A program made the translations under genes and the position numbers. Below are positions 1 through 64,000 of a DNA stretch of 64,000 nt, one piece after another; within the stretch, counting starts at the first letter, position 1; every line of letters begins with the position of its first letter. The notes under the pieces were generated by a model. It saw only the letters and a list, made by a program, of their open reading frames with translations. It did not search any database and was not told the origin of the DNA. Source of the DNA: an uncultured Neomegalonema sp. (lineage in GTDB: Bacteria > Pseudomonadota > Alphaproteobacteria > Rhodobacterales > Rhodobacteraceae); the NCBI GenBank assembly GCA_937928005.1, contig CALFVD010000102.1, positions 1 to 64,000 on the forward strand. Reading direction: 5' to 3'.

Positions 1-760
1 GGCAGGCCTTTGCTGTTTCGATGCGTTTTTCGCAATCCTTGTCGAGCCTGCGGTTGCGCCCGAACCATGCGAAGCTGCGTTCGACAACCCATCGTCGGGG
101 GAGCAGGACGAAGCCTTTGGCATCTTTCGGTCGCTTGACGATTTTGAGGGCGGGGGCGGCTTCCCCGATCAGAGCGTTTTCGAGTTTCTCGCCTGCGTAG
201 CCGCTGTCGGCGAAGAGCTTTTCCAGCCATGGAAACCGGTGGCGCAGACCTTTGAGCGTGACAGCGGCAGCGTCGCGGTCCTGCATATTTGCAGGCCAGA
301 TTTCGCCGACAATCAGATGACCTTCGGTATCCACCACGATCTCCCGCTTGCGACCTTTCACTTTCTTTCCAGCGTCATAGCCCCTCGGTCCGCCGCTTTC
401 CGTGGTTTTGACCGACTGGGTGTCGATAGCCCCGGCGGAAGGGCTGGCCTCGTGTCCGAGTATCTCGCGCGTCTGCATCAGCAGCACATGATTGGCGACG
501 ATCCATGTTCCATCGTCACGCCAGCGGGCGAACCAATGATAGACTGTACTTTTGGGTGGCATGTCGCTTGGAAGCATCCGCCATTGGCAACCAGTGCGCA
601 GTACGTACAGGATCGCGTCCACGATCTGCCGTAACGTCCACTTGCGTGGATCGCCGGAAAGCTGCGGTTCCAGCAGCGTCCACTCCGTATCGGTCAAATC
701 TGATTGATACCTATCCGCCTTGCGCTCATACTTCGAGCGGGTGATTTCAGTCCAAGCCAT
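1..760 (-). CDS. IS5-family transposase (partial, runs off the left edge)
   Basis: This is a DDE transposase that cuts and joins the IS ends. The frame is open from an ATG at 758-760 to base 1, at least 253 codons, with no stop. The N-terminus reads MAWTEITRSKYERKADRYQ, followed by an IS5-type helix-turn-helix (LTDTEWTLLEP; TGCQWRMLP). The catalytic acidic residues are visible: Asp in GAIDTQSVKTTESGG, Asp in LFADSGYAG, and Glu in VVERSFAWFGRNRRLDKDCE. The frame shows no internal break, so the gene may be intact beyond the edge. I read the protein by reverse-complementing the bases. Confidence 0.9.
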   Translation of the reverse strand, partial: MAWTEITRSKYERKADRYQSDLTDTEWTLLEPQLSGDPRKWTLRQIVDAILYVLRTGCQWRMLPSDMPPKSTVYHWFARWRDDGTWIVANHVLLMQTREILGHEASPSAGAIDTQSVKTTESGGPRGYDAGKKVKGRKREIVVDTEGHLIVGEIWPANMQDRDAAAVTLKGLRHRFPWLEKLFADSGYAGEKLENALIGEAAPALKIVKRPKDAKGFVLLPRRWVVERSFAWFGRNRRLDKDCEKRIETAKAC

Positions 761-835
761 ATGATCCTCCAGTTCCAGCAAAACCAGATGAATCACAAAC
801 CACTGAAATCACTCAAACACCTATCGGACAGCCCC
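1..835 (-). mobile_element. IS5-family insertion sequence, cut by the window edge
   Basis: The element is bounded on the right by the terminal sequence GGACAGCCCC (826-835) and contains a transposase reading leftwards off the window. Reading inward the terminus is GGGGCTGTCCGATAGG, typical of IS5-family ends. The two bases after it, TA (836-837), could be the target duplication, but the left end is outside the window, so this cannot be confirmed. The element ends two bases before the start codon of the glycosyltransferase gene at 838. The subgroup is not resolved. Confidence 0.85.
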
Positions 836-837
836 TA

Positions 838-2100
838 ATGTCTCCAAAGATATATATCGACATTTCTGAGCTACATGATCTTGGCCGGAAGAATCGCGAT
901 GTTACGGGTGTGTCGCGTGTGGTGTTAGAGGTTGCGTATGAACTCAGCCAAGACGGGAGAGCGACGCTTGTTTATGCCGATGCTTTCACCCGAAAAATTT
1001 ACTCCATCGATCCATCTGCCTTAGCAGAAGGCAATCTTTATGATCGTCGCAGATTACTCCAATCCCTTGGAAAACCGAGGAAGTATCGTGACCCCGCAAG
1101 GCATCCGCGCGGAAGCATCCGGCGATTGAAGGCCCATTTCGCCAATGCGATCAGTGGAGCGCAAGGGGCATTTGCAAATCACCATGGCACGGCGGTTGGC
1201 CCCGAGGTCGACTTAATGAATGGCTGTATTTTATGCCTAGGATTAATGTCGACAAACCGCCGAACAGTTGAAATTGCCAAGGCTTCGAGCGATTCAGCGA
1301 CATGCATCGTGCTTATTCACGATGTCATGATGCTATTGTCTGATCAAAAGAAGAGCGCACGAGCCGAGTATCATTCACTGGAAGTCTGCAACGAATTGGG
1401 CGTCAAATGGGTGGCCAACTCAGATTTTACAAAAAGCGAAGTCGAACGCTTGGTGCAGAGCGGCCAAGCTCCCCGATCAATGAGTCCGATAGAAACGGTT
1501 CTTCTCGGCCATGAGATGAGAAGCTTAGGCGGCATGGAAAGCTCCACTACTTTGCCCGAAAAGCCCTATCTTCTGTCAGTCGGATCGCTTGATGGCCGAA
1601 AGAATGGTCGTCTTCTCTTCGATGCCATGCTTCAAATCTCAAATCGCAGCGGGTGGAACGTCGTTCCTAATCTTATTGCGGCGGGAAAGCATGATCCACA
1701 GGGCATCAAAGCCGAATTCGACGGCGACGGGGTATTCAAAGACCTTAGACCTTTTGTCCAGTGGGTAGACCAACCTGACCATGCGGCCCTGTATCGACTT
1801 TATAAAAATGCATCGGCGTTAGTTTATCCAAGCCGGTACGAGGGATTTGGCCTCCCCGTTGGCGAGGCGCTGTGGCTCGGCACCCCAGTTTTGGCGTCAA
1901 ATGCAGCTTCTATTCCCGAAGTTGGTAGCGATCTGGTAGAGTATTTTGATACTAATGATGCAAATCACCTTGCCATTTTAATTGAAAAAATAATGTTAGA
2001 TAGGTTTTTCATACAGAATTGGCGCAATAAAATTACAGAAAATCAATCAATATTGCGAGATTGGTCAACTGTTGCCTCTGATCTTATAAGGAAAATTTAA
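838..2100 (+). CDS. GT4-family glycosyltransferase
   Basis: The 420-residue protein should transfer a sugar from a nucleotide donor to a surface glycan such as capsule or exopolysaccharide. The N-terminal segment IYIDISELHDLGRKNRDVTG resembles the first strand of related GT-B enzymes, so the protein looks complete. The C-terminal donor-binding half holds PYLLSVGSLDGRKN (about 243-256) and the family E-x7-E motif, E335 and E343 in YEGFGLPVGEAL. The start codon lies two bases after the IS5 end, so its leader and any ribosome-binding site come from the IS tail; only a weak CGGAC is seen 9 bases upstream. The next gene, facing it, is a Stealth-type enzyme. The acceptor is unknown. Confidence 0.85.
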   Translation: MSPKIYIDISELHDLGRKNRDVTGVSRVVLEVAYELSQDGRATLVYADAFTRKIYSIDPSALAEGNLYDRRRLLQSLGKPRKYRDPARHPRGSIRRLKAHFANAISGAQGAFANHHGTAVGPEVDLMNGCILCLGLMSTNRRTVEIAKASSDSATCIVLIHDVMMLLSDQKKSARAEYHSLEVCNELGVKWVANSDFTKSEVERLVQSGQAPRSMSPIETVLLGHEMRSLGGMESSTTLPEKPYLLSVGSLDGRKNGRLLFDAMLQISNRSGWNVVPNLIAAGKHDPQGIKAEFDGDGVFKDLRPFVQWVDQPDHAALYRLYKNASALVYPSRYEGFGLPVGEALWLGTPVLASNAASIPEVGSDLVEYFDTNDANHLAILIEKIMLDRFFIQNWRNKITENQSILRDWSTVASDLIRKI

Positions 2101-2122
2101 CTATCTGCTATTAAAAAGCTAT

Positions 2123-3115
2123 TTACAAATTAATCAATGATGACGGCAAATATCCATCAAATTTTTTCCTCATATTATCATGCGTCTTTGCCTTCCATTT
2201 CGATGGAAATTGATCAAGGCTTTGGATGCAACCAAATCGCACGCCTTTAGACCATATCGCCTCAAGACGTTTTTTATTTACAGTATTTGGCTTAATATAA
2301 ACACTTTTTTCAAGAGGGAGAAATTCAGCTTGATTTTTCATTATTTCGATATGATTAGCAATACTGATTGGTGAGTATTGTTCATTTGATCGAAATTTAA
2401 AGCGAAGCTGATAGTCTAAAATTTCTTTATTTTCATTAAAAAAATTCTTTAATGTCTTTGATCGAACAATATGAGGGCAATGCCCTACTCTAAAATATTG
2501 ATCCATTCCAATTAATTTGGCAGAGTTTGATTGATTTATTCCAAAAGTATCAATTATCGGTTGATTTCTTAATCTTTTTATCGCAGATTTCAATCCCCAT
2601 GATGGCTTTGATTCTGGATGGGAGAAAAAATTACCTCTTAGGAATGGTTTTTTTCTAGAGGATATGAAATCTTCTATCTTTATGTCTTCTAAAAGAAATA
2701 CATCATCATTAAAATACAGGAAAAAATCTGAAATTCCATTAATATTACAGATTAAAGACTCTATTGATAGAGAATTAAATGTAGGGTAGTATTGGTTTTT
2801 CATACCGAAAATATCTTTATGATCAACAATTTTTATTGTACCGTCAGCACAAATCCCCTGAGATTGAAAATCATCTAAAAATTCCGGCACCTGATTATCA
2901 GTAACAACATATATTTTTTTTATAAATGGAGCATGCTTTAATATTGATGCAATACAGTAATAAATTTCACCATTATCTTCAAATCTAGTTGACTCCGCTC
3001 CAGTTTTTACTTCTACACTAGTCATTTTTTGACTAGACATTGCTTGAAGACGCTTTTCCCTGTGCAAGCGTTCGGAGCCATCCACCCAAGTTATAACTGC
3101 ATCTATAGTCGACAA
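2123..3115 (-). CDS. Stealth-family capsular polysaccharide phosphotransferase
   Basis: Stealth proteins transfer sugar 1-phosphate units to build phosphodiester-linked surface polysaccharide. Conserved region 1 is IDAVITWVDGSE (residues 3-14), region 2 holds DNGEIYYCIASILK (about 47-60), IYVVTDN and YFNDDVFLL (about 134-142), and a region-3-like GHCPHIV follows near 211. I chose the TTG at 3113-3115 (330 residues) because GAGGTG lies 7 bases upstream and the protein then begins directly with region 1; another TTG at 3128-3130 would add five residues. The gene is visibly AT-rich, unlike the GC-rich core genes, which suggests transfer. It converges on the GT4 gene with 22 bases between them, so the two are not one transcript. 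Confidence 0.85.
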   Translation of the reverse strand: MSTIDAVITWVDGSERLHREKRLQAMSSQKMTSVEVKTGAESTRFEDNGEIYYCIASILKHAPFIKKIYVVTDNQVPEFLDDFQSQGICADGTIKIVDHKDIFGMKNQYYPTFNSLSIESLICNINGISDFFLYFNDDVFLLEDIKIEDFISSRKKPFLRGNFFSHPESKPSWGLKSAIKRLRNQPIIDTFGINQSNSAKLIGMDQYFRVGHCPHIVRSKTLKNFFNENKEILDYQLRFKFRSNEQYSPISIANHIEIMKNQAEFLPLEKSVYIKPNTVNKKRLEAIWSKGVRFGCIQSLDQFPSKWKAKTHDNMRKKFDGYLPSSLINL

Positions 3116-3781
3116 TTTAGTGCACCTCAAAAATCAGTGTCGTGCACACTTCGCTAGGGTGATCTGATTAGGATCAAGAAGCGCAATTGCACATCGCCGC
3201 GCAGGTTCCAATATCACGAGGTAGATGAGGCAATTCGCATTACCTCAACGAGTGTACACCTAAGGCACTCTTTTTATTCGGTGCTTGCTCCATTTTCAAG
3301 CGCCCCAGAACGTGGCTGCATCGAAATCTCCTTAAGGCTGTATATCACTCTATCTGGAGCAGATTTCCATGCTTCATTGATCCAAAAGTGTCAAATTTCA
3401 CACGAGTCTGGATGGAAAATCTGATTAAATAAACGCACAAATCGCAGTATACGTCAGGCTTTTGGTGCCCACCCTCAAAAAATCGATCTCAATAGTGGCG
3501 CTTCCTCTTTGTATTTGGCTTATTTAAAACGTTTAAATTCAGCGATTCGACCGACCGTCATGGGGTAATTTGTCTTTTATTTCGTCCAAAACCCACCACT
3601 TCGACTGCGCGCTGAAGTTAGTAGACACCAGCAGCTTACGTCAGCTTCCCCTAGTTAAAAATTCGTCAATTCACTTTTTCGTCAGAAAAATTCAAAGCAT
3701 TGTTATGTGGAACACCTGAATAAACGAGCTAGCTCAGGTGCTATCTCCACAGTTCATTACCAGCATAAACGAGGAAGCAAT
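3116..3781. other. Long AT-rich intergenic leader upstream of the CHRD/RTX gene
   Basis: No convincing gene is seen in about 660 bases. A GTG at 3707 opens a 25-codon in-frame extension of the downstream gene, but the ATG at 3782 has the much better ribosome-binding site GAGGAAGC, so the extension is probably leader. The leader contains an inverted repeat, CACCTGA (3713-3719) and TCAGGTG (3734-3740), about 40 bases before the start. The region should hold divergent promoters for the Stealth gene and the CHRD gene; I could not choose one by eye. Confidence 0.5.
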
Positions 3782-6700
3782 ATGACGATCACTCCGCCAA
3801 ACGCTGATTTCAGCGATATTGACGTACCTGTTACGGTAGATCTTGTGGCAGATACCGCCACCCGCGAAGCGGGTTTTAGTCTTTCATCTGATGATCAGCC
3901 CTTAGCATCGCTGACAACAGCCCAAACGGCTGCGGAGCTTGTAATAGAAGCGATTAATGATCGCCTCTATTATAACATTCACACAAACGATTTTAATGGC
4001 GGAGAAATTCGCGGCCAGCTTCTTCTGCAATCGGACACAACTGATAGCATGACGGGCGTTCGCACTATCACGCTGTCGGGTCCATTGGATGCAAGCCAAG
4101 AGCCCGGCCCTATATCCGACTCGCTTGCAACGGGAACCGGCACGGTCGTCATTACGGTCGACGGTGGCGCGGTCACTTACAGCAGTGATTTGACGGTATC
4201 GGGTCTTGCTACGTCTGACTTAATGCCTGTGGCGGGCGTGAGCGCCATCCACTTGCACAACGCGGCGGCGGGTGCGAACGGCCCTGTCATTACCGACCTT
4301 GTTCAAGATGCGGGCGGCGATATAAACGGCGAGGTCGCTGCACCGGCTGGTGATACAGGTGATGGCAATGTCTTTGTCGAAGACGGCACAACAGGCTTTT
4401 CGATCTCGTCTGCAGGCCAGCCTCTGGCCTCGTTGACGACCACTCAAACGGCTGCGGAGCTTGTAATAGAAGCGATTAATGATCGCCTCTACTACAACAT
4501 CCACACCAATGATTTTAACGGTGGTGAAATCCGTGGTCAGCTTCTGCTGCAATCAGACGAAACTGACAGCGCAACGGGCATTCGCACCATCACGCTGGCG
4601 GGCCCACTGGATGCAAGCCAAGAACCCGGCCCAACGTCGGATTCACTCGCGACTGGTGAAGGTACGGTCGTCATTACGGTTGACGGTGATTCAATCACCT
4701 ATAGCAGTGATTTATCGGTTACAGGCATTGCACCGTCTGACTTGCTGCCTGTGGCGGGCGTCAGCTCGATCCACTTGCACAACGCGGCGGCGGGTGCGAA
4801 CGGTCCTGTCATTACCGACCTAATCCAAGATGCAGGCGGCGATGTAAACGGCGACGTTGCTCCTGCGGCTGGTGATACTGGCGACGGCAACGTCTTTGAC
4901 GAAAACATCGAAAATCTCGACGTCGCAGGCGTGCTGAACGTTACCGGCTCTAACGATGGTGACATGATTTCCGGCGATGGAGCAGCAAACAATCTGCTTG
5001 GCCTTGATGGAGATGATGTCCTGTTGGGCCTCGGTGGAGCAGACACCCTTACAGGCGGTGCTGGCGACGATCTTCTTGCTGGCGGTGGCGGCACGGACGT
5101 CATTGACGGCGGAGCGGGGATTGATACCAATAGCTTCCAAGGCATTGGCCTCGGCGTTGAGGCAACCTTAGCCGCTGATGGTACTGGGACGGCGGCCTAT
5201 GGAAATGTGAACGAGACTTTCTCGGGCATTGAAAACCTGACCGGCAGCTCGAATGACGACACGTTGATTGCAACGGGTGCGGCGTCGAATACAATTTCCG
5301 GCGGCGATGGCGATGACTTCATTGCTGGCGGTGGTGGTACGGATGTACTGGATGGCGGCAATGGTATTGATACCAACAGCTTCCAGGGCATCGGTTTCGA
5401 TGTGGTTGCGAATCTAGGCAACGGCACAGCCTCTTATCAGACGCCAAATGGCACGGTCTTTGAGAACTTCTCGAACTTTGAAAATCTCGATGGTTCGGCC
5501 AATGACGACATTCTGACGGGCAACGGTGACGCGAACGTTCTTTCCGGTAATGACGGAAATGACGAGCTGAACGGTGGCGGCGGAAACGACACGCTGAACG
5601 GCGGCGCAGGCGATGATATTCTTGCTGGCGGCGGCGGCACGGACAGCATTGATGGCGGTGACGGTATCGACACCAATAGCTTCCAAGGCATTGGCGCTGA
5701 CGTTACCGCAACGATCAATGATGATGGGACGGGGACGGCGGCCTATGCGGCGGTTAACGAAACCTTCTCCAACATCGAAAACTTGGTCGGTTCGGATAAC
5801 AACGACACGCTGACCGGTAACTCTAGCGCAAACCTCCTCGCAGGGGGTGCAGGCAATGACACGATCAACGGCGGTGCCGGAGACGATATCATTCGCGGCG
5901 ACGCTATCGGTGATGGCGAAGCAATTACGGTTTCGGTTACGAACACATTGGGCGAGGGAGGTACGTTCCTCACGCCAGTTTGGTTCGGTTTCCATGATGG
6001 GGCTGAATTCGACCTCTTCACAGCAGGTGAAGCGTCAAGCCTCGGCCTTGAGCGTCTTGCAGAAGACGGCGTCGTCACAGGCATCGCAGCCGAGTTCAAC
6101 CAGCAGGTTGGGGATAACGGTGTCGATTCCACGGTCTTTGGCTTTGATGGTGCGCCGGGTCCAATTGATCCCGGTGAAACGGCAAGCTTCACGATCAACG
6201 TCAATCCAGATCAAGTAGGCCGGGGCTTCTTTACCTGGGCATCCATGATCATCGCGTCGAACGATGCATTCCTTGCTGTACCAGATGATGCACTTGCCGA
6301 TCCTATCTTTGATGAGAATGGCGACTTCATCGGCCCACTGACAATCCAGCGCTTCGGCACCGATGTTCTGGATGCGGGTACGGAAGTGAATACCGAGCTT
6401 GATGCGGCCTTCATCAACCAGATGGGTCCAGATACGGGCGAAGTCGAGAACGGTGTCGTCGGCACGCATGAAGGCTTTATCGGCTCCGTAGGAAACCCCG
6501 AAGGCACATCGATCATTCTGGGCGGCACTTCAGCGGCTGGCACGACCTTTACCGAAGAAGCAGACTTCACGCGCAATGGCGGTGCAGAGCAATTGCTGGA
6601 GATCGTGATTGATCGTGCAGTAGGTGGTAATGACGTACTGGACGGTGGCGCTGGCAATGACACGATTGAAGGCGGTAGTGGCGACGACACGCTAATCGGC

Positions 6701-8200
6701 GGTCTGGGCGCTGATGTGCTTGATGGTGGTGAAGGCATTGATACCGCAGACTTCAGCGATATCGATGTTCCTGTAACCGTTGTTCTCGACGAGAACGGCA
6801 ACGGCACGGCGACCCGCGAAACCGGCTTCTCGATCTCATCTACAGGTCAACCTCTGGCCTCGTTGACGACAAATCAGACGGCTGCGGAGCTTGTGGATGA
6901 AGCGGTGGCGGGCAACCTCTACTACAACATTCACACCAACGACTTTAACGGTGGTGAAATCCGTGGCCAGCTTCTGCTGCAATCGGATGAAACTGACAGC
7001 GCGACGGGCATTCGCACCATCACGCTGGCGGGTCCACTGGATGCAAGCCAAGAGCCTGGCCCGACGTCGGATTCGCTCGCGACCGGTGAAGGCACGGTCG
7101 TCATTACAGTTGATGGTAGCTCAGTTACCTACAGCAGTGATTTGACGGTATCGGGTCTTGCAACATCTGATCTGTTGCCTGTTGCTGGTGTCAGCGCAAT
7201 CCACTTGCACAACGCGGCAGCAGGTGCGAACGGTCCTGTCATTACCGACTTGGTCCAAGATGCAGGCGGCGACATCAACGGCAACACGGCAGGTGCTGGT
7301 GATACCGGCGACGGCAATGTCTTTGCCGAGACCACCGAAACCGATCAGCTTATCAGCATTGAGAACGTCATTCTCGCTCCTGAGATTCAGGTGGTTGAAG
7401 GAACGATTGCGGGCGTGCCGGGTATCTTCAATGGTCAGACGTTCAACGATCTTGATGATGGTGATCAGTTCGTCTTCAACGGTCAGGCACCATTCTCAAC
7501 GGCGGCAATTGCAGTCGACGGCCAGAATGTTACGGTTCCGGGCGCTACCTTCACGGTAGATGGCAACCTTGAGGAGGGTAACTTCCTCGCGGCAACCAAT
7601 GACGGCGCCAACACGACGGTCGAATTCGTTGACGAGCTTCTTGGTGATGGCCTCGATCTCATCGAGGGACAAGCTGTTAATGCTGCCGAAATCGACGGAA
7701 TTTCCTTCGCGGAATTCATCGGCGGCAATGGATCGGCTACCGATGGGACTGACTTCACCGTAACGTTGGATAACTCAACGTCCGGGTTCCAGAACTCGTT
7801 CGGCGTGTTTGTGTTCGATCAAGCATCGGGTCAGGCATCCGATGTCCAGATTGTTGCAGACAACGCGCAAAACGGTGGGAACATTACTGTCAATGATGTC
7901 GCCGCCGGTCAGCAGCTTGGCTTCTTCGTCATTCAGGACGGCGCAGGCGACGCGTTTAACTTTACAGGCGGGTCCCTTGCCGAATTGTCAGCGGCTTCGG
8001 GTTCGGAGGTCTTCCAGTCCATTGACGCAAGCGCGAACTCGGACGGCTTGGAACACTTCCTATCGGGATCAATTGATGGCGGCGGCGCACTGCGCGTCGG
8101 TGTCGAAGACCTTACCGGTCTCGGCGATTCCGACTTCCAGGATGTTGTCTTCACCGTTGCACGGACCGAAGATTTTGATGATGTAATGCTCATCGCATAA
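3782..8200 (+). CDS. Giant secreted CHRD / RTX / Spondin_N / DUF4114 protein
   Basis: The 1472-residue protein is probably exported by a type I system, since it has RTX repeats and no Sec signal peptide. Order: a CHRD tail (about 8-85); a CHRD core plus tail (94-257, core HLHNAAAGANGPVITDL and tail YYNIHTNDFNGGEIRGQL); a second CHRD core (268-373); RTX calcium-binding nonapeptides (about 400-705, e.g. GGAGDDLLAGGGG); a Spondin_N domain (about 713-945, FLTPVWFGFHDG and ASMIIASNDAF); more RTX (948-987); a third CHRD copy (988-1184); and a DUF4114-like end (EDLTGLGDSDFQDVVFTV). The ATG at 3782 follows GAGGAAGC. The N-terminus starts mid-repeat: residues 8-85 match 988-1070. A calcium-stabilised surface or matrix role is inference. 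No T1SS genes lie in the window. Confidence 0.85.
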   Translation: MTITPPNADFSDIDVPVTVDLVADTATREAGFSLSSDDQPLASLTTAQTAAELVIEAINDRLYYNIHTNDFNGGEIRGQLLLQSDTTDSMTGVRTITLSGPLDASQEPGPISDSLATGTGTVVITVDGGAVTYSSDLTVSGLATSDLMPVAGVSAIHLHNAAAGANGPVITDLVQDAGGDINGEVAAPAGDTGDGNVFVEDGTTGFSISSAGQPLASLTTTQTAAELVIEAINDRLYYNIHTNDFNGGEIRGQLLLQSDETDSATGIRTITLAGPLDASQEPGPTSDSLATGEGTVVITVDGDSITYSSDLSVTGIAPSDLLPVAGVSSIHLHNAAAGANGPVITDLIQDAGGDVNGDVAPAAGDTGDGNVFDENIENLDVAGVLNVTGSNDGDMISGDGAANNLLGLDGDDVLLGLGGADTLTGGAGDDLLAGGGGTDVIDGGAGIDTNSFQGIGLGVEATLAADGTGTAAYGNVNETFSGIENLTGSSNDDTLIATGAASNTISGGDGDDFIAGGGGTDVLDGGNGIDTNSFQGIGFDVVANLGNGTASYQTPNGTVFENFSNFENLDGSANDDILTGNGDANVLSGNDGNDELNGGGGNDTLNGGAGDDILAGGGGTDSIDGGDGIDTNSFQGIGADVTATINDDGTGTAAYAAVNETFSNIENLVGSDNNDTLTGNSSANLLAGGAGNDTINGGAGDDIIRGDAIGDGEAITVSVTNTLGEGGTFLTPVWFGFHDGAEFDLFTAGEASSLGLERLAEDGVVTGIAAEFNQQVGDNGVDSTVFGFDGAPGPIDPGETASFTINVNPDQVGRGFFTWASMIIASNDAFLAVPDDALADPIFDENGDFIGPLTIQRFGTDVLDAGTEVNTELDAAFINQMGPDTGEVENGVVGTHEGFIGSVGNPEGTSIILGGTSAAGTTFTEEADFTRNGGAEQLLEIVIDRAVGGNDVLDGGAGNDTIEGGSGDDTLIGGLGADVLDGGEGIDTADFSDIDVPVTVVLDENGNGTATRETGFSISSTGQPLASLTTNQTAAELVDEAVAGNLYYNIHTNDFNGGEIRGQLLLQSDETDSATGIRTITLAGPLDASQEPGPTSDSLATGEGTVVITVDGSSVTYSSDLTVSGLATSDLLPVAGVSAIHLHNAAAGANGPVITDLVQDAGGDINGNTAGAGDTGDGNVFAETTETDQLISIENVILAPEIQVVEGTIAGVPGIFNGQTFNDLDDGDQFVFNGQAPFSTAAIAVDGQNVTVPGATFTVDGNLEEGNFLAATNDGANTTVEFVDELLGDGLDLIEGQAVNAAEIDGISFAEFIGGNGSATDGTDFTVTLDNSTSGFQNSFGVFVFDQASGQASDVQIVADNAQNGGNITVNDVAAGQQLGFFVIQDGAGDAFNFTGGSLAELSAASGSEVFQSIDASANSDGLEHFLSGSIDGGGALRVGVEDLTGLGDSDFQDVVFTVARTEDFDDVMLIA
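3803..4381 (+). repeat. CHRD repeat unit A
   Basis: First of three near-identical long direct repeats within the gene. It encodes FSDIDVPVTV, then the NIHTNDFNGGEIRGQL tail, then the CHRD core ending DGNVF. It is the most diverged of the three at its 5' end, where the linker DENGNG present in unit C is missing. Confidence 0.85.
4391..4906 (+). repeat. CHRD repeat unit B
   Basis: Second direct repeat, from TTGFSISSAGQPLASLTT through the CHRD core to DGNVFDEN. At the DNA level long stretches match units A and C, for example the run coding for NIHTNDFNGGEIRGQL. It lacks the FSDIDVPVTV head found in A and C. Confidence 0.85.
6743..7333 (+). repeat. CHRD repeat unit C
   Basis: Third direct repeat, about 1.8 kb after unit B and separated from it by the RTX and Spondin_N segments. 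It begins inside an RTX unit (GIDTADFSDIDVPVTV), which is the only copy with its natural upstream context. Unit A starts at the same point, so A is probably derived from C or from a lost sister copy. Confidence 0.85.
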
Positions 8201-8226
8201 TCAACGGCACCCATTGCGATTACAGA

Positions 8227-8256
8227 AACCCGGCCATGTTTGGCCGGGTTTTTTTG
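8227..8256 (+). terminator. Rho-independent terminator of the CHRD/RTX gene
   Basis: A perfect 10-bp stem AACCCGGCCA / TGGCCGGGTT with loop TGTT is followed by a run of T, 26 bases after the stop codon. Confidence 0.93.
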
Positions 8257-8343
8257 TACTCGCGCTTACTGTCATCTGCGTATTTGTTGAATCAAGTTTC
8301 CCACCTATAACTTGCAGCCTCCAGCGTATAAAGGACGTCATCC

Positions 8344-8820
8344 ATGACTGCCGAAGCCCCCCGCCATCCATTGCCACCCTTTACCCGCGAGAGCGCAATC
8401 GAAAAGGTCCGCCTAGCGGAAGATGGATGGAATAGCCGCGATGCGGCAAAGGTTACGCTGGCCTATACACCGGACAGCCAATGGCGCAACCGGGCCGAAT
8501 TCCCACAGGGCCGCAAGCAGATCGAGGAATTCCTAACCCGTAAATGGGACAAGGAACTCGATTACCGCCTCATCAAGGAATTATGGGCCTACGACGGCAA
8601 CCGTATCGCAGTACGCTACGCCTATGAATACCACGACGACAGCGGTAACTGGTTCCGCGCCTATGGCAACGAAAACTGGGAGTTCGACGAAAACGGCTAC
8701 ATGGCGTACCGCCATTCCAGCATCAACGAATTGCCGATCAAAGAGAAAGATCGCAAATTTCACTGGCCGCTTGGACGCCGCCCTGACGACCACCCTGACC
8801 TTAGCGATTTTGGCTTTTGA
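8344..8820 (+). CDS. DUF1348 family protein (NTF2/SnoaL-like fold)
   Basis: A 158-residue cytoplasmic protein of the DUF1348 family, which has the NTF2-like fold. The family pattern is clear: [16 protein letters not shown] near the N-terminus, [17 protein letters not shown] in the middle, and [18 protein letters not shown] followed by INELPI near the end. AAGGAC lies about 10 bases before the ATG. It is a single gene between a strong terminator and trpB. The biochemical role of the family is not established. Confidence 0.9.
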
Positions 8821-9016
8821 CCCCCAAAAACACCTAAGCAGGCTTTCAGAAAAATGGCCTCCGGTTTGCGGTTAAAAAACCTGCAAAAACAAGGAACCTA
8901 AGCGGAGCATTTATTGGCATAGCCAAGAATTTCTGCTTGGGCGTGAAAACGGTTCCGTTTCGCGGCAATCCGCATTATGCCCGATACTTGCCAGATTATA
9001 CGGCGAGCGGCCATGC

Positions 9017-9036
9017 CCTCGCCCCGCCTTGCGAGG
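9017..9036 (+). promoter_or_regulatory. Hairpin over the trpB ribosome-binding site
   Basis: CCTCGC (9017-9022) pairs with GCGAGG (9031-9036). The second arm contains the GAGG expected to serve as ribosome-binding site for the trpB ATG at 9044. This could dampen translation. No Trp-rich leader peptide is seen in the 220 bases upstream, so classical attenuation is not supported. Confidence 0.4.
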
Positions 9037-9043
9037 ATCGCCC

Positions 9044-10261
9044 ATGACCGTTCAGGACCCCAACAGCTTCCGCACCCTCCCCGACGACGAAGGCCGTTTC
9101 GGCCAGTTCGGCGGGCGTTTCGTGGCCGAAACGCTGATGCCTCTGATCCTCGATCTGGAGAAGGCCTATGCGGAAGCAAAGAACGACCGGGGTTTCCGTT
9201 CGGAGATGGAGAATCTGTGGCGCTACTATGTGGGTCGCCCCTCGCCACTTTATTTCGCCCAACGCCTGACCGAGCATCTGGGCGGCGCGAAAATTTATCT
9301 CAAACGCGATGAGCTGAACCATACCGGCGCGCACAAGATTAATAACGTGCTGGGCCAAATCCTGCTTGCCCGCCGTATGGGCAAGACCCGCATCATCGCC
9401 GAAACCGGCGCGGGCCAGCATGGCGTCGCCACCGCGACTGTCTGCGCGAAATTCGGCCTCAAATGTGTTGTGTTCATGGGCGCGACCGATGTGGAACGCC
9501 AAAAACCCAACGTCTTTCGCATGAAACTGCTGGGCGCGGAGATCATCCCTGTCACCTCCGGCAAAGCGACCCTGAAGGACGCGATGAACGAGGCGCTGCG
9601 CGACTGGGTCACGAATGTCGACGACACGTTCTACTGCATCGGCACGGTCGCAGGCCCACACCCCTACCCCGCGATGGTCCGCGATTTCCAGTCGATCATC
9701 GGCTGGGAGGCAAAGAGCCAGATCAAGCACGCCGAAAACCGGATGCCCGACCTGCTGGTCGCGTGCATCGGCGGCGGCTCGAACGCGATGGGCCTGTTCC
9801 ATCCGTTCCTCGATGAGAAAGACGTGCGCATGATCGGCGTCGAAGCGGGAGGCAAGGGCGTCGATACCGACGAGCACGCCGCCTCTCTCACGGGTGGGCG
9901 CCCCGGCGTGCTGCATGGCAACCGCACCTATCTGCTGCAAGATGATGACGGCCAGATATCCGAGGCCCATTCCATCTCTGCCGGTCTCGACTATCCCGGC
10001 ATCGGCCCGGAACATGCTTGGCTCAAGGAGGCCGAGCGCGTCGAATACGTGGCCGTCAATGACGACGAGGCGCTGGTCGCGTTCCAGCTTTGCTGTGAGA
10101 TGGAGGGCATCATCCCTGCGCTCGAACCGGCCCACGCCCTCGCCCATGTAATGAAAATCGCGCCCGACATGGACGAAAAACAGGTTATCGTCCTCAACAT
10201 GTGCGGACGTGGCGATAAGGATATCTTCACCGTTGCCGACGCCCTCGGCATCGAAATCTAG
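9044..10261 (+). CDS. trpB: Tryptophan synthase beta subunit
   Basis: TrpB condenses indole with serine to give tryptophan, using PLP, in an alpha2-beta2 complex with TrpA. The 405-residue protein carries the PLP lysine K98 in [10 protein letters not shown], the TGAGQHG loop and the phosphate-binding GGGSNAMG. I placed the start at the ATG preceded by GAGGATCG; a TTG 15 bases upstream is also in frame. trpA follows after 113 bases. trpF, often found before trpB in this order, is absent here; a DUF1348 gene takes its place. Confidence 0.98.
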
Positions 10262-10374
10262 CATTGCAAGGCAAGGCTGGACCCGGACGGGCCTAACCAT
10301 TAGAAAGCCGCGCAATTCATTATACATTACGACAGGAGAGGCCGCATAGGCGGCTTCCCCCGGAAGGAAACTGA

Positions 10375-11199
10375 ATGTCGCGCATTGCACAGCGTTTCGC
10401 GAAACTAAAAGACGAAAACCGCGCGGCTTTCGTCAGCTTCGTGATGGCGGGTGATCCGACCCCCGATGCCTGCGGCAAGCTGCTCAAGGGCCTGCCCGCT
10501 GCGGGCGTCGATATCATCGAAATCGGAATGCCCTTCACCGACCCGATGGCCGATGGCCCTGCCGTCCAGCTTGCGGGACAGCGGGCGCTTGCTGCTGGGC
10601 AAACGCTGAAAAGCACGCTGGAGATGGTTGCTACCTTTCGCAAAGGCGATGACGAAACGCCGATAGTGCTGATGGGTTATTACAACCCCATCTTCAACCA
10701 CGGGGTCGAGGCTTTCCTCAAGGATGCCAAGGAAGCCGGGATCGACGGCCTGATCGTCGTTGACCTGCCCCCCGAAGAGGACACGGAACTGTGCCTACCC
10801 GCCAAGGAAGCCGGGATCGACTTCATCCGCCTCGCCACGCCCACCACCGATGACGAGCGTTTGCCCAAGGTTCTCCAGAACACCTCCGGCTTTATCTATT
10901 ACGTCTCCATTGCCGGGATCACGGGTGCGGGCAGCGCGGATACCGGGGCCGTTGAAGCGGCGATGAAGCGCATCAAAGCCAAGACCGACCTACCCGTCGT
11001 CGTCGGCTTTGGTGTCAAGACACCTGAGCAAGGGGCGGAGCTGGCCAAGGTCGCCGATGGCGTCGTCGTCGGCTCGGCCATTATCGACATGATCGCCGAA
11101 CGCCTCGACAAAAAAGGCAAGCCGAAGGTCGGTCTGGTCAAGAACGTTACCGCTTTCGTGAAATCGCTCGCCGACTCTGTTCATTCCGCGCGCGGATGA
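10375..11199 (+). CDS. trpA: Tryptophan synthase alpha subunit
   Basis: TrpA cleaves indole-3-glycerol phosphate and channels indole to TrpB. The 274-residue TIM barrel has the catalytic acids at the standard positions, E49 (DIIEIGMPF) and D60 (DPMADGP), and the phosphate loop [15 protein letters not shown] lies 7 bases before the ATG. A small hairpin (GCCGC 10341-10345 / GCGGC 10350-10354) sits in the trpB-trpA gap. The next gene, accD, begins 54 bases downstream. Confidence 0.98.
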
Positions 11200-11253
11200 T
11201 AGGGTACATCGTATGATGATAGCCCTAGCCCCCCTAGCCGTGGGACGCCCGCG

Positions 11254-12177
11254 ATGAACTGGATCACCAACTACGTTCGCCCTCGCATTGGCACGCTGCT
11301 AAACCGACGCGAGACGCCTGACAATCTGTGGGTTAAATGCCTCGATTGCAGCCAGATGATCTTCCATCGCGAATTGACCGAATCGCGACAGGTTTGCCCC
11401 TATTGCTCGCACCACATGCGCATTTCGCCAGCGGAGCGATTCGAGGCATTATTCGATAACGGCGCATTCAAGGAAATAGAACCACCGCAAGCCGTGGTTG
11501 ACCCATTGGGCTTTCGCGATACCAAACGCTATACTGACCGCCTGAAAGAAGCGCGCAAGGCCACGGGGCGCATGGATGCGGTGCTGATCGGTAAAGGCGA
11601 GATACTCGGCGTCAAGGCCATCGCCGCCGCCTCCGATTTCTCCTTTATGGCCGGATCGATGGGCGTGGCCGTGGGCGATGCCATCCTCGAAGGCGCACGC
11701 AAGGCCGTCGATGAGAACGCGCCCTTCATCATGTTCTCGGCGGCGGGTGGGGCGCGGATGCAGGAAGGTATCCTCTCGCTGATGCAGATGCCGCGCACGA
11801 CCATCGCGGTCCAGATGCTACGCGAAGCCAAGCTACCCTATATCTCCGTCTTCACCCATCCAACAACGGGCGGCGTCACCGCCTCCTATGCGATGCTCGG
11901 CGATGTGCAGATTTCGGAACCCGAAGCCTTGATCTGCTTCGCCGGGCCGCGCGTGATTGAACAGACAATCCGCGAAAAACTGCCCGAAGGGTTTCAGCGC
12001 GCCGAATACCTGCTGGAGCATGGGATGCTCGATATGGTGGTTGATCGCCGCAAGATGCGCGTCGAGATTGGGCGTCTGCTACGCCTGATGCTCAAGATGC
12101 CCGCTCATACCGAGGCTTTGCCAGCGCCAGAGGATGTGCCCCCTGCGCCCACGCCGCCGCCCGATGAATCCGCCTGA
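11254..12177 (+). CDS. accD: Acetyl-CoA carboxylase carboxyltransferase beta subunit
   Basis: AccD with AccA moves carboxyl from carboxybiotin to acetyl-CoA, giving malonyl-CoA for fatty acid synthesis. The four zinc-ribbon cysteines are C29, C32, C48 and C51, followed by the crotonase-like domain (SFMAGSMGVAVGDAI; AGGARMQEG; FTHPTTGGVTASYAMLGD). Length is 307 residues with a Pro-rich tail (PPAPTPPP). It is followed by folC with one base between stop and start, so the pair is probably translated from one message. Confidence 0.97.
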   Translation: MNWITNYVRPRIGTLLNRRETPDNLWVKCLDCSQMIFHRELTESRQVCPYCSHHMRISPAERFEALFDNGAFKEIEPPQAVVDPLGFRDTKRYTDRLKEARKATGRMDAVLIGKGEILGVKAIAAASDFSFMAGSMGVAVGDAILEGARKAVDENAPFIMFSAAGGARMQEGILSLMQMPRTTIAVQMLREAKLPYISVFTHPTTGGVTASYAMLGDVQISEPEALICFAGPRVIEQTIREKLPEGFQRAEYLLEHGMLDMVVDRRKMRVEIGRLLRLMLKMPAHTEALPAPEDVPPAPTPPPDESA

Positions 12178-12178
12178 C

Positions 12179-13489
12179 ATGGCCGGAACCCAAAGCGCGG
12201 CGAGCGATGCAATCTTAGCCCGCCTACTCAACCTACATCCCAAGATCATTGATTTGTCCCTCGACCGAATGGTCCGCCTGCTCGACGCCTTGGGCAACCC
12301 CGAACGCGACCTCCCGCCCGTCATCCATATCGCCGGAACCAACGGCAAAGGATCGACTGGCGCGTTCCTGCGCGCGGGGCTGGAGGCGGCGGGCAAGACC
12401 GTCCACGCCTACACCTCACCACATCTAGCCCGCTTTCACGAACGCATTCGCCTCGCGGGTGAGTTGATTTCCGAGGATACGTTGGCCGATCTGCTGGCCG
12501 AATGCGAGGAGGCGAACGAAGGCAACGCGATTACCTTCTTTGAGGTTACGACCGTCGCTGCCCTGCTTGCCTTTAGCCATATTCCGGCGGATTACTGCAT
12601 TCTGGAGGTTGGCTTGGGTGGTCGGCTAGACGCGACCAACGTGATCGACGACCCCGCATTGACCATCATCACCCCCGTCTCGCTCGACCACCAATCCTAT
12701 CTGGGCGAGACGCTAACCGATATCGCATGCGAGAAGGCGGGCATCATCAAACCCGGTATTCCGGTCGTTGTCGGACGGCAGGAGGAAGAAGCACTGAAGG
12801 TTATCGCAGAAAAAGCCATTCTGAACAAAGCGATGGTCCATGCCTTCGGGGCCGATTGGTCCGTGCGACGCGAGGCGAACGGTTTCTCGGTGCAATATCC
12901 CAACGGCCTCCTAGACTTGCCCCGCCCTGCCCTACAAGGCGACCATCAGTTCGAGAATGCAGGCGCGGCGATTATGGCGCTTTCGCTACTGGGCTTGGAT
13001 AATGAGCACGTGGCCACCCATGCCGTTACCCGCGCCGAATGGCCCGCACGGATGCAGCGTTTGCGCGAAGGCCCGCTGATCGATGCGGCCCCCAATGGTA
13101 GCGAGGTCTGGCTCGATGGCGGCCATAATCCGGCGGCGGGCGAGGCCATTGCGACGCTGATCGCCGACATGGAGGAGCAGACGCCGAAGCCCTTCTACAT
13201 GGTCTGCGGGATGCTCAATACGAAAGACCCGACCGGATATCTGGAACCGTTTCAGGGGTTGGTTCGCCGCGTCTATTGCGTGTCAATTCCCGGCGAAGAT
13301 GCCACGCTGGATGCCGAAGACTTAATGGATGTGGCCCTCGACGCCGACCTCGACGCCATCGCCGTGGAAAACGTCGCCACCGCCATCCGCCTCATCGCTG
13401 GCGAAGAAAGTACCGACCTAGAACCCCCACGTATCCTCATCTGTGGCTCGCTGTATCTGGCGGGCAGGGTATTGCGCGAGAACGGATAA
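12179..13489 (+). CDS. folC: Bifunctional dihydrofolate synthase / folylpolyglutamate synthase
   Basis: FolC adds glutamate to dihydropteroate and then to folates. The 436-residue protein has the Mur-ligase ATP loop AGTNGKGST (about 52-60), the following AYTSPHLARFHERIR, LEVGLGGRLDATN, and the C-terminal WLDGGHNPAAG. I took the ATG one base after the accD stop because the conserved ASDAILARLLNLHPKIIDL segment follows at once; ATGs at 12164 and 12134 would overlap accD and add poorly conserved residues. No strong ribosome-binding site is visible, consistent with coupling to accD. Confidence 0.96.
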   Translation: MAGTQSAASDAILARLLNLHPKIIDLSLDRMVRLLDALGNPERDLPPVIHIAGTNGKGSTGAFLRAGLEAAGKTVHAYTSPHLARFHERIRLAGELISEDTLADLLAECEEANEGNAITFFEVTTVAALLAFSHIPADYCILEVGLGGRLDATNVIDDPALTIITPVSLDHQSYLGETLTDIACEKAGIIKPGIPVVVGRQEEEALKVIAEKAILNKAMVHAFGADWSVRREANGFSVQYPNGLLDLPRPALQGDHQFENAGAAIMALSLLGLDNEHVATHAVTRAEWPARMQRLREGPLIDAAPNGSEVWLDGGHNPAAGEAIATLIADMEEQTPKPFYMVCGMLNTKDPTGYLEPFQGLVRRVYCVSIPGEDATLDAEDLMDVALDADLDAIAVENVATAIRLIAGEESTDLEPPRILICGSLYLAGRVLRENG

Positions 13490-13527
13490 CTCTGCTCTCG
13501 CTCCATGAGGAGAGGGCTATGGCAGAT

Positions 13528-14121
13528 TCAATCCACCCGCCCCCAAGGCAGCATCCGCCGCAATACGCTGTCACGATCCACAAAATGATGCTTCAAAGCG
13601 CCGCCAATATGCAGCAGCAGCAATGCCGCCAGCAGATAGGAGCTATAGGCGTGGATGGTATGGAACAACGCCTCCAATTCCTTATCCGACGGTGCGATGG
13701 GGTCGGGCAACTCGAACAGGCCGAACACCATGTTCTTGATCTGCACCGGATACGCATTCGCATCGTTTAACGGCGAGGCCGAGGCCATCAACCACCCGCT
13801 CAGTGGCATTACGAACATCAGAGCATAGAGACCGTAATGGGTCAGATGCGCCGCCCCACGCTCCCATGCGGATTGCCCCTCCGGTAGCGCGGGCGTCACC
13901 GGGTTCGCCCATCGCCATAAAACCCGCAACACCGCCAGCGTGAAGGCCACAAACCCGAACGACTTATGAATCTGCGTCAATTCGATCTGTAGAAACATGT
14001 CGCTTAGGAAATTGGCCATATAGGTGCCCACCAGCGCCAATCCGATGATGAGCAAAGCCATCACCCAATGGAACACTTTGGCGGGCCACCCCCATCGCGT
14101 GCGTGTGTTCTTTAGGCTCAC
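13528..14121 (-). CDS. Cytochrome b561 family protein
   Basis: The 197-residue inner-membrane di-haem cytochrome has four hydrophobic segments. Candidate haem histidines are in KVFHWVMALL, LTQIHKSFGF, FHTIHAYSSY and LLLLHIGGALKHHF. It is the last gene of a three-gene minus-strand operon and overlaps the YceI gene before it by 4 bases (ATGA). Cytochrome b561 next to YceI is a recurring bacterial pairing; the redox partner of the pair is not known. Confidence 0.93.
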   Translation of the reverse strand: MSLKNTRTRWGWPAKVFHWVMALLIIGLALVGTYMANFLSDMFLQIELTQIHKSFGFVAFTLAVLRVLWRWANPVTPALPEGQSAWERGAAHLTHYGLYALMFVMPLSGWLMASASPLNDANAYPVQIKNMVFGLFELPDPIAPSDKELEALFHTIHAYSSYLLAALLLLHIGGALKHHFVDRDSVLRRMLPWGRVD

Positions 14122-14687
14122 CGCACATCCCCGGATTCTCGCAAGGCGACGATATCGAAATTGATCCGTACCGTCTCGCCAATGCTGATAATAGATTCCA
14201 GCAATGGATCTCTCAGGCGAAAGTCGCGGCGGCTAAATGCGATATCCCCGGTCGCGCGGGCCTCACGCCCATCATCATGCAAGGTTACAGGAAAACGCAC
14301 AGGATGCTGGATGCCCTTGATTTCCAGCGTGCCCATTGCGTCGTAGCCTTCGCCACCTCGTGGCTCTAACCCACCTAATGTGAATCGTGCCTTGGGATGG
14401 CTCGTACTATCTAACCATTCAGGGGTTTCAAGGACTCCCTCGCGCAGGATATCCCCCAACGCGAGGCTCGCCGTCGATACCGTCAGAGCAGCAGTGCTGC
14501 GCTTGGCATTTTCAGCATCGTAGTCCAATGTGCCCCCGAAACGCCTAAATACGCCGCGCTTAGCCTTCCCATCTTCCTCGTAAACAAAGGAAATGACGCT
14601 CCGCGCTGTATCGATCTGCCACGCTCGTGCATCAACGGGAAGAACAGCTAACAACAACGCAGTAGCAAGGGCGATTACACGGGTCAT
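14118..14687 (-). CDS. YceI-family protein, second copy
   Basis: A 189-residue exported protein with a signal peptide (MTRVIALATALLLAVLPVDARA). YceI proteins are lipocalin-like barrels that bind long isoprenoids such as ubiquinone precursors. Family features are AWQIDTARSVISFVYEEDGKAK at the start of the mature protein, STASLALGDILREGVLETPEWLDS and GTLEIKGIQHPV. It overlaps both neighbours by 4 bases (14118-14121 and 14684-14687), so translation is coupled. It is clearly diverged from the copy upstream. Confidence 0.92.
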   Translation of the reverse strand: MTRVIALATALLLAVLPVDARAWQIDTARSVISFVYEEDGKAKRGVFRRFGGTLDYDAENAKRSTAALTVSTASLALGDILREGVLETPEWLDSTSHPKARFTLGGLEPRGGEGYDAMGTLEIKGIQHPVRFPVTLHDDGREARATGDIAFSRRDFRLRDPLLESIISIGETVRINFDIVALRESGDVR

Positions 14688-15271
14688 TGCGTGGGATAGA
14701 TTTCGAGGTCGACCTGCAAGGGAATGACATTCCCAACCGCCCCGGAAGCATAAGTCACGCCATAATCTGTACGGTCGATTTCACCCGTAATGCTGAATCC
14801 CGTGATAACCCGGCCATTCAGACCCGGCAAAGGCGATGGCGCGCTTTTGCGCAATTTCACATCGAATACCTCTTCATTTGTCTCATCGAGGATCGTCAGA
14901 TCACCGGTTAGCTTGGCGGTATCAGCACCGGTCATCTCAATCTTCTTTGATTTGAAGACGATATCGGCGAACTTTTCGACATTCAGGAAATCATTCCCAC
15001 GGACATGCTCGTCGCGCGCATCCCACAGCGTGTTAACCGATGCCGCATCAATGGTGAATGTGACGGAGGATTTTTCCGGCGCATCTGGATCATAATCAAT
15101 ATCCGCATCAAACTTAGTGAAGAAACCATGCGTTAGCGAATAGCCGAGGTGATCGACCTTGAAGGTCACGGCAGTATGCGACTTGTCGAGTGTGTAGGGC
15201 GCGGCTTGTGCCCCGAAAGCTAATCCCGTTGCCAGTAGTGCGGCGCTGAGACTCTTAACGGATACGAACAT
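14684..15271 (-). CDS. YceI-family protein, first copy
   Basis: A 195-residue periplasmic YceI protein. The start at 15271 is set by a strong ribosome-binding site, AAGGAG, 8 bases upstream, and by the signal peptide that follows (MFVSVKSLSAALLATGLAFG, cut after AQA). The mature part begins APYTLDKSHTAVTFKVDHLG, with HVRGNDFLNVEKFADIVFKS and FSITGEIDRTDYGV as further family marks. It opens the yceI-yceI-cytochrome b561 operon and is transcribed away from the aminotransferase gene at 15430, with about 160 bases between. Confidence 0.95.
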   Translation of the reverse strand: MFVSVKSLSAALLATGLAFGAQAAPYTLDKSHTAVTFKVDHLGYSLTHGFFTKFDADIDYDPDAPEKSSVTFTIDAASVNTLWDARDEHVRGNDFLNVEKFADIVFKSKKIEMTGADTAKLTGDLTILDETNEEVFDVKLRKSAPSPLPGLNGRVITGFSITGEIDRTDYGVTYASGAVGNVIPLQVDLEIYPTQ

Positions 15272-15429
15272 GGTAAACTCCTTTGAATTGGGCGATGACC
15301 CGATTTCAACAGTGCATATGGTATCGCAGTAACAGCGCGCTAGCCCCTTCGCGAAAGCGTGAGGATCAGGGCATGACGCCGCGCAAAGCTGTGATAAACG
15401 GACAGAGCAACCCGACACGAGGACCGACC

Positions 15430-16686
15430 ATGTTCGACCAAAACCCCGGCCTGATCGACGCTATTCGCGACCGCTTTGCCCATGTCGCCACCTGTCCCGT
15501 TCAGGGGAATCGCATCTTCTTCGAGAACGCAGGCGGGGCGCTGACCTTGAAATCAGTGGTCGATACCTCGGCTCAGTATGCGGCCATTCCCGACAATCAG
15601 GGCCGCGACAACCCAATGTCAAAGGAACTAGTCGCCGTAATTGCCAAGGCGAAGACCGACACAATGACCTTCCTCAATGCGAAAGAGGGTCAGGTCTTCG
15701 TGGGTGAGAGCGGCACGGAATTGCTGTTCCGCATGATCTCGAACGCGATCATCGAATCTACGGAAGGTGGTTCAGTCATTGGCACGACCCTCGAACACCC
15801 CGCCTCGCGCAGCGCGGCACAACGCTGGGCCAAAATCGCGCGCAAAGATTATATCGCCGTTCCCCATGACGACACCACCGGCACCGTAACAGCGGATGCC
15901 TATGCCGCGTTGGTCCGCCCCGATACCCGCGTCGCCACAATCATCCACACCTCGCCCGTTACCGGCATGGCCGTCGATGTGGCCGCCGTATCAAAAGTAA
16001 TCCGCGCCGTCGCCCCCGATTGTTACATCATCGTGGACGGCATTCAACACGCAGCCCATGGGCAACTCGATATCGACAGCTACGGCATCGACGGCTATGC
16101 AATCTCGCCTTACAAGGTCTTCTCGCGCCACGGCTTTGGTATCGCATGGATATCTGACCGCCTGACCGCCCTACCCCATGACAGCCTAATCGACGGACCG
16201 GCGGGTAATTGGGAGCTTGGCACCCGCGATACGGGCGCCTATGCCACAATGTCGGATGTGATCGGTTATTTCGACTGGCTCGGTACGCATTACAGCGACA
16301 GTGACAATATGCGCACCCGGCTGGAGGCGGCGGGCGCGGCCATCCATGACCATGAGCAAGCCCTGACCCGCGCTATGCTCCACGGCACGGGAAACCTCAA
16401 AGGGTTGGCCGATATGGCGTCAGTCCACATTATCGGCGGCATCGATAACCCTGCGCGCGAAGGGTTGGTCGCCTGCTGGGTCGAGGGCATTGATACACCG
16501 GACGTCATTGCGGCGCTGAGCGAACGCGGCATCCGCGTGCATATCCGCAAGAACGACCATTATTCCGGCAATATCCTAACGCCGATAGGCCGCCCCGATT
16601 GTATCCGCGTCTCCATGTGTCACTACAACACCATCGAAGAAGTGGCCCAGTTCCTGACCGCCATGCGGGAGATTGCGGAGGGGTAG
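15430..16686 (+). CDS. Class V aminotransferase (cysteine-desulfurase-like, PLP)
   Basis: A 418-residue fold-type I PLP enzyme. The PLP lysine lies in AISPYKVFSRHG, the cofactor aspartate in CYIIVDGIQHAAHG, and the C-terminus has the IRVSMCHYNTIEEVAQFL pattern. The loop where SufS-type desulfurases carry their catalytic cysteine reads RKNDHYSGNI, with no cysteine, so desulfurase activity is doubtful. GAGGA precedes the ATG; upstream in-frame ATGs would add a 49-residue unconserved stretch. The substrate is unknown. Confidence 0.85.
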   Translation: MFDQNPGLIDAIRDRFAHVATCPVQGNRIFFENAGGALTLKSVVDTSAQYAAIPDNQGRDNPMSKELVAVIAKAKTDTMTFLNAKEGQVFVGESGTELLFRMISNAIIESTEGGSVIGTTLEHPASRSAAQRWAKIARKDYIAVPHDDTTGTVTADAYAALVRPDTRVATIIHTSPVTGMAVDVAAVSKVIRAVAPDCYIIVDGIQHAAHGQLDIDSYGIDGYAISPYKVFSRHGFGIAWISDRLTALPHDSLIDGPAGNWELGTRDTGAYATMSDVIGYFDWLGTHYSDSDNMRTRLEAAGAAIHDHEQALTRAMLHGTGNLKGLADMASVHIIGGIDNPAREGLVACWVEGIDTPDVIAALSERGIRVHIRKNDHYSGNILTPIGRPDCIRVSMCHYNTIEEVAQFLTAMREIAEG

Positions 16687-16792
16687 ACCCGCTCATCACC
16701 TATGCCAGAAGGGATAACCGCATCACCGGGCAGAGGATTGGAAAGCGACCCAAAAGCTAAAAATATCAATAAAATCAACGTTAAATAAAAAA

Positions 16793-16820
16793 TTTACCAT
16801 AGTGTTTGATATATTATACT
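16793..16820 (+). promoter_or_regulatory. Candidate sigma-70-type promoter for the TadG-like gene
   Basis: TTTACC (16793-16798), a 16-base spacer and TATACT (16815-16820) lie in an AT-rich stretch. They would give a leader of about 65 bases before the ATG at 16892. Confidence 0.4.
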
Positions 16821-16891
16821 ACGATTTTAACAACTAAATAAAGCATCCTTGCGATTTTTGATCTCAACAAAAACTCTAAGGGTGGTTCGAT

Positions 16892-18205
16892 ATGGGCGCT
16901 GTCAAATACAAATCATCATCAGATATTATACTGAGTGACAATGACGGCACTCACATACTTCGCCGCTTTAAAGATAATCGCACAGGCAGCGTCAGCATGA
17001 TGACCGGCCTGCTATTCGTCGCGGTCGTCGGTGCTGCTGGGTTTGCGACAGATTACGCGCGGGCAGTGAATGCAAAACACGAATTGCAAAGAAAGCTAGA
17101 CGGCGCATTGATTAGCGCTGCCCGCAAAGACCCGGAACTGCGGGTTGGCAGTGCCGAAAACATCTTCAGTGTGAACACGACAGATTGGTATGACGTCGAA
17201 GTTAGCATCGATGCACCGACGAACGAACGCCTAACAGGCGAAGCAATGGTTGAAGTGCCTTCGTATTTCGGCGGTATTATTGGGATAGATACGCTCTATG
17301 CTGATGCCAAATCAGAAGTAGGCATCACCGCCCGTACAAGCCCGCCAATCACTGGTGGAGGCAACAATAAAGCCTGCATCATACTGGAAAGCACTGATGC
17401 TTTAGAAGCTTTGCGTGTGAATTCCGGGGCGGACATCACGGCACCTGACTGTGAGATTCACGTTAATTCAGAACATTCTCGCGCCGCAAACTTTAATGCC
17501 GGGATCGCTATGGATGTTGCAAAAATCTGCATTCAGGGCAGCGGCATAACGAGCAATAATGAAACAGTGGATAATGTAGAGACAAATTGTAATGCCATTT
17601 CCAGTCCCTTCAAGAACGCGCTTCCCGAACAGAATCCCACCTCATGTGATTACTCGAACCTGAATCATAGCGGTGGCAGCATCAGGCTCTCACCAGGTGT
17701 CTATTGTGGGTGGCACAACTTCAAGAATAATGTGAATGTTACGTTCCAGCCGGGCACGTATATTCTAAAAGACGGTGGCTGGAATGTTGATGGTGGCAAC
17801 TGGGCAGGCGATGGAATTACGTTTTACTTCCACGACACGAGTAAGATACAATTCAATAGCGCCGTTCAGGCGACCCTGACACCACCAACTGAAGGCGATC
17901 TCGCAGGCGTGATATTCTACGAGAAGGAAGGTCTTGCAAACTCAGAATTTGTTCTCAATGATTCCCGTGATTTCGACATTTCTGGCCTGATATACCTGCC
18001 AAGCCGCGATACGATCTATAATTCAGGGTCTCAATTGCGTAGCCGTGGAATGACGATGGTTCTCAACACGCTGATCCTGAACAGCACGGTGTGGAACCTA
18101 AATAGTGGACCATTGGCTGTGGACACGTATTCGGGCGAAGTGGCCCAAGCAGGAAAGAGCAGCACCGAAAGCATCACCACGTACAGCGCCTACGTGATCG
18201 AATAG
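16892..18205 (+). CDS. TadG-like pilus-assembly / surface protein
   Basis: A 437-residue membrane-anchored protein. After a polar start, residues about 31-75 match the TadE/TadG-type N-terminus: a hydrophobic segment (MMTGLLFVAVVGAAGFATDY) followed by ARAVNAKHELQRKLDGALISAAR. The exported part is rich in Asn, Ser and Thr, with paired cysteines and no recognised catalytic motif. The ATG follows AAGGGTGG. No other tad or flp genes lie nearby, so this is an orphan minor-pilin-like or surface protein. The family assignment rests only on the N-terminal part. Confidence 0.7.
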   Translation: MGAVKYKSSSDIILSDNDGTHILRRFKDNRTGSVSMMTGLLFVAVVGAAGFATDYARAVNAKHELQRKLDGALISAARKDPELRVGSAENIFSVNTTDWYDVEVSIDAPTNERLTGEAMVEVPSYFGGIIGIDTLYADAKSEVGITARTSPPITGGGNNKACIILESTDALEALRVNSGADITAPDCEIHVNSEHSRAANFNAGIAMDVAKICIQGSGITSNNETVDNVETNCNAISSPFKNALPEQNPTSCDYSNLNHSGGSIRLSPGVYCGWHNFKNNVNVTFQPGTYILKDGGWNVDGGNWAGDGITFYFHDTSKIQFNSAVQATLTPPTEGDLAGVIFYEKEGLANSEFVLNDSRDFDISGLIYLPSRDTIYNSGSQLRSRGMTMVLNTLILNSTVWNLNSGPLAVDTYSGEVAQAGKSSTESITTYSAYVIE

Positions 18206-18218
18206 AAAAACCCACACA

Positions 18219-18308
18219 GCGAATTGCGATAAACCTGAGCCATGTTTTGCGCCAAAACCTGCACGAAACATGGCGCTTGGTGATTCAGGATAATCACAAT
18301 TCGCTTTA
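18219..18308. repeat. Dispersed palindromic element, copy 1
   Basis: A long imperfect palindrome between two convergent genes. The outer arms are GCGAATTGCGAT (18219-18230) and its near complement ending at 18305. An inner arm CCTGA pairs with TCAGG, and the core arm GCCATGTTT pairs with AAACATGGC. The right end, TTTA, holds the stop codon (TAA on the minus strand) of the dehydrogenase gene at 18306. Related copies lie at 28940 and 44717. It may act as a two-way terminator. Confidence 0.85.
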
Positions 18309-19196
18309 TCGCGTCGGTACAGGCTCGTCACCGCGATAATCGTAGAAACCGCGCCCGGTCTTGCGTCCTAGCCAGCCCGCTTCGACGTATTTCACCAATA
18401 ATGGGCAGGGGCGGTACTTGGTATCGGCCAGCCCATCATGCAGCACGTTCATAATCGCCAAACAGGTATCCAGCCCGATAAAATCGGCCAGTTCCAGCGG
18501 TCCCATAGGATGGTTCGCGCCCAGCTTCAGCGCCTTGTCGATGCTCTCCACCGTACCGACACCCTCGTACAGGGTGTAGACCGCCTCGTTGATCATCGGC
18601 ACCAGCACGCGGTTGACGATGAAGGCGGGGAAGTCCTCGGCACTGGCCGCGTCCTTACCCAAGGACGCCACGACCTTGCGCATCGTGTCATAGGTCGCCT
18701 CATCGGTGGCGATGCCCCGGATCAGTTCGACCAGCTTCATCACCGGTACGGGATTCATGAAGTGGATGCCCATGAACCGCTCTGGCCGGTCGGTGACGGT
18801 GGCTAGGCGCGTAATGGAGATGGAGGAGGTATTCGACGCGAGGATCGCCCGCTCCGGCACCACCTCGACCAGCGCCTTGAAGATATCTTTCTTGAGTGCC
18901 TCAACCTCCGCCGCCGCCTCGATCACCAGATCGCAGTTAGAGAAACCGCTCAACTCGGTGATGCCCTTGATGCGGCCCATCGCGGCGGCGCTGTCTTCGG
19001 CGCTTAGAAGTTCACGATTGACCTGCCGCGCGAGGTTGCCCTCGATCACCTCCATCGCCGCGTCGATGCGCCCCTGATCCAGATCGCTGATGACCACGTT
19101 ATAGCCTGCTACGGCGAAGACATGGGCGATGCCGTTGCCCATCTGACCCGCGCCGACCACGCCGACCGTCTCGATTCCCTCAACCGGAGTGTTCAT
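18306..19196 (-). CDS. 3-hydroxybutyryl-CoA dehydrogenase
   Basis: Oxidises (S)-3-hydroxybutyryl-CoA to acetoacetyl-CoA with NAD(P), or runs in reverse, in butyrate and polyhydroxybutyrate-linked metabolism. The 296-residue protein has the NAD-binding VGVVGAGQMGNGIAHVFA, the conserved SNTSSISIT and GIHFMNPVPVMKLVE, and the C-terminal GRGFYDY. The stop codon lies inside the right end of palindrome copy 1. The upstream gap to the next minus-strand gene is about 70 bases. Confidence 0.95.
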   Translation of the reverse strand: MNTPVEGIETVGVVGAGQMGNGIAHVFAVAGYNVVISDLDQGRIDAAMEVIEGNLARQVNRELLSAEDSAAAMGRIKGITELSGFSNCDLVIEAAAEVEALKKDIFKALVEVVPERAILASNTSSISITRLATVTDRPERFMGIHFMNPVPVMKLVELIRGIATDEATYDTMRKVVASLGKDAASAEDFPAFIVNRVLVPMINEAVYTLYEGVGTVESIDKALKLGANHPMGPLELADFIGLDTCLAIMNVLHDGLADTKYRPCPLLVKYVEAGWLGRKTGRGFYDYRGDEPVPTR

Positions 19197-19269
19197 GCCG
19201 CCTCGCCTGAAATGATGTGTACGCGATGTAAGCGAGCCGGGACGGTATTGGCAAGGGTGCAGCGCACAA

Positions 19270-19824
19270 TTACCCCGCCATCTGCCATTCCTTGATCCAA
19301 TCTTGCGGGGAAAGGAGCATAATGACGTTCAGCGTCAGGCCGTCGCGGATGAAATACCCAACGATCAACTCCGCCGCCACGAACAACAATACGCTAACCC
19401 AAACAGGTAGTACGCGGGCGAGAGCGAACCCCACCCACATCCACGCCAGATCGGCCATCGAGTTCAGCACACTGTCGCCATAGTAATCGAGCGCGATGGT
19501 CGCTTCGCGATACCGTTCGATCACCGCATCGGTGTTCTCGGCAATTTCCCAAGCCGCCTCGATTACCGTAGCGATGACGAGGCGGGTGCCAAGGCTGGCC
19601 CGTCGCATGATCAGCCACAGGAAGGCATAGAACACCAGCCCATGCAGGATATGGCTAGGCGTGTACCAATCCGCGATATGCTGCGAATTTTCCGACGATA
19701 CCGTCTCGCCATGCCAGAATTTGACATACCCACATTCGCAGATCGGGTTGCGCCCCATCCATAGCAAAATCGCCGCTGTCAGAACGGCGATGCCGAGCGC
19801 AATGATCCACGAACGCGCACTCAT
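19270..19824 (-). CDS. UPF0314 (DUF2585) membrane protein
   Basis: A 184-residue inner-membrane protein with about four or five hydrophobic segments. It fits the UPF0314/DUF2585 family found in alphaproteobacteria: GRNPICECGYVKFWHG near the N-terminus, then SQHIADWYTPSHILHG, EAAWEIAENTD and the YYGDSVLNSMAD motif. No function is established. It follows the membrane-protein gene at 19826 with no real gap, so the two are probably one operon. Confidence 0.9.
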   Translation of the reverse strand: MSARSWIIALGIAVLTAAILLWMGRNPICECGYVKFWHGETVSSENSQHIADWYTPSHILHGLVFYAFLWLIMRRASLGTRLVIATVIEAAWEIAENTDAVIERYREATIALDYYGDSVLNSMADLAWMWVGFALARVLPVWVSVLLFVAAELIVGYFIRDGLTLNVIMLLSPQDWIKEWQMAG

Positions 19825-19825
19825 G

Positions 19826-20329
19826 CTAAACGTATCTTCCCTGACGCATCACCGCCGCCAGCACGAGGCCATAGATGACGTGGCCCACCAGCGCGACCCA
19901 TGTCAGTTGCGTGAAGCCGAGAAACGGCGGGTTTCCAGACACCAGATGCGCCATTCCATAAAGCGCAAAAGCCCAGATCACGACGCCAAAAACGATACCC
20001 GTTACGTACCAATGCAGGTCTGGCACAATCAACCGACTGATAGGCCGCGCCAGCAATACGTATCCTAATGGATAACCGATAATGCCCATCGCGTAATGCG
20101 CAATATGCCCATATTTCGTGTATTCTTCGCCAAACAAGACGCCGATAGATTGCGTAGCAAGCGGTACAGGGGCCAACTTCGCATAGCCCGCTTCGGGGCT
20201 GTAGATCTGGCCAAACGCATCAAAGGCGGCCAAGGCGCAGAGGCCACCGATAATCATCATCAAGACGATACCAAGGAATGTTTCGTCATTCTCGTATTCG
20301 TCGTCGTAGCCGTATGTATCCCCGCGCAT
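19826..20329 (-). CDS. Membrane protein of unknown function
   Basis: A 167-residue protein with an acidic, Tyr-rich N-terminus (GDTYGYDDEYENDE) and four hydrophobic segments. Between the first two lies a loop with QIYSPEAGYAKL, followed by GHIAHYAMGIIGYPLGYVLL. I do not recognise the family. It is co-directional with and directly next to the UPF0314 gene, so a joint role in the membrane is possible. Confidence 0.7.
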   Translation of the reverse strand: MRGDTYGYDDEYENDETFLGIVLMMIIGGLCALAAFDAFGQIYSPEAGYAKLAPVPLATQSIGVLFGEEYTKYGHIAHYAMGIIGYPLGYVLLARPISRLIVPDLHWYVTGIVFGVVIWAFALYGMAHLVSGNPPFLGFTQLTWVALVGHVIYGLVLAAVMRQGRYV

Positions 20330-20473
20330 ATTCGCGCTCCCTTTGTGTACTTAACCCCGCCCCTACCTATGCGCAGGAACCGTTACGGATCAAGCCACTT
20401 CGCCTTGGTGGGCTTGCCATCGCGCCTATTCATTGGGACAAGGGCTAGCCAGTTAATGCGAGAACCTCCCGCC

Positions 20474-21586
20474 ATGCGCCCTATACCCGCCTTTGCAGCC
20501 CTACCCGCATCTTTACCTGCGACCGTTCCTTTTGTCGGAGCCGAAGAGTTGGAACGGGGGCGCGGACGTCCTTTCGACACATGGCTAGGGGCAAATGAGT
20601 TAACCCTAGCCCCTTCTCCCTCGGTGATGGAGGCGGTGGCACGGGCGGCGCATGAAGGGGCATCGTATTATCCCGACGCCCCCTCCCATGCCCTGAGAGA
20701 GGCGCTGGCGGCCCATCACGGCGTGGCGATGGATCAAGTGTTGGCCGGGGAAGGCATTGACGGGTTGCTTGGGTTAGCCGTGCGGTTATTCCTAAACCCC
20801 GGAGATGTAGTCGTTACGTCGCTCGGAGCGTATCCGACCTTCAACTACCATGTCGCAGGATTCGGCGGCGTGTTGGAAGCTGTGCCCTATGCGGGCGACC
20901 ACGAGGACGTGGATGGTTTGGCCGCACGCGTGCAGGAAACCGGGGCGCGGCTCGTATATTTGTCAAACCCCGACAACCCGATGGGAAGTTGGGTTTCCCA
21001 TGCCGATGTCGAACGCCTAATCGACGCTGTGCCGGGCGATTGCGTCGTCTTGCTGGATGAAGCCTATGGTGAGTTTCACACCGACCCAGCGGCCCGCACA
21101 CCACGCGGCTATACCCGTCCAAACCTGCTACGGCTAGGCACGTTCTCCAAGGCTTATGGGCTGGCGGGATTACGTGTAGGGTATGCGCTGGGACCGGCGG
21201 CGCTGATCGCTGGGTTCGACCGTATCCGTAACCATTTCGGTGTCAATCGACTGGCGCAGGCGGCGGGGATCGCGGCGCTGGCAGACGACGCGCATCTGTC
21301 CAGAACATTAGCCACCATCGCAGCGGGGCGCGAGCGGCTGGCCGATATTGCCCGTGCAAGCGGCGTGACCCCCCTGCCCTCGGCCACGAATTTCGTGACC
21401 GTGGATTGCGGGCACAATGGGGATTATGCCCGCCGGGTGTTGCGCGAAATGCTCGCCCGCGATGTCTTTATCCGAATGCCCGGCCCCACCCCCCTCGACC
21501 GCTGCATCCGCATCAGCGTGGGGACAGATACCGAATTGGACCTCGTAGCGGCGGCGTTGCCGGAGGCGCTGGCGGCGGCGAATTGA
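20474..21586 (+). CDS. HisC-like PLP-dependent aminotransferase
   Basis: A fold-type I aminotransferase of about 370 residues, related to histidinol-phosphate aminotransferase. Signs are the N-terminal LGANELTLAPSPSV, YPDAPSHALREALAAHHGV, the substrate-loop YLSNPDNPMGSW, VVLLDEAYGEF, the PLP lysine in LRLGTFSKAYGLAGLRVGYALG, and the phosphate-binding IRISVGT near the end. The start is uncertain: ATG at 20474 lacks a clear ribosome-binding site, while ATG at 20456 (six residues longer) has AAGGG 11 bases upstream. True HisC function is not certain because it stands alone, away from his genes. Confidence 0.85.
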   Translation: MRPIPAFAALPASLPATVPFVGAEELERGRGRPFDTWLGANELTLAPSPSVMEAVARAAHEGASYYPDAPSHALREALAAHHGVAMDQVLAGEGIDGLLGLAVRLFLNPGDVVVTSLGAYPTFNYHVAGFGGVLEAVPYAGDHEDVDGLAARVQETGARLVYLSNPDNPMGSWVSHADVERLIDAVPGDCVVLLDEAYGEFHTDPAARTPRGYTRPNLLRLGTFSKAYGLAGLRVGYALGPAALIAGFDRIRNHFGVNRLAQAAGIAALADDAHLSRTLATIAAGRERLADIARASGVTPLPSATNFVTVDCGHNGDYARRVLREMLARDVFIRMPGPTPLDRCIRISVGTDTELDLVAAALPEALAAAN

Positions 21587-21660
21587 GTATGCCTTTGTTT
21601 TGCTATGTTTCTCTGCCCATCTTGCTCATCGTAGTAAAGTCATTCAGCAGGGGAAATAGA

Positions 21661-21930
21661 ATGGTTGGTTTAAAAACATATTCCAAGGAAGACTGGGAGC
21701 CTATTGCCAGTGAGCATTCCGGCAAGACCCCGCGCTCCACTTTCGATAAATATGACAGTGAAAGTGAGTATGACGATCATACTGTAACACGCGGTATTCA
21801 GGATGTACCCGGCAGCGGTGGCGCGACTCAAGTTTCACAATCTGGATTTCTCGAAGACCCCAATGGCAAAGTAATAGCTGGAGCGAAGGATATTCCGCGC
21901 GACGTGGAAGATCGAAAGGCTAAGTCCTGA
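21661..21930 (+). CDS. Small hydrophilic protein of unknown function
   Basis: An 89-residue acidic, Ser/Asp-rich protein (KYDSESEYDDHTVTRG) with no hydrophobic segment. AGGGGAA lies about 6 bases before the ATG, which supports this start. An in-frame ATG at 21589 would add a hydrophobic 24-residue head but has no ribosome-binding site. It converges with the GNAT gene, whose stop lies 3 bases away. I recognise no family. Confidence 0.55.
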   Translation: MVGLKTYSKEDWEPIASEHSGKTPRSTFDKYDSESEYDDHTVTRGIQDVPGSGGATQVSQSGFLEDPNGKVIAGAKDIPRDVEDRKAKS

Positions 21931-21933
21931 CGC

Positions 21934-22365
21934 TCACACTGCCTTCCTGAAATACACTCGATCGAAGCCGTCCTCCATTCGCCGATCCGTTTGCACATAT
22001 CCCAATTGTGGATAGATCAACAGGTTCTCAGTCATCTTCGTATTGGTATAAAGCACGACCGAATCGAAGCCTTGTCGTGCTGCCTCTGCTTCACAGAAGG
22101 CGACCAATGCGCGGCCAAAGCCACGCCCGGCGAAATCAGGATGGACAGCGACGTTCTCCAGCAGCATCGCGCCATCATTCGGGTAGAATACGATAAACCC
22201 TTCGCTCCCCTCCGTCACCCAAACACACCCAACTGCGATCTGCGCCCCAAAATCTGCAACCATCGGAGCAGGTTCTCTTTCCATTACAGCGATGTAGCGG
22301 GTATAGGCGGCGCGCGCCACGGTGCGGATACGCGCCTCGTCTTCTGGTATCGCCGCTCGGATCAT
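21934..22365 (-). CDS. GNAT-family N-acetyltransferase
   Basis: A 143-residue acetyl-CoA-dependent transferase. The fold is shown by LLENVAVHPDFAGRGFGRALVAFCEAEAARQG, with the acetyl-CoA loop RGFGRA, and the later LYTNTKMTENLLIYPQLGY. The start at 22365 is favoured because GAGGGG lies 5 bases before it; an ATG 15 bases upstream lies before that site. The substrate is unknown. It is divergent from bdhA, with the promoters in about 70 bases. Confidence 0.88.
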   Translation of the reverse strand: MIRAAIPEDEARIRTVARAAYTRYIAVMEREPAPMVADFGAQIAVGCVWVTEGSEGFIVFYPNDGAMLLENVAVHPDFAGRGFGRALVAFCEAEAARQGFDSVVLYTNTKMTENLLIYPQLGYVQTDRRMEDGFDRVYFRKAV

Positions 22366-22433
22366 GCTGCCCCTCGCCATTCATTGTGCACTGCACTATA
22401 TCTGCGCAAAATGTAGAGTTGAAAGGAATTTCC

Positions 22434-23222
22434 ATGCTCAAGGGCAAAACCGCCATCGTCACCGGCTCCACCAGCGGCATCGGCCTCGGCATCGCGCGGG
22501 TGCTGGCGTCGAAGGGCTGCAAAGTCGCCATCAATGACCACACCCATTCCGATGAGGCAAAGAAAGTCGCCGCTGATCTAGCCGCCGAGACCGGGGTAGA
22601 GGTCGCCTATGTCGGGGCGGATATGTCAAAGGCGGAAGACTGCGCCAATCTCGTCGCGGAGGCGGAAAAGACACTCGGCCCCGTCGATATCCTCGTCAAT
22701 AATGCGGGTATCCAGCATGTCGAGAAGATCGAGGATTTCCCCGACCGCATGTGGAATGCGATCATTGCGATCAATCTCTCCTCAGCCTTTCACACCACCA
22801 AGGCCGTTATGGCGGGGATGAAGGCGCGCGGACATGGCCGGATCGTCAACATCGCCTCGGCCCATGGCCTGACCGCCTCGCCCTATAAAAGCGCCTATGT
22901 CGCCGCGAAGCATGGAGTTGTTGGCCTTTCCAAAGTCACGGCGCTGGAGGGGGCGGCGGCGAAGGTGGATGTCACCTGCAACGCAGTTTGCCCCGGTTAT
23001 GTCTGGACACCATTGGTCGAGGCGCAACTTGAAGATCAGATGAAGGCCAATAACATGACCAAGGATGAGGTAATCGATCAGGTCATGCTGACCCGTACCC
23101 CCACCCGCGAATTCGCCACCGTTGAACAGATCGGCGAAGCGACAGCGTTCCTATGCTCGGATGCGGCGGCGCAGATCACCGGCACGACTCTATCGGTCGA
23201 TGGCGGCTGGACGGCGATGTAA
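22434..23222 (+). CDS. bdhA: D-beta-hydroxybutyrate dehydrogenase
   Basis: An NAD-dependent SDR enzyme interconverting D-3-hydroxybutyrate and acetoacetate, in the mobilisation of polyhydroxybutyrate. The 262-residue protein shows TGSTSGIGLGIA, NNAG in ILVNNAGIQHVE, the catalytic Ser and Tyr-x3-Lys in IVNIASAHGL and SAYVAAKHGVVG, and the family-typical PGYVWTPLVEAQL. GAAAGGAA precedes the ATG. With the 3-hydroxybutyryl-CoA dehydrogenase at 18306, the window holds two steps of C4 hydroxyacid metabolism. Confidence 0.96.
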   Translation: MLKGKTAIVTGSTSGIGLGIARVLASKGCKVAINDHTHSDEAKKVAADLAAETGVEVAYVGADMSKAEDCANLVAEAEKTLGPVDILVNNAGIQHVEKIEDFPDRMWNAIIAINLSSAFHTTKAVMAGMKARGHGRIVNIASAHGLTASPYKSAYVAAKHGVVGLSKVTALEGAAAKVDVTCNAVCPGYVWTPLVEAQLEDQMKANNMTKDEVIDQVMLTRTPTREFATVEQIGEATAFLCSDAAAQITGTTLSVDGGWTAM

Positions 23223-23285
23223 CGCGCGCCACTTGAATGGGGTCGGCGGCATCCGTCGCCGCTTTCCTCATTCGGGCGATACACC

Positions 23286-23897
23286 ATGAAAACACTTGCC
23301 GCATTGGTCTTTCCGGGTTTTCAGACGCTCGACCTCTTCGGGCCGCTCGAAATACTTGGCGACCACGATGTCGGCTCGGTCGATATCAAGATCGTCGCCG
23401 AAACGATGGACCCCGTACCCAGCTATCACGGTTTTCGCACCTGCGTGGACCGGACTCTGGCCGATGGGGCCGATTACGATCTGATCATGATCCCCGGCGG
23501 CGATTCCGCGCCGCTGGCAGAACGGAACGCAGCCATCGAGGGGTGGATCGTCGCGGCGTCCGCCAATGCCGAATATGTCATGGCCGTCTGCACCGGCACC
23601 GTACTGCTGGCCACGACCGGCCTGCTCGATGGGCGGCGGGCGACGACCAACAAGAAGGATTACACCGCCACCATCCCCTACGGCCCAAATGTCAACTGGG
23701 TGCCGCAGGCGCGATGGGTCGAAGACGGGAAATTCTTCACGTCATCGGGCGTCTCGGCGGGGATCGACATGAGCTTGGCGGTCATGGCGAAATTGTTTGG
23801 GGAAGAGGCGGCGGAGGCCATCGCCATCGGCACGGAATACGACTGGCACCGCGACCCCGACTGGGACCCCTTCGCGAAGTTGGCGGGGCTTGTTTGA
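23286..23897 (+). CDS. DJ-1/PfpI family protein
   Basis: A 203-residue protein of the class I glutamine amidotransferase-like fold. The nucleophile-elbow cysteine is C102 in MAVCTGTVLLATTG, and the N-terminal acid is E22 in LDLFGPLEIL. It resembles the DJ-1-like half of AraC-type regulators but has no DNA-binding domain. The activity is open: glyoxalase, hydratase or chaperone roles are all known in the superfamily. It lies 63 bases after bdhA and may be co-transcribed. Confidence 0.9.
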   Translation: MKTLAALVFPGFQTLDLFGPLEILGDHDVGSVDIKIVAETMDPVPSYHGFRTCVDRTLADGADYDLIMIPGGDSAPLAERNAAIEGWIVAASANAEYVMAVCTGTVLLATTGLLDGRRATTNKKDYTATIPYGPNVNWVPQARWVEDGKFFTSSGVSAGIDMSLAVMAKLFGEEAAEAIAIGTEYDWHRDPDWDPFAKLAGLV

Positions 23898-23903
23898 GAG
23901 AGA

Positions 23904-24485
23904 TCAAACATGCGCATAAAGCCGCTGGGGCGGGATGTGTAGGCGGGCTTTCTCGCCCACTGCGATCTCGCCTGTGCGTTCGACCCAGGCGGTGACGCCC
24001 CGGCGGCCCATCGCCTTCTTCGCGAACGTCATCCCTTTGCCGGGGCGATGCGCCTCGATTGCCTCCGCCGCGAACCGGCAGGGCGCGTTCTCCATATCCA
24101 CGGTCAGGGACACGCCGCCCTCAAAAACCAGCCGCGACGAGGGCGGAATGGTCGTAAAATCGGGGATGCCCTTCAGAACCACGTTCGCCCCAATCCAGCG
24201 CGGGTCGATGGTGTCGATCCCCATATCGGCGGCGATGGCGTCTAGTTCCTCGACGGAGAGAACACAGATTTGCCGCACGTTTCGGATTTCGGCCCCGCGC
24301 GGATATTGCAGCTTCATCCGCGAACAGGAGGGCCGCGTCAGCCCGCCATGCGCCTCACCCTCGAACCCGTCATACCCCGCGTACACGCGATCCATGCTGC
24401 GGCTCGCCATGCCGTCATCACGATCCGAATTGACGTAGAGACCGCATGTCTCGCCGTAATGATCGGTGGGCATCAGGATGGGCAT
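23904..24485 (-). CDS. MOSC-domain protein
   Basis: A 193-residue MOSC-fold protein, related to the C-terminal part of molybdenum-cofactor sulfurases and to YiiM/mARC-type proteins. The C-terminal region carries the conserved cysteine in DMENAPCRF, after RWIGANVVLKGI and before GRRGVTAWVERTG. It probably handles molybdenum cofactor or a sulfur transfer, by family analogy only. It converges on the DJ-1 gene with 6 bases between. Confidence 0.88.
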   Translation of the reverse strand: MPILMPTDHYGETCGLYVNSDRDDGMASRSMDRVYAGYDGFEGEAHGGLTRPSCSRMKLQYPRGAEIRNVRQICVLSVEELDAIAADMGIDTIDPRWIGANVVLKGIPDFTTIPPSSRLVFEGGVSLTVDMENAPCRFAAEAIEAHRPGKGMTFAKKAMGRRGVTAWVERTGEIAVGEKARLHIPPQRLYAHV

Positions 24486-24580
24486 GGCGTCGGCTCCGGG
24501 CTGGTGTGAACTGTCAGCCTAGGGCGAACGCGCCCGCCGGTCTATTCACAAGACGTGGGGGCAAAGATGCCGGATCGTGA

Positions 24581-25315
24581 TCAAATTGGCGGCGGAGCAA
24601 GGCGGTCGTAGCGTCCGGGCAGGGGGCGCGGGTCCGCTGGGCGATCCATCGCCGGGTCATGCACGAGGCGCAGCTCCAGTATAACAGCGGCGGCATAATC
24701 GCGCTTGATGGACTTCGCCGTGCCAAACCGCTGATCTGATTCCCCCGTCAGGCCCGTTACCCCCGCACCCAGCCGATCACGGGGCGGGGATGTTTTGCTC
24801 CTTTGGGTATGCGGGGCCGCATAGGACCGGGCAGCGCCCGATATCGAATCCTCCGCAAACATTTCCTGCTCCGGCGCGCTACGCGATTGCGGGAAATAGG
24901 GTGTTGGCACCGGATAGGTTCTCTCTACCTCTGGAATAAACCGCACGGAGACGCGGCCCTTATCCGACCGCCCCACCTGCGCCGACCCAACCGCATAACC
25001 ATCGGCACTATCGGCCCGATAGAAGGTGAATTGGCCGGTATCATCCGCCGGTCTGTCGATACAGGCGCTACGGCGAGGAGATAACCGCCACGTTCCCATC
25101 GGCAGGCCATCAATGCTCACCTCCGCATCCGCCGCGCGCCCGATATCACTGCGGAAGCACAGGGAATAGACCGCCCCGTGATCCATACGCACATAGCCGC
25201 GATGATCATCGGCGCGATTCTGGACGCTCAACGAAAACCCTCCGCCCGATACCGCTGATACTTGTGTGGTGAGCAGCGCGAACAGCACAGTGCTGAGAAT
25301 TGTCCTGACCTTCAT
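24581..25315 (-). CDS. Secreted protein of unknown function
   Basis: A 244-residue protein with a clear signal peptide (MKVRTILSTVLFALLTTQ, cut near VSA). Residues about 25-130 look like a compact beta-rich domain with two cysteines (SLCFRSDIG and RRSACIDRP). The rest is Pro/Ser/Arg-rich and probably disordered until a final segment with AAAVILELRLVHDP. I recognise no family. Confidence 0.65.
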   Translation of the reverse strand: MKVRTILSTVLFALLTTQVSAVSGGGFSLSVQNRADDHRGYVRMDHGAVYSLCFRSDIGRAADAEVSIDGLPMGTWRLSPRRSACIDRPADDTGQFTFYRADSADGYAVGSAQVGRSDKGRVSVRFIPEVERTYPVPTPYFPQSRSAPEQEMFAEDSISGAARSYAAPHTQRSKTSPPRDRLGAGVTGLTGESDQRFGTAKSIKRDYAAAVILELRLVHDPAMDRPADPRPLPGRYDRLAPPPI

Positions 25316-25381
25316 GGGGCGTCCTCCTGAAATCCGTCATCCCTCTTAAATGCAATCAGTATGCGGCAAGGTTAGGGCGGG

Positions 25382-26284
25382 TCACTCCTCAAATACAAAA
25401 ACCCTCGACGGGTGGATCATGCCGCCCTTGAACAGTCCCACCGCCACCGGCGCGCCGTCGAGCGCGGCCCAGCACGTCTCGCCATAGGCCAGTGATCCGC
25501 GCGCCTCGACCGGGTTGCCATTGCGTAGGCGCAGGGCTTCATCGACCATCAGATCAACACAGGGCAGATGGGCCAGTGCCGTCGCAACGGGGAGCAGCTC
25601 AACGCTCGCCTCACCCTCGCGCACCGCGTCGAGGATGCCGGGGTCGATGCCGTCATCCACATGAAATGGTCCAGTCGAGAGCCGCCGCAGCAGCGTCACA
25701 TGGCCGTAACAGCCCAGCGCCTCACCCAGATCACGGGCAATGGAGCGCACGTAGCCGCCCTTGCCGCAGGTCATTGTAAAAGTTGCATTGCTCTCGTCGC
25801 GCCCAATCAGGTTCAGCGCCGAAACCCGCAACTCCCGCGCCGCCAGTTCCGGCACTTCGCCCGCCCGCGCAAGATCATAGGCCCGTGCGCCATCGACCCG
25901 CACCGCCGAAAAGACGGGCGGCACCTGCATAATATCGCCACGAAAATCATCCAATACGCCAAGGATATCGTCTTCGGACGGGCGCAGCGCACTCTCTCGC
26001 ACCACCTCGCCTTCTAGGTCATCGGTCGCCGTTGCCGCGCCCCATACCACGGTAAACTCATAACGTTTATCGCCATCCATCACGTAAGGCACCGTCTTGG
26101 TCGCTTCACCGAAGGCCAGCGCCAACGCCCCGCTCGCCAACGGATCGAGCGTGCCTGCATGGCCCGCTTTTCGTGCCTGTAAAGCCCAACGCGCCTTGCT
26201 GACAATATCGGTCGAACCGATTCCAACCGGTTTGTCCACGACCAACCAGCCATGCACTGGATTGCCTTTCCTACGTCGTGCCAT
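25382..26284 (-). CDS. truB: tRNA pseudouridine(55) synthase
   Basis: TruB isomerises uridine 55 in the T-loop of tRNAs. The 300-residue protein carries WLVVDKPVGIGSTDIV, the catalytic aspartate D47 in GHAGTLDPLASG, the tyrosine motif KRYEFTVVWG and a C-terminal PUA-like part. The start at 26284 is set by GGGAG 8 to 9 bases upstream; an upstream in-frame codon would add 15 unconserved residues. The usual partner rpsO does not follow it. Confidence 0.96.
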   Translation of the reverse strand: MARRRKGNPVHGWLVVDKPVGIGSTDIVSKARWALQARKAGHAGTLDPLASGALALAFGEATKTVPYVMDGDKRYEFTVVWGAATATDDLEGEVVRESALRPSEDDILGVLDDFRGDIMQVPPVFSAVRVDGARAYDLARAGEVPELAARELRVSALNLIGRDESNATFTMTCGKGGYVRSIARDLGEALGCYGHVTLLRRLSTGPFHVDDGIDPGILDAVREGEASVELLPVATALAHLPCVDLMVDEALRLRNGNPVEARGSLAYGETCWAALDGAPVAVGLFKGGMIHPSRVFVFEE

Positions 26285-26418
26285 GCGATGCTCCCCCGTT
26301 GACAGGGCGCGAGGGTTAGCCGTTCCCAATGCTTAGGTCTAGCCGCGTGCATTACTTGCGATCCGCGCTTGCTACGGCTATTATCCATGCAAGGGGCAAA
26401 ATCGATACGGAGAGATCA

Positions 26419-26922
26419 ATGAATCGCGTCCAGATTACCCCCTTCGTCCTTCTCTTCGCCCTCGGTGCTTGCGCCGCAGATGGCACATTGCCGAATGGCA
26501 CAGCGGGTAATGCTTCACCAACCCCCGCATCCACCGCCAAGAACACCGCTCCCGCGTCCACCACAGGCGAAATCGTACTGGTCGAGTCCGTCGCCCCAAT
26601 CAGTCAACGCGGCGGCAATGCGGCCCTACAAATCGGATCATCAATCATCGGTGCCCTGGTCCCCGGACCATGGGGTAGCGTGGCGGGCGTCGCCAGCGGG
26701 CAGGTGGGCGGCATCGCCATGGCCAATGCTCAAACCAAGTCTTCACGCTACCATGTTCGCCTCACGGATGGGACCATCGAGACGTTCACGCAACCCAGCG
26801 CGCTGACACTAAAGGTGGGGACACCCGTGAATATACTGACCCTCGCGGATGGTAGCCGACAGATCATTCAGTCTGGCATCCCAGCACAGCCAGTTACAGA
26901 ATCGGCAACCGGCACGATCTAA
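26419..26922 (+). CDS. Small glycine-zipper lipoprotein
   Basis: A 167-residue protein with a lipoprotein signal peptide; the lipobox cysteine is in LFALGACAADG. After a Thr/Pro/Ala-rich linker comes a glycine-rich hydrophobic stretch (GSSIIGALVPGPWGSVAGVA) reminiscent of the glycine zipper of SlyB-like outer-membrane lipoproteins, then a small beta-rich end. GGAGAG precedes the ATG. It is divergent from truB. Confidence 0.75.
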   Translation: MNRVQITPFVLLFALGACAADGTLPNGTAGNASPTPASTAKNTAPASTTGEIVLVESVAPISQRGGNAALQIGSSIIGALVPGPWGSVAGVASGQVGGIAMANAQTKSSRYHVRLTDGTIETFTQPSALTLKVGTPVNILTLADGSRQIIQSGIPAQPVTESATGTI

Positions 26923-27133
26923 CGCGATTTGCGCGAATCTCTATAATGATAAGACCCCAAGAACGACCCATGGTCGATGCTCACAAGGCGTCGACTATTT
27001 TTTTGCCTAAATAATAGGCTATAAAATTTTTATGGTGTTATTTTAGTCATTCAATCTTTAAATATATAATCTCTCTTTTCCTAAATTCCATAAAAATCCT
27101 TTAATTTCAGATATATAATAACTGCTTATTAAA

Positions 27134-27150
27134 TTGGCATACTTCGTGAA
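27134..27150 (+). promoter_or_regulatory. Weak sigma-54-like site upstream of glnK
   Basis: TTGGCAT matches the -24 half of a sigma-54 promoter well, but the -12 half reads GTGA instead of TTGC. It lies 56 bases before the glnK start, where such a promoter would be expected. The upstream AT-rich stretch, from about 27000, could bend DNA or hold activator sites. The call is tentative. Confidence 0.3.
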
Positions 27151-27205
27151 AGCCCTCTCCTTGTGTAACGATCTTGGCCGTCCGGCCATCGCAAAGGGAA
27201 GCGCC

Positions 27206-27544
27206 ATGAAGCTGATCATCGCCATCATCAAACCATTCAAGCTGGAGGAGGTGCGCGAGGCACTGACCGCCATCGGCGTGCAAGGGATGCTCGTCAGCGA
27301 GGGTAAGGGGTTCGGACGCCAGAGCGGCCATACCGAAATCTATCGCGGGGCTGAATACGCCGTCACTTTCGTCCCGAAGCTGAAGCTGGAGATCGTGGTC
27401 GAAGACACCCTCGCGCCAACCGTGATCGAAGCCATCGCCACCACCGCCAAGACGGGCCGCATCGGCGACGGGAAAATCTTCACCCTTGATGTCGAACAGG
27501 CCATGCGCATCCGCACCGACGAAACCGGCATCGAGGCGCTCTAG
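27206..27544 (+). CDS. glnK: PII nitrogen-regulatory protein
   Basis: A 112-residue PII signal protein that reports nitrogen and energy status and plugs AmtB. The start follows AAAGGG. The sequence begins MKLIIAIIKPFKLEEVREAL, has the T-loop with the uridylylated tyrosine Y51 (TEIYRGAEYAV), and ends with the KTGRIGDGKIF nucleotide-binding segment. It lies 32 bases before amtB, the classic glnK-amtB pair. Confidence 0.97.
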   Translation: MKLIIAIIKPFKLEEVREALTAIGVQGMLVSEGKGFGRQSGHTEIYRGAEYAVTFVPKLKLEIVVEDTLAPTVIEAIATTAKTGRIGDGKIFTLDVEQAMRIRTDETGIEAL

Positions 27545-27576
27545 TTCCGGCCAGATTTTTCAGGAGAAACCACACG

Positions 27577-28932
27577 ATGAAAAAGACACTACTTCCCCTG
27601 CTGGCCGCGTCGCTTCTCGCCGCCACACCCGCGCTGGCGCAGGACGCCGCCGCAACGACGATGCCCGCCGATGGGATCTGGATTCTCAACTCGCTGCTGT
27701 TTCTGATGGGCGGATTTCTGGTCATGTTCATGGCCGCTGGTTTTTGCATGTTGGAGGTCGGGCTGGTCCGCACCAAGAATGTGTCGATGCAATGCACCAA
27801 GAACGTCGCGCTCTTTTCGCTGGCCGGTATTGGCTATTACCTAATCGGTTATAACCTCATGTATCCGCTCGGAAACTGGACATACGGGTCCGATGAAACG
27901 GGCGGTTATATCGGCGCTTTCGCCGTTGCCGTGGTCGAAGCGGTCAGCGCAGACGGCATGACGACACAGGACAATGCAAGCTACGCCTCCACCGGCTCGG
28001 ATTTCTTCTTCCAGCTCATGTTTTGTGCGGCCACTGCCTCCATCGTGTCGGGCGCACTGGCCGAGCGGATCAAGCTTTGGCCCTTCCTGATCTTCACATT
28101 CGTTCTAACCGCCGTCATCTATCCGATTCAGGCGAGTTGGAAATGGGGCGGCGGTTTCCTCGACACCCAATATGGCTTCCTCGATTTCGCCGGTTCCACG
28201 GTCGTTCACTCGGTTGGTGGCTGGGCGGCGCTGGCTGGTGCATTGCTGCTTGGTCCGCGTATGGGCAAATATACCAATGGTCGGATCAACCCAATCCCCG
28301 GCTCCTCCATGCCCCTCGCAACCTTGGGTATGTTTATCCTGTGGCTCGGCTGGTTCGGTTTCAATGGCGGGTCACAGCTTGCAATGGGCACCATCGGTGA
28401 CGTGGCCGATATCAGCCGCATCTTCGCCAACACCAATGCCGCCGCCGCGGGGGGCGTGCTGGCCTCCGTGCTGCTGACACAGACGCTCTACGGTAAGGTC
28501 GACTTGACGATGGTGTTGAACGGCGCGCTTGCGGGGCTGGTTTCCATCACCGCCGAGCCACTGACGCCGACGCTGGGCGTCGCGACGCTTATCGGTGCCG
28601 TGGGCGGTATCATCGTTGTCTTTGCTGTGCCGCTGCTCGACAAGCTGCGCATTGATGACGTGGTCGGCGCGATACCGGTTCACCTGTTCGCCGGTATCTG
28701 GGGCACGATGGCCGTGCTGCTAACCAATGGTGATGCGACCTTTATGGGTCAGGTCATCCCCATCGCCATCGTCGGTGGCTTTACCTTCGTCGCCTCCTTC
28801 GTCGTGTGGTTGTTCCTGCGGATCACCATGGGCATCCGCGTCACCGAAGAAGAGGAAATGATGGGCCTAGACGCCGCCGAAATTGGCATCGAAGCGTATC
28901 CTGAATTTGGGAAGGGATCGCAGTTTATGTAA
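27577..28932 (+). CDS. amtB: Ammonium transporter
   Basis: A 451-residue inner-membrane ammonium channel with a cleavable signal peptide (MKKTLLPLLAASLLAATPAL, cut near AQA) and about eleven membrane segments. The conserved twin histidines are in STVVHSVGGWAALAG and AIPVHLFAGIWGT. The first pore helix has the variant GFCMLEVGLVRTKNVSMQCTKN rather than the common GLALFYGGLVR form, which places it in a distinct Amt subgroup. It is controlled by GlnK. Palindrome copy 2 follows the stop codon directly. Confidence 0.96.
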   Translation: MKKTLLPLLAASLLAATPALAQDAAATTMPADGIWILNSLLFLMGGFLVMFMAAGFCMLEVGLVRTKNVSMQCTKNVALFSLAGIGYYLIGYNLMYPLGNWTYGSDETGGYIGAFAVAVVEAVSADGMTTQDNASYASTGSDFFFQLMFCAATASIVSGALAERIKLWPFLIFTFVLTAVIYPIQASWKWGGGFLDTQYGFLDFAGSTVVHSVGGWAALAGALLLGPRMGKYTNGRINPIPGSSMPLATLGMFILWLGWFGFNGGSQLAMGTIGDVADISRIFANTNAAAAGGVLASVLLTQTLYGKVDLTMVLNGALAGLVSITAEPLTPTLGVATLIGAVGGIIVVFAVPLLDKLRIDDVVGAIPVHLFAGIWGTMAVLLTNGDATFMGQVIPIAIVGGFTFVASFVVWLFLRITMGIRVTEEEEMMGLDAAEIGIEAYPEFGKGSQFM

Positions 28933-28939
28933 GGTATTC

Positions 28940-29020
28940 TGTGAATTCACGATGACTTTGAGCCATGTTTCACGCGAAACATGGCTCATTGTAATTCAAC
29001 AGAAATCGCAATTCGCTTTA
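28940..29020. repeat. Dispersed palindromic element, copy 2
   Basis: A shorter copy between convergent amtB and the Gly-rich repeat gene. The core is a perfect 12-bp stem, GAGCCATGTTTC / GAAACATGGCTC with loop ACGC (28959-28986). The right end, ATCGCAATTCGCTTTA, is the same as in copy 3. Its last three bases are the stop codon (TAA on the minus strand) of the gene at 29018. Confidence 0.85.
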
Positions 29021-29407
29021 GTAGCTATAATAACCGCGAGAACGGTAGCCACCAAAGTTTGAAAAGCCATTGTACCCGCGACCAATGAAACCGCGATGGC
29101 CGAAACCACGACCAACGAAACCACGATGACCGAAGCCGCGACCGCTGAAACCGCGATGACCAAATCCACGATGGCCGAAGCTGCGACCGCTAAAGCCACG
29201 ATGGCCGAAACCACGACGGCTGAAACCGCGATGACCAAACCCGCGATTGCGATGCCCGAATGAGCGGTGGCCCCGATCACCGACATTGACAATCAAAGAA
29301 GACTCTGACTGTGCTTGGGGTGCCTGTCTGCTGGTATCGGCCATTGCGCCGGTGGACATAGTGGCCGCGACAAGGGCAGCGGCGGCGAGTGTAAGTAGAG
29401 TTTTCAT
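29018..29407 (-). CDS. Secreted Gly-Phe-His-Arg repeat protein
   Basis: A 129-residue protein with a signal peptide (MKTLLTLAAAALVAATMSTG, cut near AMA). Residues about 48-115 are tandem copies of FGHRGF and RGFSGRGF-type units, very basic and aromatic; the C-terminus ends YRSRGYYSY. AGGAGA precedes the ATG. Such a stretch could bind polyanions, metal through its histidines, or form aggregates; none of this is shown. The stop codon lies in palindrome copy 2. Confidence 0.75.
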   Translation of the reverse strand: MKTLLTLAAAALVAATMSTGAMADTSRQAPQAQSESSLIVNVGDRGHRSFGHRNRGFGHRGFSRRGFGHRGFSGRSFGHRGFGHRGFSGRGFGHRGFVGRGFGHRGFIGRGYNGFSNFGGYRSRGYYSY

Positions 29408-29614
29408 GGGTAAGTTCTCCTATGCTAGGATGCTTTGCCCATAATCATCTGTGATCTTACCTCCAATATACCACACACACCGTATCACGGTTAAGGTTAA
29501 CTCCGTGATCAGGCCGCCAACCATTAGAGCGACAGACGCCAATAAGCGGGCTTATACGCAGCATGAAACAGGCTGGAAAGACTGCACTTTTAGGGTTTTT
29601 ACCGATGTTTCTGA

Positions 29615-30490
29615 TCATATCACGGTATTCGTGAGGACATCGTGGTCAACCACCCCCGGTAGCATAACCGATACAGGGCAATTAACCCCATGCGCCGCAC
29701 ATTCCTCGCGTACCGCCGCCTTGATTTGCTCGGCACTATACCGGCCTGAGAAATGGCCCAGCACCAGATGTGCGGGCCTCGCATTTGCCACCATCACCAA
29801 CACATCCTGCAGCACTGAATGGCGAAAACGGGTTGGGTCGCCCTCGCTGCTATCGGTACGGTCGATGAAGGTCGCTTCGTGGATCAGCACTTCCGCCCCG
29901 TCATAGCGCCCGTCGTCTAACACCCCAGTATCACCGGAATAAATCAATGCGGGGATCCGCAGTTCATCCGTCATGGCTTCGGCCCCCACCTCCTTACGCA
30001 AGGCAGCGATAGCCGAACCCGGCATCCCGACGAATTCAGGACGCAGTTTGCGCACGCTGCGCTCAACCACATAGCTGAGCGAACGGATGCCCGGCCTGAC
30101 GCCGCGCATGTGGCTATTCTCCATCGCCCGCACCGACAAACCTTTGCCCACGGGCACGCTCTGGCCGTCCTCGATAGGCTGCCACACCGTTCCCTCGATC
30201 CATGGATCAAACCGTCGGCAGAACTCGGCCAGCGGCGGGAAGGAACCGCTATCAACCGGGTAATGCACCGTCAGCTTTGGCCCGCCGTAAAGCTGATTGA
30301 AGGCCAGCATCCCGGAGATGTGGTCACGATCCGCATGGCTGAGAAATACATGGCGAACCTTGCGCGCCTTATGCATCAACGCCGCGCTCACCCCGTCGCC
30401 ACAATCAAACAATAGGCCGTAATTCTCGGCGAACCACCATGTCGAGAATAACGCGGTCGACGCGCCGTGTAGGCGCAGCGGCAAGCTCAT
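29615..30490 (-). CDS. MBL-fold metallohydrolase (RNase Z-like)
   Basis: A 291-residue metallo-beta-lactamase-fold hydrolase. Metal ligands are visible in HVFLSHADRDHISGM, in ALIYSGDTG (late aspartate) and in LVLGHFSGRYS (final histidine), an arrangement like RNase Z and related phosphodiesterases. The start at 30490 overlaps the upstream gene's stop by four bases (ATGA), so the two genes are coupled. The substrate is unknown; whether it can process tRNA 3' ends cannot be judged here. Confidence 0.88.
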   Translation of the reverse strand: MSLPLRLHGASTALFSTWWFAENYGLLFDCGDGVSAALMHKARKVRHVFLSHADRDHISGMLAFNQLYGGPKLTVHYPVDSGSFPPLAEFCRRFDPWIEGTVWQPIEDGQSVPVGKGLSVRAMENSHMRGVRPGIRSLSYVVERSVRKLRPEFVGMPGSAIAALRKEVGAEAMTDELRIPALIYSGDTGVLDDGRYDGAEVLIHEATFIDRTDSSEGDPTRFRHSVLQDVLVMVANARPAHLVLGHFSGRYSAEQIKAAVREECAAHGVNCPVSVMLPGVVDHDVLTNTVI

Positions 30491-31074
30491 GGCAGGGTTG
30501 CGAAAAGGGCGGGGTTTTCGAGATAGTCCAGCATCATGGGCAGTGCATCGTCGCCCCAGAACAGCTCTCCACCCACATCGAATGTCGGCACGCCATAGAT
30601 ACCCCGCGCGATGGCCGCATCGGTATTTGCACGTAAGGCATCCTTGATGGATTGGTCGGCCACCTTCGCTTCCCAATCCTCGACGCCCAGCTTTTCGGCA
30701 AGGCGAGACAAGCTGTCAGGCGTCTCGCCCGCGTTACCCTCGCCCCAGATATGCGTGGCGGCAATGCGCACAGTATCGACGGTTGCTCCAGCGGCGATGG
30801 TCAGGCGAGCCAGCGCGATGGGATTGAAAGGATGCACGGGCGGCATGGCAAAGGGCCGCCCCCGCTGTGCGGCGATCCATGCCGCCATGCGAAACGTCTG
30901 TACCCGCTTCTCTTCGATCTCCGCCGGACCTTTATGCCCGTGATGCTTGAGCAGCGCCGCAAAAACGATAGGCACAGGGCGCACAGTGATATCGGATGGC
31001 AGATGCTGAAACCGCGACAGCGCGATATAAGGAAACGGCGAGATATTGTCGAAATACCAATCGATGGTTCGCAT
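30487..31074 (-). CDS. 2-hydroxychromene-2-carboxylate isomerase / DsbA-family protein
   Basis: A 195-residue thioredoxin-fold protein of the kappa-GST-like HCCA isomerase family. The catalytic serine is S12 in WYFDNISPFPYIAL, and the later GIYGVPTFDVGGELFWGDD is the family's cis-proline region. GGAGG lies about 7 bases before the ATG at 31074. It is the first gene of a two-gene unit with the MBL hydrolase. In naphthalene degradation HCCA isomerase acts on an aromatic intermediate, but no other aromatic genes lie nearby, so the real substrate is open. Confidence 0.9.
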   Translation of the reverse strand: MRTIDWYFDNISPFPYIALSRFQHLPSDITVRPVPIVFAALLKHHGHKGPAEIEEKRVQTFRMAAWIAAQRGRPFAMPPVHPFNPIALARLTIAAGATVDTVRIAATHIWGEGNAGETPDSLSRLAEKLGVEDWEAKVADQSIKDALRANTDAAIARGIYGVPTFDVGGELFWGDDALPMMLDYLENPALFATLP

Positions 31075-31377
31075 AGGTGCCTCCGTTCGAGCCTTACAGA
31101 GTGCCATAATATAGGCAGCGCAAAAAGCATGGATGGCGGTGCCACGGCAATCACTTGATCCCTTGCGATGTCCCGTCCCTCATTTACCACGGCAATCGCG
31201 TGAAAGAACTTTCGCTAACCCGCACTTGGATGGCTCCGCGCAGCGGCGGAGCCTTCTTGTGGAGGGGATTGGCCCCAAAAGACAGGCGGTCCCGCATCTG
31301 CAAAGCGTCACTTTCGGCTAAGCGATTTGTTAATCTGATTTGTGATTAATTGATGTGTACCACTTGAAAGAATCGAT
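31075..31377. other. Intergenic region with an orphan plus-strand hairpin
   Basis: No gene is seen. A perfect 8-bp stem GGCTCCGC (31232-31239) / GCGGAGCC (31246-31253) with loop GCAGCG is followed by TTCTT. It resembles a weak plus-strand terminator, although no plus-strand gene precedes it. The phrase CCACGGCAATC occurs twice upstream (near 31140 and 31188). The region must also hold the promoters of the divergent genes on either side. Confidence 0.5.
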
Positions 31378-33759
31378 ATGTCTCGTAATCATTCGAGCGC
31401 AGCATTCATCCGATCGACTCCGTCAAAATATGGTCCACATGACGATATTTCTGAAGAGGGTTTGACGCTCTCGACATGTAGATATTTGACGAATGTACTT
31501 GTCGTTCTGGCGGCCCTCCTGCTGCCAGTCGCGGCATCCGCTATGCCTCCGAACTTTACGCTCAACGACAGTGCCGGTGCCGAATGTGTCGCGTCGGGTG
31601 GCGCGCTCGGTACGACGAACCTGTTCACCGATCTCGACGCGGGCTCCTTTGGTGTCGGGTCAGGGGCGGTGGATGAAATTCCGGCCACTAACCCCTACGC
31701 AGCGCAGATTACGGATGGCACCTATAAGAACAGCTTCGCCGGGTTCACGCATGGTGATTACTCGATTATCTCGAATCACCAAGTTCCGCGCAATTCCTTT
31801 CAGCATGGCAACGGCATTTATGACCCCGTGAACGGTGTGTCGGGGCGGTTTTTCCTATCCGATCCCAATGAATTCGCCCCAACGTTTTCGACTATTTTGG
31901 CGGGATTGACCACCGGACAAAGTTACGAAATTTCGTTTTGGGCGGCGGATTCCGAGTTGAGCACGGGCAACTTTCAGCGTCTCGGAATCTTTCTCGATGG
32001 TGCAACGACACCCATCTACGATACCGGATTCATCGCGAACACCACATCCGTCATGGAGTGGAAGAAATTTTCCTTTGTCTACCAGCACATCAGCACGGCA
32101 AATTCGGTGCAATTCGACATCACGGCGCTGGAAACTGGCCGTAATGGGCGCGATTTCTTCTTTGATGAGATAAAAGTCTACGAGTGTTTTCTGAACGACT
32201 TTGGGGATGCTCCTATCTCCGGTACGACCTATGGTGACGCAACGCATGGTGTGACGCCCGGCTTGCGGCTCGGCGCGGCCATCGATGTCGATCCCGGATC
32301 GCTTGCCACTGCGGATGCATCAGGTGACGGTACGGATGATGACGGCGTGTCGCTGCCCATTGCCTTTGAACCGGGTGCAAGCGTGATGGTGCCCCTTACA
32401 GTCACCGGCCCCGGCTTTCTGAATGCTTGGATCGACTGGAATGGCAACGGTGTATTCGACGATATAGAGCAGATTGCAACCGATATTCAGGATACGAGCG
32501 GCTCAGGGACCATCATCTTATCGGTCATGGTTCCCGCCGATGCGGTTATCGGCCAGACTTTCGCACGATTCCGCTGGTCGAGCGACTTCACGATTGGCCC
32601 CTACACCACCGGTTCCTTTGGCTTTGCTATCGACGGGGAGGTCGAGGATTACCAGATCACCATCGGCGATACGACCGCTTCTCTCACGGGTACCCTGTTC
32701 GTGGATAACGGAGCGGGGGCAGCGGTCGCCCATGACGGCGTGATTGGGGGCGACGAGAGTGCCGACGCCTTGGCGTCAATCATCCTACTGGATGGCATGG
32801 GCACGCAGATCGCAACTGGGATGGTCCATCCGGGCGGCTTCTGGAGTGCTGCGCTTCCGGCGGACTATGCGGGAACGGTCCAGCTTGTCGGGGCGGCGAA
32901 CTATGGCTATCGTTTTATTTCGGAGGATGTCTCTACGCTGACAAATGCCAGCAACGCGAGCACAACCGATGGAACCTACTCTTTCACCGTGGCGGCGGGC
33001 GCGGCCTATGATGGCCTGAATATCGGCCTGATCGCCGACCCACTTCTCAGCCAGAATCAGACGGTCGGCATTTCGGCAGGGGGGACCGTCGAATTAACAC
33101 ACATCTATACGGCAACGACCAGTGCCAGCGTCGATTTCTCCTATGTCGATATCGTATCGAACCCGGCGGACGCCTTCGACACTGCATTGTTCAAAGACAT
33201 TGATTGTGACGGAACGGCGGATCAAGTCATCGCGGTGCCGCGCATGGTCACGGCGGGCGAGCAGGTCTGCATCATCGCGCGCACCCACGCATCGACAGGG
33301 ATCGGCGCACGCGCGAAGCTGACCTACGGCCTGACCGCGACGAGCCTGTTCACCGGGACGACGGAAATCTCCGTTGCGCGCAACGATGATGCCATCGGGG
33401 GCGGGGGTGGCGCCAATCAACTCGTGCTGAAAAAGACCATCGAGAACGTTACGCAGGCGACCCCCGAGGCGATTGCAAACACAGGCAAGATCGGGGATGA
33501 GCTGATCTATCGCATCTACCTGACCAATCCTAGCACCACGGTGGCAACGAATATCTCGGTCCACGACCAGATACCGACCTACACGGCATTGGCGGAGCCG
33601 ATCCCGTCACCTGTGGCCATTGCGGGTCTGACCTGCTCGATTGTCACGCCCCCCGCATATATCGCCGCCTATACCGGGCCGCTGGAATGGACGTGCCCCG
33701 GCATCTTGGTGCCGGGTGCAGCGGGTGCCGTCAGCTTCAAGGTCGAAATCATGCCGTAA
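31378..33759 (+). CDS. Large secreted GEVED-domain protein
   Basis: A 793-residue exported protein. A polar head of about 34 residues precedes a hydrophobic signal (YLTNVLVVLAALLLPVAA, cut near ASA), a long signal region. Next comes a beta-rich, possibly sugar-binding domain (about 60-270), then the motif FGDAPISGTTYGDATHG, a GEVED domain (about 300-430: AWIDWNGNGVFDD and DGEVEDYQITI), an SdrD-B-like segment, and a C-terminal DUF11-like domain (YRIYLTNPSTTVATNISVHDQIP). It has no RTX repeats and no clear anchor. A weak AAAGAA precedes the ATG. The architecture suggests an adhesin or matrix component; no partner genes are adjacent. Confidence 0.75.
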   Translation: MSRNHSSAAFIRSTPSKYGPHDDISEEGLTLSTCRYLTNVLVVLAALLLPVAASAMPPNFTLNDSAGAECVASGGALGTTNLFTDLDAGSFGVGSGAVDEIPATNPYAAQITDGTYKNSFAGFTHGDYSIISNHQVPRNSFQHGNGIYDPVNGVSGRFFLSDPNEFAPTFSTILAGLTTGQSYEISFWAADSELSTGNFQRLGIFLDGATTPIYDTGFIANTTSVMEWKKFSFVYQHISTANSVQFDITALETGRNGRDFFFDEIKVYECFLNDFGDAPISGTTYGDATHGVTPGLRLGAAIDVDPGSLATADASGDGTDDDGVSLPIAFEPGASVMVPLTVTGPGFLNAWIDWNGNGVFDDIEQIATDIQDTSGSGTIILSVMVPADAVIGQTFARFRWSSDFTIGPYTTGSFGFAIDGEVEDYQITIGDTTASLTGTLFVDNGAGAAVAHDGVIGGDESADALASIILLDGMGTQIATGMVHPGGFWSAALPADYAGTVQLVGAANYGYRFISEDVSTLTNASNASTTDGTYSFTVAAGAAYDGLNIGLIADPLLSQNQTVGISAGGTVELTHIYTATTSASVDFSYVDIVSNPADAFDTALFKDIDCDGTADQVIAVPRMVTAGEQVCIIARTHASTGIGARAKLTYGLTATSLFTGTTEISVARNDDAIGGGGGANQLVLKKTIENVTQATPEAIANTGKIGDELIYRIYLTNPSTTVATNISVHDQIPTYTALAEPIPSPVAIAGLTCSIVTPPAYIAAYTGPLEWTCPGILVPGAAGAVSFKVEIMP

Positions 33760-33879
33760 CGGGGTGTCCCGACTTCGACGAAGAAACATGGCACTGTCTA
33801 ATTTTGCTGTATATGTCGAAGACCCCTTCCCCCGGCGCAATCCGATGATACCAAGGCGACGTGAAACGGGGAGACGGGC

Positions 33880-35460
33880 ATGTCCATGAGTTGCGGTGAA
33901 TATCTGATCGAAGCGGTTGAGGCGGCGGGGATTACCCATGCGTTCGGGATTCCGGGGGTGCATAATCTGGCGCTCTATCGCGGCGTTGCGGCCTCAAGCC
34001 TGACCCATGTGACGCCAAGGCATGAGCAGGGCGCGGCGTTCATGGCGGATGGGTTCGCGCGGTTGACGGGGCGGGCGGCACTGGTGCTGCCAATCACTGG
34101 GGCAGGCGTGCTGAACGCGGCCACAGCGATTGCACAGGCCTATTCCGACAGCGTCGCGATGCTGGTGGTGGCCACCAATAACCCCCTCTCAACGCAGGAC
34201 CGGGGCTATGGCGAATTGCATGAAACCCGCGACCAGAGCATGGCGATGCGAGGTATTCTCGACGATGTGTATATCGTACGCACGGCAGGCGACCTACCCG
34301 ATATCCTGCGTAGTGCCTTGGGCCGATTGCGCCGGGGGCGGCCTCGTCCGGTCTATATTGAATTGCCTATTGATATCGCCGAAATGCTACTGGATGCACG
34401 GGTGGAGGATGCTCTACCCGCCGATATCGGGTCTGGCATCGACCTCGCGGGGATCACGCGGCTGCGTGAGCGGCTGAACCATGCGGAGCGGCCCCTCCTG
34501 TTGCTGGGTGGAGGCGCGGCAGGGGCAAGCGAAGGGATACGGGCGCTGGCGCAGGATATGGGCGCGCTGGTCGTTACCTCTATCGCGGGCAAGGGGATCG
34601 TGGCGGATGATGCGCCCTGTTCCCTTGGTGCGCGCATGGGTGAACCGGCAGCGCAGGCGTTGATGGAGCAATGCGATTTTGCGCTGGCTATCGGCACCGA
34701 ACTCGCCAACCCGGACCGATGGTGCGCCTTGCCTGATTTTGCGAGTCGTTTTGCCCGAATCGATATTGATGCAGCACAGTTGGATCGTGGTCCCCGCGCG
34801 GCCATTGCCATTCAGGGCGATGCGCAGGCCAGTGTGGACGCGCTGCGCGACGGGCTGATCGCACGGGGCGGTCCCGCGTGGTTCGGCGACCTCGCGCCCA
34901 TACGGCAACCCGAATTCGATACGTGGCAGGCGAAATCACCGCCCATCGTCTCGGCGCTGGCCGATCTGCGCGCGGCGCTGCCCGATGATGCGGTGGTGGT
35001 CAGCGACATGACGCAGATTGCCTATGCGGGCGGGTCGATTTTCCCAGCGCGCAGGCCGCAGGGATGGCTGCATCCGACCGGCTATGGCACGCTCGGCTAT
35101 GGGATGCCCGCTGCGCTAGGCGCGCAGCTTGGCGCGCCCGATACGATGGTCGTCGGATTGGCCGGGGATTACGGGTTCGGCTTTTCCGGGCCAGAACTCG
35201 CCACCGCCGCCGCCAACCGTATCGGCCTGACCACGATCATCTGGAACAATCGCCGCCTTGGCCAGATTCAGGACGATATGGACGATTCGGGGATTCCGCG
35301 CGTCGCCGTTCAGGTCGCTCCCCCAGACTTCGATCTGTTTGCCCGCGCGCATGGTGCAACTTATACGAATACGGGTTCGAGCAACCGCAGCATGATATCG
35401 GTTATGGAAGAGGCTCGTGATTCAGGGGTTCCAGCTCTAATCGAGGTGTCGGAGCCTTGA
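33880..35460 (+). CDS. ThDP-dependent decarboxylase, AruI-like
   Basis: A 526-residue thiamine-diphosphate enzyme of the acetolactate synthase superfamily. The N-terminal AFGIPGVHNLALYRG and HVTPRHEQGAAFMADGFARLTG, with the catalytic Glu, resemble AruI (5-guanidino-2-oxopentanoate decarboxylase of arginine transamination). The C-terminal cofactor motif starts GDYGF where most relatives have GDG, and ends IIWNNRRLGQ. The FAD-type middle domain is present. No aruH-like transaminase is next to it, so the substrate stays an inference. It precedes the Nup-type transporter by about 480 bases. Confidence 0.8.
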   Translation: MSMSCGEYLIEAVEAAGITHAFGIPGVHNLALYRGVAASSLTHVTPRHEQGAAFMADGFARLTGRAALVLPITGAGVLNAATAIAQAYSDSVAMLVVATNNPLSTQDRGYGELHETRDQSMAMRGILDDVYIVRTAGDLPDILRSALGRLRRGRPRPVYIELPIDIAEMLLDARVEDALPADIGSGIDLAGITRLRERLNHAERPLLLLGGGAAGASEGIRALAQDMGALVVTSIAGKGIVADDAPCSLGARMGEPAAQALMEQCDFALAIGTELANPDRWCALPDFASRFARIDIDAAQLDRGPRAAIAIQGDAQASVDALRDGLIARGGPAWFGDLAPIRQPEFDTWQAKSPPIVSALADLRAALPDDAVVVSDMTQIAYAGGSIFPARRPQGWLHPTGYGTLGYGMPAALGAQLGAPDTMVVGLAGDYGFGFSGPELATAAANRIGLTTIIWNNRRLGQIQDDMDDSGIPRVAVQVAPPDFDLFARAHGATYTNTGSSNRSMISVMEEARDSGVPALIEVSEP

Positions 35461-35662
35461 TATATCATCTTTTTTAGGAATTGAGGCTTGTATAGCAAAA
35501 CCCAGCAAATCCGTTGTGCGTTGCGACATAAAACTTGGGTGCAACGCACACGAACAAAAAACGTACGTAAGAATTTATTAATACACTGGACATGCGCCTC
35601 ACATGGCACAACTCTAGCGGTGACTTTATACGGTCAGGGCGACGAGACGGGGGTACGTGACT
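35461..35662. other. Leader region with a strong 10-bp inverted repeat
   Basis: TGTGCGTTGC (35515-35524) and GCAACGCACA (35541-35550) form a perfect 10-bp inverted repeat with a 16-base spacer. No T run follows on either strand, so it is more likely an operator or an RNA structure than a terminator. Nothing else is recognised in this stretch. Confidence 0.55.
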
Positions 35663-35875
35663 ATGGGAACGATTCTGAACAAGCTGTTCGGACGAAGCGG
35701 CGTCGAGACCGACGACGATACGCTTGGTTGCGATATGGTGCCCGCGCCCACGCTACTTGCCGCATCTTTTGCGAACCTCGATCCGGCCAATGACGATAAT
35801 GCTCTACGTCCTGCACCATCCGCCGAGTTTGGTCCGTTCACGTCATCGGCGCAGGCTCCGATCCGCGACAGTTGA
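35663..35875 (+). CDS. Possible small protein before the ABC operon
   Basis: A 70-residue reading frame (MGTILNKLFGRSGVE..., then Asp/Pro/Ala-rich) ending 61 bases before the ABC ATPase gene. A run of G (35648-35653) lies 9 bases before the ATG. It has no hydrophobic segment and I recognise no family. It lies in a different frame from the ATPase, so it is not simply that gene's lost head. It may be real because it is well placed in the operon, but support is thin. Confidence 0.35.
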   Translation: MGTILNKLFGRSGVETDDDTLGCDMVPAPTLLAASFANLDPANDDNALRPAPSAEFGPFTSSAQAPIRDS

Positions 35876-35936
35876 CTCCCCGCTCCGTCCTCGGCATGTG
35901 TGAGCCCGCAGGGTACTGAGTAGAGGGCGGCACATC

Positions 35937-37913
35937 TTGGAGATCGAAAAACCGAAGATCGCCGCAGTATCCTATTCGCTAGGAAGGCAGGCAAGGCCAC
36001 CGTCAACGGTTACGCCGACGGTAATGCGCAAGCCGCAGCTTGCTATCACGGCGCAATATTCGCCCCATCCCGTGCGCCCAGACCGGGTGACGGCGACCGT
36101 TGAAAGCGTTGGGAAGTTTCGCCCCGGCGCGAATCCGCTGCAACTCAATGCATTGCCGCCAAAGCGCAAACCGTTGCCGTCGCCCAAGGCGGCACCGCCG
36201 CCGCTGGCAACCGCATCAGCGCAAGCGGCGGCGGTCATGGCACCCGCAACCACCCCTAAGCCAGCCGTTGCCGCTGCCCCAACGCCCGTTGCCGCGCCCG
36301 CACCCAAGCCAGCCGTGGCTCCTGCACCTGCACCCGTTGTCGCGCCTGCGCCAATCGCACAGGCAGCACCGCCGCCCGAACCCAAGCCCACGCCGCCCAA
36401 GCCCAAGCCATCGGCGCCTCCCCTCCTCGCCCTTCAAAATGTAAGCAAGGCATTCGGGGCCGTGCGGGCGGTGGATGATGTGTCCTTGACCCTTTATCCC
36501 GGCGAGAAACATGCGCTGCTTGGCGAGAACGGCGCAGGTAAGTCGACGCTCGTGAAGATGATCTACGGCGTGCTACAGCCCGATGGTGGTAGCATCGCGC
36601 TGGATGAGCGGCCCATCCGTATCGCCAGCCCATCGGCGGCGCGCGCGCGGGGTATTGGCATGGTGTTCCAGCATTTCTCGACCTTCGAGGCGCTGACGGT
36701 GGCCGAAAACCTCGCCGTCGTGCTGCCCGACCGGAGTTTGCGGGCCATTCGGCGTGAAGTGCGCCAGATCGGGGACGAATACGGGCTGGGGATCGAGCCG
36801 GATCGTTCGCTCGCCTCCCTGTCGGCGGGGGAGCGCCAACGGGTTGAGATCATCCGCTGTTTGCTCCAGAAACCGCGCTTGCTGATCATGGATGAGCCAA
36901 CATCGGTACTGACGCCGCAAGAGGCCACCGCCTTGTTCGGCGTGCTGGACAGGTTGGCCGAGCATGGCTGTGCGATTCTCTATATCTCGCACCGCTTGGA
37001 TGAAGTGCGCACGCTCTGCGACCGCGCGACCGTGATGCGCCGGGGCAAGGTGGTCGCGACCTGCGATCCGCGCGAGGAAACCGCCGCATCGCTGGCCGAA
37101 ATGATGGTCGGTTCGGCGGTCGAGCGCCCCATTAAACAGGCCGCCTATGTGGGTAAGGCGCGGTTGGAGGTCGAGAAGCTAAGCCTATCGCCAAAATCGA
37201 GTATCGCGCTGAAGGATATCACATTTTCAGCACGCAAAGGCGAAATTCTAGGCATCGCCGGGGTTGCGGGTGAGGGACAATCCGAATTGTTCGCGGCCCT
37301 AAGCGGCGAGCGGTCGCTACGCCGGGCCAATGCGATTTGCGTCGATGGGCGGCCCGTCGGGCATTTTGACACCACCCGCCGCCGCCGTATGGGCATGGCC
37401 TTTGCCCCTGAACGCCGCCTTGGCCATGCCGCCATCGGCGACTTGCGTTTGAGCGAGAATTTTCGCCTAACCCACCACGCGACCGGCGCGGATCGTGCGG
37501 GCCACCGCCGTAGGGGCGCGGCAAAGATACGCGAAGATTTCGACGTGCGCGCCGAGGGCCGCGACCCTTATGCCGCTGCACTATCGGGTGGAAATTTGCA
37601 GAAATTCGTTATAGGGCGCGAAATCGCCCGCGACCCTGCGGTTTTGATCGTGGAACAGCCGACCTGGGGCGTCGATGCCGGGGCCGCTACGGTTATCCAC
37701 CGCGCCCTTATGGACCTCGCCACAAAAGGCACCGCCATCGTGGTTATCTCGCAAGATCTCGATGAAATCTTCGCACTCTGCGACCGGATCGCCGTTCTCT
37801 ACAGGGGCAAATTGTCCGAACCGCGCGTGACCAGCACGGTTACGACTGAAGAAATCGGCCTCGCCATGGGCGGCATCTCGCCCGATAACGCCAATCTGGC
37901 CGGGGTGTCCTGA
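35937..37913 (+). CDS. Nucleoside-type ABC importer ATPase with a Pro/Ala-rich extension
   Basis: A 658-residue double ATPase of the NupA/YufO type, which powers uptake of nucleosides or similar compounds. Domain 1 has Walker A GENGAGKST, signature LSAGERQRVEI and Walker B LLIMDEPTS; domain 2 has a degenerate Walker A (GVAGEGQSE), signature LSGGNLQKFVIG and VEQPTWGVD, as normal for the family. Residues 1-160 are a Pro/Ala/Lys-rich low-complexity extension absent from usual members of about 510 residues. The start is a TTG with GAGGG 9 bases upstream. A shorter product from an internal ATG cannot be excluded, but no ribosome-binding site is seen there. The permease gene follows after one base. 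Confidence 0.88.
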   Translation: MEIEKPKIAAVSYSLGRQARPPSTVTPTVMRKPQLAITAQYSPHPVRPDRVTATVESVGKFRPGANPLQLNALPPKRKPLPSPKAAPPPLATASAQAAAVMAPATTPKPAVAAAPTPVAAPAPKPAVAPAPAPVVAPAPIAQAAPPPEPKPTPPKPKPSAPPLLALQNVSKAFGAVRAVDDVSLTLYPGEKHALLGENGAGKSTLVKMIYGVLQPDGGSIALDERPIRIASPSAARARGIGMVFQHFSTFEALTVAENLAVVLPDRSLRAIRREVRQIGDEYGLGIEPDRSLASLSAGERQRVEIIRCLLQKPRLLIMDEPTSVLTPQEATALFGVLDRLAEHGCAILYISHRLDEVRTLCDRATVMRRGKVVATCDPREETAASLAEMMVGSAVERPIKQAAYVGKARLEVEKLSLSPKSSIALKDITFSARKGEILGIAGVAGEGQSELFAALSGERSLRRANAICVDGRPVGHFDTTRRRRMGMAFAPERRLGHAAIGDLRLSENFRLTHHATGADRAGHRRRGAAKIREDFDVRAEGRDPYAAALSGGNLQKFVIGREIARDPAVLIVEQPTWGVDAGAATVIHRALMDLATKGTAIVVISQDLDEIFALCDRIAVLYRGKLSEPRVTSTVTTEEIGLAMGGISPDNANLAGVS

Positions 37914-37914
37914 G

Positions 37915-38979
37915 ATGCTGGAGCGCCGCACAACCCCCTCGCCCCTCTTCGCGATACTGTCGCCGATTCTTGCCGTCGTCCTGACGATTCTTGCGGGCTA
38001 TGCCCTCTTTGCAGCCATGGGTATGGACCCGGTACGGGCGATGGAGGTGTATTTCCTTTCGCCCTTTGCCGATGCCTATAACCGTTCAGAATTGCTGGTT
38101 AAGGCGATACCGCTTGCCTTGATTGGATCAGGGTTGGCCGTGTGTTTCCGGGCGGGCGTCTTCAATATTGGCGCGCCGGGGCAGTATACGCTTGGTGCAA
38201 TCTTCGCCGGGGGCATTGCGCTACACGCACCCGATGGCTCACCGATGCTGTTACTGCTGCCGCTATGCCTATGCGCCGGGGTGTTTGGGGGGATGCTTTG
38301 GGGCTGGATACCGGCGCTGCTACGCATTTGGTCGGGGGCGAATATCATTCTCGTCAGTCTGATGCTGACCTATGTTGCCGACCTATTGCTCGACTGGCTG
38401 GTGCGCGGACCATGGACCGACCCGGATGGGCGGGGTTTTCCGAAGACGGCGACTTTCCCGGACGAGGCGATTATGCCCATCCTGCTGCCGGGTACGCGCC
38501 TGCATTGGGGGTTGGCGCTGGCGGTTGTCGCCGCACTGGCGCTGACATATATGCTCTACCGCTCGCATCGGGGCTTTGCGATCCGCACAATGGGACTTGC
38601 GCCCAAAGCCGCCGGGTTCGCCGGGTTTTCAGAGGCGCGCACGATCACCGCCGTTATGCTGACCTCCGGCGGGTTGGCGGGGCTGGCGGGGGCGGTCGAG
38701 GCGACATCGACCCTTACATATCTGCAAGATGATATAGCCGCTGAATATGGATTTGCTGCAATCATCGTCGCTTTTCTAGGGAGACTAAACCCGATAGGCT
38801 CCTTGATCGCAGCGTTAATATTGTCAGTCACTTACATCGGCGGTGAACTAGCTCAGATTGAGCTGAAACTGCCGAAGAATGCTTCCATGATCTTTCAAGG
38901 AATGCTCCTGTTCTTCCTCCTCGCCTGCGATACGCTGGTGCATTACCGGCTGCGCCTACGCCGCCGCGCGAGGGTCTGA
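37915..38979 (+). CDS. ABC transporter permease (NupB/YufP-like)
   Basis: A 354-residue inner-membrane permease of the BPD_transp_2 family with about eight to ten hydrophobic segments. Marks are RAMEVYFLSPFADAYNRSEL, AVCFRAGVFNIGAPGQYTLG and the late FLGRLNPIGSLIAALILS. It forms the channel with the permease at 38983. The start lies one base after the ATPase stop. Confidence 0.92.
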   Translation: MLERRTTPSPLFAILSPILAVVLTILAGYALFAAMGMDPVRAMEVYFLSPFADAYNRSELLVKAIPLALIGSGLAVCFRAGVFNIGAPGQYTLGAIFAGGIALHAPDGSPMLLLLPLCLCAGVFGGMLWGWIPALLRIWSGANIILVSLMLTYVADLLLDWLVRGPWTDPDGRGFPKTATFPDEAIMPILLPGTRLHWGLALAVVAALALTYMLYRSHRGFAIRTMGLAPKAAGFAGFSEARTITAVMLTSGGLAGLAGAVEATSTLTYLQDDIAAEYGFAAIIVAFLGRLNPIGSLIAALILSVTYIGGELAQIELKLPKNASMIFQGMLLFFLLACDTLVHYRLRLRRRARV

Positions 38980-38982
38980 GGC

Positions 38983-39888
38983 ATGGAAGCGTTTCTTATC
39001 ACCATGATCGTCGCCGCGACCCCGCTGCTGCTGGCCGCGACGGGCGAATTGGTCGCCGAACGGTCGGGCGTTCTCAATCTTGGCGTCGAGGGAATGATGT
39101 TGCTGGGGGCCGTTGCCGCCTTTGCGGTCGCGATTTCGACCGGCTCCAGTACGCTCGGCATCGTGGCGGGCGCGGGCGCGGGCGCGCTGGCCGCAGCCCT
39201 CTTCGCCCTTGTTGCGTTGGGATTCACCGCCAATCAGGCGGCGAGCGGGTTGGCATTGACGATCTTTGGCATCGGCGCATCGGGGTTGATCGGGAAGGGG
39301 TATGTGGGCCGCGCCATCGAGCCACTACCCCCCGTGATCGCCAAGGATGCCCTGCCAGATATTCCCTATGCCCGCGTGTTTTTCGGCCATGACGTAATGG
39401 TTTATCTCGCCATCGGCCTCGCCATCATGGTTTGGTTTTACCTCAGCCGCACCCGCTCTGGCCTGAAACTACGCGCCATCGGCGACGATGCGGAATCGGC
39501 CCATGCGGTGGGTCTCAGCGTTCTTGGCTCGCGGACGGCGGCGGTGATGTTTGGCGGAGCCTGCGCCGGACTGGCGGGGGCGTATTTGTCGCTGGCCTAT
39601 ACCCCGCTCTGGGGCGAGAACATGACGGCGGGGCGGGGCTGGATCGCGCTGGCACTGGTGGTCTTTGCCGGATGGGGTGCAATCCGCGTGATCTTTGGCG
39701 CGTATCTCTTCGCCGCCGCATCGCTGGCGCAGTTTTATGGCGGGGTGCTCGGCCTGTCGATTCCGTCACAATTCCTCGCCATGGCCCCCTATCTGGCCAC
39801 CATCCTCGCCCTCGTCGTCATCTCCGCCGCAGGGGCAAGACGCGCAGCCCCAGCCATGCTGGGCCTACCATTCAGACCGGATCGCTGA
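38983..39888 (+). CDS. ABC transporter permease (NupC/YufQ-like)
   Basis: The second permease, 301 residues and about eight hydrophobic segments. The family phrase ELVAERSGVLNLGVEGMMLLGA is near the N-terminus, with GLKLRAIGDDAESAHAVGLSV in the cytoplasmic loop and GRGWIALALVVFAGW later. It follows the first permease by 3 bases. The usual companion, a BMP binding protein, lies beyond a BCCT gene at 42148. Confidence 0.92.
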   Translation: MEAFLITMIVAATPLLLAATGELVAERSGVLNLGVEGMMLLGAVAAFAVAISTGSSTLGIVAGAGAGALAAALFALVALGFTANQAASGLALTIFGIGASGLIGKGYVGRAIEPLPPVIAKDALPDIPYARVFFGHDVMVYLAIGLAIMVWFYLSRTRSGLKLRAIGDDAESAHAVGLSVLGSRTAAVMFGGACAGLAGAYLSLAYTPLWGENMTAGRGWIALALVVFAGWGAIRVIFGAYLFAAASLAQFYGGVLGLSIPSQFLAMAPYLATILALVVISAAGARRAAPAMLGLPFRPDR

Positions 39889-40156
39889 TTCCAAATCATG
39901 CTATAACCGCGAGCAATATTGCGCCTGCTGATTAAGCAGCATTGCAATCCGCCTTAAATCGAGACTGAACCGCTCGAAAATCGAAAACAACGCGGTGCGA
40001 TTACAGATCAATGACGCAAACCTCGCGCCAACGGACGTAACTCACCTATTTTGTGGTAAGGCTTCCATGCAATTCTGTTAACATAAACCTAAGCGCACCA
40101 AATCCTACGTATTGCGCCAGGAGAGTTGTTAAAAATAGATAATAGGGGGAGTTACG
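39889..40156. other. Intergenic region before the BCCT gene
   Basis: No gene is seen. A short stem CTGCT-GATTA-AGCAG lies near 39927-39941, shortly after the permease stop. The 3' end carries the strong ribosome-binding site AGGGGGAG of the BCCT gene. The length suggests that the BCCT gene has its own promoter here. Confidence 0.4.
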
Positions 40157-41998
40157 ATGAAGGAACCATTCACCGATATCGACGTGGAGACCGCCGATTC
40201 TGGTTTCTACGAAGGCTATAGCAAGCCAATCGCTCTGATCAGCAAGCTGGGCATTGCTCTCCTCGTGATCTGGGCACTGATTTGGCCATTAAATGCTAAT
40301 GACATGCTGTCGTCATGGAACACGTCGCTGTTGAATGTCTTCAATACGTTCTACGTGATCTCCGTCGGCTGCTTCGCAATCTTCCTCTTCGTCATCGCGG
40401 TCTGGCCCTCCTCTGGTAAGCGCATTCTTGGACGACCGGGCGAGGGAGCAGAGTTCAGCACCTTCTCATGGTTCGCGATGATGTTCGGCGCAGGGTTGGG
40501 TGTCGGCCTCATGGTCTTCGCGACCGCCGAACCGCTGGGCCTCTGGGGATCGAACCCGGTTACTGTCGCGGGCGGCGCAACCCCGAACACGGAAGAAGCC
40601 CTGCAATCGGCCTTCCGCTACACCTTTGCCCATTACGGCTTCCATGCTTGGGCAATCTATGTCGTAACCGGCCTGTCACTCGCCTATTACGCCTATACCC
40701 GTGACATGCCGCTGACGATCCGCTCCGCGCTTACGCCAATCTTCGGGCGCTTGCTCAACGGCCCGCTTGGGCACATCGTTGACATTATCGGTGTGGTCGC
40801 CACCATCCTCGGTGTCAGCGTCACCATCGGTTTTGGCGTTAGCCAGCTTGTCGATGGTATCTATTCCATCACCGATATGGAATGGCTGATGCAGGTCAAA
40901 GAAGACGGCCCACCGACCCCCAGCAAGGTCGGCTTACTCGCCGCGCTGGTGATGATCATGTTCCTTTCCACGCTTTCCGCCGTTTCGGGCGTGGGCCGGG
41001 GCGTGAAATACCTGTCAAACCTGAATCTCGTGCTGTCACTGACCCTATTGGGCACGTTCATCGTGTTCGGCTCATTCGGTTTTGCCATGACCACCTACGG
41101 CACGGCGATGGTGGATTACATCATCAACTTCTTCTCGCTGTCCTTCGGGGCTTATGGCGCGCCGGACCTTGAGACCTTCAAAGCCTCCTTACCCGCCGCA
41201 GCCCAATCTTTGAGCGCAGCAGAGATCGACAAGGTCTTCGCCACTGGTCCGTGGGGCGATTTTGCCGCATTCAAAGGTGGTTTGCCCGCCGGTGTTTCCG
41301 AGGAAACCGCCACCGAACTCTGGGCGGCAACCGAGGGTAGCCGCCTGTTCAAATGGCAGGCCGCATGGACGACCTTCTACTGGGCTTGGTGGATTGCGTT
41401 CTCACCATTCGTGGGCCTGTTCCTTGCGCGCATCTCGCGCGGCCGGACGGTACGTGAGTTCATCCTTGGCGCGGTCATCGCCCCGGCATTGGTCTGCTTC
41501 GCATGGATGACCATTCTCGGCGGCACGGCCATCACGCTGGAAATGAACGGCACAGCCGATGGCGCGATCATCGGTGCGACTAACACCAACAAGCTATTCG
41601 TGACGCTTTCCTACATGCTCGATGGGCAACTTCTGTCTGCGTTGACGATCATGTGTGTGGTACTGATCATGACTTTCCTCGTCACCTCGGCGGATTCAGG
41701 CATCCTCGTGATGAACACGATCCAGTCGGGCGGCTCGCTTCAGGCCGGAATCAAGCATCGGGTGATCTGGGGCGTGCTGATGACGGCGGTGATCGGGACG
41801 CTGCTGCTTGCGGGAGGGGGCGGTCTCGATGCGCTGAAATACGCGATGATTATCGGGGCCTTGCCATTCACTTTCATCATGGTGCTGATGTGCTTATCGC
41901 TGGCCAAAGCATTGATCCGCGACAGCATGCGCGACAGCCGGGGTATCTATACCGGCCCGCCAAGCACAGACCCAGCGATGCGTGTACCGGCTGAATAG
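40157..41998 (+). CDS. BCCT-family betaine/carnitine/choline transporter
   Basis: A 613-residue, twelve-segment secondary transporter for quaternary ammonium compounds or related osmolytes. The family signature is clear: the tryptophan-rich stretch FYWAWWIAFSPFVGLFLARI followed by SRGRTVREFI, with the earlier MMFGAGLGVGLMVFATAEPLG. AGGGGGAG lies 6 bases before the ATG. A terminator follows the stop, so it is a separate transcript set between the Nup ATPase/permease genes and the BMP gene. The substrate cannot be read from sequence. Confidence 0.95.
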   Translation: MKEPFTDIDVETADSGFYEGYSKPIALISKLGIALLVIWALIWPLNANDMLSSWNTSLLNVFNTFYVISVGCFAIFLFVIAVWPSSGKRILGRPGEGAEFSTFSWFAMMFGAGLGVGLMVFATAEPLGLWGSNPVTVAGGATPNTEEALQSAFRYTFAHYGFHAWAIYVVTGLSLAYYAYTRDMPLTIRSALTPIFGRLLNGPLGHIVDIIGVVATILGVSVTIGFGVSQLVDGIYSITDMEWLMQVKEDGPPTPSKVGLLAALVMIMFLSTLSAVSGVGRGVKYLSNLNLVLSLTLLGTFIVFGSFGFAMTTYGTAMVDYIINFFSLSFGAYGAPDLETFKASLPAAAQSLSAAEIDKVFATGPWGDFAAFKGGLPAGVSEETATELWAATEGSRLFKWQAAWTTFYWAWWIAFSPFVGLFLARISRGRTVREFILGAVIAPALVCFAWMTILGGTAITLEMNGTADGAIIGATNTNKLFVTLSYMLDGQLLSALTIMCVVLIMTFLVTSADSGILVMNTIQSGGSLQAGIKHRVIWGVLMTAVIGTLLLAGGGGLDALKYAMIIGALPFTFIMVLMCLSLAKALIRDSMRDSRGIYTGPPSTDPAMRVPAE

Positions 41999-42025
41999 AT
42001 CAACCGAAAAAGCGGTCAGCTATGG

Positions 42026-42060
42026 AATCGGCCCCTTCACAAGAGGGGCCGATTTCGTTT
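42026..42060 (+). terminator. Terminator after the BCCT gene
   Basis: AATCGGCCCCT (42026-42036) pairs with AGGGGCCGATT (42044-42054), followed by TTCGTTTC. The stem is 11 bp, GC-rich, with a loop of 7 bases. Confidence 0.85.
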
Positions 42061-42147
42061 CAACTCCGGTATTTTGGTTCAGTGGCCTCTACCAATTTCG
42101 CCAGCCCCCCTTTACGGTTTGTTAACTGTCACCAAAGGGATGATTCC

Positions 42148-43212
42148 ATGCTTCGTACGCTTCTCGCCGCCGCCCTCGCCATCGGGCTGGCCACCCCCGC
42201 TTTTGCCGCCGATGATCCGTTAAAAATCGGCTTTATCTATGTCGGCCCCATCGGCGACCATGGTTGGACCTATCAGCATCACGAGGGCCTCAAAGCCGTC
42301 GAGGAGGCGTATGGGGACAAGGTCGAAACCACCTATATCGAAAGCGTCTCCGAAGGGCCGGACGCCGAGCGCGTAATCCGCCAGCTTGCCGCAAGCGGCC
42401 ACGGGTTGATCTTCACCACCTCGTTTGGGTTCATGGACCCCACGATCAAGGTCGCGAAGCAATTCCCAGACATTAAGTTCGAGCACGCCACAGGCTATAA
42501 ACGCGCCGACAATGTGGCCACCTATTCCGCGCGGTTCTATGAAGGCCGCTACATCGCCGGAGCCATCGCCGCGCGCCTGTCCGAATCTGGCAAAGCGGGT
42601 TATGTCGCCTCCTTTCCGATCCCGGAGGTTATTCGCGGCGTCAATGCCTTCCTCTTGGGGATGCAAAGCGTGAACCCGAATGCGACGATCTCGGTGCAAT
42701 GGGTCAATTCATGGTACGATCCGGGCAAGGAAGCGGATGCAGCCAAAGCACTGATCGCGCAAGGCGCGGATATCATCACCCAACACACCGACAGCCCCGC
42801 CCCGCTGCAAACGGCGGCAAATGCGGGTATTTTGGCCGTCGGCCAAGCGTCGGATATGCATGAATTCGGCAAGGAGGCGCAGCTTACCTCGGTGATCGAC
42901 AATTGGGCACCGTACTATGTCGAGCGGGTCGGCATGGCGCTCGATGGGTCGTGGAAAAGCACAGATACATGGGATGGTATCCAGCCGGGCATGGTGCAGA
43001 TGTCACCATATGTGAACATGCCCTATGAGGTCGCCCGCGATGCAAAGCTGATGGAAGACAAGATCCGCGTTGGCCTGCTGCACCCTTTTACCGGCCCTAT
43101 CACCGACCGTGATGGCAAAGAGCGCGTTGCAAAGGGTGAAACGCCCGATGATGGGATGCTCGCGACGATGGATTTCTTCATCAAGGGCGTCGAAGGCGAC
43201 TTGCCGAAATAA
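42148..43212 (+). CDS. BMP-family ABC substrate-binding protein
   Basis: A 354-residue periplasmic binding protein of the BMP (PnrA-like) family, the usual partner of NupABC-type importers. The signal peptide is MLRTLLAAALAIGLATPAFA, with no lipobox, so the protein is free in the periplasm. The mature part begins DDPLKIGFIYVGPIGDHGWT, with the family phrases YEGRYIAGAIAARLSES and QHTDSPAPLQTA. AAAGGGATG precedes the ATG. It probably serves the permeases at 37915 and 38983 although the BCCT gene and a terminator separate them; the ligand is probably a nucleoside or purine. Confidence 0.94.
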   Translation: MLRTLLAAALAIGLATPAFAADDPLKIGFIYVGPIGDHGWTYQHHEGLKAVEEAYGDKVETTYIESVSEGPDAERVIRQLAASGHGLIFTTSFGFMDPTIKVAKQFPDIKFEHATGYKRADNVATYSARFYEGRYIAGAIAARLSESGKAGYVASFPIPEVIRGVNAFLLGMQSVNPNATISVQWVNSWYDPGKEADAAKALIAQGADIITQHTDSPAPLQTAANAGILAVGQASDMHEFGKEAQLTSVIDNWAPYYVERVGMALDGSWKSTDTWDGIQPGMVQMSPYVNMPYEVARDAKLMEDKIRVGLLHPFTGPITDRDGKERVAKGETPDDGMLATMDFFIKGVEGDLPK

Positions 43213-43220
43213 GCAGCAAT

Positions 43221-43260
43221 ATGCATCCCCGAAAATGCATAGCGTTATCCGGGGATGCAT
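43221..43260. other. Strong hairpin between the BMP and VOC genes
   Basis: ATGCATCCCCG (43221-43231) pairs exactly with CGGGGATGCAT (43250-43260), an 11-bp stem with an 18-base loop, 8 bases after the BMP stop. No T run follows. It could protect the BMP message 3' end, a common way to keep binding-protein transcripts abundant, or act as a poor terminator. Confidence 0.7.
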
Positions 43261-43279
43261 CTCTTCAGGTGAAGACATC

Positions 43280-43663
43280 ATGATCGCTTCCCTTGACCAC
43301 CTCGTGCTGACCGTTGCCGATATCGACGCGACGGTTGCGTTTTATTGCGGTGTGCTAGGGATGAAGCAGATGATGTTTGGTGAAGGGCGTATCGCGCTGT
43401 CTTTCGGGACGCAGAAGATCAATCTGCACCGCGCAAGACATGAGTTCGAGCCAAAATCGGCGCGCCCAACCCCCGGCTCCGGCGACCTGTGCTTTTTGCT
43501 GAATATCACGATGGAGGATGCGCAGGCACGGTTGGCGGCGGCGAGGATTACTATCGAGGAGGGGCCAGTTGCGCGGACTGGGGCAACGGGGCCGATCCGC
43601 TCGCTCTATATTCGCGACCCGGATGGTAATCTCATCGAACTCAGCGTGCCAGCCAGCGCGTAA
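43280..43663 (+). CDS. VOC-family (glyoxalase-like) protein
   Basis: A 127-residue single-domain protein of the vicinal oxygen chelate fold. The N-terminal LDHLVLTVADIDATVAFYCGVLG and C-terminal IRSLYIRDPDGNLIELS are typical, with metal-ligand candidates His7 and the late Glu. The start is the ATG at 43280, after AGGTGAAG. Its last 23 bases overlap the 3' end of the minus-strand VanZ-like gene. The substrate is unknown. Confidence 0.93.
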   Translation: MIASLDHLVLTVADIDATVAFYCGVLGMKQMMFGEGRIALSFGTQKINLHRARHEFEPKSARPTPGSGDLCFLLNITMEDAQARLAAARITIEEGPVARTGATGPIRSLYIRDPDGNLIELSVPASA

Positions 43664-43982
43664 CAACCGCCGACAGCGCCACGGCCAGCCCAACCCCTGC
43701 GGCATTAGCCAGCGCATCTGCCCATTCAAAATCACGCCCCACGCTCTGTTGCGCCACCTCCACCCCCAGCCCAATCAATGGTAGGCCGACCAGTGCCAGC
43801 CCCCGCCAACGCGACCAGCCCAATGCGGCAAGTAGGGCCAACCCGAACCACGCGGCAAGATGTACGATCTTGTCGTAGTTTGTCAGGTTGATATCGACCG
43901 TGCCCTCCGGCATGAGGCTGCCCATCACGATCACGGCAAGGGTAAGGCCGAACCCGATGCGACAGGCGCGCGAGCCGCTCAT
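43641..43982 (-). CDS. VanZ-like membrane protein
   Basis: A 113-residue protein with four hydrophobic segments and the VanZ-type pattern MGSLMPEG ... NYDKIVHLAAWFGLALL ... GVEVAQQSVGRDFEWADALANAAG. VanZ-like proteins are common in Gram-negatives with no set function. The start overlaps the upstream gene by four bases (ATGA), giving a two-gene unit. Confidence 0.82.
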   Translation of the reverse strand: MSGSRACRIGFGLTLAVIVMGSLMPEGTVDINLTNYDKIVHLAAWFGLALLAALGWSRWRGLALVGLPLIGLGVEVAQQSVGRDFEWADALANAAGVGLAVALSAVVTRWLAR

Positions 43983-44557
43983 CTGGTTGCAAAGAGCCAA
44001 AGCCAGCCCAGCGGCACCGACATCTCCATCGCTACGCCCAAACCGATGGCGATGCGCGCAGGGATGCCCCTGAACCGCCGCCATAAAATCACGCCAACCA
44101 CGACGCAGAGCGCCGATTCCGCCATGCCCGCCTCAAAGCCATGATGCGCCGTATCCCAATAGCTGACCGGGCTTACAAACACCCAATCGGTAAAGGGCCA
44201 GAAATGGGAATGGCCGTCATCATGGTGCAGCGGCAAATCAAGGATCACATGGGTAAAGGCCGCCGCGCAGAACAACCAGAGTAGCGGCACGCCCAACCCC
44301 AGCCCGACAGCGATGCCCAATAGGTACAGTGGAATCGAGTTTGGCACAGCAAACAGCAGCTCCCAATCAGGCGAGAAATATCGCTCGTTGAAGATTTTAC
44401 GGAAGGAATAGCCGTTCACGAACCGCTCCCACCCCACCATCCCAAAGATCATCACATCCGGCGCAAGCGATCCGGCAATCACGGCAATGTTGCGGCGCGG
44501 CTGACCGGATCGGGCGAACAGGGCGGCAGCGAGCAGGGTATGGGCGGGGGTGTTCAT
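43979..44557 (-). CDS. Inner-membrane protein, YdjM/DUF457-like
   Basis: A 192-residue membrane protein. The N-terminus MNTPAHTLLAAALFAR and the histidine-rich FTHVILDLPLHHDDGHSHFWPF, with AGSLAPDVMIF between, resemble the YdjM/DUF457 group of putative membrane-bound metal-dependent hydrolases. Histidine and aspartate positions would suit a metal site. It is coupled to the VanZ-like gene downstream. The assignment is by pattern only. Confidence 0.65.
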   Translation of the reverse strand: MNTPAHTLLAAALFARSGQPRRNIAVIAGSLAPDVMIFGMVGWERFVNGYSFRKIFNERYFSPDWELLFAVPNSIPLYLLGIAVGLGLGVPLLWLFCAAAFTHVILDLPLHHDDGHSHFWPFTDWVFVSPVSYWDTAHHGFEAGMAESALCVVVGVILWRRFRGIPARIAIGLGVAMEMSVPLGWLWLFATR

Positions 44558-44632
44558 CTACGCTCACATATCACGGGATGCGACGACATCCACCTTCTCG
44601 GTGCGGGCGCAAGAGATCACGAGAAGCACCAA

Positions 44633-44666
44633 TCATCTATGAAATATGTTCCATATTCCATAGATG
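44633..44666. other. AT-rich inverted repeat before the membrane-protein operon
   Basis: CATCTATGAAATATG (44633-44647) is followed by its near complement CATATTCCATAGATG (44652-44666). It sits about 75 bases upstream of the minus-strand start at 44557. It could be an operator; there is no T run. Confidence 0.4.
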
Positions 44667-44716
44667 GGAAAGAGGACATCGGTTGCTGTACGGGGTGAGC
44701 AGAGAGTGCAGCTATA

Positions 44717-44806
44717 GCCATTTGCGATAAACCTGAGCCATATTTCACGCCAAGAGCCGCGCGAAATATGGCGCTTGATGATTCAGGATAATCGCAATTC
44801 GCTTTA
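44717..44806. repeat. Dispersed palindromic element, copy 3
   Basis: Same architecture as copy 1: TTTGCGATAAACCTGA on the left, TTCAGGATAATCGCAATTCGC on the right. The core stem is GCCATATTTC / GAAATATGGC. Compared with copies 1 and 2 the core pair has changed on both sides (CATG to CATA, CATG to TATG), which keeps the pairing. It ends 10 bases before the stop codon of the coiled-coil gene at 44816. Confidence 0.85.
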
Positions 44807-44815
44807 GGGGTTTCG

Positions 44816-46027
44816 TTATGATCCCGCATTCAGACGGTCGCTCAGCTCGCGAAATTCGCGGCGAAGCTGGTCATTGCGAAAAATGCGCTCAATGCCGGGG
44901 CTTTGTAGGTTTTGTAGTGCCTCGAAAGACATTGTTGCGCTTTCCATCATGCTGCGAAGCTGAAAGCTGGCATCGACGGTACGTAGGGTATTATCAGCAA
45001 TCCGCAATTCGCGCGTTGCGTCCTTGCGCGCATTCGCAACCTCGGCCCGTTGGTCGCGTAGGTGCTGGCGGTAGAATTCAGCGGCCTCAAAAGCGATGGC
45101 CTGAGATTGGATATTGGCTTCCAACGCATCGCGCTGACGCTGTGTATTGGGTTGGCGCAGAAGGCGGTTCGTTTCGGCCCTCGCCTCTTTCACGTCGCGC
45201 ACGATGGCGTCGAGTTTAGGCAGGTATTCACCGTCAATCTTCTCAATAAATGTCGTCTGGGCATGGACCAGCACGGCCAAAAGCGCGGTATGCATGGCGT
45301 AGTAGCGTTTGGCCGTACCAAGATCTTCATCGGTCGAATCGAGCAACACCAAAAGCTGGTGGCTGACCCCGCGCGCGGCGGTATAGGCGGCGGCGATACG
45401 AATCACGTCCTGCCCCGTCACACTGTCGAGCAGCAGATCGGCTTCTTCGGCACCCACGGGTGTACCGGCGGCTTGCATTGCCTCGCGAAAGCGTTCTTTG
45501 GCCTCACGGATCGCCATCTCATTGCCCGCAACCCGTGCATGGGCCTCGTCAATCTCATCATCAATGGTCGCACGGTCCTTGGTGAGAATACCGAATGTGC
45601 CGGTGATGCCCGCATCCTGCGGCGCAGAAATCCGGTCTTCGCGAAGACGGGCGATGGTGCCGCGCAGACGCTCGATGGAGCGGCGGCGGGTGCGGATTTC
45701 CTGTTGGATTTCGGTGACGGGCGCATCCGCAACGATATCAAAGGCATCGGCCAACAGGCTGGCGGTGCGGCTTTTGGCATCATAGCCGAGGGGGCGGGTA
45801 AAAAGCGTCGTCAGACTGCCCTCGCCGCCGACCTCGCCCCGTGCGCGGGCCGCATCCTCCAGCACATCACGTACATCACCGAATAGGCGTTGCATCCGCT
45901 GGTATTCGATATCGTTTGCGCGCGGATCAATGGTGGCAACTTGCTGCGCCATTGGTGGAGCCGTCAACGGAACGGCAGCGAATAGAGACGCCGCAATAGC
46001 CATCGCAGAAAGGCAGCGATTTCGCAT
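44816..46027 (-). CDS. Periplasmic coiled-coil protein of unknown function
   Basis: A 403-residue protein with a signal peptide (MRNRCLSAMAIAASLFAAVP, cut near PMA or MAQ). Nearly the whole mature chain is charged and helical, with heptad-like stretches at about 105-135 (EIQQEIRTRRRSIERLRGTI) and 255-345. I recognise no family. It may act as a scaffold or, like other periplasmic coiled coils, near an envelope machine, but the genes on either side do not say which. Confidence 0.65.
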   Translation of the reverse strand: MRNRCLSAMAIAASLFAAVPLTAPPMAQQVATIDPRANDIEYQRMQRLFGDVRDVLEDAARARGEVGGEGSLTTLFTRPLGYDAKSRTASLLADAFDIVADAPVTEIQQEIRTRRRSIERLRGTIARLREDRISAPQDAGITGTFGILTKDRATIDDEIDEAHARVAGNEMAIREAKERFREAMQAAGTPVGAEEADLLLDSVTGQDVIRIAAAYTAARGVSHQLLVLLDSTDEDLGTAKRYYAMHTALLAVLVHAQTTFIEKIDGEYLPKLDAIVRDVKEARAETNRLLRQPNTQRQRDALEANIQSQAIAFEAAEFYRQHLRDQRAEVANARKDATRELRIADNTLRTVDASFQLRSMMESATMSFEALQNLQSPGIERIFRNDQLRREFRELSDRLNAGS

Positions 46028-46162
46028 GAATAAATCCTTTTCCGAAGTCTATGCCCTACGTCACAGCCATGGGCTTTTATACGCATTATACCCTTAAAAT
46101 TGGATTTTCCGGCGAATGAACAAGCCCCATACGGTTTGTTAATGATTTTCCGTCATATTTAA

Positions 46163-46237
46163 ATGGCTTTAAGGCGCATCCCGCCTAACTTAACTTCCTC
46201 CCTGACTGGCCGTTCCCTCACCGGAGCGGCCTTTTTT
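46163..46237 (+). ncRNA. Candidate small RNA with an anti-Shine-Dalgarno tract
   Basis: The plus strand between two minus-strand genes carries, in order, a small hairpin AGGCG-CATCC-CGCCT (46172-46186), an unpaired stretch with CCTCCC (46197-46202), and a strong terminator (46208-46237). No plus-strand gene is there for it to terminate. This layout, about 70 nt with a CCUCCC loop or linker, resembles the stress-related CCUCCUCCC-motif small RNAs of Rhodobacterales, from memory of that family. TTGTTA (46136-46141) and TTTAAA (46158-46163) could be a weak promoter. Transcription is not shown. Confidence 0.5.
46208..46237 (+). terminator. Orphan plus-strand terminator
   Basis: GGCCGTTCC (46208-46216) pairs with GGAGCGGCC (46223-46231), one G-T wobble, loop CTCACC, then TTTTTT. 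It works only on the plus strand, while both neighbouring genes are on the minus strand. Confidence 0.85.
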
Positions 46238-46246
46238 CTTTCAATT

Positions 46247-46981
46247 TTAGGAAAATGTCTGACGAATTAGCGGGGCTAAACGCTCGGCCCAATCGTCTTG
46301 TTGTGCTGGCTCTACGATCAAATCATTGCGCAGTTCGATCAGCACATTGCGCAGACCACGCCAGAAGGCGTGTTGATCCAGACACTCTCCAACATTTCCG
46401 CCCAAATATGGCTCATTGACCCCTACACAAAGGGCCGGATCGCCGCGTAGCAGGTCAACCAATCGTTGTCCGCTGGCCGCGTCTGGCCCCCATAGCACAC
46501 CTGCATGCCATGGGCGTGGGGGGCGGCCTTGTAGCTGTGGCGTGAAGCTATGCAGCGAGAGGATATCGGGGCCATGCGGCGCGGCGCGGGCGATATGGGT
46601 TTCGATGGCGGCGTGGTAGGGGCGATAGCATTGGTCGAGCCGGTGCTCGACCTCCGCAGCATCGACATGGCGATTGCCGGGGATGATGGCCCCATCCGAT
46701 ATTTTCATCACCAGCGTAGGGTCATCCTCGCCCCGGTTCGGGTCGATCAGCAAGCGCGAGAACCCGGATAGGATCGCCGTCACCCCCAACCGATGCGCCA
46801 GCGCACGGGCCAATCCCGCCGTGCCGATATCATAGGCGATGTGCCGCTCGAACTCCTCCGGCGGCATACCAAGCGTGCCATATTCCGACGGCAAGGCATT
46901 AGAGGCATGATCGGCGATGATCAGCAGGCCGGAAGGTGCATCCGGGTTGATAATCTCAACGGGGCGAAAGGGTGTGGTCAT
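46247..46981 (-). CDS. N-formylglutamate amidohydrolase family protein
   Basis: A 244-residue hydrolase of the family that releases formate from N-formylglutamate in histidine breakdown. Family marks are LLIIADHASNALPSEYG, DIGTAGLARALAHRLG, SRLLIDPNRGEDD and the metal/acid-base region ILSLHSFTP. The start at 46981 is set by AAGG about 6 bases upstream; an ATG six codons earlier lacks one. No hut genes lie nearby, and many such stand-alone homologues have no proven substrate. Confidence 0.9.
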   Translation of the reverse strand: MTTPFRPVEIINPDAPSGLLIIADHASNALPSEYGTLGMPPEEFERHIAYDIGTAGLARALAHRLGVTAILSGFSRLLIDPNRGEDDPTLVMKISDGAIIPGNRHVDAAEVEHRLDQCYRPYHAAIETHIARAAPHGPDILSLHSFTPQLQGRPPRPWHAGVLWGPDAASGQRLVDLLRGDPALCVGVNEPYLGGNVGECLDQHAFWRGLRNVLIELRNDLIVEPAQQDDWAERLAPLIRQTFS

Positions 46982-47007
46982 GGGTGCCTTATGGAACAAA
47001 ATCGGCG

Positions 47008-48180
47008 TTATCTATCACCCGGATACCCCGTCATTTCAAGATAACCGACGCCCTCATGGGAACCCGCCACGGTAATCGGCCCCTCCCAATAGGGAAAAAG
47101 CGTCTCGTTCCAGCTTTGCGGGTTAAGCGCGCCGACAGTGACGTCAAGATCATGGCCCTCGACCGTCAAACGCCAGCTTGTGGGGATGCTGCGTCCGGCG
47201 ACGGTGCTTATCCCCAGCGGTTCGGCGTTAATGGCATCGGCGGGAATAGCTTGGCTCGTACCGTCTGGCGATATCCAGTTGCCCGCGAAATAAGGGGCGC
47301 GTTCGGTGCTGCGCAGGCGGAACAGCATGACCTTTTCGCCTGTGCCAAGATGTAGCGAGAACCAGTCCCAGCCAGTTTGATCGGCGGCGAGGGGTTGCGA
47401 TGACCATTCGCGGTCCATCCACGCGCCGCCTGTGACCTTGTAGGAGGTGCCGTCGATAGTGACGGTGCCAGCAACCTCAAAAAAAGGCTGGCTGACGTAA
47501 TAAGATGCCTGCCCTCGGTCGGACTTGCGGGAGTAGCCGCCCTCCCCTTGCAGGACCATTGGCGCGTCGGTGGCGAGGGTTAGGTCGTAGGAAAAACCCT
47601 TGCCAGAGGCGGCAAGGCGCAGGGGCGCGAAGTCCTCGTTTTTGCTGGCAATGATCCAATCGTCGATCCACGCCTCAAAGGGGGTGGCCGTGACCCCCGC
47701 CTGTCCGGTGCCGCCACGGGCGAGGCTTTCACCGTGCAGATGGCTGTCGGCGGTTGTGAGGGCGGTATGGCCCATCCAGTATTGGGTGCGCGCCCATTCC
47801 TCGCCGGTCGTGTCGGGGGTTGCCGCCTGACGGAACAGGGTGAACTGCACACCCAAGGGATTGCCCGCTTCGTCGATGAGGTTGGCGGTCACGTACCACC
47901 ATTCGATACGATAGGCGGGGTGCGCGCCGTGGTCTTTGGGGAAGGTGATGTCTTTGTTTGGTGTGACGCGGGCATAGCCATCCGCCTCACCGCCGAGACC
48001 CGCAAAGCCCTGCTGTTGGGCGGCGGCGGGAAAGAGAAATAGCAAAAGAACAAGGAACGCAGCCCCGGCCAGTGCGCCTACTGCATGCACATATCTCATC
48101 AGCATAGGCCGCAGAGCGGCGCATGACTTGTCAAGACCCCGGATATTCGTCCGGGGGTGCGTGGTCCGCTCAACGCTCAT
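47008..48180 (-). CDS. AttH-like secreted lipocalin-domain protein (CrtC-related)
   Basis: A 390-residue exported protein of the lipocalin-like AttH/carotenoid 1,2-hydratase group. It has a hydrophobic export segment (LAGAAFLVLLLFLFPAAAQQ) after a 25-residue polar head. The mature chain holds FPKDHGAHPAYRIEWWYVTANL, LGVQFTLFRQA, GGAWMDREWSSQPL and GWDWFSLHLGTGEKVMLFRLR. The start at 48180 overlaps the permease gene by 11 bases; ATGs at 48105 or 48099 would give a more ordinary signal peptide. With the two ABC genes upstream it forms the known AttH-type exporter operon; what is exported or extracted is unknown. Confidence 0.87.
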   Translation of the reverse strand: MSVERTTHPRTNIRGLDKSCAALRPMLMRYVHAVGALAGAAFLVLLLFLFPAAAQQQGFAGLGGEADGYARVTPNKDITFPKDHGAHPAYRIEWWYVTANLIDEAGNPLGVQFTLFRQAATPDTTGEEWARTQYWMGHTALTTADSHLHGESLARGGTGQAGVTATPFEAWIDDWIIASKNEDFAPLRLAASGKGFSYDLTLATDAPMVLQGEGGYSRKSDRGQASYYVSQPFFEVAGTVTIDGTSYKVTGGAWMDREWSSQPLAADQTGWDWFSLHLGTGEKVMLFRLRSTERAPYFAGNWISPDGTSQAIPADAINAEPLGISTVAGRSIPTSWRLTVEGHDLDVTVGALNPQSWNETLFPYWEGPITVAGSHEGVGYLEMTGYPGDR

Positions 48181-50602
48181 CGGTAAACACCCTTACCAGC
48201 CGTACGGGCGGCATCCGGCGTAGGGACCAGATCGGCCATGCCGCCGCCAACGCCGCCGTCAGCAAGGCCAACCCAATCAACTGTACCCATTGCATCGGGA
48301 ATAGGTGGAACGGCAAGCGCCAGCCGAATGCCTGCACATTCACCACCGCGACAAGGCACCACGCCACGGCCAGCCCCAGCGGAATAGCGAGAATTGCGGT
48401 CAAGAGCGCCATGCCCAGCGTCTTCAATAGCTCCATCCCCGCCAAGCCACGCCGCGTAACCCCCGCCGCCCAGAGCGGCGCAAGCTGGGGCAAGCGCATC
48501 TCGGCCAAGGTCAACAAGGACATAAACAGGGCAAAACCCGCGACAGCCATGGTGAGGACGTTCAGCGCCGCCGTGACCGCAAAGGTGCTTTCAAACACGC
48601 CCTTGGAATAGCTTTTCAGCGCGCTTTGGTCGATCAAGGCAGAATCATCCATCCCGAATGTATCGCGCATGGCGAGGATAAGCGCGCCGGTATCTTTAGG
48701 CGCAACCCGAAGGCCATAATCACCGCGTTCAGCATCGGGCAGCTTGGCGCGCATAGCCCCTATCTCTACGCTAATATGGCCTTTGGGATTACCATAATCA
48801 GGGTAGATGCCCGCCACGATCAAGGGCCAACTGCCGATCTCGATGGGATCATCGAGTGACAAATCGAGGCGATTGGCGAGCTGTTCGCTAACGAAGGCCG
48901 CATCCCCCGCCGCCACCCGGTCGAAAGCATCGGGCGCAATATCAATCATGGGCCAGCTATTGCGGTAGCTTTCATGGACACGAAATCCGGTCACGATAAC
49001 CGGCAGACCACCCATCCGCACCTCCGTTTTCAGGGTCGGCAGGACGGCGTTCACGTCATCGCGGTTCGCCAGCCATGCCTCGATCTGAGCGGCCTCGTCA
49101 TCGGTGCGGGCATCGAAATAAACCTCCGACACCAAACGCTGGTCAAGCCAGTCGTTGAAGGTGTCGCGGAACCCCTCAACCATCGTACCAACGCCGATAT
49201 TTGCGCCAAGCGCCAACAATAGGGCCATGAGTGCAATGGAAAGACCAGATAGCTGTTGCTGGCTATCGGCCCAGAACCATTGCGATAGCGGCCTCCGCGC
49301 CATGCCTTGCCCCGCGCTCAAGATCACGGCAAGGGCTGGGGGGAGCATCAGGGCGGACCCGACCAGCAGGGCGGCAAGGGAGGCGAATCCGGCAATGAGA
49401 CCGTCAGCGGTGAGCATGAGGATGGCAGCAAGAGCGAGGAGTACAACGGCGATGCCCCCTTGCAGGCTGAGCCAGACTTTCTGTGCCTCGCGCCATGCAT
49501 AGCGGCGCGCAGAGGCAAGGGGCGGCATCCGATATGCCTTTAACAGCGAATATCCCGCCGCGCCGACCGCGCCGATAACGGATATCGCGATGCCCATCAG
49601 CCACCATTCCGGCTCCAGCGATAGGGTGCCTGCGACATCTGCGCCGTAGAGACCGTCCAAACTGGCCGCGACATTAGGCATCAGGGCGCTGGCGATGAGA
49701 TAGCCGCCGACAACACCGACGACCCCCGCCAGTAGGGCCAATGTGACGAGTTCGGCGAGCATCACCGCCGTCAGCATCCGCGCCGATATCCCCAAGGCGC
49801 GCAGGGTACGCATCATGGGCAATCGCTGCTCAAAAGCCAACGCAATAGCGGAATAGACGATAAAAAGACCGACAAGAAAGGCGAGCATCCCGAAGGCGGT
49901 GAGGTTGAGGTGAAAACTCTGAGTCAGGCGATTGAGGTCGCCCTGTGCCTCGTTTTCGGTGATGGTCAACGGCAAGGCAGCGGCCTGCGCCAACGGTGTG
50001 CCGGGCTGGGCGGCGGCGGGATCGAGCAGGAGGCGCGATATCTGGCCTGACGCATCCAGCACCGCCTGCGCCGCACCGATATCCATGATCAGCATCCGGG
50101 GGGCGATACCTTCACTGGCGGTAAGGGGCGGCAGAGTGCCAGTATCCTCGCCCAAAAGTTCAATAGTTTCGGCTGAGGCCAGCGCACGCCATGGGGGGCG
50201 CATGAAACCCTCAAAAACCGCCGGGCCGAGGCCACCACCCGCACTGATTCCAGCGGCGGGGGGAAGGGTGAGCGGCTCAATCCCCAAGATCCGCAAGCTG
50301 GTCTCATTGATATGGATGCGCCCTTCTAGGATCGGCGATACTTTCCATCCGGCGCGGCGCAATTGGGCAAAAGCGCGCTCATCGAACCGCCCCCCGCTTT
50401 CCAGCGCGATGGAGGGCACAGCATCACCGCCCAACAGGCGCGCGGCATTATCATAGTTGGTCTTGGCTTGCGCATTGAGCGCCTGCACCCCGCTCCAAAG
50501 GGCCGTGGCGATCATCAAGCCGCCTAAGAGGGCAACAAGCTGAAGGGGTTTGCGCCGCCAATGGCTCATAAGCGCAAGCAGGGTGTGGAGGATGCGGTTC
50601 AC
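48170..50602 (-). CDS. FtsX/MacB-type ABC transporter permease, duplicated
   Basis: An 810-residue permease with one N-terminal membrane segment, a large periplasmic domain, and FtsX-type membrane bundles at about 235-385 (LTAFGMLAFLVGLFIVYSAI) and 700-805 (FAVTAALNVLTMAVAGFALF), with further hydrophobic pairs between. This long, double-FtsX form is the one that pairs with LolD-like ATPases and AttH proteins. It works by mechanotransmission at the outer face of the inner membrane. It overlaps the ATPase gene by 4 bases and the AttH gene by 11. Confidence 0.92.
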   Translation of the reverse strand: MNRILHTLLALMSHWRRKPLQLVALLGGLMIATALWSGVQALNAQAKTNYDNAARLLGGDAVPSIALESGGRFDERAFAQLRRAGWKVSPILEGRIHINETSLRILGIEPLTLPPAAGISAGGGLGPAVFEGFMRPPWRALASAETIELLGEDTGTLPPLTASEGIAPRMLIMDIGAAQAVLDASGQISRLLLDPAAAQPGTPLAQAAALPLTITENEAQGDLNRLTQSFHLNLTAFGMLAFLVGLFIVYSAIALAFEQRLPMMRTLRALGISARMLTAVMLAELVTLALLAGVVGVVGGYLIASALMPNVAASLDGLYGADVAGTLSLEPEWWLMGIAISVIGAVGAAGYSLLKAYRMPPLASARRYAWREAQKVWLSLQGGIAVVLLALAAILMLTADGLIAGFASLAALLVGSALMLPPALAVILSAGQGMARRPLSQWFWADSQQQLSGLSIALMALLLALGANIGVGTMVEGFRDTFNDWLDQRLVSEVYFDARTDDEAAQIEAWLANRDDVNAVLPTLKTEVRMGGLPVIVTGFRVHESYRNSWPMIDIAPDAFDRVAAGDAAFVSEQLANRLDLSLDDPIEIGSWPLIVAGIYPDYGNPKGHISVEIGAMRAKLPDAERGDYGLRVAPKDTGALILAMRDTFGMDDSALIDQSALKSYSKGVFESTFAVTAALNVLTMAVAGFALFMSLLTLAEMRLPQLAPLWAAGVTRRGLAGMELLKTLGMALLTAILAIPLGLAVAWCLVAVVNVQAFGWRLPFHLFPMQWVQLIGLALLTAALAAAWPIWSLRRMPPVRLVRVFTDER

Positions 50603-51252
50603 GCTAATCGCCCCTGCACCAGCGTTACCTGTCGATCCAACATCGCGGCGAGGCGCGCACTATGCGTGACCATCATAAAAGTGCAACCAGTGCGCGCAAC
50701 CAACTCGAGGGCGAGATGCATGACGGCATCGCCGCTTTCTTCGTCTAGATTGCCGGTCGGCTCATCCGCGAGGATCAGGTCAGGGCGTACGGCGAAGGTG
50801 CGCCCGATGGCAACGCGCTGCTGCTGTCCCCCCGAAAGTTGCTCCGGGTAGCGGGTAAGTAGGTCGCCAAGGCCGAGGCGATCGACCAACTCATCTTGCC
50901 ACGCCGTATCCAGCCGCCCGGCAAGCTGTGCCTGAAATGCCATATTAGCGGCGACAGAAAGGCTAGGGATCAGGTTGAATTGCTGAAAGACCAGCCCAAT
51001 CCGCGACCGGCGCAGTTTTGCCCGCCCTGCATCGTCCAGCGCCGTAATATCCATATTACCAAGCATAATCGTACCCGCATCGGCAGCATCAAGCCCCGCG
51101 ACCAGATGCAGGAGGGTGGATTTCCCGCTGCCCGATTCGCCCATCAGTGACAGGCTCGCCCCCGCCTCCACATCAAGATCGACCCCGCGCAACACGTTGA
51201 GCGGGCCTTGGAGAGTGTCGTAGGATTTGGTGAGATCGCGAATGGCGAGCAT
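50599..51252 (-). CDS. LolD/MacB-type ABC transporter ATPase
   Basis: A 217-residue single ATPase domain: Walker A GESGSGKST, Q-loop VFQQFNLIPSLSV, signature LSGGQQQRVAIGR, Walker B LILADEPTGNLD and the switch histidine in MVTHSARLA. It is the first gene of the exporter operon, with a 4-base overlap (ATGA) into the permease. I took the ATG at 51252, directly before the conserved LAIRDLTKSY, although its ribosome-binding site is weak. Confidence 0.93.
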   Translation of the reverse strand: MLAIRDLTKSYDTLQGPLNVLRGVDLDVEAGASLSLMGESGSGKSTLLHLVAGLDAADAGTIMLGNMDITALDDAGRAKLRRSRIGLVFQQFNLIPSLSVAANMAFQAQLAGRLDTAWQDELVDRLGLGDLLTRYPEQLSGGQQQRVAIGRTFAVRPDLILADEPTGNLDEESGDAVMHLALELVARTGCTFMMVTHSARLAAMLDRQVTLVQGRLA

Positions 51253-51714
51253 GGGGCGTCCGAGTGTACTTGAAACTATCCCGTATCTAGCACGCCAGAC
51301 CCTCAACGCTACCGCGACATTCTCATCCGCTTTGTGCGGCCCTATGCAGACAAGTTATGGTGCAAGGGCGTTTAGCGTAAACTGCATCTTCCACACCCTG
51401 TTTGGCTAGGACCGAACATATCGGTAGCCAAGCCCGACGTGCTCAGCTTACCATATCTCCACGATCACGGTCTCAAAAATTCGCTCGGTCATTGGTAACA
51501 CTCCAAAAAGAGTGCCGCTAAACGAAAGTGTTTTGGAGCAGGCCAATCACGATCACTACGAACAGTTAAAAATTGCTTATGACGTCGAAATCGGTGAGCG
51601 CATTACAGCCTATCTGCTTGTACTAAAAACCCGAATGTCACTTCTCCCTGCAATTGTTTGCCACCATCAGCATGCTGGAAATTTCGAGGTCGGGAAAAAG
51701 AGGTCGTCGGATTG
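51253..51714. other. Gene-poor stretch between the ABC operon and the IS200 element
   Basis: No gene is convincing. A plus-strand GTG frame from 51512 (NESVLEQANHDHYEQLKIAY...) reads on into the IS element and ends at 51787; its first 50 codons could be a relic of a gene broken by the insertion. Inverted repeats CTCCAAAA (51501-51508) / TTTTGGAG (51531-51538) and CACTC (51499-51503) / GAGTG (51510-51514) lie just at its start. Confidence 0.4.
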
Positions 51715-51735
51715 GCAGGCGAAGGCACTGAACCA

Positions 51736-52155
51736 CTACCGGCTGATGCCGGTAGGTTCACGTTTGGAATGCAGTTCCAGATACTGAAGTATGATGTCAT
51801 CGGTCACGTTGCCCGAGGTTGTCGAAAAGTACCCACGCGCCCAAAACCTGCGTCCCCAGTAGCGCTTGCGTAATTCCGGATATTCCATCTGGATACGTCG
51901 CGAGGAGCGGCCCTTGATCCGCTGCATCACCGTCGAGAGCGCCAGATGCGGCGGGATCGAGAGGAACATGTGCACGTGGTCCGTGGACAGCACGCCCTTG
52001 ACGATGGTGACGCCCATTTCCTCGCAGGTTTGCCGGATGATCTCGCGAAGCCGGACGCGCATCTCCCTGCGCAGAACCTTGAACCGATACTTCGTCACCC
52101 AAATCACGTGAAACCGATGGTAAAATTTGGTATGACCGCCCGTACGATAGGCCAT
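51736..52155 (-). CDS. tnpA: IS200/IS605 Y1 transposase TnpA
   Basis: A 139-residue HUH single-strand transposase, full length for the family. The metal-binding HUH is H60-V61-H62 in LSTDHVHMFLSIPP, and the DNA-linking tyrosine is Y125 in DDIILQYLELH. The N-terminus has FHVIWVTKYRFKVL. AGGAGAG lies 6 bases before the ATG, but it is buried in a 28-bp inverted repeat. Confidence 0.95.
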   Translation of the reverse strand: MAYRTGGHTKFYHRFHVIWVTKYRFKVLRREMRVRLREIIRQTCEEMGVTIVKGVLSTDHVHMFLSIPPHLALSTVMQRIKGRSSRRIQMEYPELRKRYWGRRFWARGYFSTTSGNVTDDIILQYLELHSKREPTGISR

Positions 52156-52225
52156 GATCTTCTCTCCTGAATTCTGAAGCCTTAACCCCCTTCGGGGGGC
52201 TTCAGAATTCAGGAGAGAAGATCAT
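52154..52225. repeat. 28-bp perfect inverted repeat over the tnpA start
   Basis: Left arm 52154-52181 and right arm 52198-52225 are exact complements; the 16-base centre contains CCCC-TTC-GGGG, which extends the stem. On the tnpA message the arm includes the ribosome-binding site and two bases of the AUG. There is no T run, so it is not a terminator. Confidence 0.92.
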
Positions 52226-52348
52226 CCGCGTTTTCGCTGAAGCGAACCGGCTGGAAGCCGGTGGTTTGTATCCGATGAATGGAAAATCAAATTCGGGTGT
52301 TCGCGGATTCTGAGTATATAACACAAGATGGGTCGGCCGCACCGCTTA

Positions 52349-52924
52349 CTATTCTTCGGCAGGTTCGATCAGATCGACAGGCACCGAAGGGAAAACCACG
52401 TCTAGGCGTTTGATGGCTTCATCGGTGATATCGAGGCGATCTACGCTAATGACAATCTGGCTGGCATCGAGCATGACTTGAGCATCACGAGCCACCATGA
52501 TTTTAGCCAAAACCGCCGTCACTCGCTCTCGCAGAAGCTTTGTTCCAGTGGCGCGAACCAGTTGAAGGCGGCGACTTGCACGCTCTGAGAACTCGCGATT
52601 GGCGAATACCTGTTGCTCGAATGCGCGGACGCGGCTGTTGAATTCATCGACTGATAGTTTTGGTCGTTCTTCCGCAAGCCGCTGCTCCTCCCGCCGCAAG
52701 GCAGCGCCGCGTTCAGCGAGATCAGCATCGATACGCTGTCGGAAATCATTGATCTTCTGCGCCATATCCTTGCCCGCCGCCGTATCGCTACGAATACGGA
52801 GCATATCGACGACGAGGATTGGAGTTTTCTCATCTTGAGCTACGACAGGAGCGGCAAAAGCAAGACAGGCAAAGAGGGCAATCAGGGTAGCCTGTATCGA
52901 CAATCGGCCTCCCTGACACCTCAT
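52349..52924 (-). CDS. skp: OmpH/Skp-family periplasmic chaperone
   Basis: A 191-residue protein with a signal peptide (LIALFACLAFAAPVVA) and a long charged coiled-coil middle (FRQRIDADLAERGAALRREE), as in Skp, which holds outer-membrane proteins for BamA. The N-terminal strand ILVVDMLRIRSDTAAGK matches the family core. The start lies one base after the bamA stop. lpxD, which commonly follows skp in this gene order, is missing: the IS200 element begins about 65 bases downstream. Confidence 0.88.
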   Translation of the reverse strand: MRCQGGRLSIQATLIALFACLAFAAPVVAQDEKTPILVVDMLRIRSDTAAGKDMAQKINDFRQRIDADLAERGAALRREEQRLAEERPKLSVDEFNSRVRAFEQQVFANREFSERASRRLQLVRATGTKLLRERVTAVLAKIMVARDAQVMLDASQIVISVDRLDITDEAIKRLDVVFPSVPVDLIEPAEE

Positions 52925-52925
52925 C

Positions 52926-55382
52926 TTAAAAGCGGGTGCCAGCCGTGAAGCGGAAGATTTCAGACTCGTCCTGATCTTCTTCGAGAATTGGATAGGCAAA
53001 GTTCAGGCGAACCGGGCCAAATGGCGACTGCCAGAACAAGCTCGCCCCAACGGCGGCGCGAAGTTCCGCGTCATCATCAATAACGATGCGGTTATTGTTC
53101 GCATCAATATAGCTCGTGTTATCCAACCCCCAAAGCGTACCAACATCGGCGAAAACACCAGCAGCAAGCCCGTACTCCTCCGGGATAGGCAATGGGAAGG
53201 TTACTTCCGTCCGGACAATGCCATAATATTTGCCGCCAAGATTATCATCGGTTTCCTGATCCGCCGGGCCAATACCTGAATTCTCAAAACCACGGAAGCT
53301 GTCACCACCGAGGAAGAAGCGGTCGGAGATGTTTGGTTCGTAGTCACCAAAGCCAACCACCGCACCACCGGCAACCTCGATACTACCGATTATCTCATCA
53401 GAAATCAGGCGCGTAAAGCCTTTGGCGGATGCCTCGGTCTTGACGTAGCGGGTATCGCCACCCAGCCCAGCGATATCTTGATCAAGCTTCAGGATATAAC
53501 CTTTACTAGGTTCAATAACATCATTACGGCGATCATAGGTCAGCGTGTAACCCACGGAAGATGTGATGTTATCCGCGATGTCGGCCACAATGAGCGGCGA
53601 AGCGTTACTCGGCACATCGATAATTTCATCCTGCGAAATCCGGTAGCGAGTGCTAAGGCGCGTGTATCGACCAAGCGGGAAGCTCAGGCGTGGCGAGAAA
53701 CCAGTGTTGCGGGTATCAAACGACGACGTATCCTGATCATCGGTTTCGCGGCGGTAAAGATCGAAACCGGCAGCCACATCGCGGTCGAGGAAGCGCGGCT
53801 CGGTAAAGCTGAAATCATAGAGTTGGTTCGCGCCTGAAAGGCGGGCACGGGCGCGCACAAATTGTCCGCGACCTAGGAAGTTGCGTTCGGTGATGCTGAC
53901 CTCACCCGACACACTTTCAGAGGTTGAGAAACCAAGGCCAAAGCTGATTTGGCCGGTAGATTGCTCCTCCACTTCGGTCTTAAGGACCACACGATCGGGG
54001 GCGGTACCCTGCTCCGTCGTTACATTAACATTGCGGAAGAAGCCAAGTCCTCGGATATTGGAACGTGAACGGCGGACCTGAAGCGCGTTGAAGGCATCAC
54101 CCTCGACCAATTCAAATTCGCGGCGTACGACCCGGTCAAGCGTGCGAGAGTTACCAACGATATCAATACGCTCGACAAAGACGCGCTCACCCTCATTCAC
54201 CTCGAAGGTAACGCCGAGGGTGCGGTTTTCTTCGTCTTTAATTGGCCTTGGATCAATCTCGGTGAATGCATAGCCCAACTCGCCAAGGCGTAGGGTCAAA
54301 GCCGCAATTGAATCTTCAACATCACCAACATCGTAATCGGTGCCTTCACGAGCAACGATCAGGGAGCGCAGTTCCTCGACATCGACACCTTCGGCATTCG
54401 AGATGATATCAATGGGGCCGAAATCGTATTCTTCGCCTTCATCAACCGTGAAGGTCAGGAAAAAGCCGGTACGGTCGGGCGCTAATTCTGCCACCGCTGA
54501 GAGAATTTCAAAATCAGCGTATCCATTCGAGAGATAAAAGCGACGCAGCAACTCCTTATCGAGTTCTAGGCGGTCGGGGTCATAGGTGTCAGTGCTGGAC
54601 AGGAAGTTGAACAGCGTAGATTCGTCGGTGGAGACGACGCGGCGCAGGCGGCGGTCGGAAAATTTACTGTTGCCAATAAAGCGCAAGCTTTCGACGCCGG
54701 TAAGCGCGCCCTCTTCAATCTCAAAAACCAGATCAACACGGTTCTGGGGCAATTCGATAATGACCGGTTCAATACTGGCGGCGTAGCGACCCGCACGGCG
54801 GTATTGCTCAAGCAGCACGTCAGCATCTGCTTCGGCTTTCGCACGGGTATAGACGCGGCGCTCACGGCTGGTGAGCAAAGCACGCAGCGGCTCGTCATCG
54901 ATACGGTCATTACCCTCAATGGAGATTTGATTGATGACCGGATTCTCATCCACAATCACGACCAGCACATTGCCGCGTGGTTCGATGCGTACGTCGCGGA
55001 ACAGGCCCGTCTCAAACAGGGCGCGCACGCTATCGTTGATGTCATCGGGGCTGGCAACCGCGCCGGGGCGCACGGTCATGTAGGATTGCACCGTGACGGG
55101 TTCGATACGTTGATTGCCCTCGACGATAATCTGGCTAACACCACCCGGCTGAACGATGGTCGGGGCGACCACGGTGCTGACAGGTGGTGCGCCGAAGAGA
55201 AGGTTCGCAGCCGGAACCGCAGGGACAGGCGTCGCCACCGTGGGGGCCGATACGCCAAACCCTGATGTAATCGGCTGGGTCTGAATGGTGCCGAAGGTTT
55301 GCGCAGCGGGCGAGCCAGGCAAAATACCCGTGCCTACGGCCATCAGCCCCACGAGAGCCGACGATCCCAATATCTTCCGCAT
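52926..55382 (-). CDS. bamA: Outer-membrane protein assembly factor BamA
   Basis: BamA inserts beta-barrel proteins in the outer membrane. The 818-residue precursor has a signal peptide (MRKILGSSALVGLMAVGTGI, cut near AAQ), then an unusual linker of about 65 residues rich in Pro, Val, Ala and Thr, then five POTRA repeats (the first starts SQIIVEGNQRIEPVTVQSYM), and a 16-strand barrel ending in GTRF, with the terminal Phe that assembly needs. The RGF motif of the barrel is in DSFRGFENSG. GGAGG lies 8 bases before the ATG at 55382. It sits between rseP and skp. Confidence 0.97.
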   Translation of the reverse strand: MRKILGSSALVGLMAVGTGILPGSPAAQTFGTIQTQPITSGFGVSAPTVATPVPAVPAANLLFGAPPVSTVVAPTIVQPGGVSQIIVEGNQRIEPVTVQSYMTVRPGAVASPDDINDSVRALFETGLFRDVRIEPRGNVLVVIVDENPVINQISIEGNDRIDDEPLRALLTSRERRVYTRAKAEADADVLLEQYRRAGRYAASIEPVIIELPQNRVDLVFEIEEGALTGVESLRFIGNSKFSDRRLRRVVSTDESTLFNFLSSTDTYDPDRLELDKELLRRFYLSNGYADFEILSAVAELAPDRTGFFLTFTVDEGEEYDFGPIDIISNAEGVDVEELRSLIVAREGTDYDVGDVEDSIAALTLRLGELGYAFTEIDPRPIKDEENRTLGVTFEVNEGERVFVERIDIVGNSRTLDRVVRREFELVEGDAFNALQVRRSRSNIRGLGFFRNVNVTTEQGTAPDRVVLKTEVEEQSTGQISFGLGFSTSESVSGEVSITERNFLGRGQFVRARARLSGANQLYDFSFTEPRFLDRDVAAGFDLYRRETDDQDTSSFDTRNTGFSPRLSFPLGRYTRLSTRYRISQDEIIDVPSNASPLIVADIADNITSSVGYTLTYDRRNDVIEPSKGYILKLDQDIAGLGGDTRYVKTEASAKGFTRLISDEIIGSIEVAGGAVVGFGDYEPNISDRFFLGGDSFRGFENSGIGPADQETDDNLGGKYYGIVRTEVTFPLPIPEEYGLAAGVFADVGTLWGLDNTSYIDANNNRIVIDDDAELRAAVGASLFWQSPFGPVRLNFAYPILEEDQDESEIFRFTAGTRF

Positions 55383-55482
55383 TACAGTCCTCCAGCGGCG
55401 CATACGCCGACAAATCCACTCAATAGCTTTACGATGGACGCAGCATATCGTCTCGTTCCGAGATCACAATCGCATAACACCG

Positions 55483-56829
55483 TTAAACATGGCGTAAAAC
55501 ATCGTTATACGTTGCGTAAACCATAAGCATCACGACCATCGCAAGGCCAATGGTTAAGCCGACTTCCTGCATCCGTTGGCTCATGGGGCGACCACGTACT
55601 GCTTCTATCGCATAGAATAGTAAATGACCTCCATCAAGAACCGGAATCGGAAAGAGATTAATCAAACCAATTGACGCTGACAGGATCGCCGTAAGACGCA
55701 TCAACGAGGCGAATCCGTCATCGGCGGCATCTCCAGAAACCTCAGCGATACGGATCGGGCCACCAAGATCTTTGGAATCGGCCTTACCTCGGAAGATATC
55801 AATGATGAAGGACAGCGAATCGCCCAGAACCCTAATGGTAAAGGTCGTGCCGTATTCAACGGCTTTGAACAATCCAACCCGTTCCGGGGCAGCCCTAAGG
55901 CCAAAGGAAGGCCCGCCCTGCACACCGATGAGCCAGCTCTGCACTTCTTCACCATCGTCATTAGTGCGAGTATGGGGGCGCGGCGTAACCGCGAATTTCA
56001 GCGTCTCGCCATTACGCAGCACCTCGAAGGGTAATTCCTTGCCGTCGGATGCAAGCACAGCATTGCGCAGATCCTGAAAGACACCGATTTCCTTATCGCC
56101 AATGCGCGTGACGATATCGCCTTTGCGGATGCCTGCATCATAGGCGGCCCCAGACGGCACATCCGCCAACTCCGCAGGGTATGTATAGGTAAAAGGCAAC
56201 GTCATACGCCGACCATCACGTTCGATGGCTACTTCATAGGTTCGCCCACCCTCATTAATGACGGTCTGACCGAATTTACGGAAAGACGTGACCGCCTCAC
56301 CGTCAATTTCAAGGACACGATCGCCCACAAGGAATCCGGCCCGCGAACCTTCGGTATCCTCGATCACGGTTCCAATGACGGGCTTATCAGAAGCGATACC
56401 CGAAACCATGCCCACACCAGCGAGAATCACAACGGCCAGCACAAAGTTGAAGACCGGCCCCGCCGCAACGATCAATGCGCGCCGTAACAGGGTTGCGCGC
56501 GGGAAGCTGCGGGCCAGTTCTTCCTCAGTCATCGTTTCGATGGCTTCATCATCGGCGCGGGCACTGGCGGCATCGGCATCGCCGCGAAACTTCACGTAGC
56601 CACCCAAGGGAATCAGACAGACTTTCCAGCGGGTGCCCTTAGAATCATCCCAGCCGAAGAGTTCGGGGCCGAATCCGAGTGAGAAGACGTCAGAATGTAC
56701 ACCACACCATTTGGCGACGATGTAATGCCCGTATTCATGCACGGCGACCACGATGCTCAACACGAAAATGAACGGTATCAGATAATAGGCGCTGGACCCG
56801 ATAAACGGAATTTGTTCGATAAAGCCCAT
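55483..56829 (-). CDS. rseP: RIP metalloprotease RseP
   Basis: A site-2 intramembrane zinc protease that cleaves anti-sigma factors and leftover signal peptides. The 448-residue protein has the active site HEYGH (H31, E32, H35) in the first membrane segment, two PDZ-like domains (about 115-290), and the late NLFPIPVLDGGHLLFY metal motif. It lies between dxr and bamA, its usual place. Confidence 0.97.
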   Translation of the reverse strand: MGFIEQIPFIGSSAYYLIPFIFVLSIVVAVHEYGHYIVAKWCGVHSDVFSLGFGPELFGWDDSKGTRWKVCLIPLGGYVKFRGDADAASARADDEAIETMTEEELARSFPRATLLRRALIVAAGPVFNFVLAVVILAGVGMVSGIASDKPVIGTVIEDTEGSRAGFLVGDRVLEIDGEAVTSFRKFGQTVINEGGRTYEVAIERDGRRMTLPFTYTYPAELADVPSGAAYDAGIRKGDIVTRIGDKEIGVFQDLRNAVLASDGKELPFEVLRNGETLKFAVTPRPHTRTNDDGEEVQSWLIGVQGGPSFGLRAAPERVGLFKAVEYGTTFTIRVLGDSLSFIIDIFRGKADSKDLGGPIRIAEVSGDAADDGFASLMRLTAILSASIGLINLFPIPVLDGGHLLFYAIEAVRGRPMSQRMQEVGLTIGLAMVVMLMVYATYNDVLRHV

Positions 56830-56849
56830 GTCTCAGCGTTCCTCTATAC

Positions 56850-58025
56850 TCATGCTGCGCGGGTGCGCACGGCCAGTCGGGCCAGTCGCCGGGCCTCGCC
56901 ATCGGTGGCGACAACCTCATCTAGCGAGCGGGCGGCGACCCCATTCTCGAAGGCCTCTAATACGTGTTCTACAACAGAGGCTATTTCAAGAAAGGTAATG
57001 TCGCGGTTGAGAAAAGCCTCCGCCGCGATCTCCTTGGCTGCATTCATGGCACAGGGGGCAAGGCCACCCGCCTCCAGCGCCTCGCGCGCGATGCGTAGGG
57101 CAGGAAAGCGAATCTCATCCGGTGCCTCAAAATCGATGCGCGCCAATGCCGCAAAGTCGAGCCGCTCTACGGGCGCTGTAACACGGGCGGGCCAGCCAAG
57201 GGCGTAGGCGATGGGCGTACGCATATCGGGCGTGCCAAGCTGGGCAAGGATCGAGCCGTCAGCATAGCCGACCATCGAATGGATGATGGATTGCGGATGC
57301 ACGAGGATTTCGATGTGATGATGGGCAACAGGGAAAAGTTGTTCCGCTTCGATCAATTCCAAGCCTTTGTTGAACATCGTCGCCGAATCGAGAGAGATGG
57401 CGACGCCCATCGACCAATTCGGATGGGCGATGGCTTCTTCCGGCGTAACGGCGCGCATCCGCTCCAATGGCCAGTCGCGGAACGGGCCGCCCGATGCAGT
57501 GAGGATTATGCGCTCGATAGCAGAGGCATGGTGGGCCTCTAACACCTGAAAAATAGCATTGTGTTCGGAATCGACGGGCAAGATACGAATCCCCATACGC
57601 TGGGCCTCGCGCTGGACCAGATCACCCGCACAGACCATGGATTCCTTATTGGCTAGTGCAATATGCGACCCCGCGCGAATAGCGGCCAGCGTGGGGTACA
57701 GACCCGCAGCCCCGGCAATGGCCGAGACACAAAGATCGACACGCTCACTCGCCGCCTCGACCAGTGCAGCGTCCCCGGCGGCAGTGTCGATATCGGCTCC
57801 AGCGAGGGCCGCACGCAGATCGGATAGCTTACTTTCGTCTTGGATCACGGCGCGCGAGGCACGGACCGCTTGGGCTTGCTCGGCGAGAAGCGCGACATTC
57901 GCGCCACCCGCGACCACCCGCACGTCATAGGCATCCGGCCCGCCATGCGCGGCAATCACATCAAGCGTGCTGCGCCCGATAGAGCCGGTCGAACCAAATA
58001 TCGAGATGCTTCGGCGCTCTACCAT
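56850..58025 (-). CDS. dxr: 1-deoxy-D-xylulose-5-phosphate reductoisomerase
   Basis: The second step of the non-mevalonate isoprenoid pathway, making methylerythritol phosphate with NADPH. The 391-residue protein begins ISIFGSTGSIGRSTLDV (NADPH site), has the metal/substrate region PVDSEHNAIFQVLE and LTASGGPFRDW, and HPNWSMGVAISLDSATMFNKG. Normal length. Its start overlaps the cdsA stop by 7 bases. Confidence 0.97.
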   Translation of the reverse strand: MVERRSISIFGSTGSIGRSTLDVIAAHGGPDAYDVRVVAGGANVALLAEQAQAVRASRAVIQDESKLSDLRAALAGADIDTAAGDAALVEAASERVDLCVSAIAGAAGLYPTLAAIRAGSHIALANKESMVCAGDLVQREAQRMGIRILPVDSEHNAIFQVLEAHHASAIERIILTASGGPFRDWPLERMRAVTPEEAIAHPNWSMGVAISLDSATMFNKGLELIEAEQLFPVAHHHIEILVHPQSIIHSMVGYADGSILAQLGTPDMRTPIAYALGWPARVTAPVERLDFAALARIDFEAPDEIRFPALRIAREALEAGGLAPCAMNAAKEIAAEAFLNRDITFLEIASVVEHVLEAFENGVAARSLDEVVATDGEARRLARLAVRTRAA

Positions 58026-58828
58026 TGGACGATGAGGCCTGGGAACAGGGCCAGCACAAGACCAACGAAGAGAGAGGCACTGGTCAGCGCATCAAAACGA
58101 TCAAGAACACCGCCATGGCCGGGGATTAGGGCGCTAGAATCCTTGACACCAAAGCGGCGTTTGGTGGCGGATTCCGCGAGATCACCCGCTTGCGAGACAA
58201 TAGCGGTGATGGCGGCGATAGGGGCGAGGATAAGCGCGCTGCCTCCAACGACCACAGCGAAGATACCAGAAACGGCCATTGCGAAGACAATGCCGCCGAT
58301 GGACCCAGCCCATGTCTTGTTAGGGCTGAGGATGGGAGCGAGCTTTGGCCCGCCGATGGCACGGCCCGCGAAATAGCCGCCCATATCAGCGGCGGCGACA
58401 ACCAAGGCGAGCCAGATGGCAATGGCCAATCCATTTTCTGGCAGATCGCGCAGCCAGACGAAAAATGCGCCCGCGCAAACAACCATAAAAACACCAAGCG
58501 CCAGCAAGTCGGGCCGAAGGGTTTTGCGGCCTAGGAAAAAGCCAGCAACGACCGACGAAACAAGAGCAAAGGCGAGGGCGGGCACGATGCCTACCCCCTC
58601 AACCACGAGGGGCGGCAAGGCACCGATGACGAAGGCAAGTATCGCGCTCGATTTAGGAAAGCCCAAATCACCGCGCATCATGCGGGCCAATTCCCAAGTC
58701 ATAGCACCCGTACCGAGCGCCACGAACAGGGCATTAATCCACCCCCCCAGCGTAACGGCAACCGCCGCCGCCCCGGCCAGCAAAACGCCGGAAATCACGC
58801 GCTGGCGCAGGTCGGACCCGAAGTGCAA
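58019..58828 (-). CDS. cdsA: Phosphatidate cytidylyltransferase
   Basis: Makes CDP-diacylglycerol for phospholipids. The 269-residue membrane protein has about seven hydrophobic segments and the C-terminal signature SQAGDLAESATKRRFGVKDS, followed by PGHGGVLDRFDAL. The start is a TTG (58826-58828), three bases after the uppS stop; no ATG exists near, and the typical SDLRQRVISGVLL N-terminus follows at once. A rare start codon with a weak ribosome-binding site suggests coupling to uppS. Confidence 0.95.
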   Translation of the reverse strand: MHFGSDLRQRVISGVLLAGAAAVAVTLGGWINALFVALGTGAMTWELARMMRGDLGFPKSSAILAFVIGALPPLVVEGVGIVPALAFALVSSVVAGFFLGRKTLRPDLLALGVFMVVCAGAFFVWLRDLPENGLAIAIWLALVVAAADMGGYFAGRAIGGPKLAPILSPNKTWAGSIGGIVFAMAVSGIFAVVVGGSALILAPIAAITAIVSQAGDLAESATKRRFGVKDSSALIPGHGGVLDRFDALTSASLFVGLVLALFPGLIVQW

Positions 58829-58831
58829 GGG

Positions 58832-59608
58832 CTAGCCCGACTTTCGCAATCCGCCAAAGCGGCGGTCGCGGTCTTGGTAGAGTGTCAGGCACTCATCGAA
58901 GGATTGTTCATCAAAATCAGGCCAATGGCTATCGACAAACAAAAACTCGCTATAGGCGGCCTGCCATAGCAGGAAGTTCGATAGACGTTGTTCACCGCTG
59001 GTGCGAATGATGAGATCGGGATCGGGAAAATCGGCGGTATTCATCTCGGCGGAGATGGCCGCATCGTCGATGGCATCTGGCGCAAGCTCACCAGCAGCGA
59101 CCTTTGCGGCGAGGCGTTGCGTCGCCGTCACAATCTCAGCGCGCGAGCCGTAATTCAGCGCAACGATCAAGGTCATGGCATCGCCAGCGGCGGTCATATC
59201 CTGTGCCTCGATCATCATGGATTGGATATCCTCCGGCATTTCGGACGGATCGCCTATGAAGCGAATACGCACGCCTTCGCGGGCCAGCGTGCGGCATTCG
59301 CGGCGCATGTAATAGCGGAACAGATCGAACAGGCCGTGGACCTCATCCTTTGGGCGCAGCCAGTTCTCAGTCGAAAAAGCAAACAAAGTCAGACACTTGA
59401 CACCCCGCGCTTTGGCGTGGCGCGTAATCTTGCGCACGGAGTTGATGCCCCGCTTATGGCCCGCAATCCGGGGCAAGCCACGATTCGTTGCCCATCGCCC
59501 GTTGCCGTCCATGATGATCGCAACGTGACCGGGCAATGCGCGCGGTTCGGCGCGCTGTGGCGGTGTTTCGGTGTTTGCGGCTTTGCGGCCAGACGTAAAT
59601 CCGAGCAT
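58832..59608 (-). CDS. uppS: Undecaprenyl diphosphate synthase (isoprenyl transferase)
   Basis: Builds the C55 lipid carrier for peptidoglycan and glycans from isopentenyl and farnesyl diphosphate. The catalytic aspartate is D34 in VAIIMDGNGRWA; other marks are HKRGINSVRKITRHAK, LFAFSTENWLRPKDEV and the C-terminal DLIIRTSGEQRLSNFLLWQAAYSE. I took the ATG at 59608 (258 residues); an upstream codon at 59641 would add 11 unconserved residues. Neither has a strong ribosome-binding site. Confidence 0.96.
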   Translation of the reverse strand: MLGFTSGRKAANTETPPQRAEPRALPGHVAIIMDGNGRWATNRGLPRIAGHKRGINSVRKITRHAKARGVKCLTLFAFSTENWLRPKDEVHGLFDLFRYYMRRECRTLAREGVRIRFIGDPSEMPEDIQSMMIEAQDMTAAGDAMTLIVALNYGSRAEIVTATQRLAAKVAAGELAPDAIDDAAISAEMNTADFPDPDLIIRTSGEQRLSNFLLWQAAYSEFLFVDSHWPDFDEQSFDECLTLYQDRDRRFGGLRKSG

Positions 59609-59658
59609 CGAGAAACTTTCTGTTCCGGCCCAACGGACCAACGATTTCTAGCGGAAAA

Positions 59659-60225
59659 TCAGACCTGCATGATCTCTTTTTCCTTGGTGCCAAGTGCCTC
59701 ATCGATCTTAGCGATAGCACCGTCCGTCATTTCTTGTATCTCGTCGGAGTAAAGTTTTTGGTCATCTTCAGAGATATCGTTCGCGTTTTTCGCCTTTTTC
59801 ACCTGATCCATCCCATCACGGCGGACATTGCGAACGGCAACGCGGGCGGATTCGGCGTATTTTGCCGCGACCTTAGCCAGTTCGGTACGGCGTTCTTCGT
59901 TCAGTTCGGGAATCGGCAGGCGGATCAGAGTGCCGTCGACCTGCGGATTGATACCGAGACCAGAATCGCGCAGCGCCTTTTCAACCTCCTTCATCATGCC
60001 TTTGTCCCAAATACTGATCGTCACCATCCGGGGTTCGGGTACGTTGATCGTACCAACCTGATTGAGCGGGGTCATCGCGCCATAGGCGTTGACCATCACA
60101 GGGTCAAGCATTGAGGCGGTCGCGCGCCCCGTGCGTAGAGTGCTAAACTCACCGCGTAGGGAGGTCAGCGCCCCTTCCATGCGGCGGGTAATGTCGTCTA
60201 GGTCGATCTCGGTATCGTCGCTCAT
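59659..60225 (-). CDS. frr: Ribosome-recycling factor
   Basis: Frees ribosomes from mRNA after termination, together with EF-G. The 188-residue protein is of normal length, with [38 protein letters not shown], the hinge [17 protein letters not shown] and [14 protein letters not shown]. It follows pyrH by 18 bases, the universal pyrH-frr pair. Confidence 0.98.
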
Positions 60226-60243
60226 GCGGGTCGTCCCTGAAAG

Positions 60244-60984
60244 TCAGTCTTCTCTTACAATGGTCGATTTTCCCTCGCCCGACAAGACCGAGGCGAAACC
60301 ACCCTGTTGATGCAGGTCGAAGACGACGACCGGCAAGGAGTTATCACGGGCCAGCGCGATGGCCGTGGCATCCATCACATTAAGATTTTCGGCGAGAACA
60401 CGGGTATAGCTAACGGTATCGAAACGTTTGGCATCCGGGTTTTGGCGCGGGTCGGAATCGTAGACTCCATCGACCTGCGTACCCTTGAGCAATGCGTCGC
60501 AACTCATCTCAACCGCGCGCAGGGCGGCGGCAGTATCGGTGGTGAAGAACGGATTGCCGGTTCCAGCGGCAAAGATCGCGATGCGGCCCTCCTCCAGATG
60601 CCGAACGCCCTTGCGGCGGATATACGGCTCACAGACAGCCTGCATCGGGATGGCCGACATGACGCGGGTTTCGGCCCCAAGAGCCTCTAGCGCGCTCTGC
60701 ATAGCCAATGCGTTCATCACGGTGGCCAGCATACCCATGTAATCGGCTGAGGCGCGCTCCATGCCAGATGCAGCAGCAGAGAGGCCGCGAAAGATATTAC
60801 CACCCCCGATAACGAGACAGATCTCAACGCCGCTTTTCTGAACCGCTGCAATCTCGGTGGCGATGCGCTGAACGGTGGGAGGATGGACGCCGTAGCCCTG
60901 ATCGCCCATCAGCGCCTCGCCCGAAACTTTGAGCAGGACACGCTTCCATGTGGTCGGGCCACCCAGTTCGGGGGATGGTGACAT
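60244..60984 (-). CDS. pyrH: UMP kinase
   Basis: Phosphorylates UMP to UDP. The 246-residue amino-acid-kinase fold shows [49 protein letters not shown] and [21 protein letters not shown], then [14 protein letters not shown]. It opens the envelope-biogenesis operon here. rpsB and tsf, which often precede pyrH, are not upstream; an SPFH gene on the same strand ends about 150 bases before it. Confidence 0.98.
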
Positions 60985-61132
60985 GGGCGGCGACCTCCAA
61001 ATTAGGCAATGTACGAAACGGGCGCACCCTGTCTCATCACCCGCAACAATTCAAGCGCGTTAGGAGGGGTTTATTCCATGGCCATCAGAAATATCCGGGC
61101 AGCCATGGAAAGCTTTATGGAAGATAAATGCC

Positions 61133-62248
61133 CTATCCCTGCGGCGGCAGGGGAGGCGGGGTTGCGGCGAAGGCGCCAGACAAGGCCGCGACGGTGCCCG
61201 CGCGTTCCCATCCGGCCATGCCCGCCGACCAGACAAGGCTGTCTTTGGTCAGACGACCATCGCGGGCCATGCCCTCGACCGTTCCTTGATCAAAGGGACC
61301 GCTGGATGCGCCATCAATGGCGACGTGCCATTGCTGGCGGGGGGGTAGCGGGGGCGGGGTTGCCGCACCGCTCTGGGGTTGCCCCTGCATCGCGCCGCCC
61401 ATCATGCCGCCCATCGCCATACCGATGCCTGCGCCGATACCAGCAGAAGCGGCATCGCTGCCCCCTCCTCCGGGGTTTTCGGCGACAGCGCGCATGGATT
61501 CGGCGGCCTGAAACTGCGTGTATTTGTGCATATCGCCAATCACGCCCATCTGGGTGCGGCGATCCATGGCTTTCTCAACTTCGGGCGGTAGCGAGACATT
61601 CTCGACCAATAGCTTTGTGAGGGTCAGGCCGTATTCGCCCAGTTCCTCGCCGATCTTGACGCCCGCAAATTTGCCCAGATCATCATAATTCGCCGCCAGA
61701 TCGAGGACAGGGATATGGGACGAGGCGATGGCGTTGGAGAAACGCGACACGATGATATTGCGCAACTGGCCTTGAATCTCGCCGGTGGTGAACTCGCCAT
61801 CCGTACCGACGATCTCCTTGAGGAACACCTTCGGATCTTCGACACGCATCGCGTAAGTGCCGAAAGCGCGCAGGCGTGTCGGCCCAAAATCAGGGTCGCG
61901 CAGCATCACCGGGTTTTTCGTACCCCATTTGAGGTCAGTAAACTGTTTGAGACTGACGAAATAAATCTCAGCCTTGAAAGGCGACTGGAACCCGTGATCC
62001 CAATTCTGGAGCGTCGAGAGAACGGGAAGGTTGTTCGTCTCCAGCTGGAAAAGGCCGGGGGGGAACACGTCCGCGATCTGCCCCTCATTGACGAAGACCG
62101 CCGCCTGTCCCTCGCGCACGGTCAGTTTGGCCCCGTGCTTGATCTCATTGCCATAACGCTCAAAGCGCCAGACCATCGTGTCGCCGTCATCGGTTGTCCA
62201 GTCGATAACGTCGATGAATTCACCGGTTAAACGGTCCCAAAGGCTCAT
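61133..62248 (-). CDS. SPFH-domain protein with a C-terminal GYF domain (YdjI-like)
   Basis: A 371-residue cytoplasmic protein. Residues about 20-220 form an SPFH-type domain of the 'virion core protein'/YdjI group (ANYDDLGKFAGVKIGEELGEYG; MDRRTQMGVIGDM). A glycine/methionine-rich hydrophobic stretch (AGIGAGIGMAMGGMMGGAMQ), then a Pro-rich linker, then a GYF_2-type domain (about 308-355: WHVAIDGASSGPF and LVWSAGMAGWERAG) and a PPPLPP tail follow. The Pro-rich tail could be a ligand for GYF domains. Two DUF2927 genes lie upstream on the same strand, 9 bases away. Confidence 0.87.
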   Translation of the reverse strand: MSLWDRLTGEFIDVIDWTTDDGDTMVWRFERYGNEIKHGAKLTVREGQAAVFVNEGQIADVFPPGLFQLETNNLPVLSTLQNWDHGFQSPFKAEIYFVSLKQFTDLKWGTKNPVMLRDPDFGPTRLRAFGTYAMRVEDPKVFLKEIVGTDGEFTTGEIQGQLRNIIVSRFSNAIASSHIPVLDLAANYDDLGKFAGVKIGEELGEYGLTLTKLLVENVSLPPEVEKAMDRRTQMGVIGDMHKYTQFQAAESMRAVAENPGGGGSDAASAGIGAGIGMAMGGMMGGAMQGQPQSGAATPPPLPPRQQWHVAIDGASSGPFDQGTVEGMARDGRLTKDSLVWSAGMAGWERAGTVAALSGAFAATPPPLPPQG

Positions 62249-62257
62249 CTGGCTCTC

Positions 62258-63115
62258 CTAATATGCTGCCGTCGCGTCACGCCCCACAACATCCCGCACG
62301 ATCTGCCCTAGTAAGGGGCGGGCCTCGGCCTCGGTCATACCGGGCGAGAGGCGGGGGTCGTAAAGCACCTTGAGCAGATATTCATCATGGCGGGTTAATT
62401 CAATGAACTCCTGATCGTCATTAAAGATCGAAGGGCGCACATCGGGGTCGTCATTGATGAGGCCGAAGACCTGCGTAAATTCTTCGGTAAAGCAGGCACG
62501 GCGGAAATCGCCGCCAAGCTCGGCCTTGATGAAGATCACACCGACCGCAAGGCTGTCATCCACTGGATCAGTATCAATCATGCCAATGCATGGAAATTCG
62601 GGACGCGAAACCCATGCATCAATAAAATCGACCATCGACGGGTCGTATGCCTTCGTGGCGCTCTGCCTAAACCGGGCACGCATGGCACCGTCGAGAACGA
62701 AGACACGGATATCAGCGTCGGCAATATCCTTCACCGGCTGAACCCGGCGACCAATCACGTTGCCGATGCGCGAACCAAGGCCAAACAGGCGACTGTGGTC
62801 ATCAGGCGAGCCACCTATGACTATGTAGCTCACATCCTCAGGCCAACGCAGAAGGTGAATTTCCTCACCCTTAACAATGGTCCGGTTGTCGACTTGCTGC
62901 GGCTCGCTGTTAAAGGCAAGTTTCAGGAACGATTGTTCGAGAGTAACTGGATCGATGGGAGCGTCGGGCGGATCATAATCGGTGCGAAAACGCGAATCGG
63001 CGCGGTAATAATACTCGAAATCGCCATACAGCGCGGCAAGCTTCGGTCCCGACGCAGGCGGCGAAGCGCAAGCGCCTAGCAAACCGGCAAGGGCGATCAT
63101 AAGGGCGGCGCGCAT
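62258..63115 (-). CDS. DUF2927 lipoprotein, second copy
   Basis: A 285-residue lipoprotein with lipobox cysteine in LAGLLGACASPP. The DUF2927 domain is in the C-terminal half: CFTEEFTQVFGLINDDPDVR, PSIFNDDQEFIELTRHDEYL and LKVLYDPRLSPGMT. The pattern (EE...Q, NDD, HDE) looks like that of a zinc-peptidase-type fold, but no HExxH is seen. The start overlaps the upstream stop by one base (TGATG). The function of the family is unknown. Confidence 0.88.
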   Translation of the reverse strand: MRAALMIALAGLLGACASPPASGPKLAALYGDFEYYYRADSRFRTDYDPPDAPIDPVTLEQSFLKLAFNSEPQQVDNRTIVKGEEIHLLRWPEDVSYIVIGGSPDDHSRLFGLGSRIGNVIGRRVQPVKDIADADIRVFVLDGAMRARFRQSATKAYDPSMVDFIDAWVSRPEFPCIGMIDTDPVDDSLAVGVIFIKAELGGDFRRACFTEEFTQVFGLINDDPDVRPSIFNDDQEFIELTRHDEYLLKVLYDPRLSPGMTEAEARPLLGQIVRDVVGRDATAAY

Positions 63116-64000
63116 CAGAGACGACCTTGTGGGCGAAGCTCCGCAATCACCTGTTCGGCGAGAGGAACGACGTTTCGGCGGGTCATGCCCGGCTGGATGC
63201 GCGGATCATATAGAACCTGCAACAGTAATTCGTCATGGCTGGTCAGCGATTGATAGACGCCATCATCGTTGAAAATCGACGGAATGGCCCGGGGGTCATC
63301 GTTCAGCAAGCCAAGGCTCTGGGTCATCTCCTCGATAATGCATGTCTCCCGCCACACGGGGGACAGCTCATCTTTGATAAAGATATGCGCCGTACCAGTG
63401 ATACCGGAGCGCGGGTCGCGAGTCGTTAGCGTAAAACAGCGATCCGATTCATAATCGCGCCAGCCCTCGGCAAGGCTGGCAACGCGCGGGCCAAGCCAGT
63501 TCGTCGCCAGCAATTCACGCATTTCAGAGGCGCGATGACTGCGCGGGACGAAACGGATATCCATGTTATAGCGTTCAACATCGTAGGCTTCGCGGATATC
63601 AAGGCCCGTAAGATCGGATAAGTGTTGCGACAAGGCCGCGATTTGCACCTCATCCCTAGGCTGCGCTCCTGCAAGGCGGTAGCGAACCGGCCCCTGCCAT
63701 TTGGAAATCGCGATACTGCCATCGGGGGCAAAATCATCGGCGGCTTCTGCGCGCAGGGCGATGGATAGGAAATTGCGCAGCACATCGCTGTTGGAATAGG
63801 CGGTTTCGGCACGAGGGCGGGCGGCGAAGAAGGGCAAAGGCACCCTGCTCCGCCGGGAAATGATGCCTTCAGGTGCGACGCCCACGCTCGTAGCGCGGGG
63901 CGCTGATACGGGTTGCAGGTCGGCCACGGGCCTGCCGCATCCGGTCATCAAGACCGAGACGAGCGCAGCAATCGCCGCGAGTGCTACGCCCGCGCGCCTC
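63115..64000 (-). CDS. DUF2927 lipoprotein, first copy (partial at the right edge)
   Basis: The frame stays open to the window edge, and the bases before the first in-frame ATG encode RRAGVALAAIAALVSVLMTG-C, a lipoprotein signal with the cysteine in LMTGC, so the true start lies beyond 64000. At least 295 codons. The C-terminal part matches the neighbour: CIIEEMTQSLGLLNDDPRAIP, SIFNDDGVYQSLTSHDELLL and QVLYDPRIQPGMT. The two genes look like an old duplication. An internal ATG at 63948 would destroy the signal peptide and is unlikely. Confidence 0.87.
   Translation of the reverse strand, partial: RRAGVALAAIAALVSVLMTGCGRPVADLQPVSAPRATSVGVAPEGIISRRSRVPLPFFAARPRAETAYSNSDVLRNFLSIALRAEAADDFAPDGSIAISKWQGPVRYRLAGAQPRDEVQIAALSQHLSDLTGLDIREAYDVERYNMDIRFVPRSHRASEMRELLATNWLGPRVASLAEGWRDYESDRCFTLTTRDPRSGITGTAHIFIKDELSPVWRETCIIEEMTQSLGLLNDDPRAIPSIFNDDGVYQSLTSHDELLLQVLYDPRIQPGMTRRNVVPLAEQVIAELRPQGRL

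Follow-up and report, generated by a model that had tools for sequence, protein, structure and literature searches.

Within the window, by which we mean the entire 64,000-nt stretch of DNA analyzed, two minus-strand genes flank a short element on the plus strand (46163-46237). On one side lies FGase2 (46247..46999, minus strand), a member of the N-formylglutamate amidohydrolase family (Pfam PF05013, 147 bits) that is convergent with the element and whose stop falls ~9 nt from the element's T-run. On the other side lies the divergent P0002 (44816..46027, minus strand), which encodes a conserved 403-aa protein with a signal-peptide-like start and no Pfam match; a scan of named genomes found its relatives only in six MAGs of uncultured Neomegalonema/Rhodobacteraceae. 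The original prediction described a plus-strand terminator between these genes with an upstream 5-bp hairpin and a single-stranded CCTCCC, and both sequence and folds confirmed this arrangement. We place the sRNA gene at 46165..46237 (plus strand), with a predicted transcript of ~67-73 nt. In single-sequence folds, it comprises the 5′ hairpin AGGCG-CATCC-CGCCT (46172-46186), then single-stranded UUCCUCCCU (46195-46203), an αR8-type anti-Shine-Dalgarno core whose CCUCCC occupies 46197-46202, and ends in a Rho-independent terminator (46208-46237; stem 46208-46216/46223-46231, TTTTTT at 46232-46237). The full linker between the 5-bp hairpin and the 9-bp terminator with its six T is AACTTAACTTCCTCCCTGACT.

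The terminator, with 7 G-C among its 9 pairs, ranked first in strength among 8 terminator-like sites across 4 kb. It also accounts for most of the better-than-shuffled stability of the surrounding 103-nt region (z −3.84; none of 200 shuffles matched it). Hairpin 1 was not significant in the window sequence alone, as 16% of shuffles were equally stable, and the mean unpaired probability of the motif was 0.95. CCTCCC occurred less often in the window than expected (21 observed vs. 34 expected), so a single sequence would prove little. No conserved plus-strand open reading frame accompanies the terminator: of five other members translated, three interrupt the 35-codon plus-strand frame from ATG 46163 after 5-15 codons, and we rejected a small-protein reading for this lack of conservation.

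Immediately upstream, a candidate promoter (46136..46163, plus strand) consists of a weak sigma-70-like pair, TTGTTA (46136-46141) and TTTAAA (46158-46163), separated by a 16-nt spacer; a consensus promoter scan did not list this pair. Overlapping it is a TTAAY element (46139-46143) that was conserved at all 12 window-type loci and at all 10 of the herA-type loci described below that were examined. At the twelve window-type loci, it reads TTAAC or TTAAT and precedes the motif by 56-67 nt, and in the ten sRNAs of other genera a TTAAY-type element precedes the motif by 64-72 nt. This position suits a −35 element, consistent with a putative role as a promoter. Its TTAACC form resembles a CtrA half-site. 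The original prediction had also proposed searching upstream for an RpoH-type promoter, and no match to CTTG-N15-19-CYATNT was found within 3.1 kb. Separately, an inverted repeat, AACAAGCC-CCATAC-GGTTTGTT (46119-46140), overlaps the promoter element; its CAAG is conserved in most orthologs, and it is a possible operator.

Among 101 genomes searched at the DNA level, other members of the genus gave matches. The window and ten genus mates make eleven genomes in which the element lies 3′ of FGase2 in convergent orientation, and P0002 adjoined the element in the genus mates wherever checked, in copies 62-92% identical. At a twelfth locus (G001), the sRNA keeps P0002 as its neighbor but lies ~1.6 kb from FGase2. 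No match was found at the sRNA side of FGase2 in G013, and the G011 contig ends inside FGase2. A covariance model of the eleven window-type sRNAs (R1) scored these members, its own training set, at 57-82 bits, including 72.8 bits for the window sRNA, and the next best match, in G001, at 38 bits. FGase2 relatives examined in other genera of the family carried no such element at that end.

Conservation among the orthologs was concentrated in the linker. The most conserved 8-column window was TTCCTCCC, at 0.94 vs. 0.60 for the 5′ part, and linker conservation exceeded that of the terminator. The expectation that the CCTCCC linker would be conserved in syntenic relatives thus held in the 11 orthologs, although two carry UUCUCCC instead of UCCUCCC, and predicted folds for three of the 11 (G006, G004, and G005) place part of the motif in base pairs. 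Compensatory changes on both sides were present in six of nine terminator pairs. In most members, the 5′ hairpin starts at nearly the same place but has a different stem, and it was clearly above shuffles in only some. Because a consensus fold of the orthologs predicted the terminator only, support for hairpin 1 comes from comparing individual folds. Taken as comparative sequence evidence, these patterns identify the element as a real, conserved sRNA gene. In two genomes, G012 and G004, the sRNA (L049:1362-1438 and L088:1565-1641) has two TCCTCCC copies, in the 5′ hairpin and in the linker. Additionally, five genus genomes have a second CUCCC-terminator element 5′ of FGase2 (L084:1511-1583, L085:1757-1828, L088:673-744, L087:949-1019, and L049:2261-2335), and in some (G004, G005, and G012) the gene is bracketed by two such elements.

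In anatomy, the window sRNA most resembles the αR8 family (RF00519, suhB/MmgR), which includes Sinorhizobium MmgR and Caulobacter SisA-D. Members of this family consist of a weak hairpin, single-stranded UUUCCUCCCU, and a terminator, and they usually but not obligatorily lie next to an FGase gene (PMC12559287). In Caulobacter, SisA acts in trans, associates with Hfq, and represses mRNAs through its 10-mer, whose pairing with the CCNA_03574 leader was proven by compensatory mutation (PMC12559287). MmgR limits polyhydroxybutyrate granules and responds to nitrogen status (PMC7143759). The window sRNA shares the weak 5′ hairpin, the downstream Rho-independent terminator, a predicted length of ~70-77 nt, a single-stranded UUYCUCCCU followed by GACU, and a tail-to-tail arrangement with an FGase gene. 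However, it has CUUCCUCCCU in place of the 10-mer (9/10 match, core unpaired at 0.95) and adjoins FGase2 rather than FGase1, a paralog only ~27% identical. It also scored just 21.4 bits against RF00519, below the Rfam gathering cut-off of 41, and the best score among the orthologs scanned was 27.7 bits. Seven other places in the same genome, plain terminators among them, outscored it, so the window sRNA would not be recognized from Rfam alone.

At gathering thresholds, Rfam gave no match anywhere in the window, and we rejected sroB, Xoo2, and other sub-threshold matches there as shared terminator text. A separate canonical αR8 in the same genome (L031, 55.9 bits) neighbors a response-regulator-like gene and FGase1, the longer of the two FGases. 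The window sRNA is best read as a new, diverged sibling of the αR8/MmgR type rather than as something categorically new, indicating that αR8-like anti-Shine-Dalgarno sRNAs in Rhodobacteraceae are more numerous and more diverged than the Rfam cut-off reveals. Elsewhere, one locus (L012, G092:C7:54432-55030) contains three tandem αR8 copies, each above the Rfam cut-off.

Outside the genus, the best R1 matches were in other Rhodobacteraceae genera. Among ten of these that were inspected, the flanking gene matched Pfam HerA_C in six, and two of those had ialB on the other side. This sRNA, for which we found no name, is present across many genera of the Rhodobacteraceae, usually in the neighborhood of herA-like (and ialB) genes, with ACUUCCUCCCUGUCAGACUGGCCGCGCC and a TTAACC promoter element, and falls below every Rfam cut-off (L123:1502-1616, L124:1467-1585, L125:1462-1579, L128:1502-1619, L129:1458-1575, L131:1459-1575, L134:1458-1576, and L135:1462-1577). 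The window sRNA has in common with it a ACUUCCUCCCUG...GACUGGCCG core, a hairpin and terminator, and, at a comparable distance, the TTAACC promoter element. By contrast, the herA-ialB type has an extra insert after the motif and, in most cases, a second CUCCUCU-like stretch within the first loop, and the window sRNA occupies a different genomic locus, at FGase2. A second model (R2), trained only on nine herA-ialB type sRNAs of other genera, scored the window sRNA at 44.9 bits (E 7e-8); since R2 includes the promoter element, part of this score is promoter likeness. Eleven of 12 distinct window-type loci scored 35-47 bits and the 12th scored 22, compared with ceilings of 34.5 bits for canonical αR8 and 32 for SorX.

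The window's genome has no herA-ialB type sRNA at its own herA gene (L182). Given this and the R2 match, the window sRNA is probably either a copy of the herA-ialB type or its ortholog at a new location, and is thereby linked to a family-wide sRNA with which it shares its promoter element. It also resembles SorX (RF02784) in its CCUCCCUG linker and GC-rich terminator. However, SorX arises by cleavage of the 3′ UTR of RSP_0847, an ompR-type gene, whereas the window sRNA is intergenic with its own upstream element and scored only 20.0 bits against a gathering cut-off of 46.6. R1 had no match at the true SorX loci tested. SorY was rejected, as its best matches were at other loci and none was in the window genome at E 0.01. 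Scores form a continuum across the αR8, herA-ialB type, window-type, and SorX groups, and a deeper homology among them is likely but not proven because short RNAs with terminators can attract one another.

The reading we consider likely is a trans-acting, αR8-like sRNA that represses mRNAs through Shine-Dalgarno pairing, probably with Hfq. The closest competitor, which we regard as unlikely, is that the sRNA acts in cis, pairing with the 3′-terminal part of FGase2 read-through mRNA so that each controls the other. The tail-to-tail arrangement conserved within tens of bases would suit such a role, as would the geometry of canonical αR8 (loci L010-L037), which was convergent with FGase1 at all 25 loci having an FGase hit within 1.5 kb, mostly within tens of bases, with one of the 25 (L030) resting on a weak hit. 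However, the G001 sRNA has kept its place beside P0002 at ~1.6 kb from FGase2, herA-type relatives are not beside FGase, and SisA acts in trans (PMC12559287). A related speculation, to which we give similarly little weight, is that αR8-type sRNAs have twice settled into a fixed tail-to-tail position beside distant FGase paralogs owing to a functional coupling, with read-through FGase mRNA containing the sRNA's entire complement and serving as its built-in sponge. If true, this coupling would link the breakdown of N-formylglutamate (histidine) to the regulon of the sRNA. The repeated pairing with two FGase paralogs is, in any case, a testable lead on αR8-FGase adjacency.

Slightly less probable still is that the locus is a terminator only, serving antisense transcription or the convergent FGase2, with no sRNA function. 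The terminator is indeed the strongest element, and the FGase2 end is very close. Yet only the plus strand carries the T-run. In the minus-strand direction AGTCAGGGAGG follows the hairpin, which disqualifies the structure as an intrinsic terminator of FGase2 mRNA. There is also no plus-strand gene to terminate, P0002 upstream being divergent, and the linker is conserved more than the terminator itself. We find it very improbable that the element is a CcsR-type stress sRNA with an RpoH promoter and CCUCCUCCC in two hairpin loops: CcsR1-4 (RSs0680a-d) do share a C-rich anti-Shine-Dalgarno motif and hairpins with it, but their CCUCCUCCC sits inside hairpin loops and they originate in the ccaF1 3′ UTR (PMC3927594, PMC8307010, PMC8625941), whereas the window motif is shorter, occurs once, and lies in the linker, with no upstream host gene and no RpoH-type promoter match. 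Tandem CCUCCUCCC pairs were absent from the window's genome, and three exact tandem hits in the genus look repetitive or due to chance. Thus, the original prediction of an anti-Shine-Dalgarno CCUCCC sRNA stood as far as a free-standing intergenic gene and an accessible motif are concerned, but its proposed kinship with CcsR did not.

Returning to the trans-acting, αR8-like sRNA, the anatomy, conservation, synteny, and kinship observed here lead us to infer that it would be transcribed, bind Hfq, and repress target mRNAs. An RNA of ~70 nt would start near 46165-46171, just 3′ of the TTAAC element, and end at the terminator, keeping UUCCUCCCUGACU open between the 5′ hairpin and the terminator. 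By analogy with SisA, the exposed CUUCCUCCCUGACU would be expected to pair with Shine-Dalgarno regions that are rich in purines (GGGAGGA-type) in several mRNAs, with Hfq probably on the U-rich 3′ end of the RNA. Such pairing would lower the translation and stability of the targets and so adjust uptake and metabolism in the manner of Caulobacter SisA. A target pattern search returned 12 AGGGAGGA-N3-9-ATG sites vs. 3 in a reversed control. These are motif matches only, which we do not claim as targets, and the Pfam names among the 12 sites included two solute-binding proteins, two AMP-binding enzymes, and ribosomal L16 and S8, among others.
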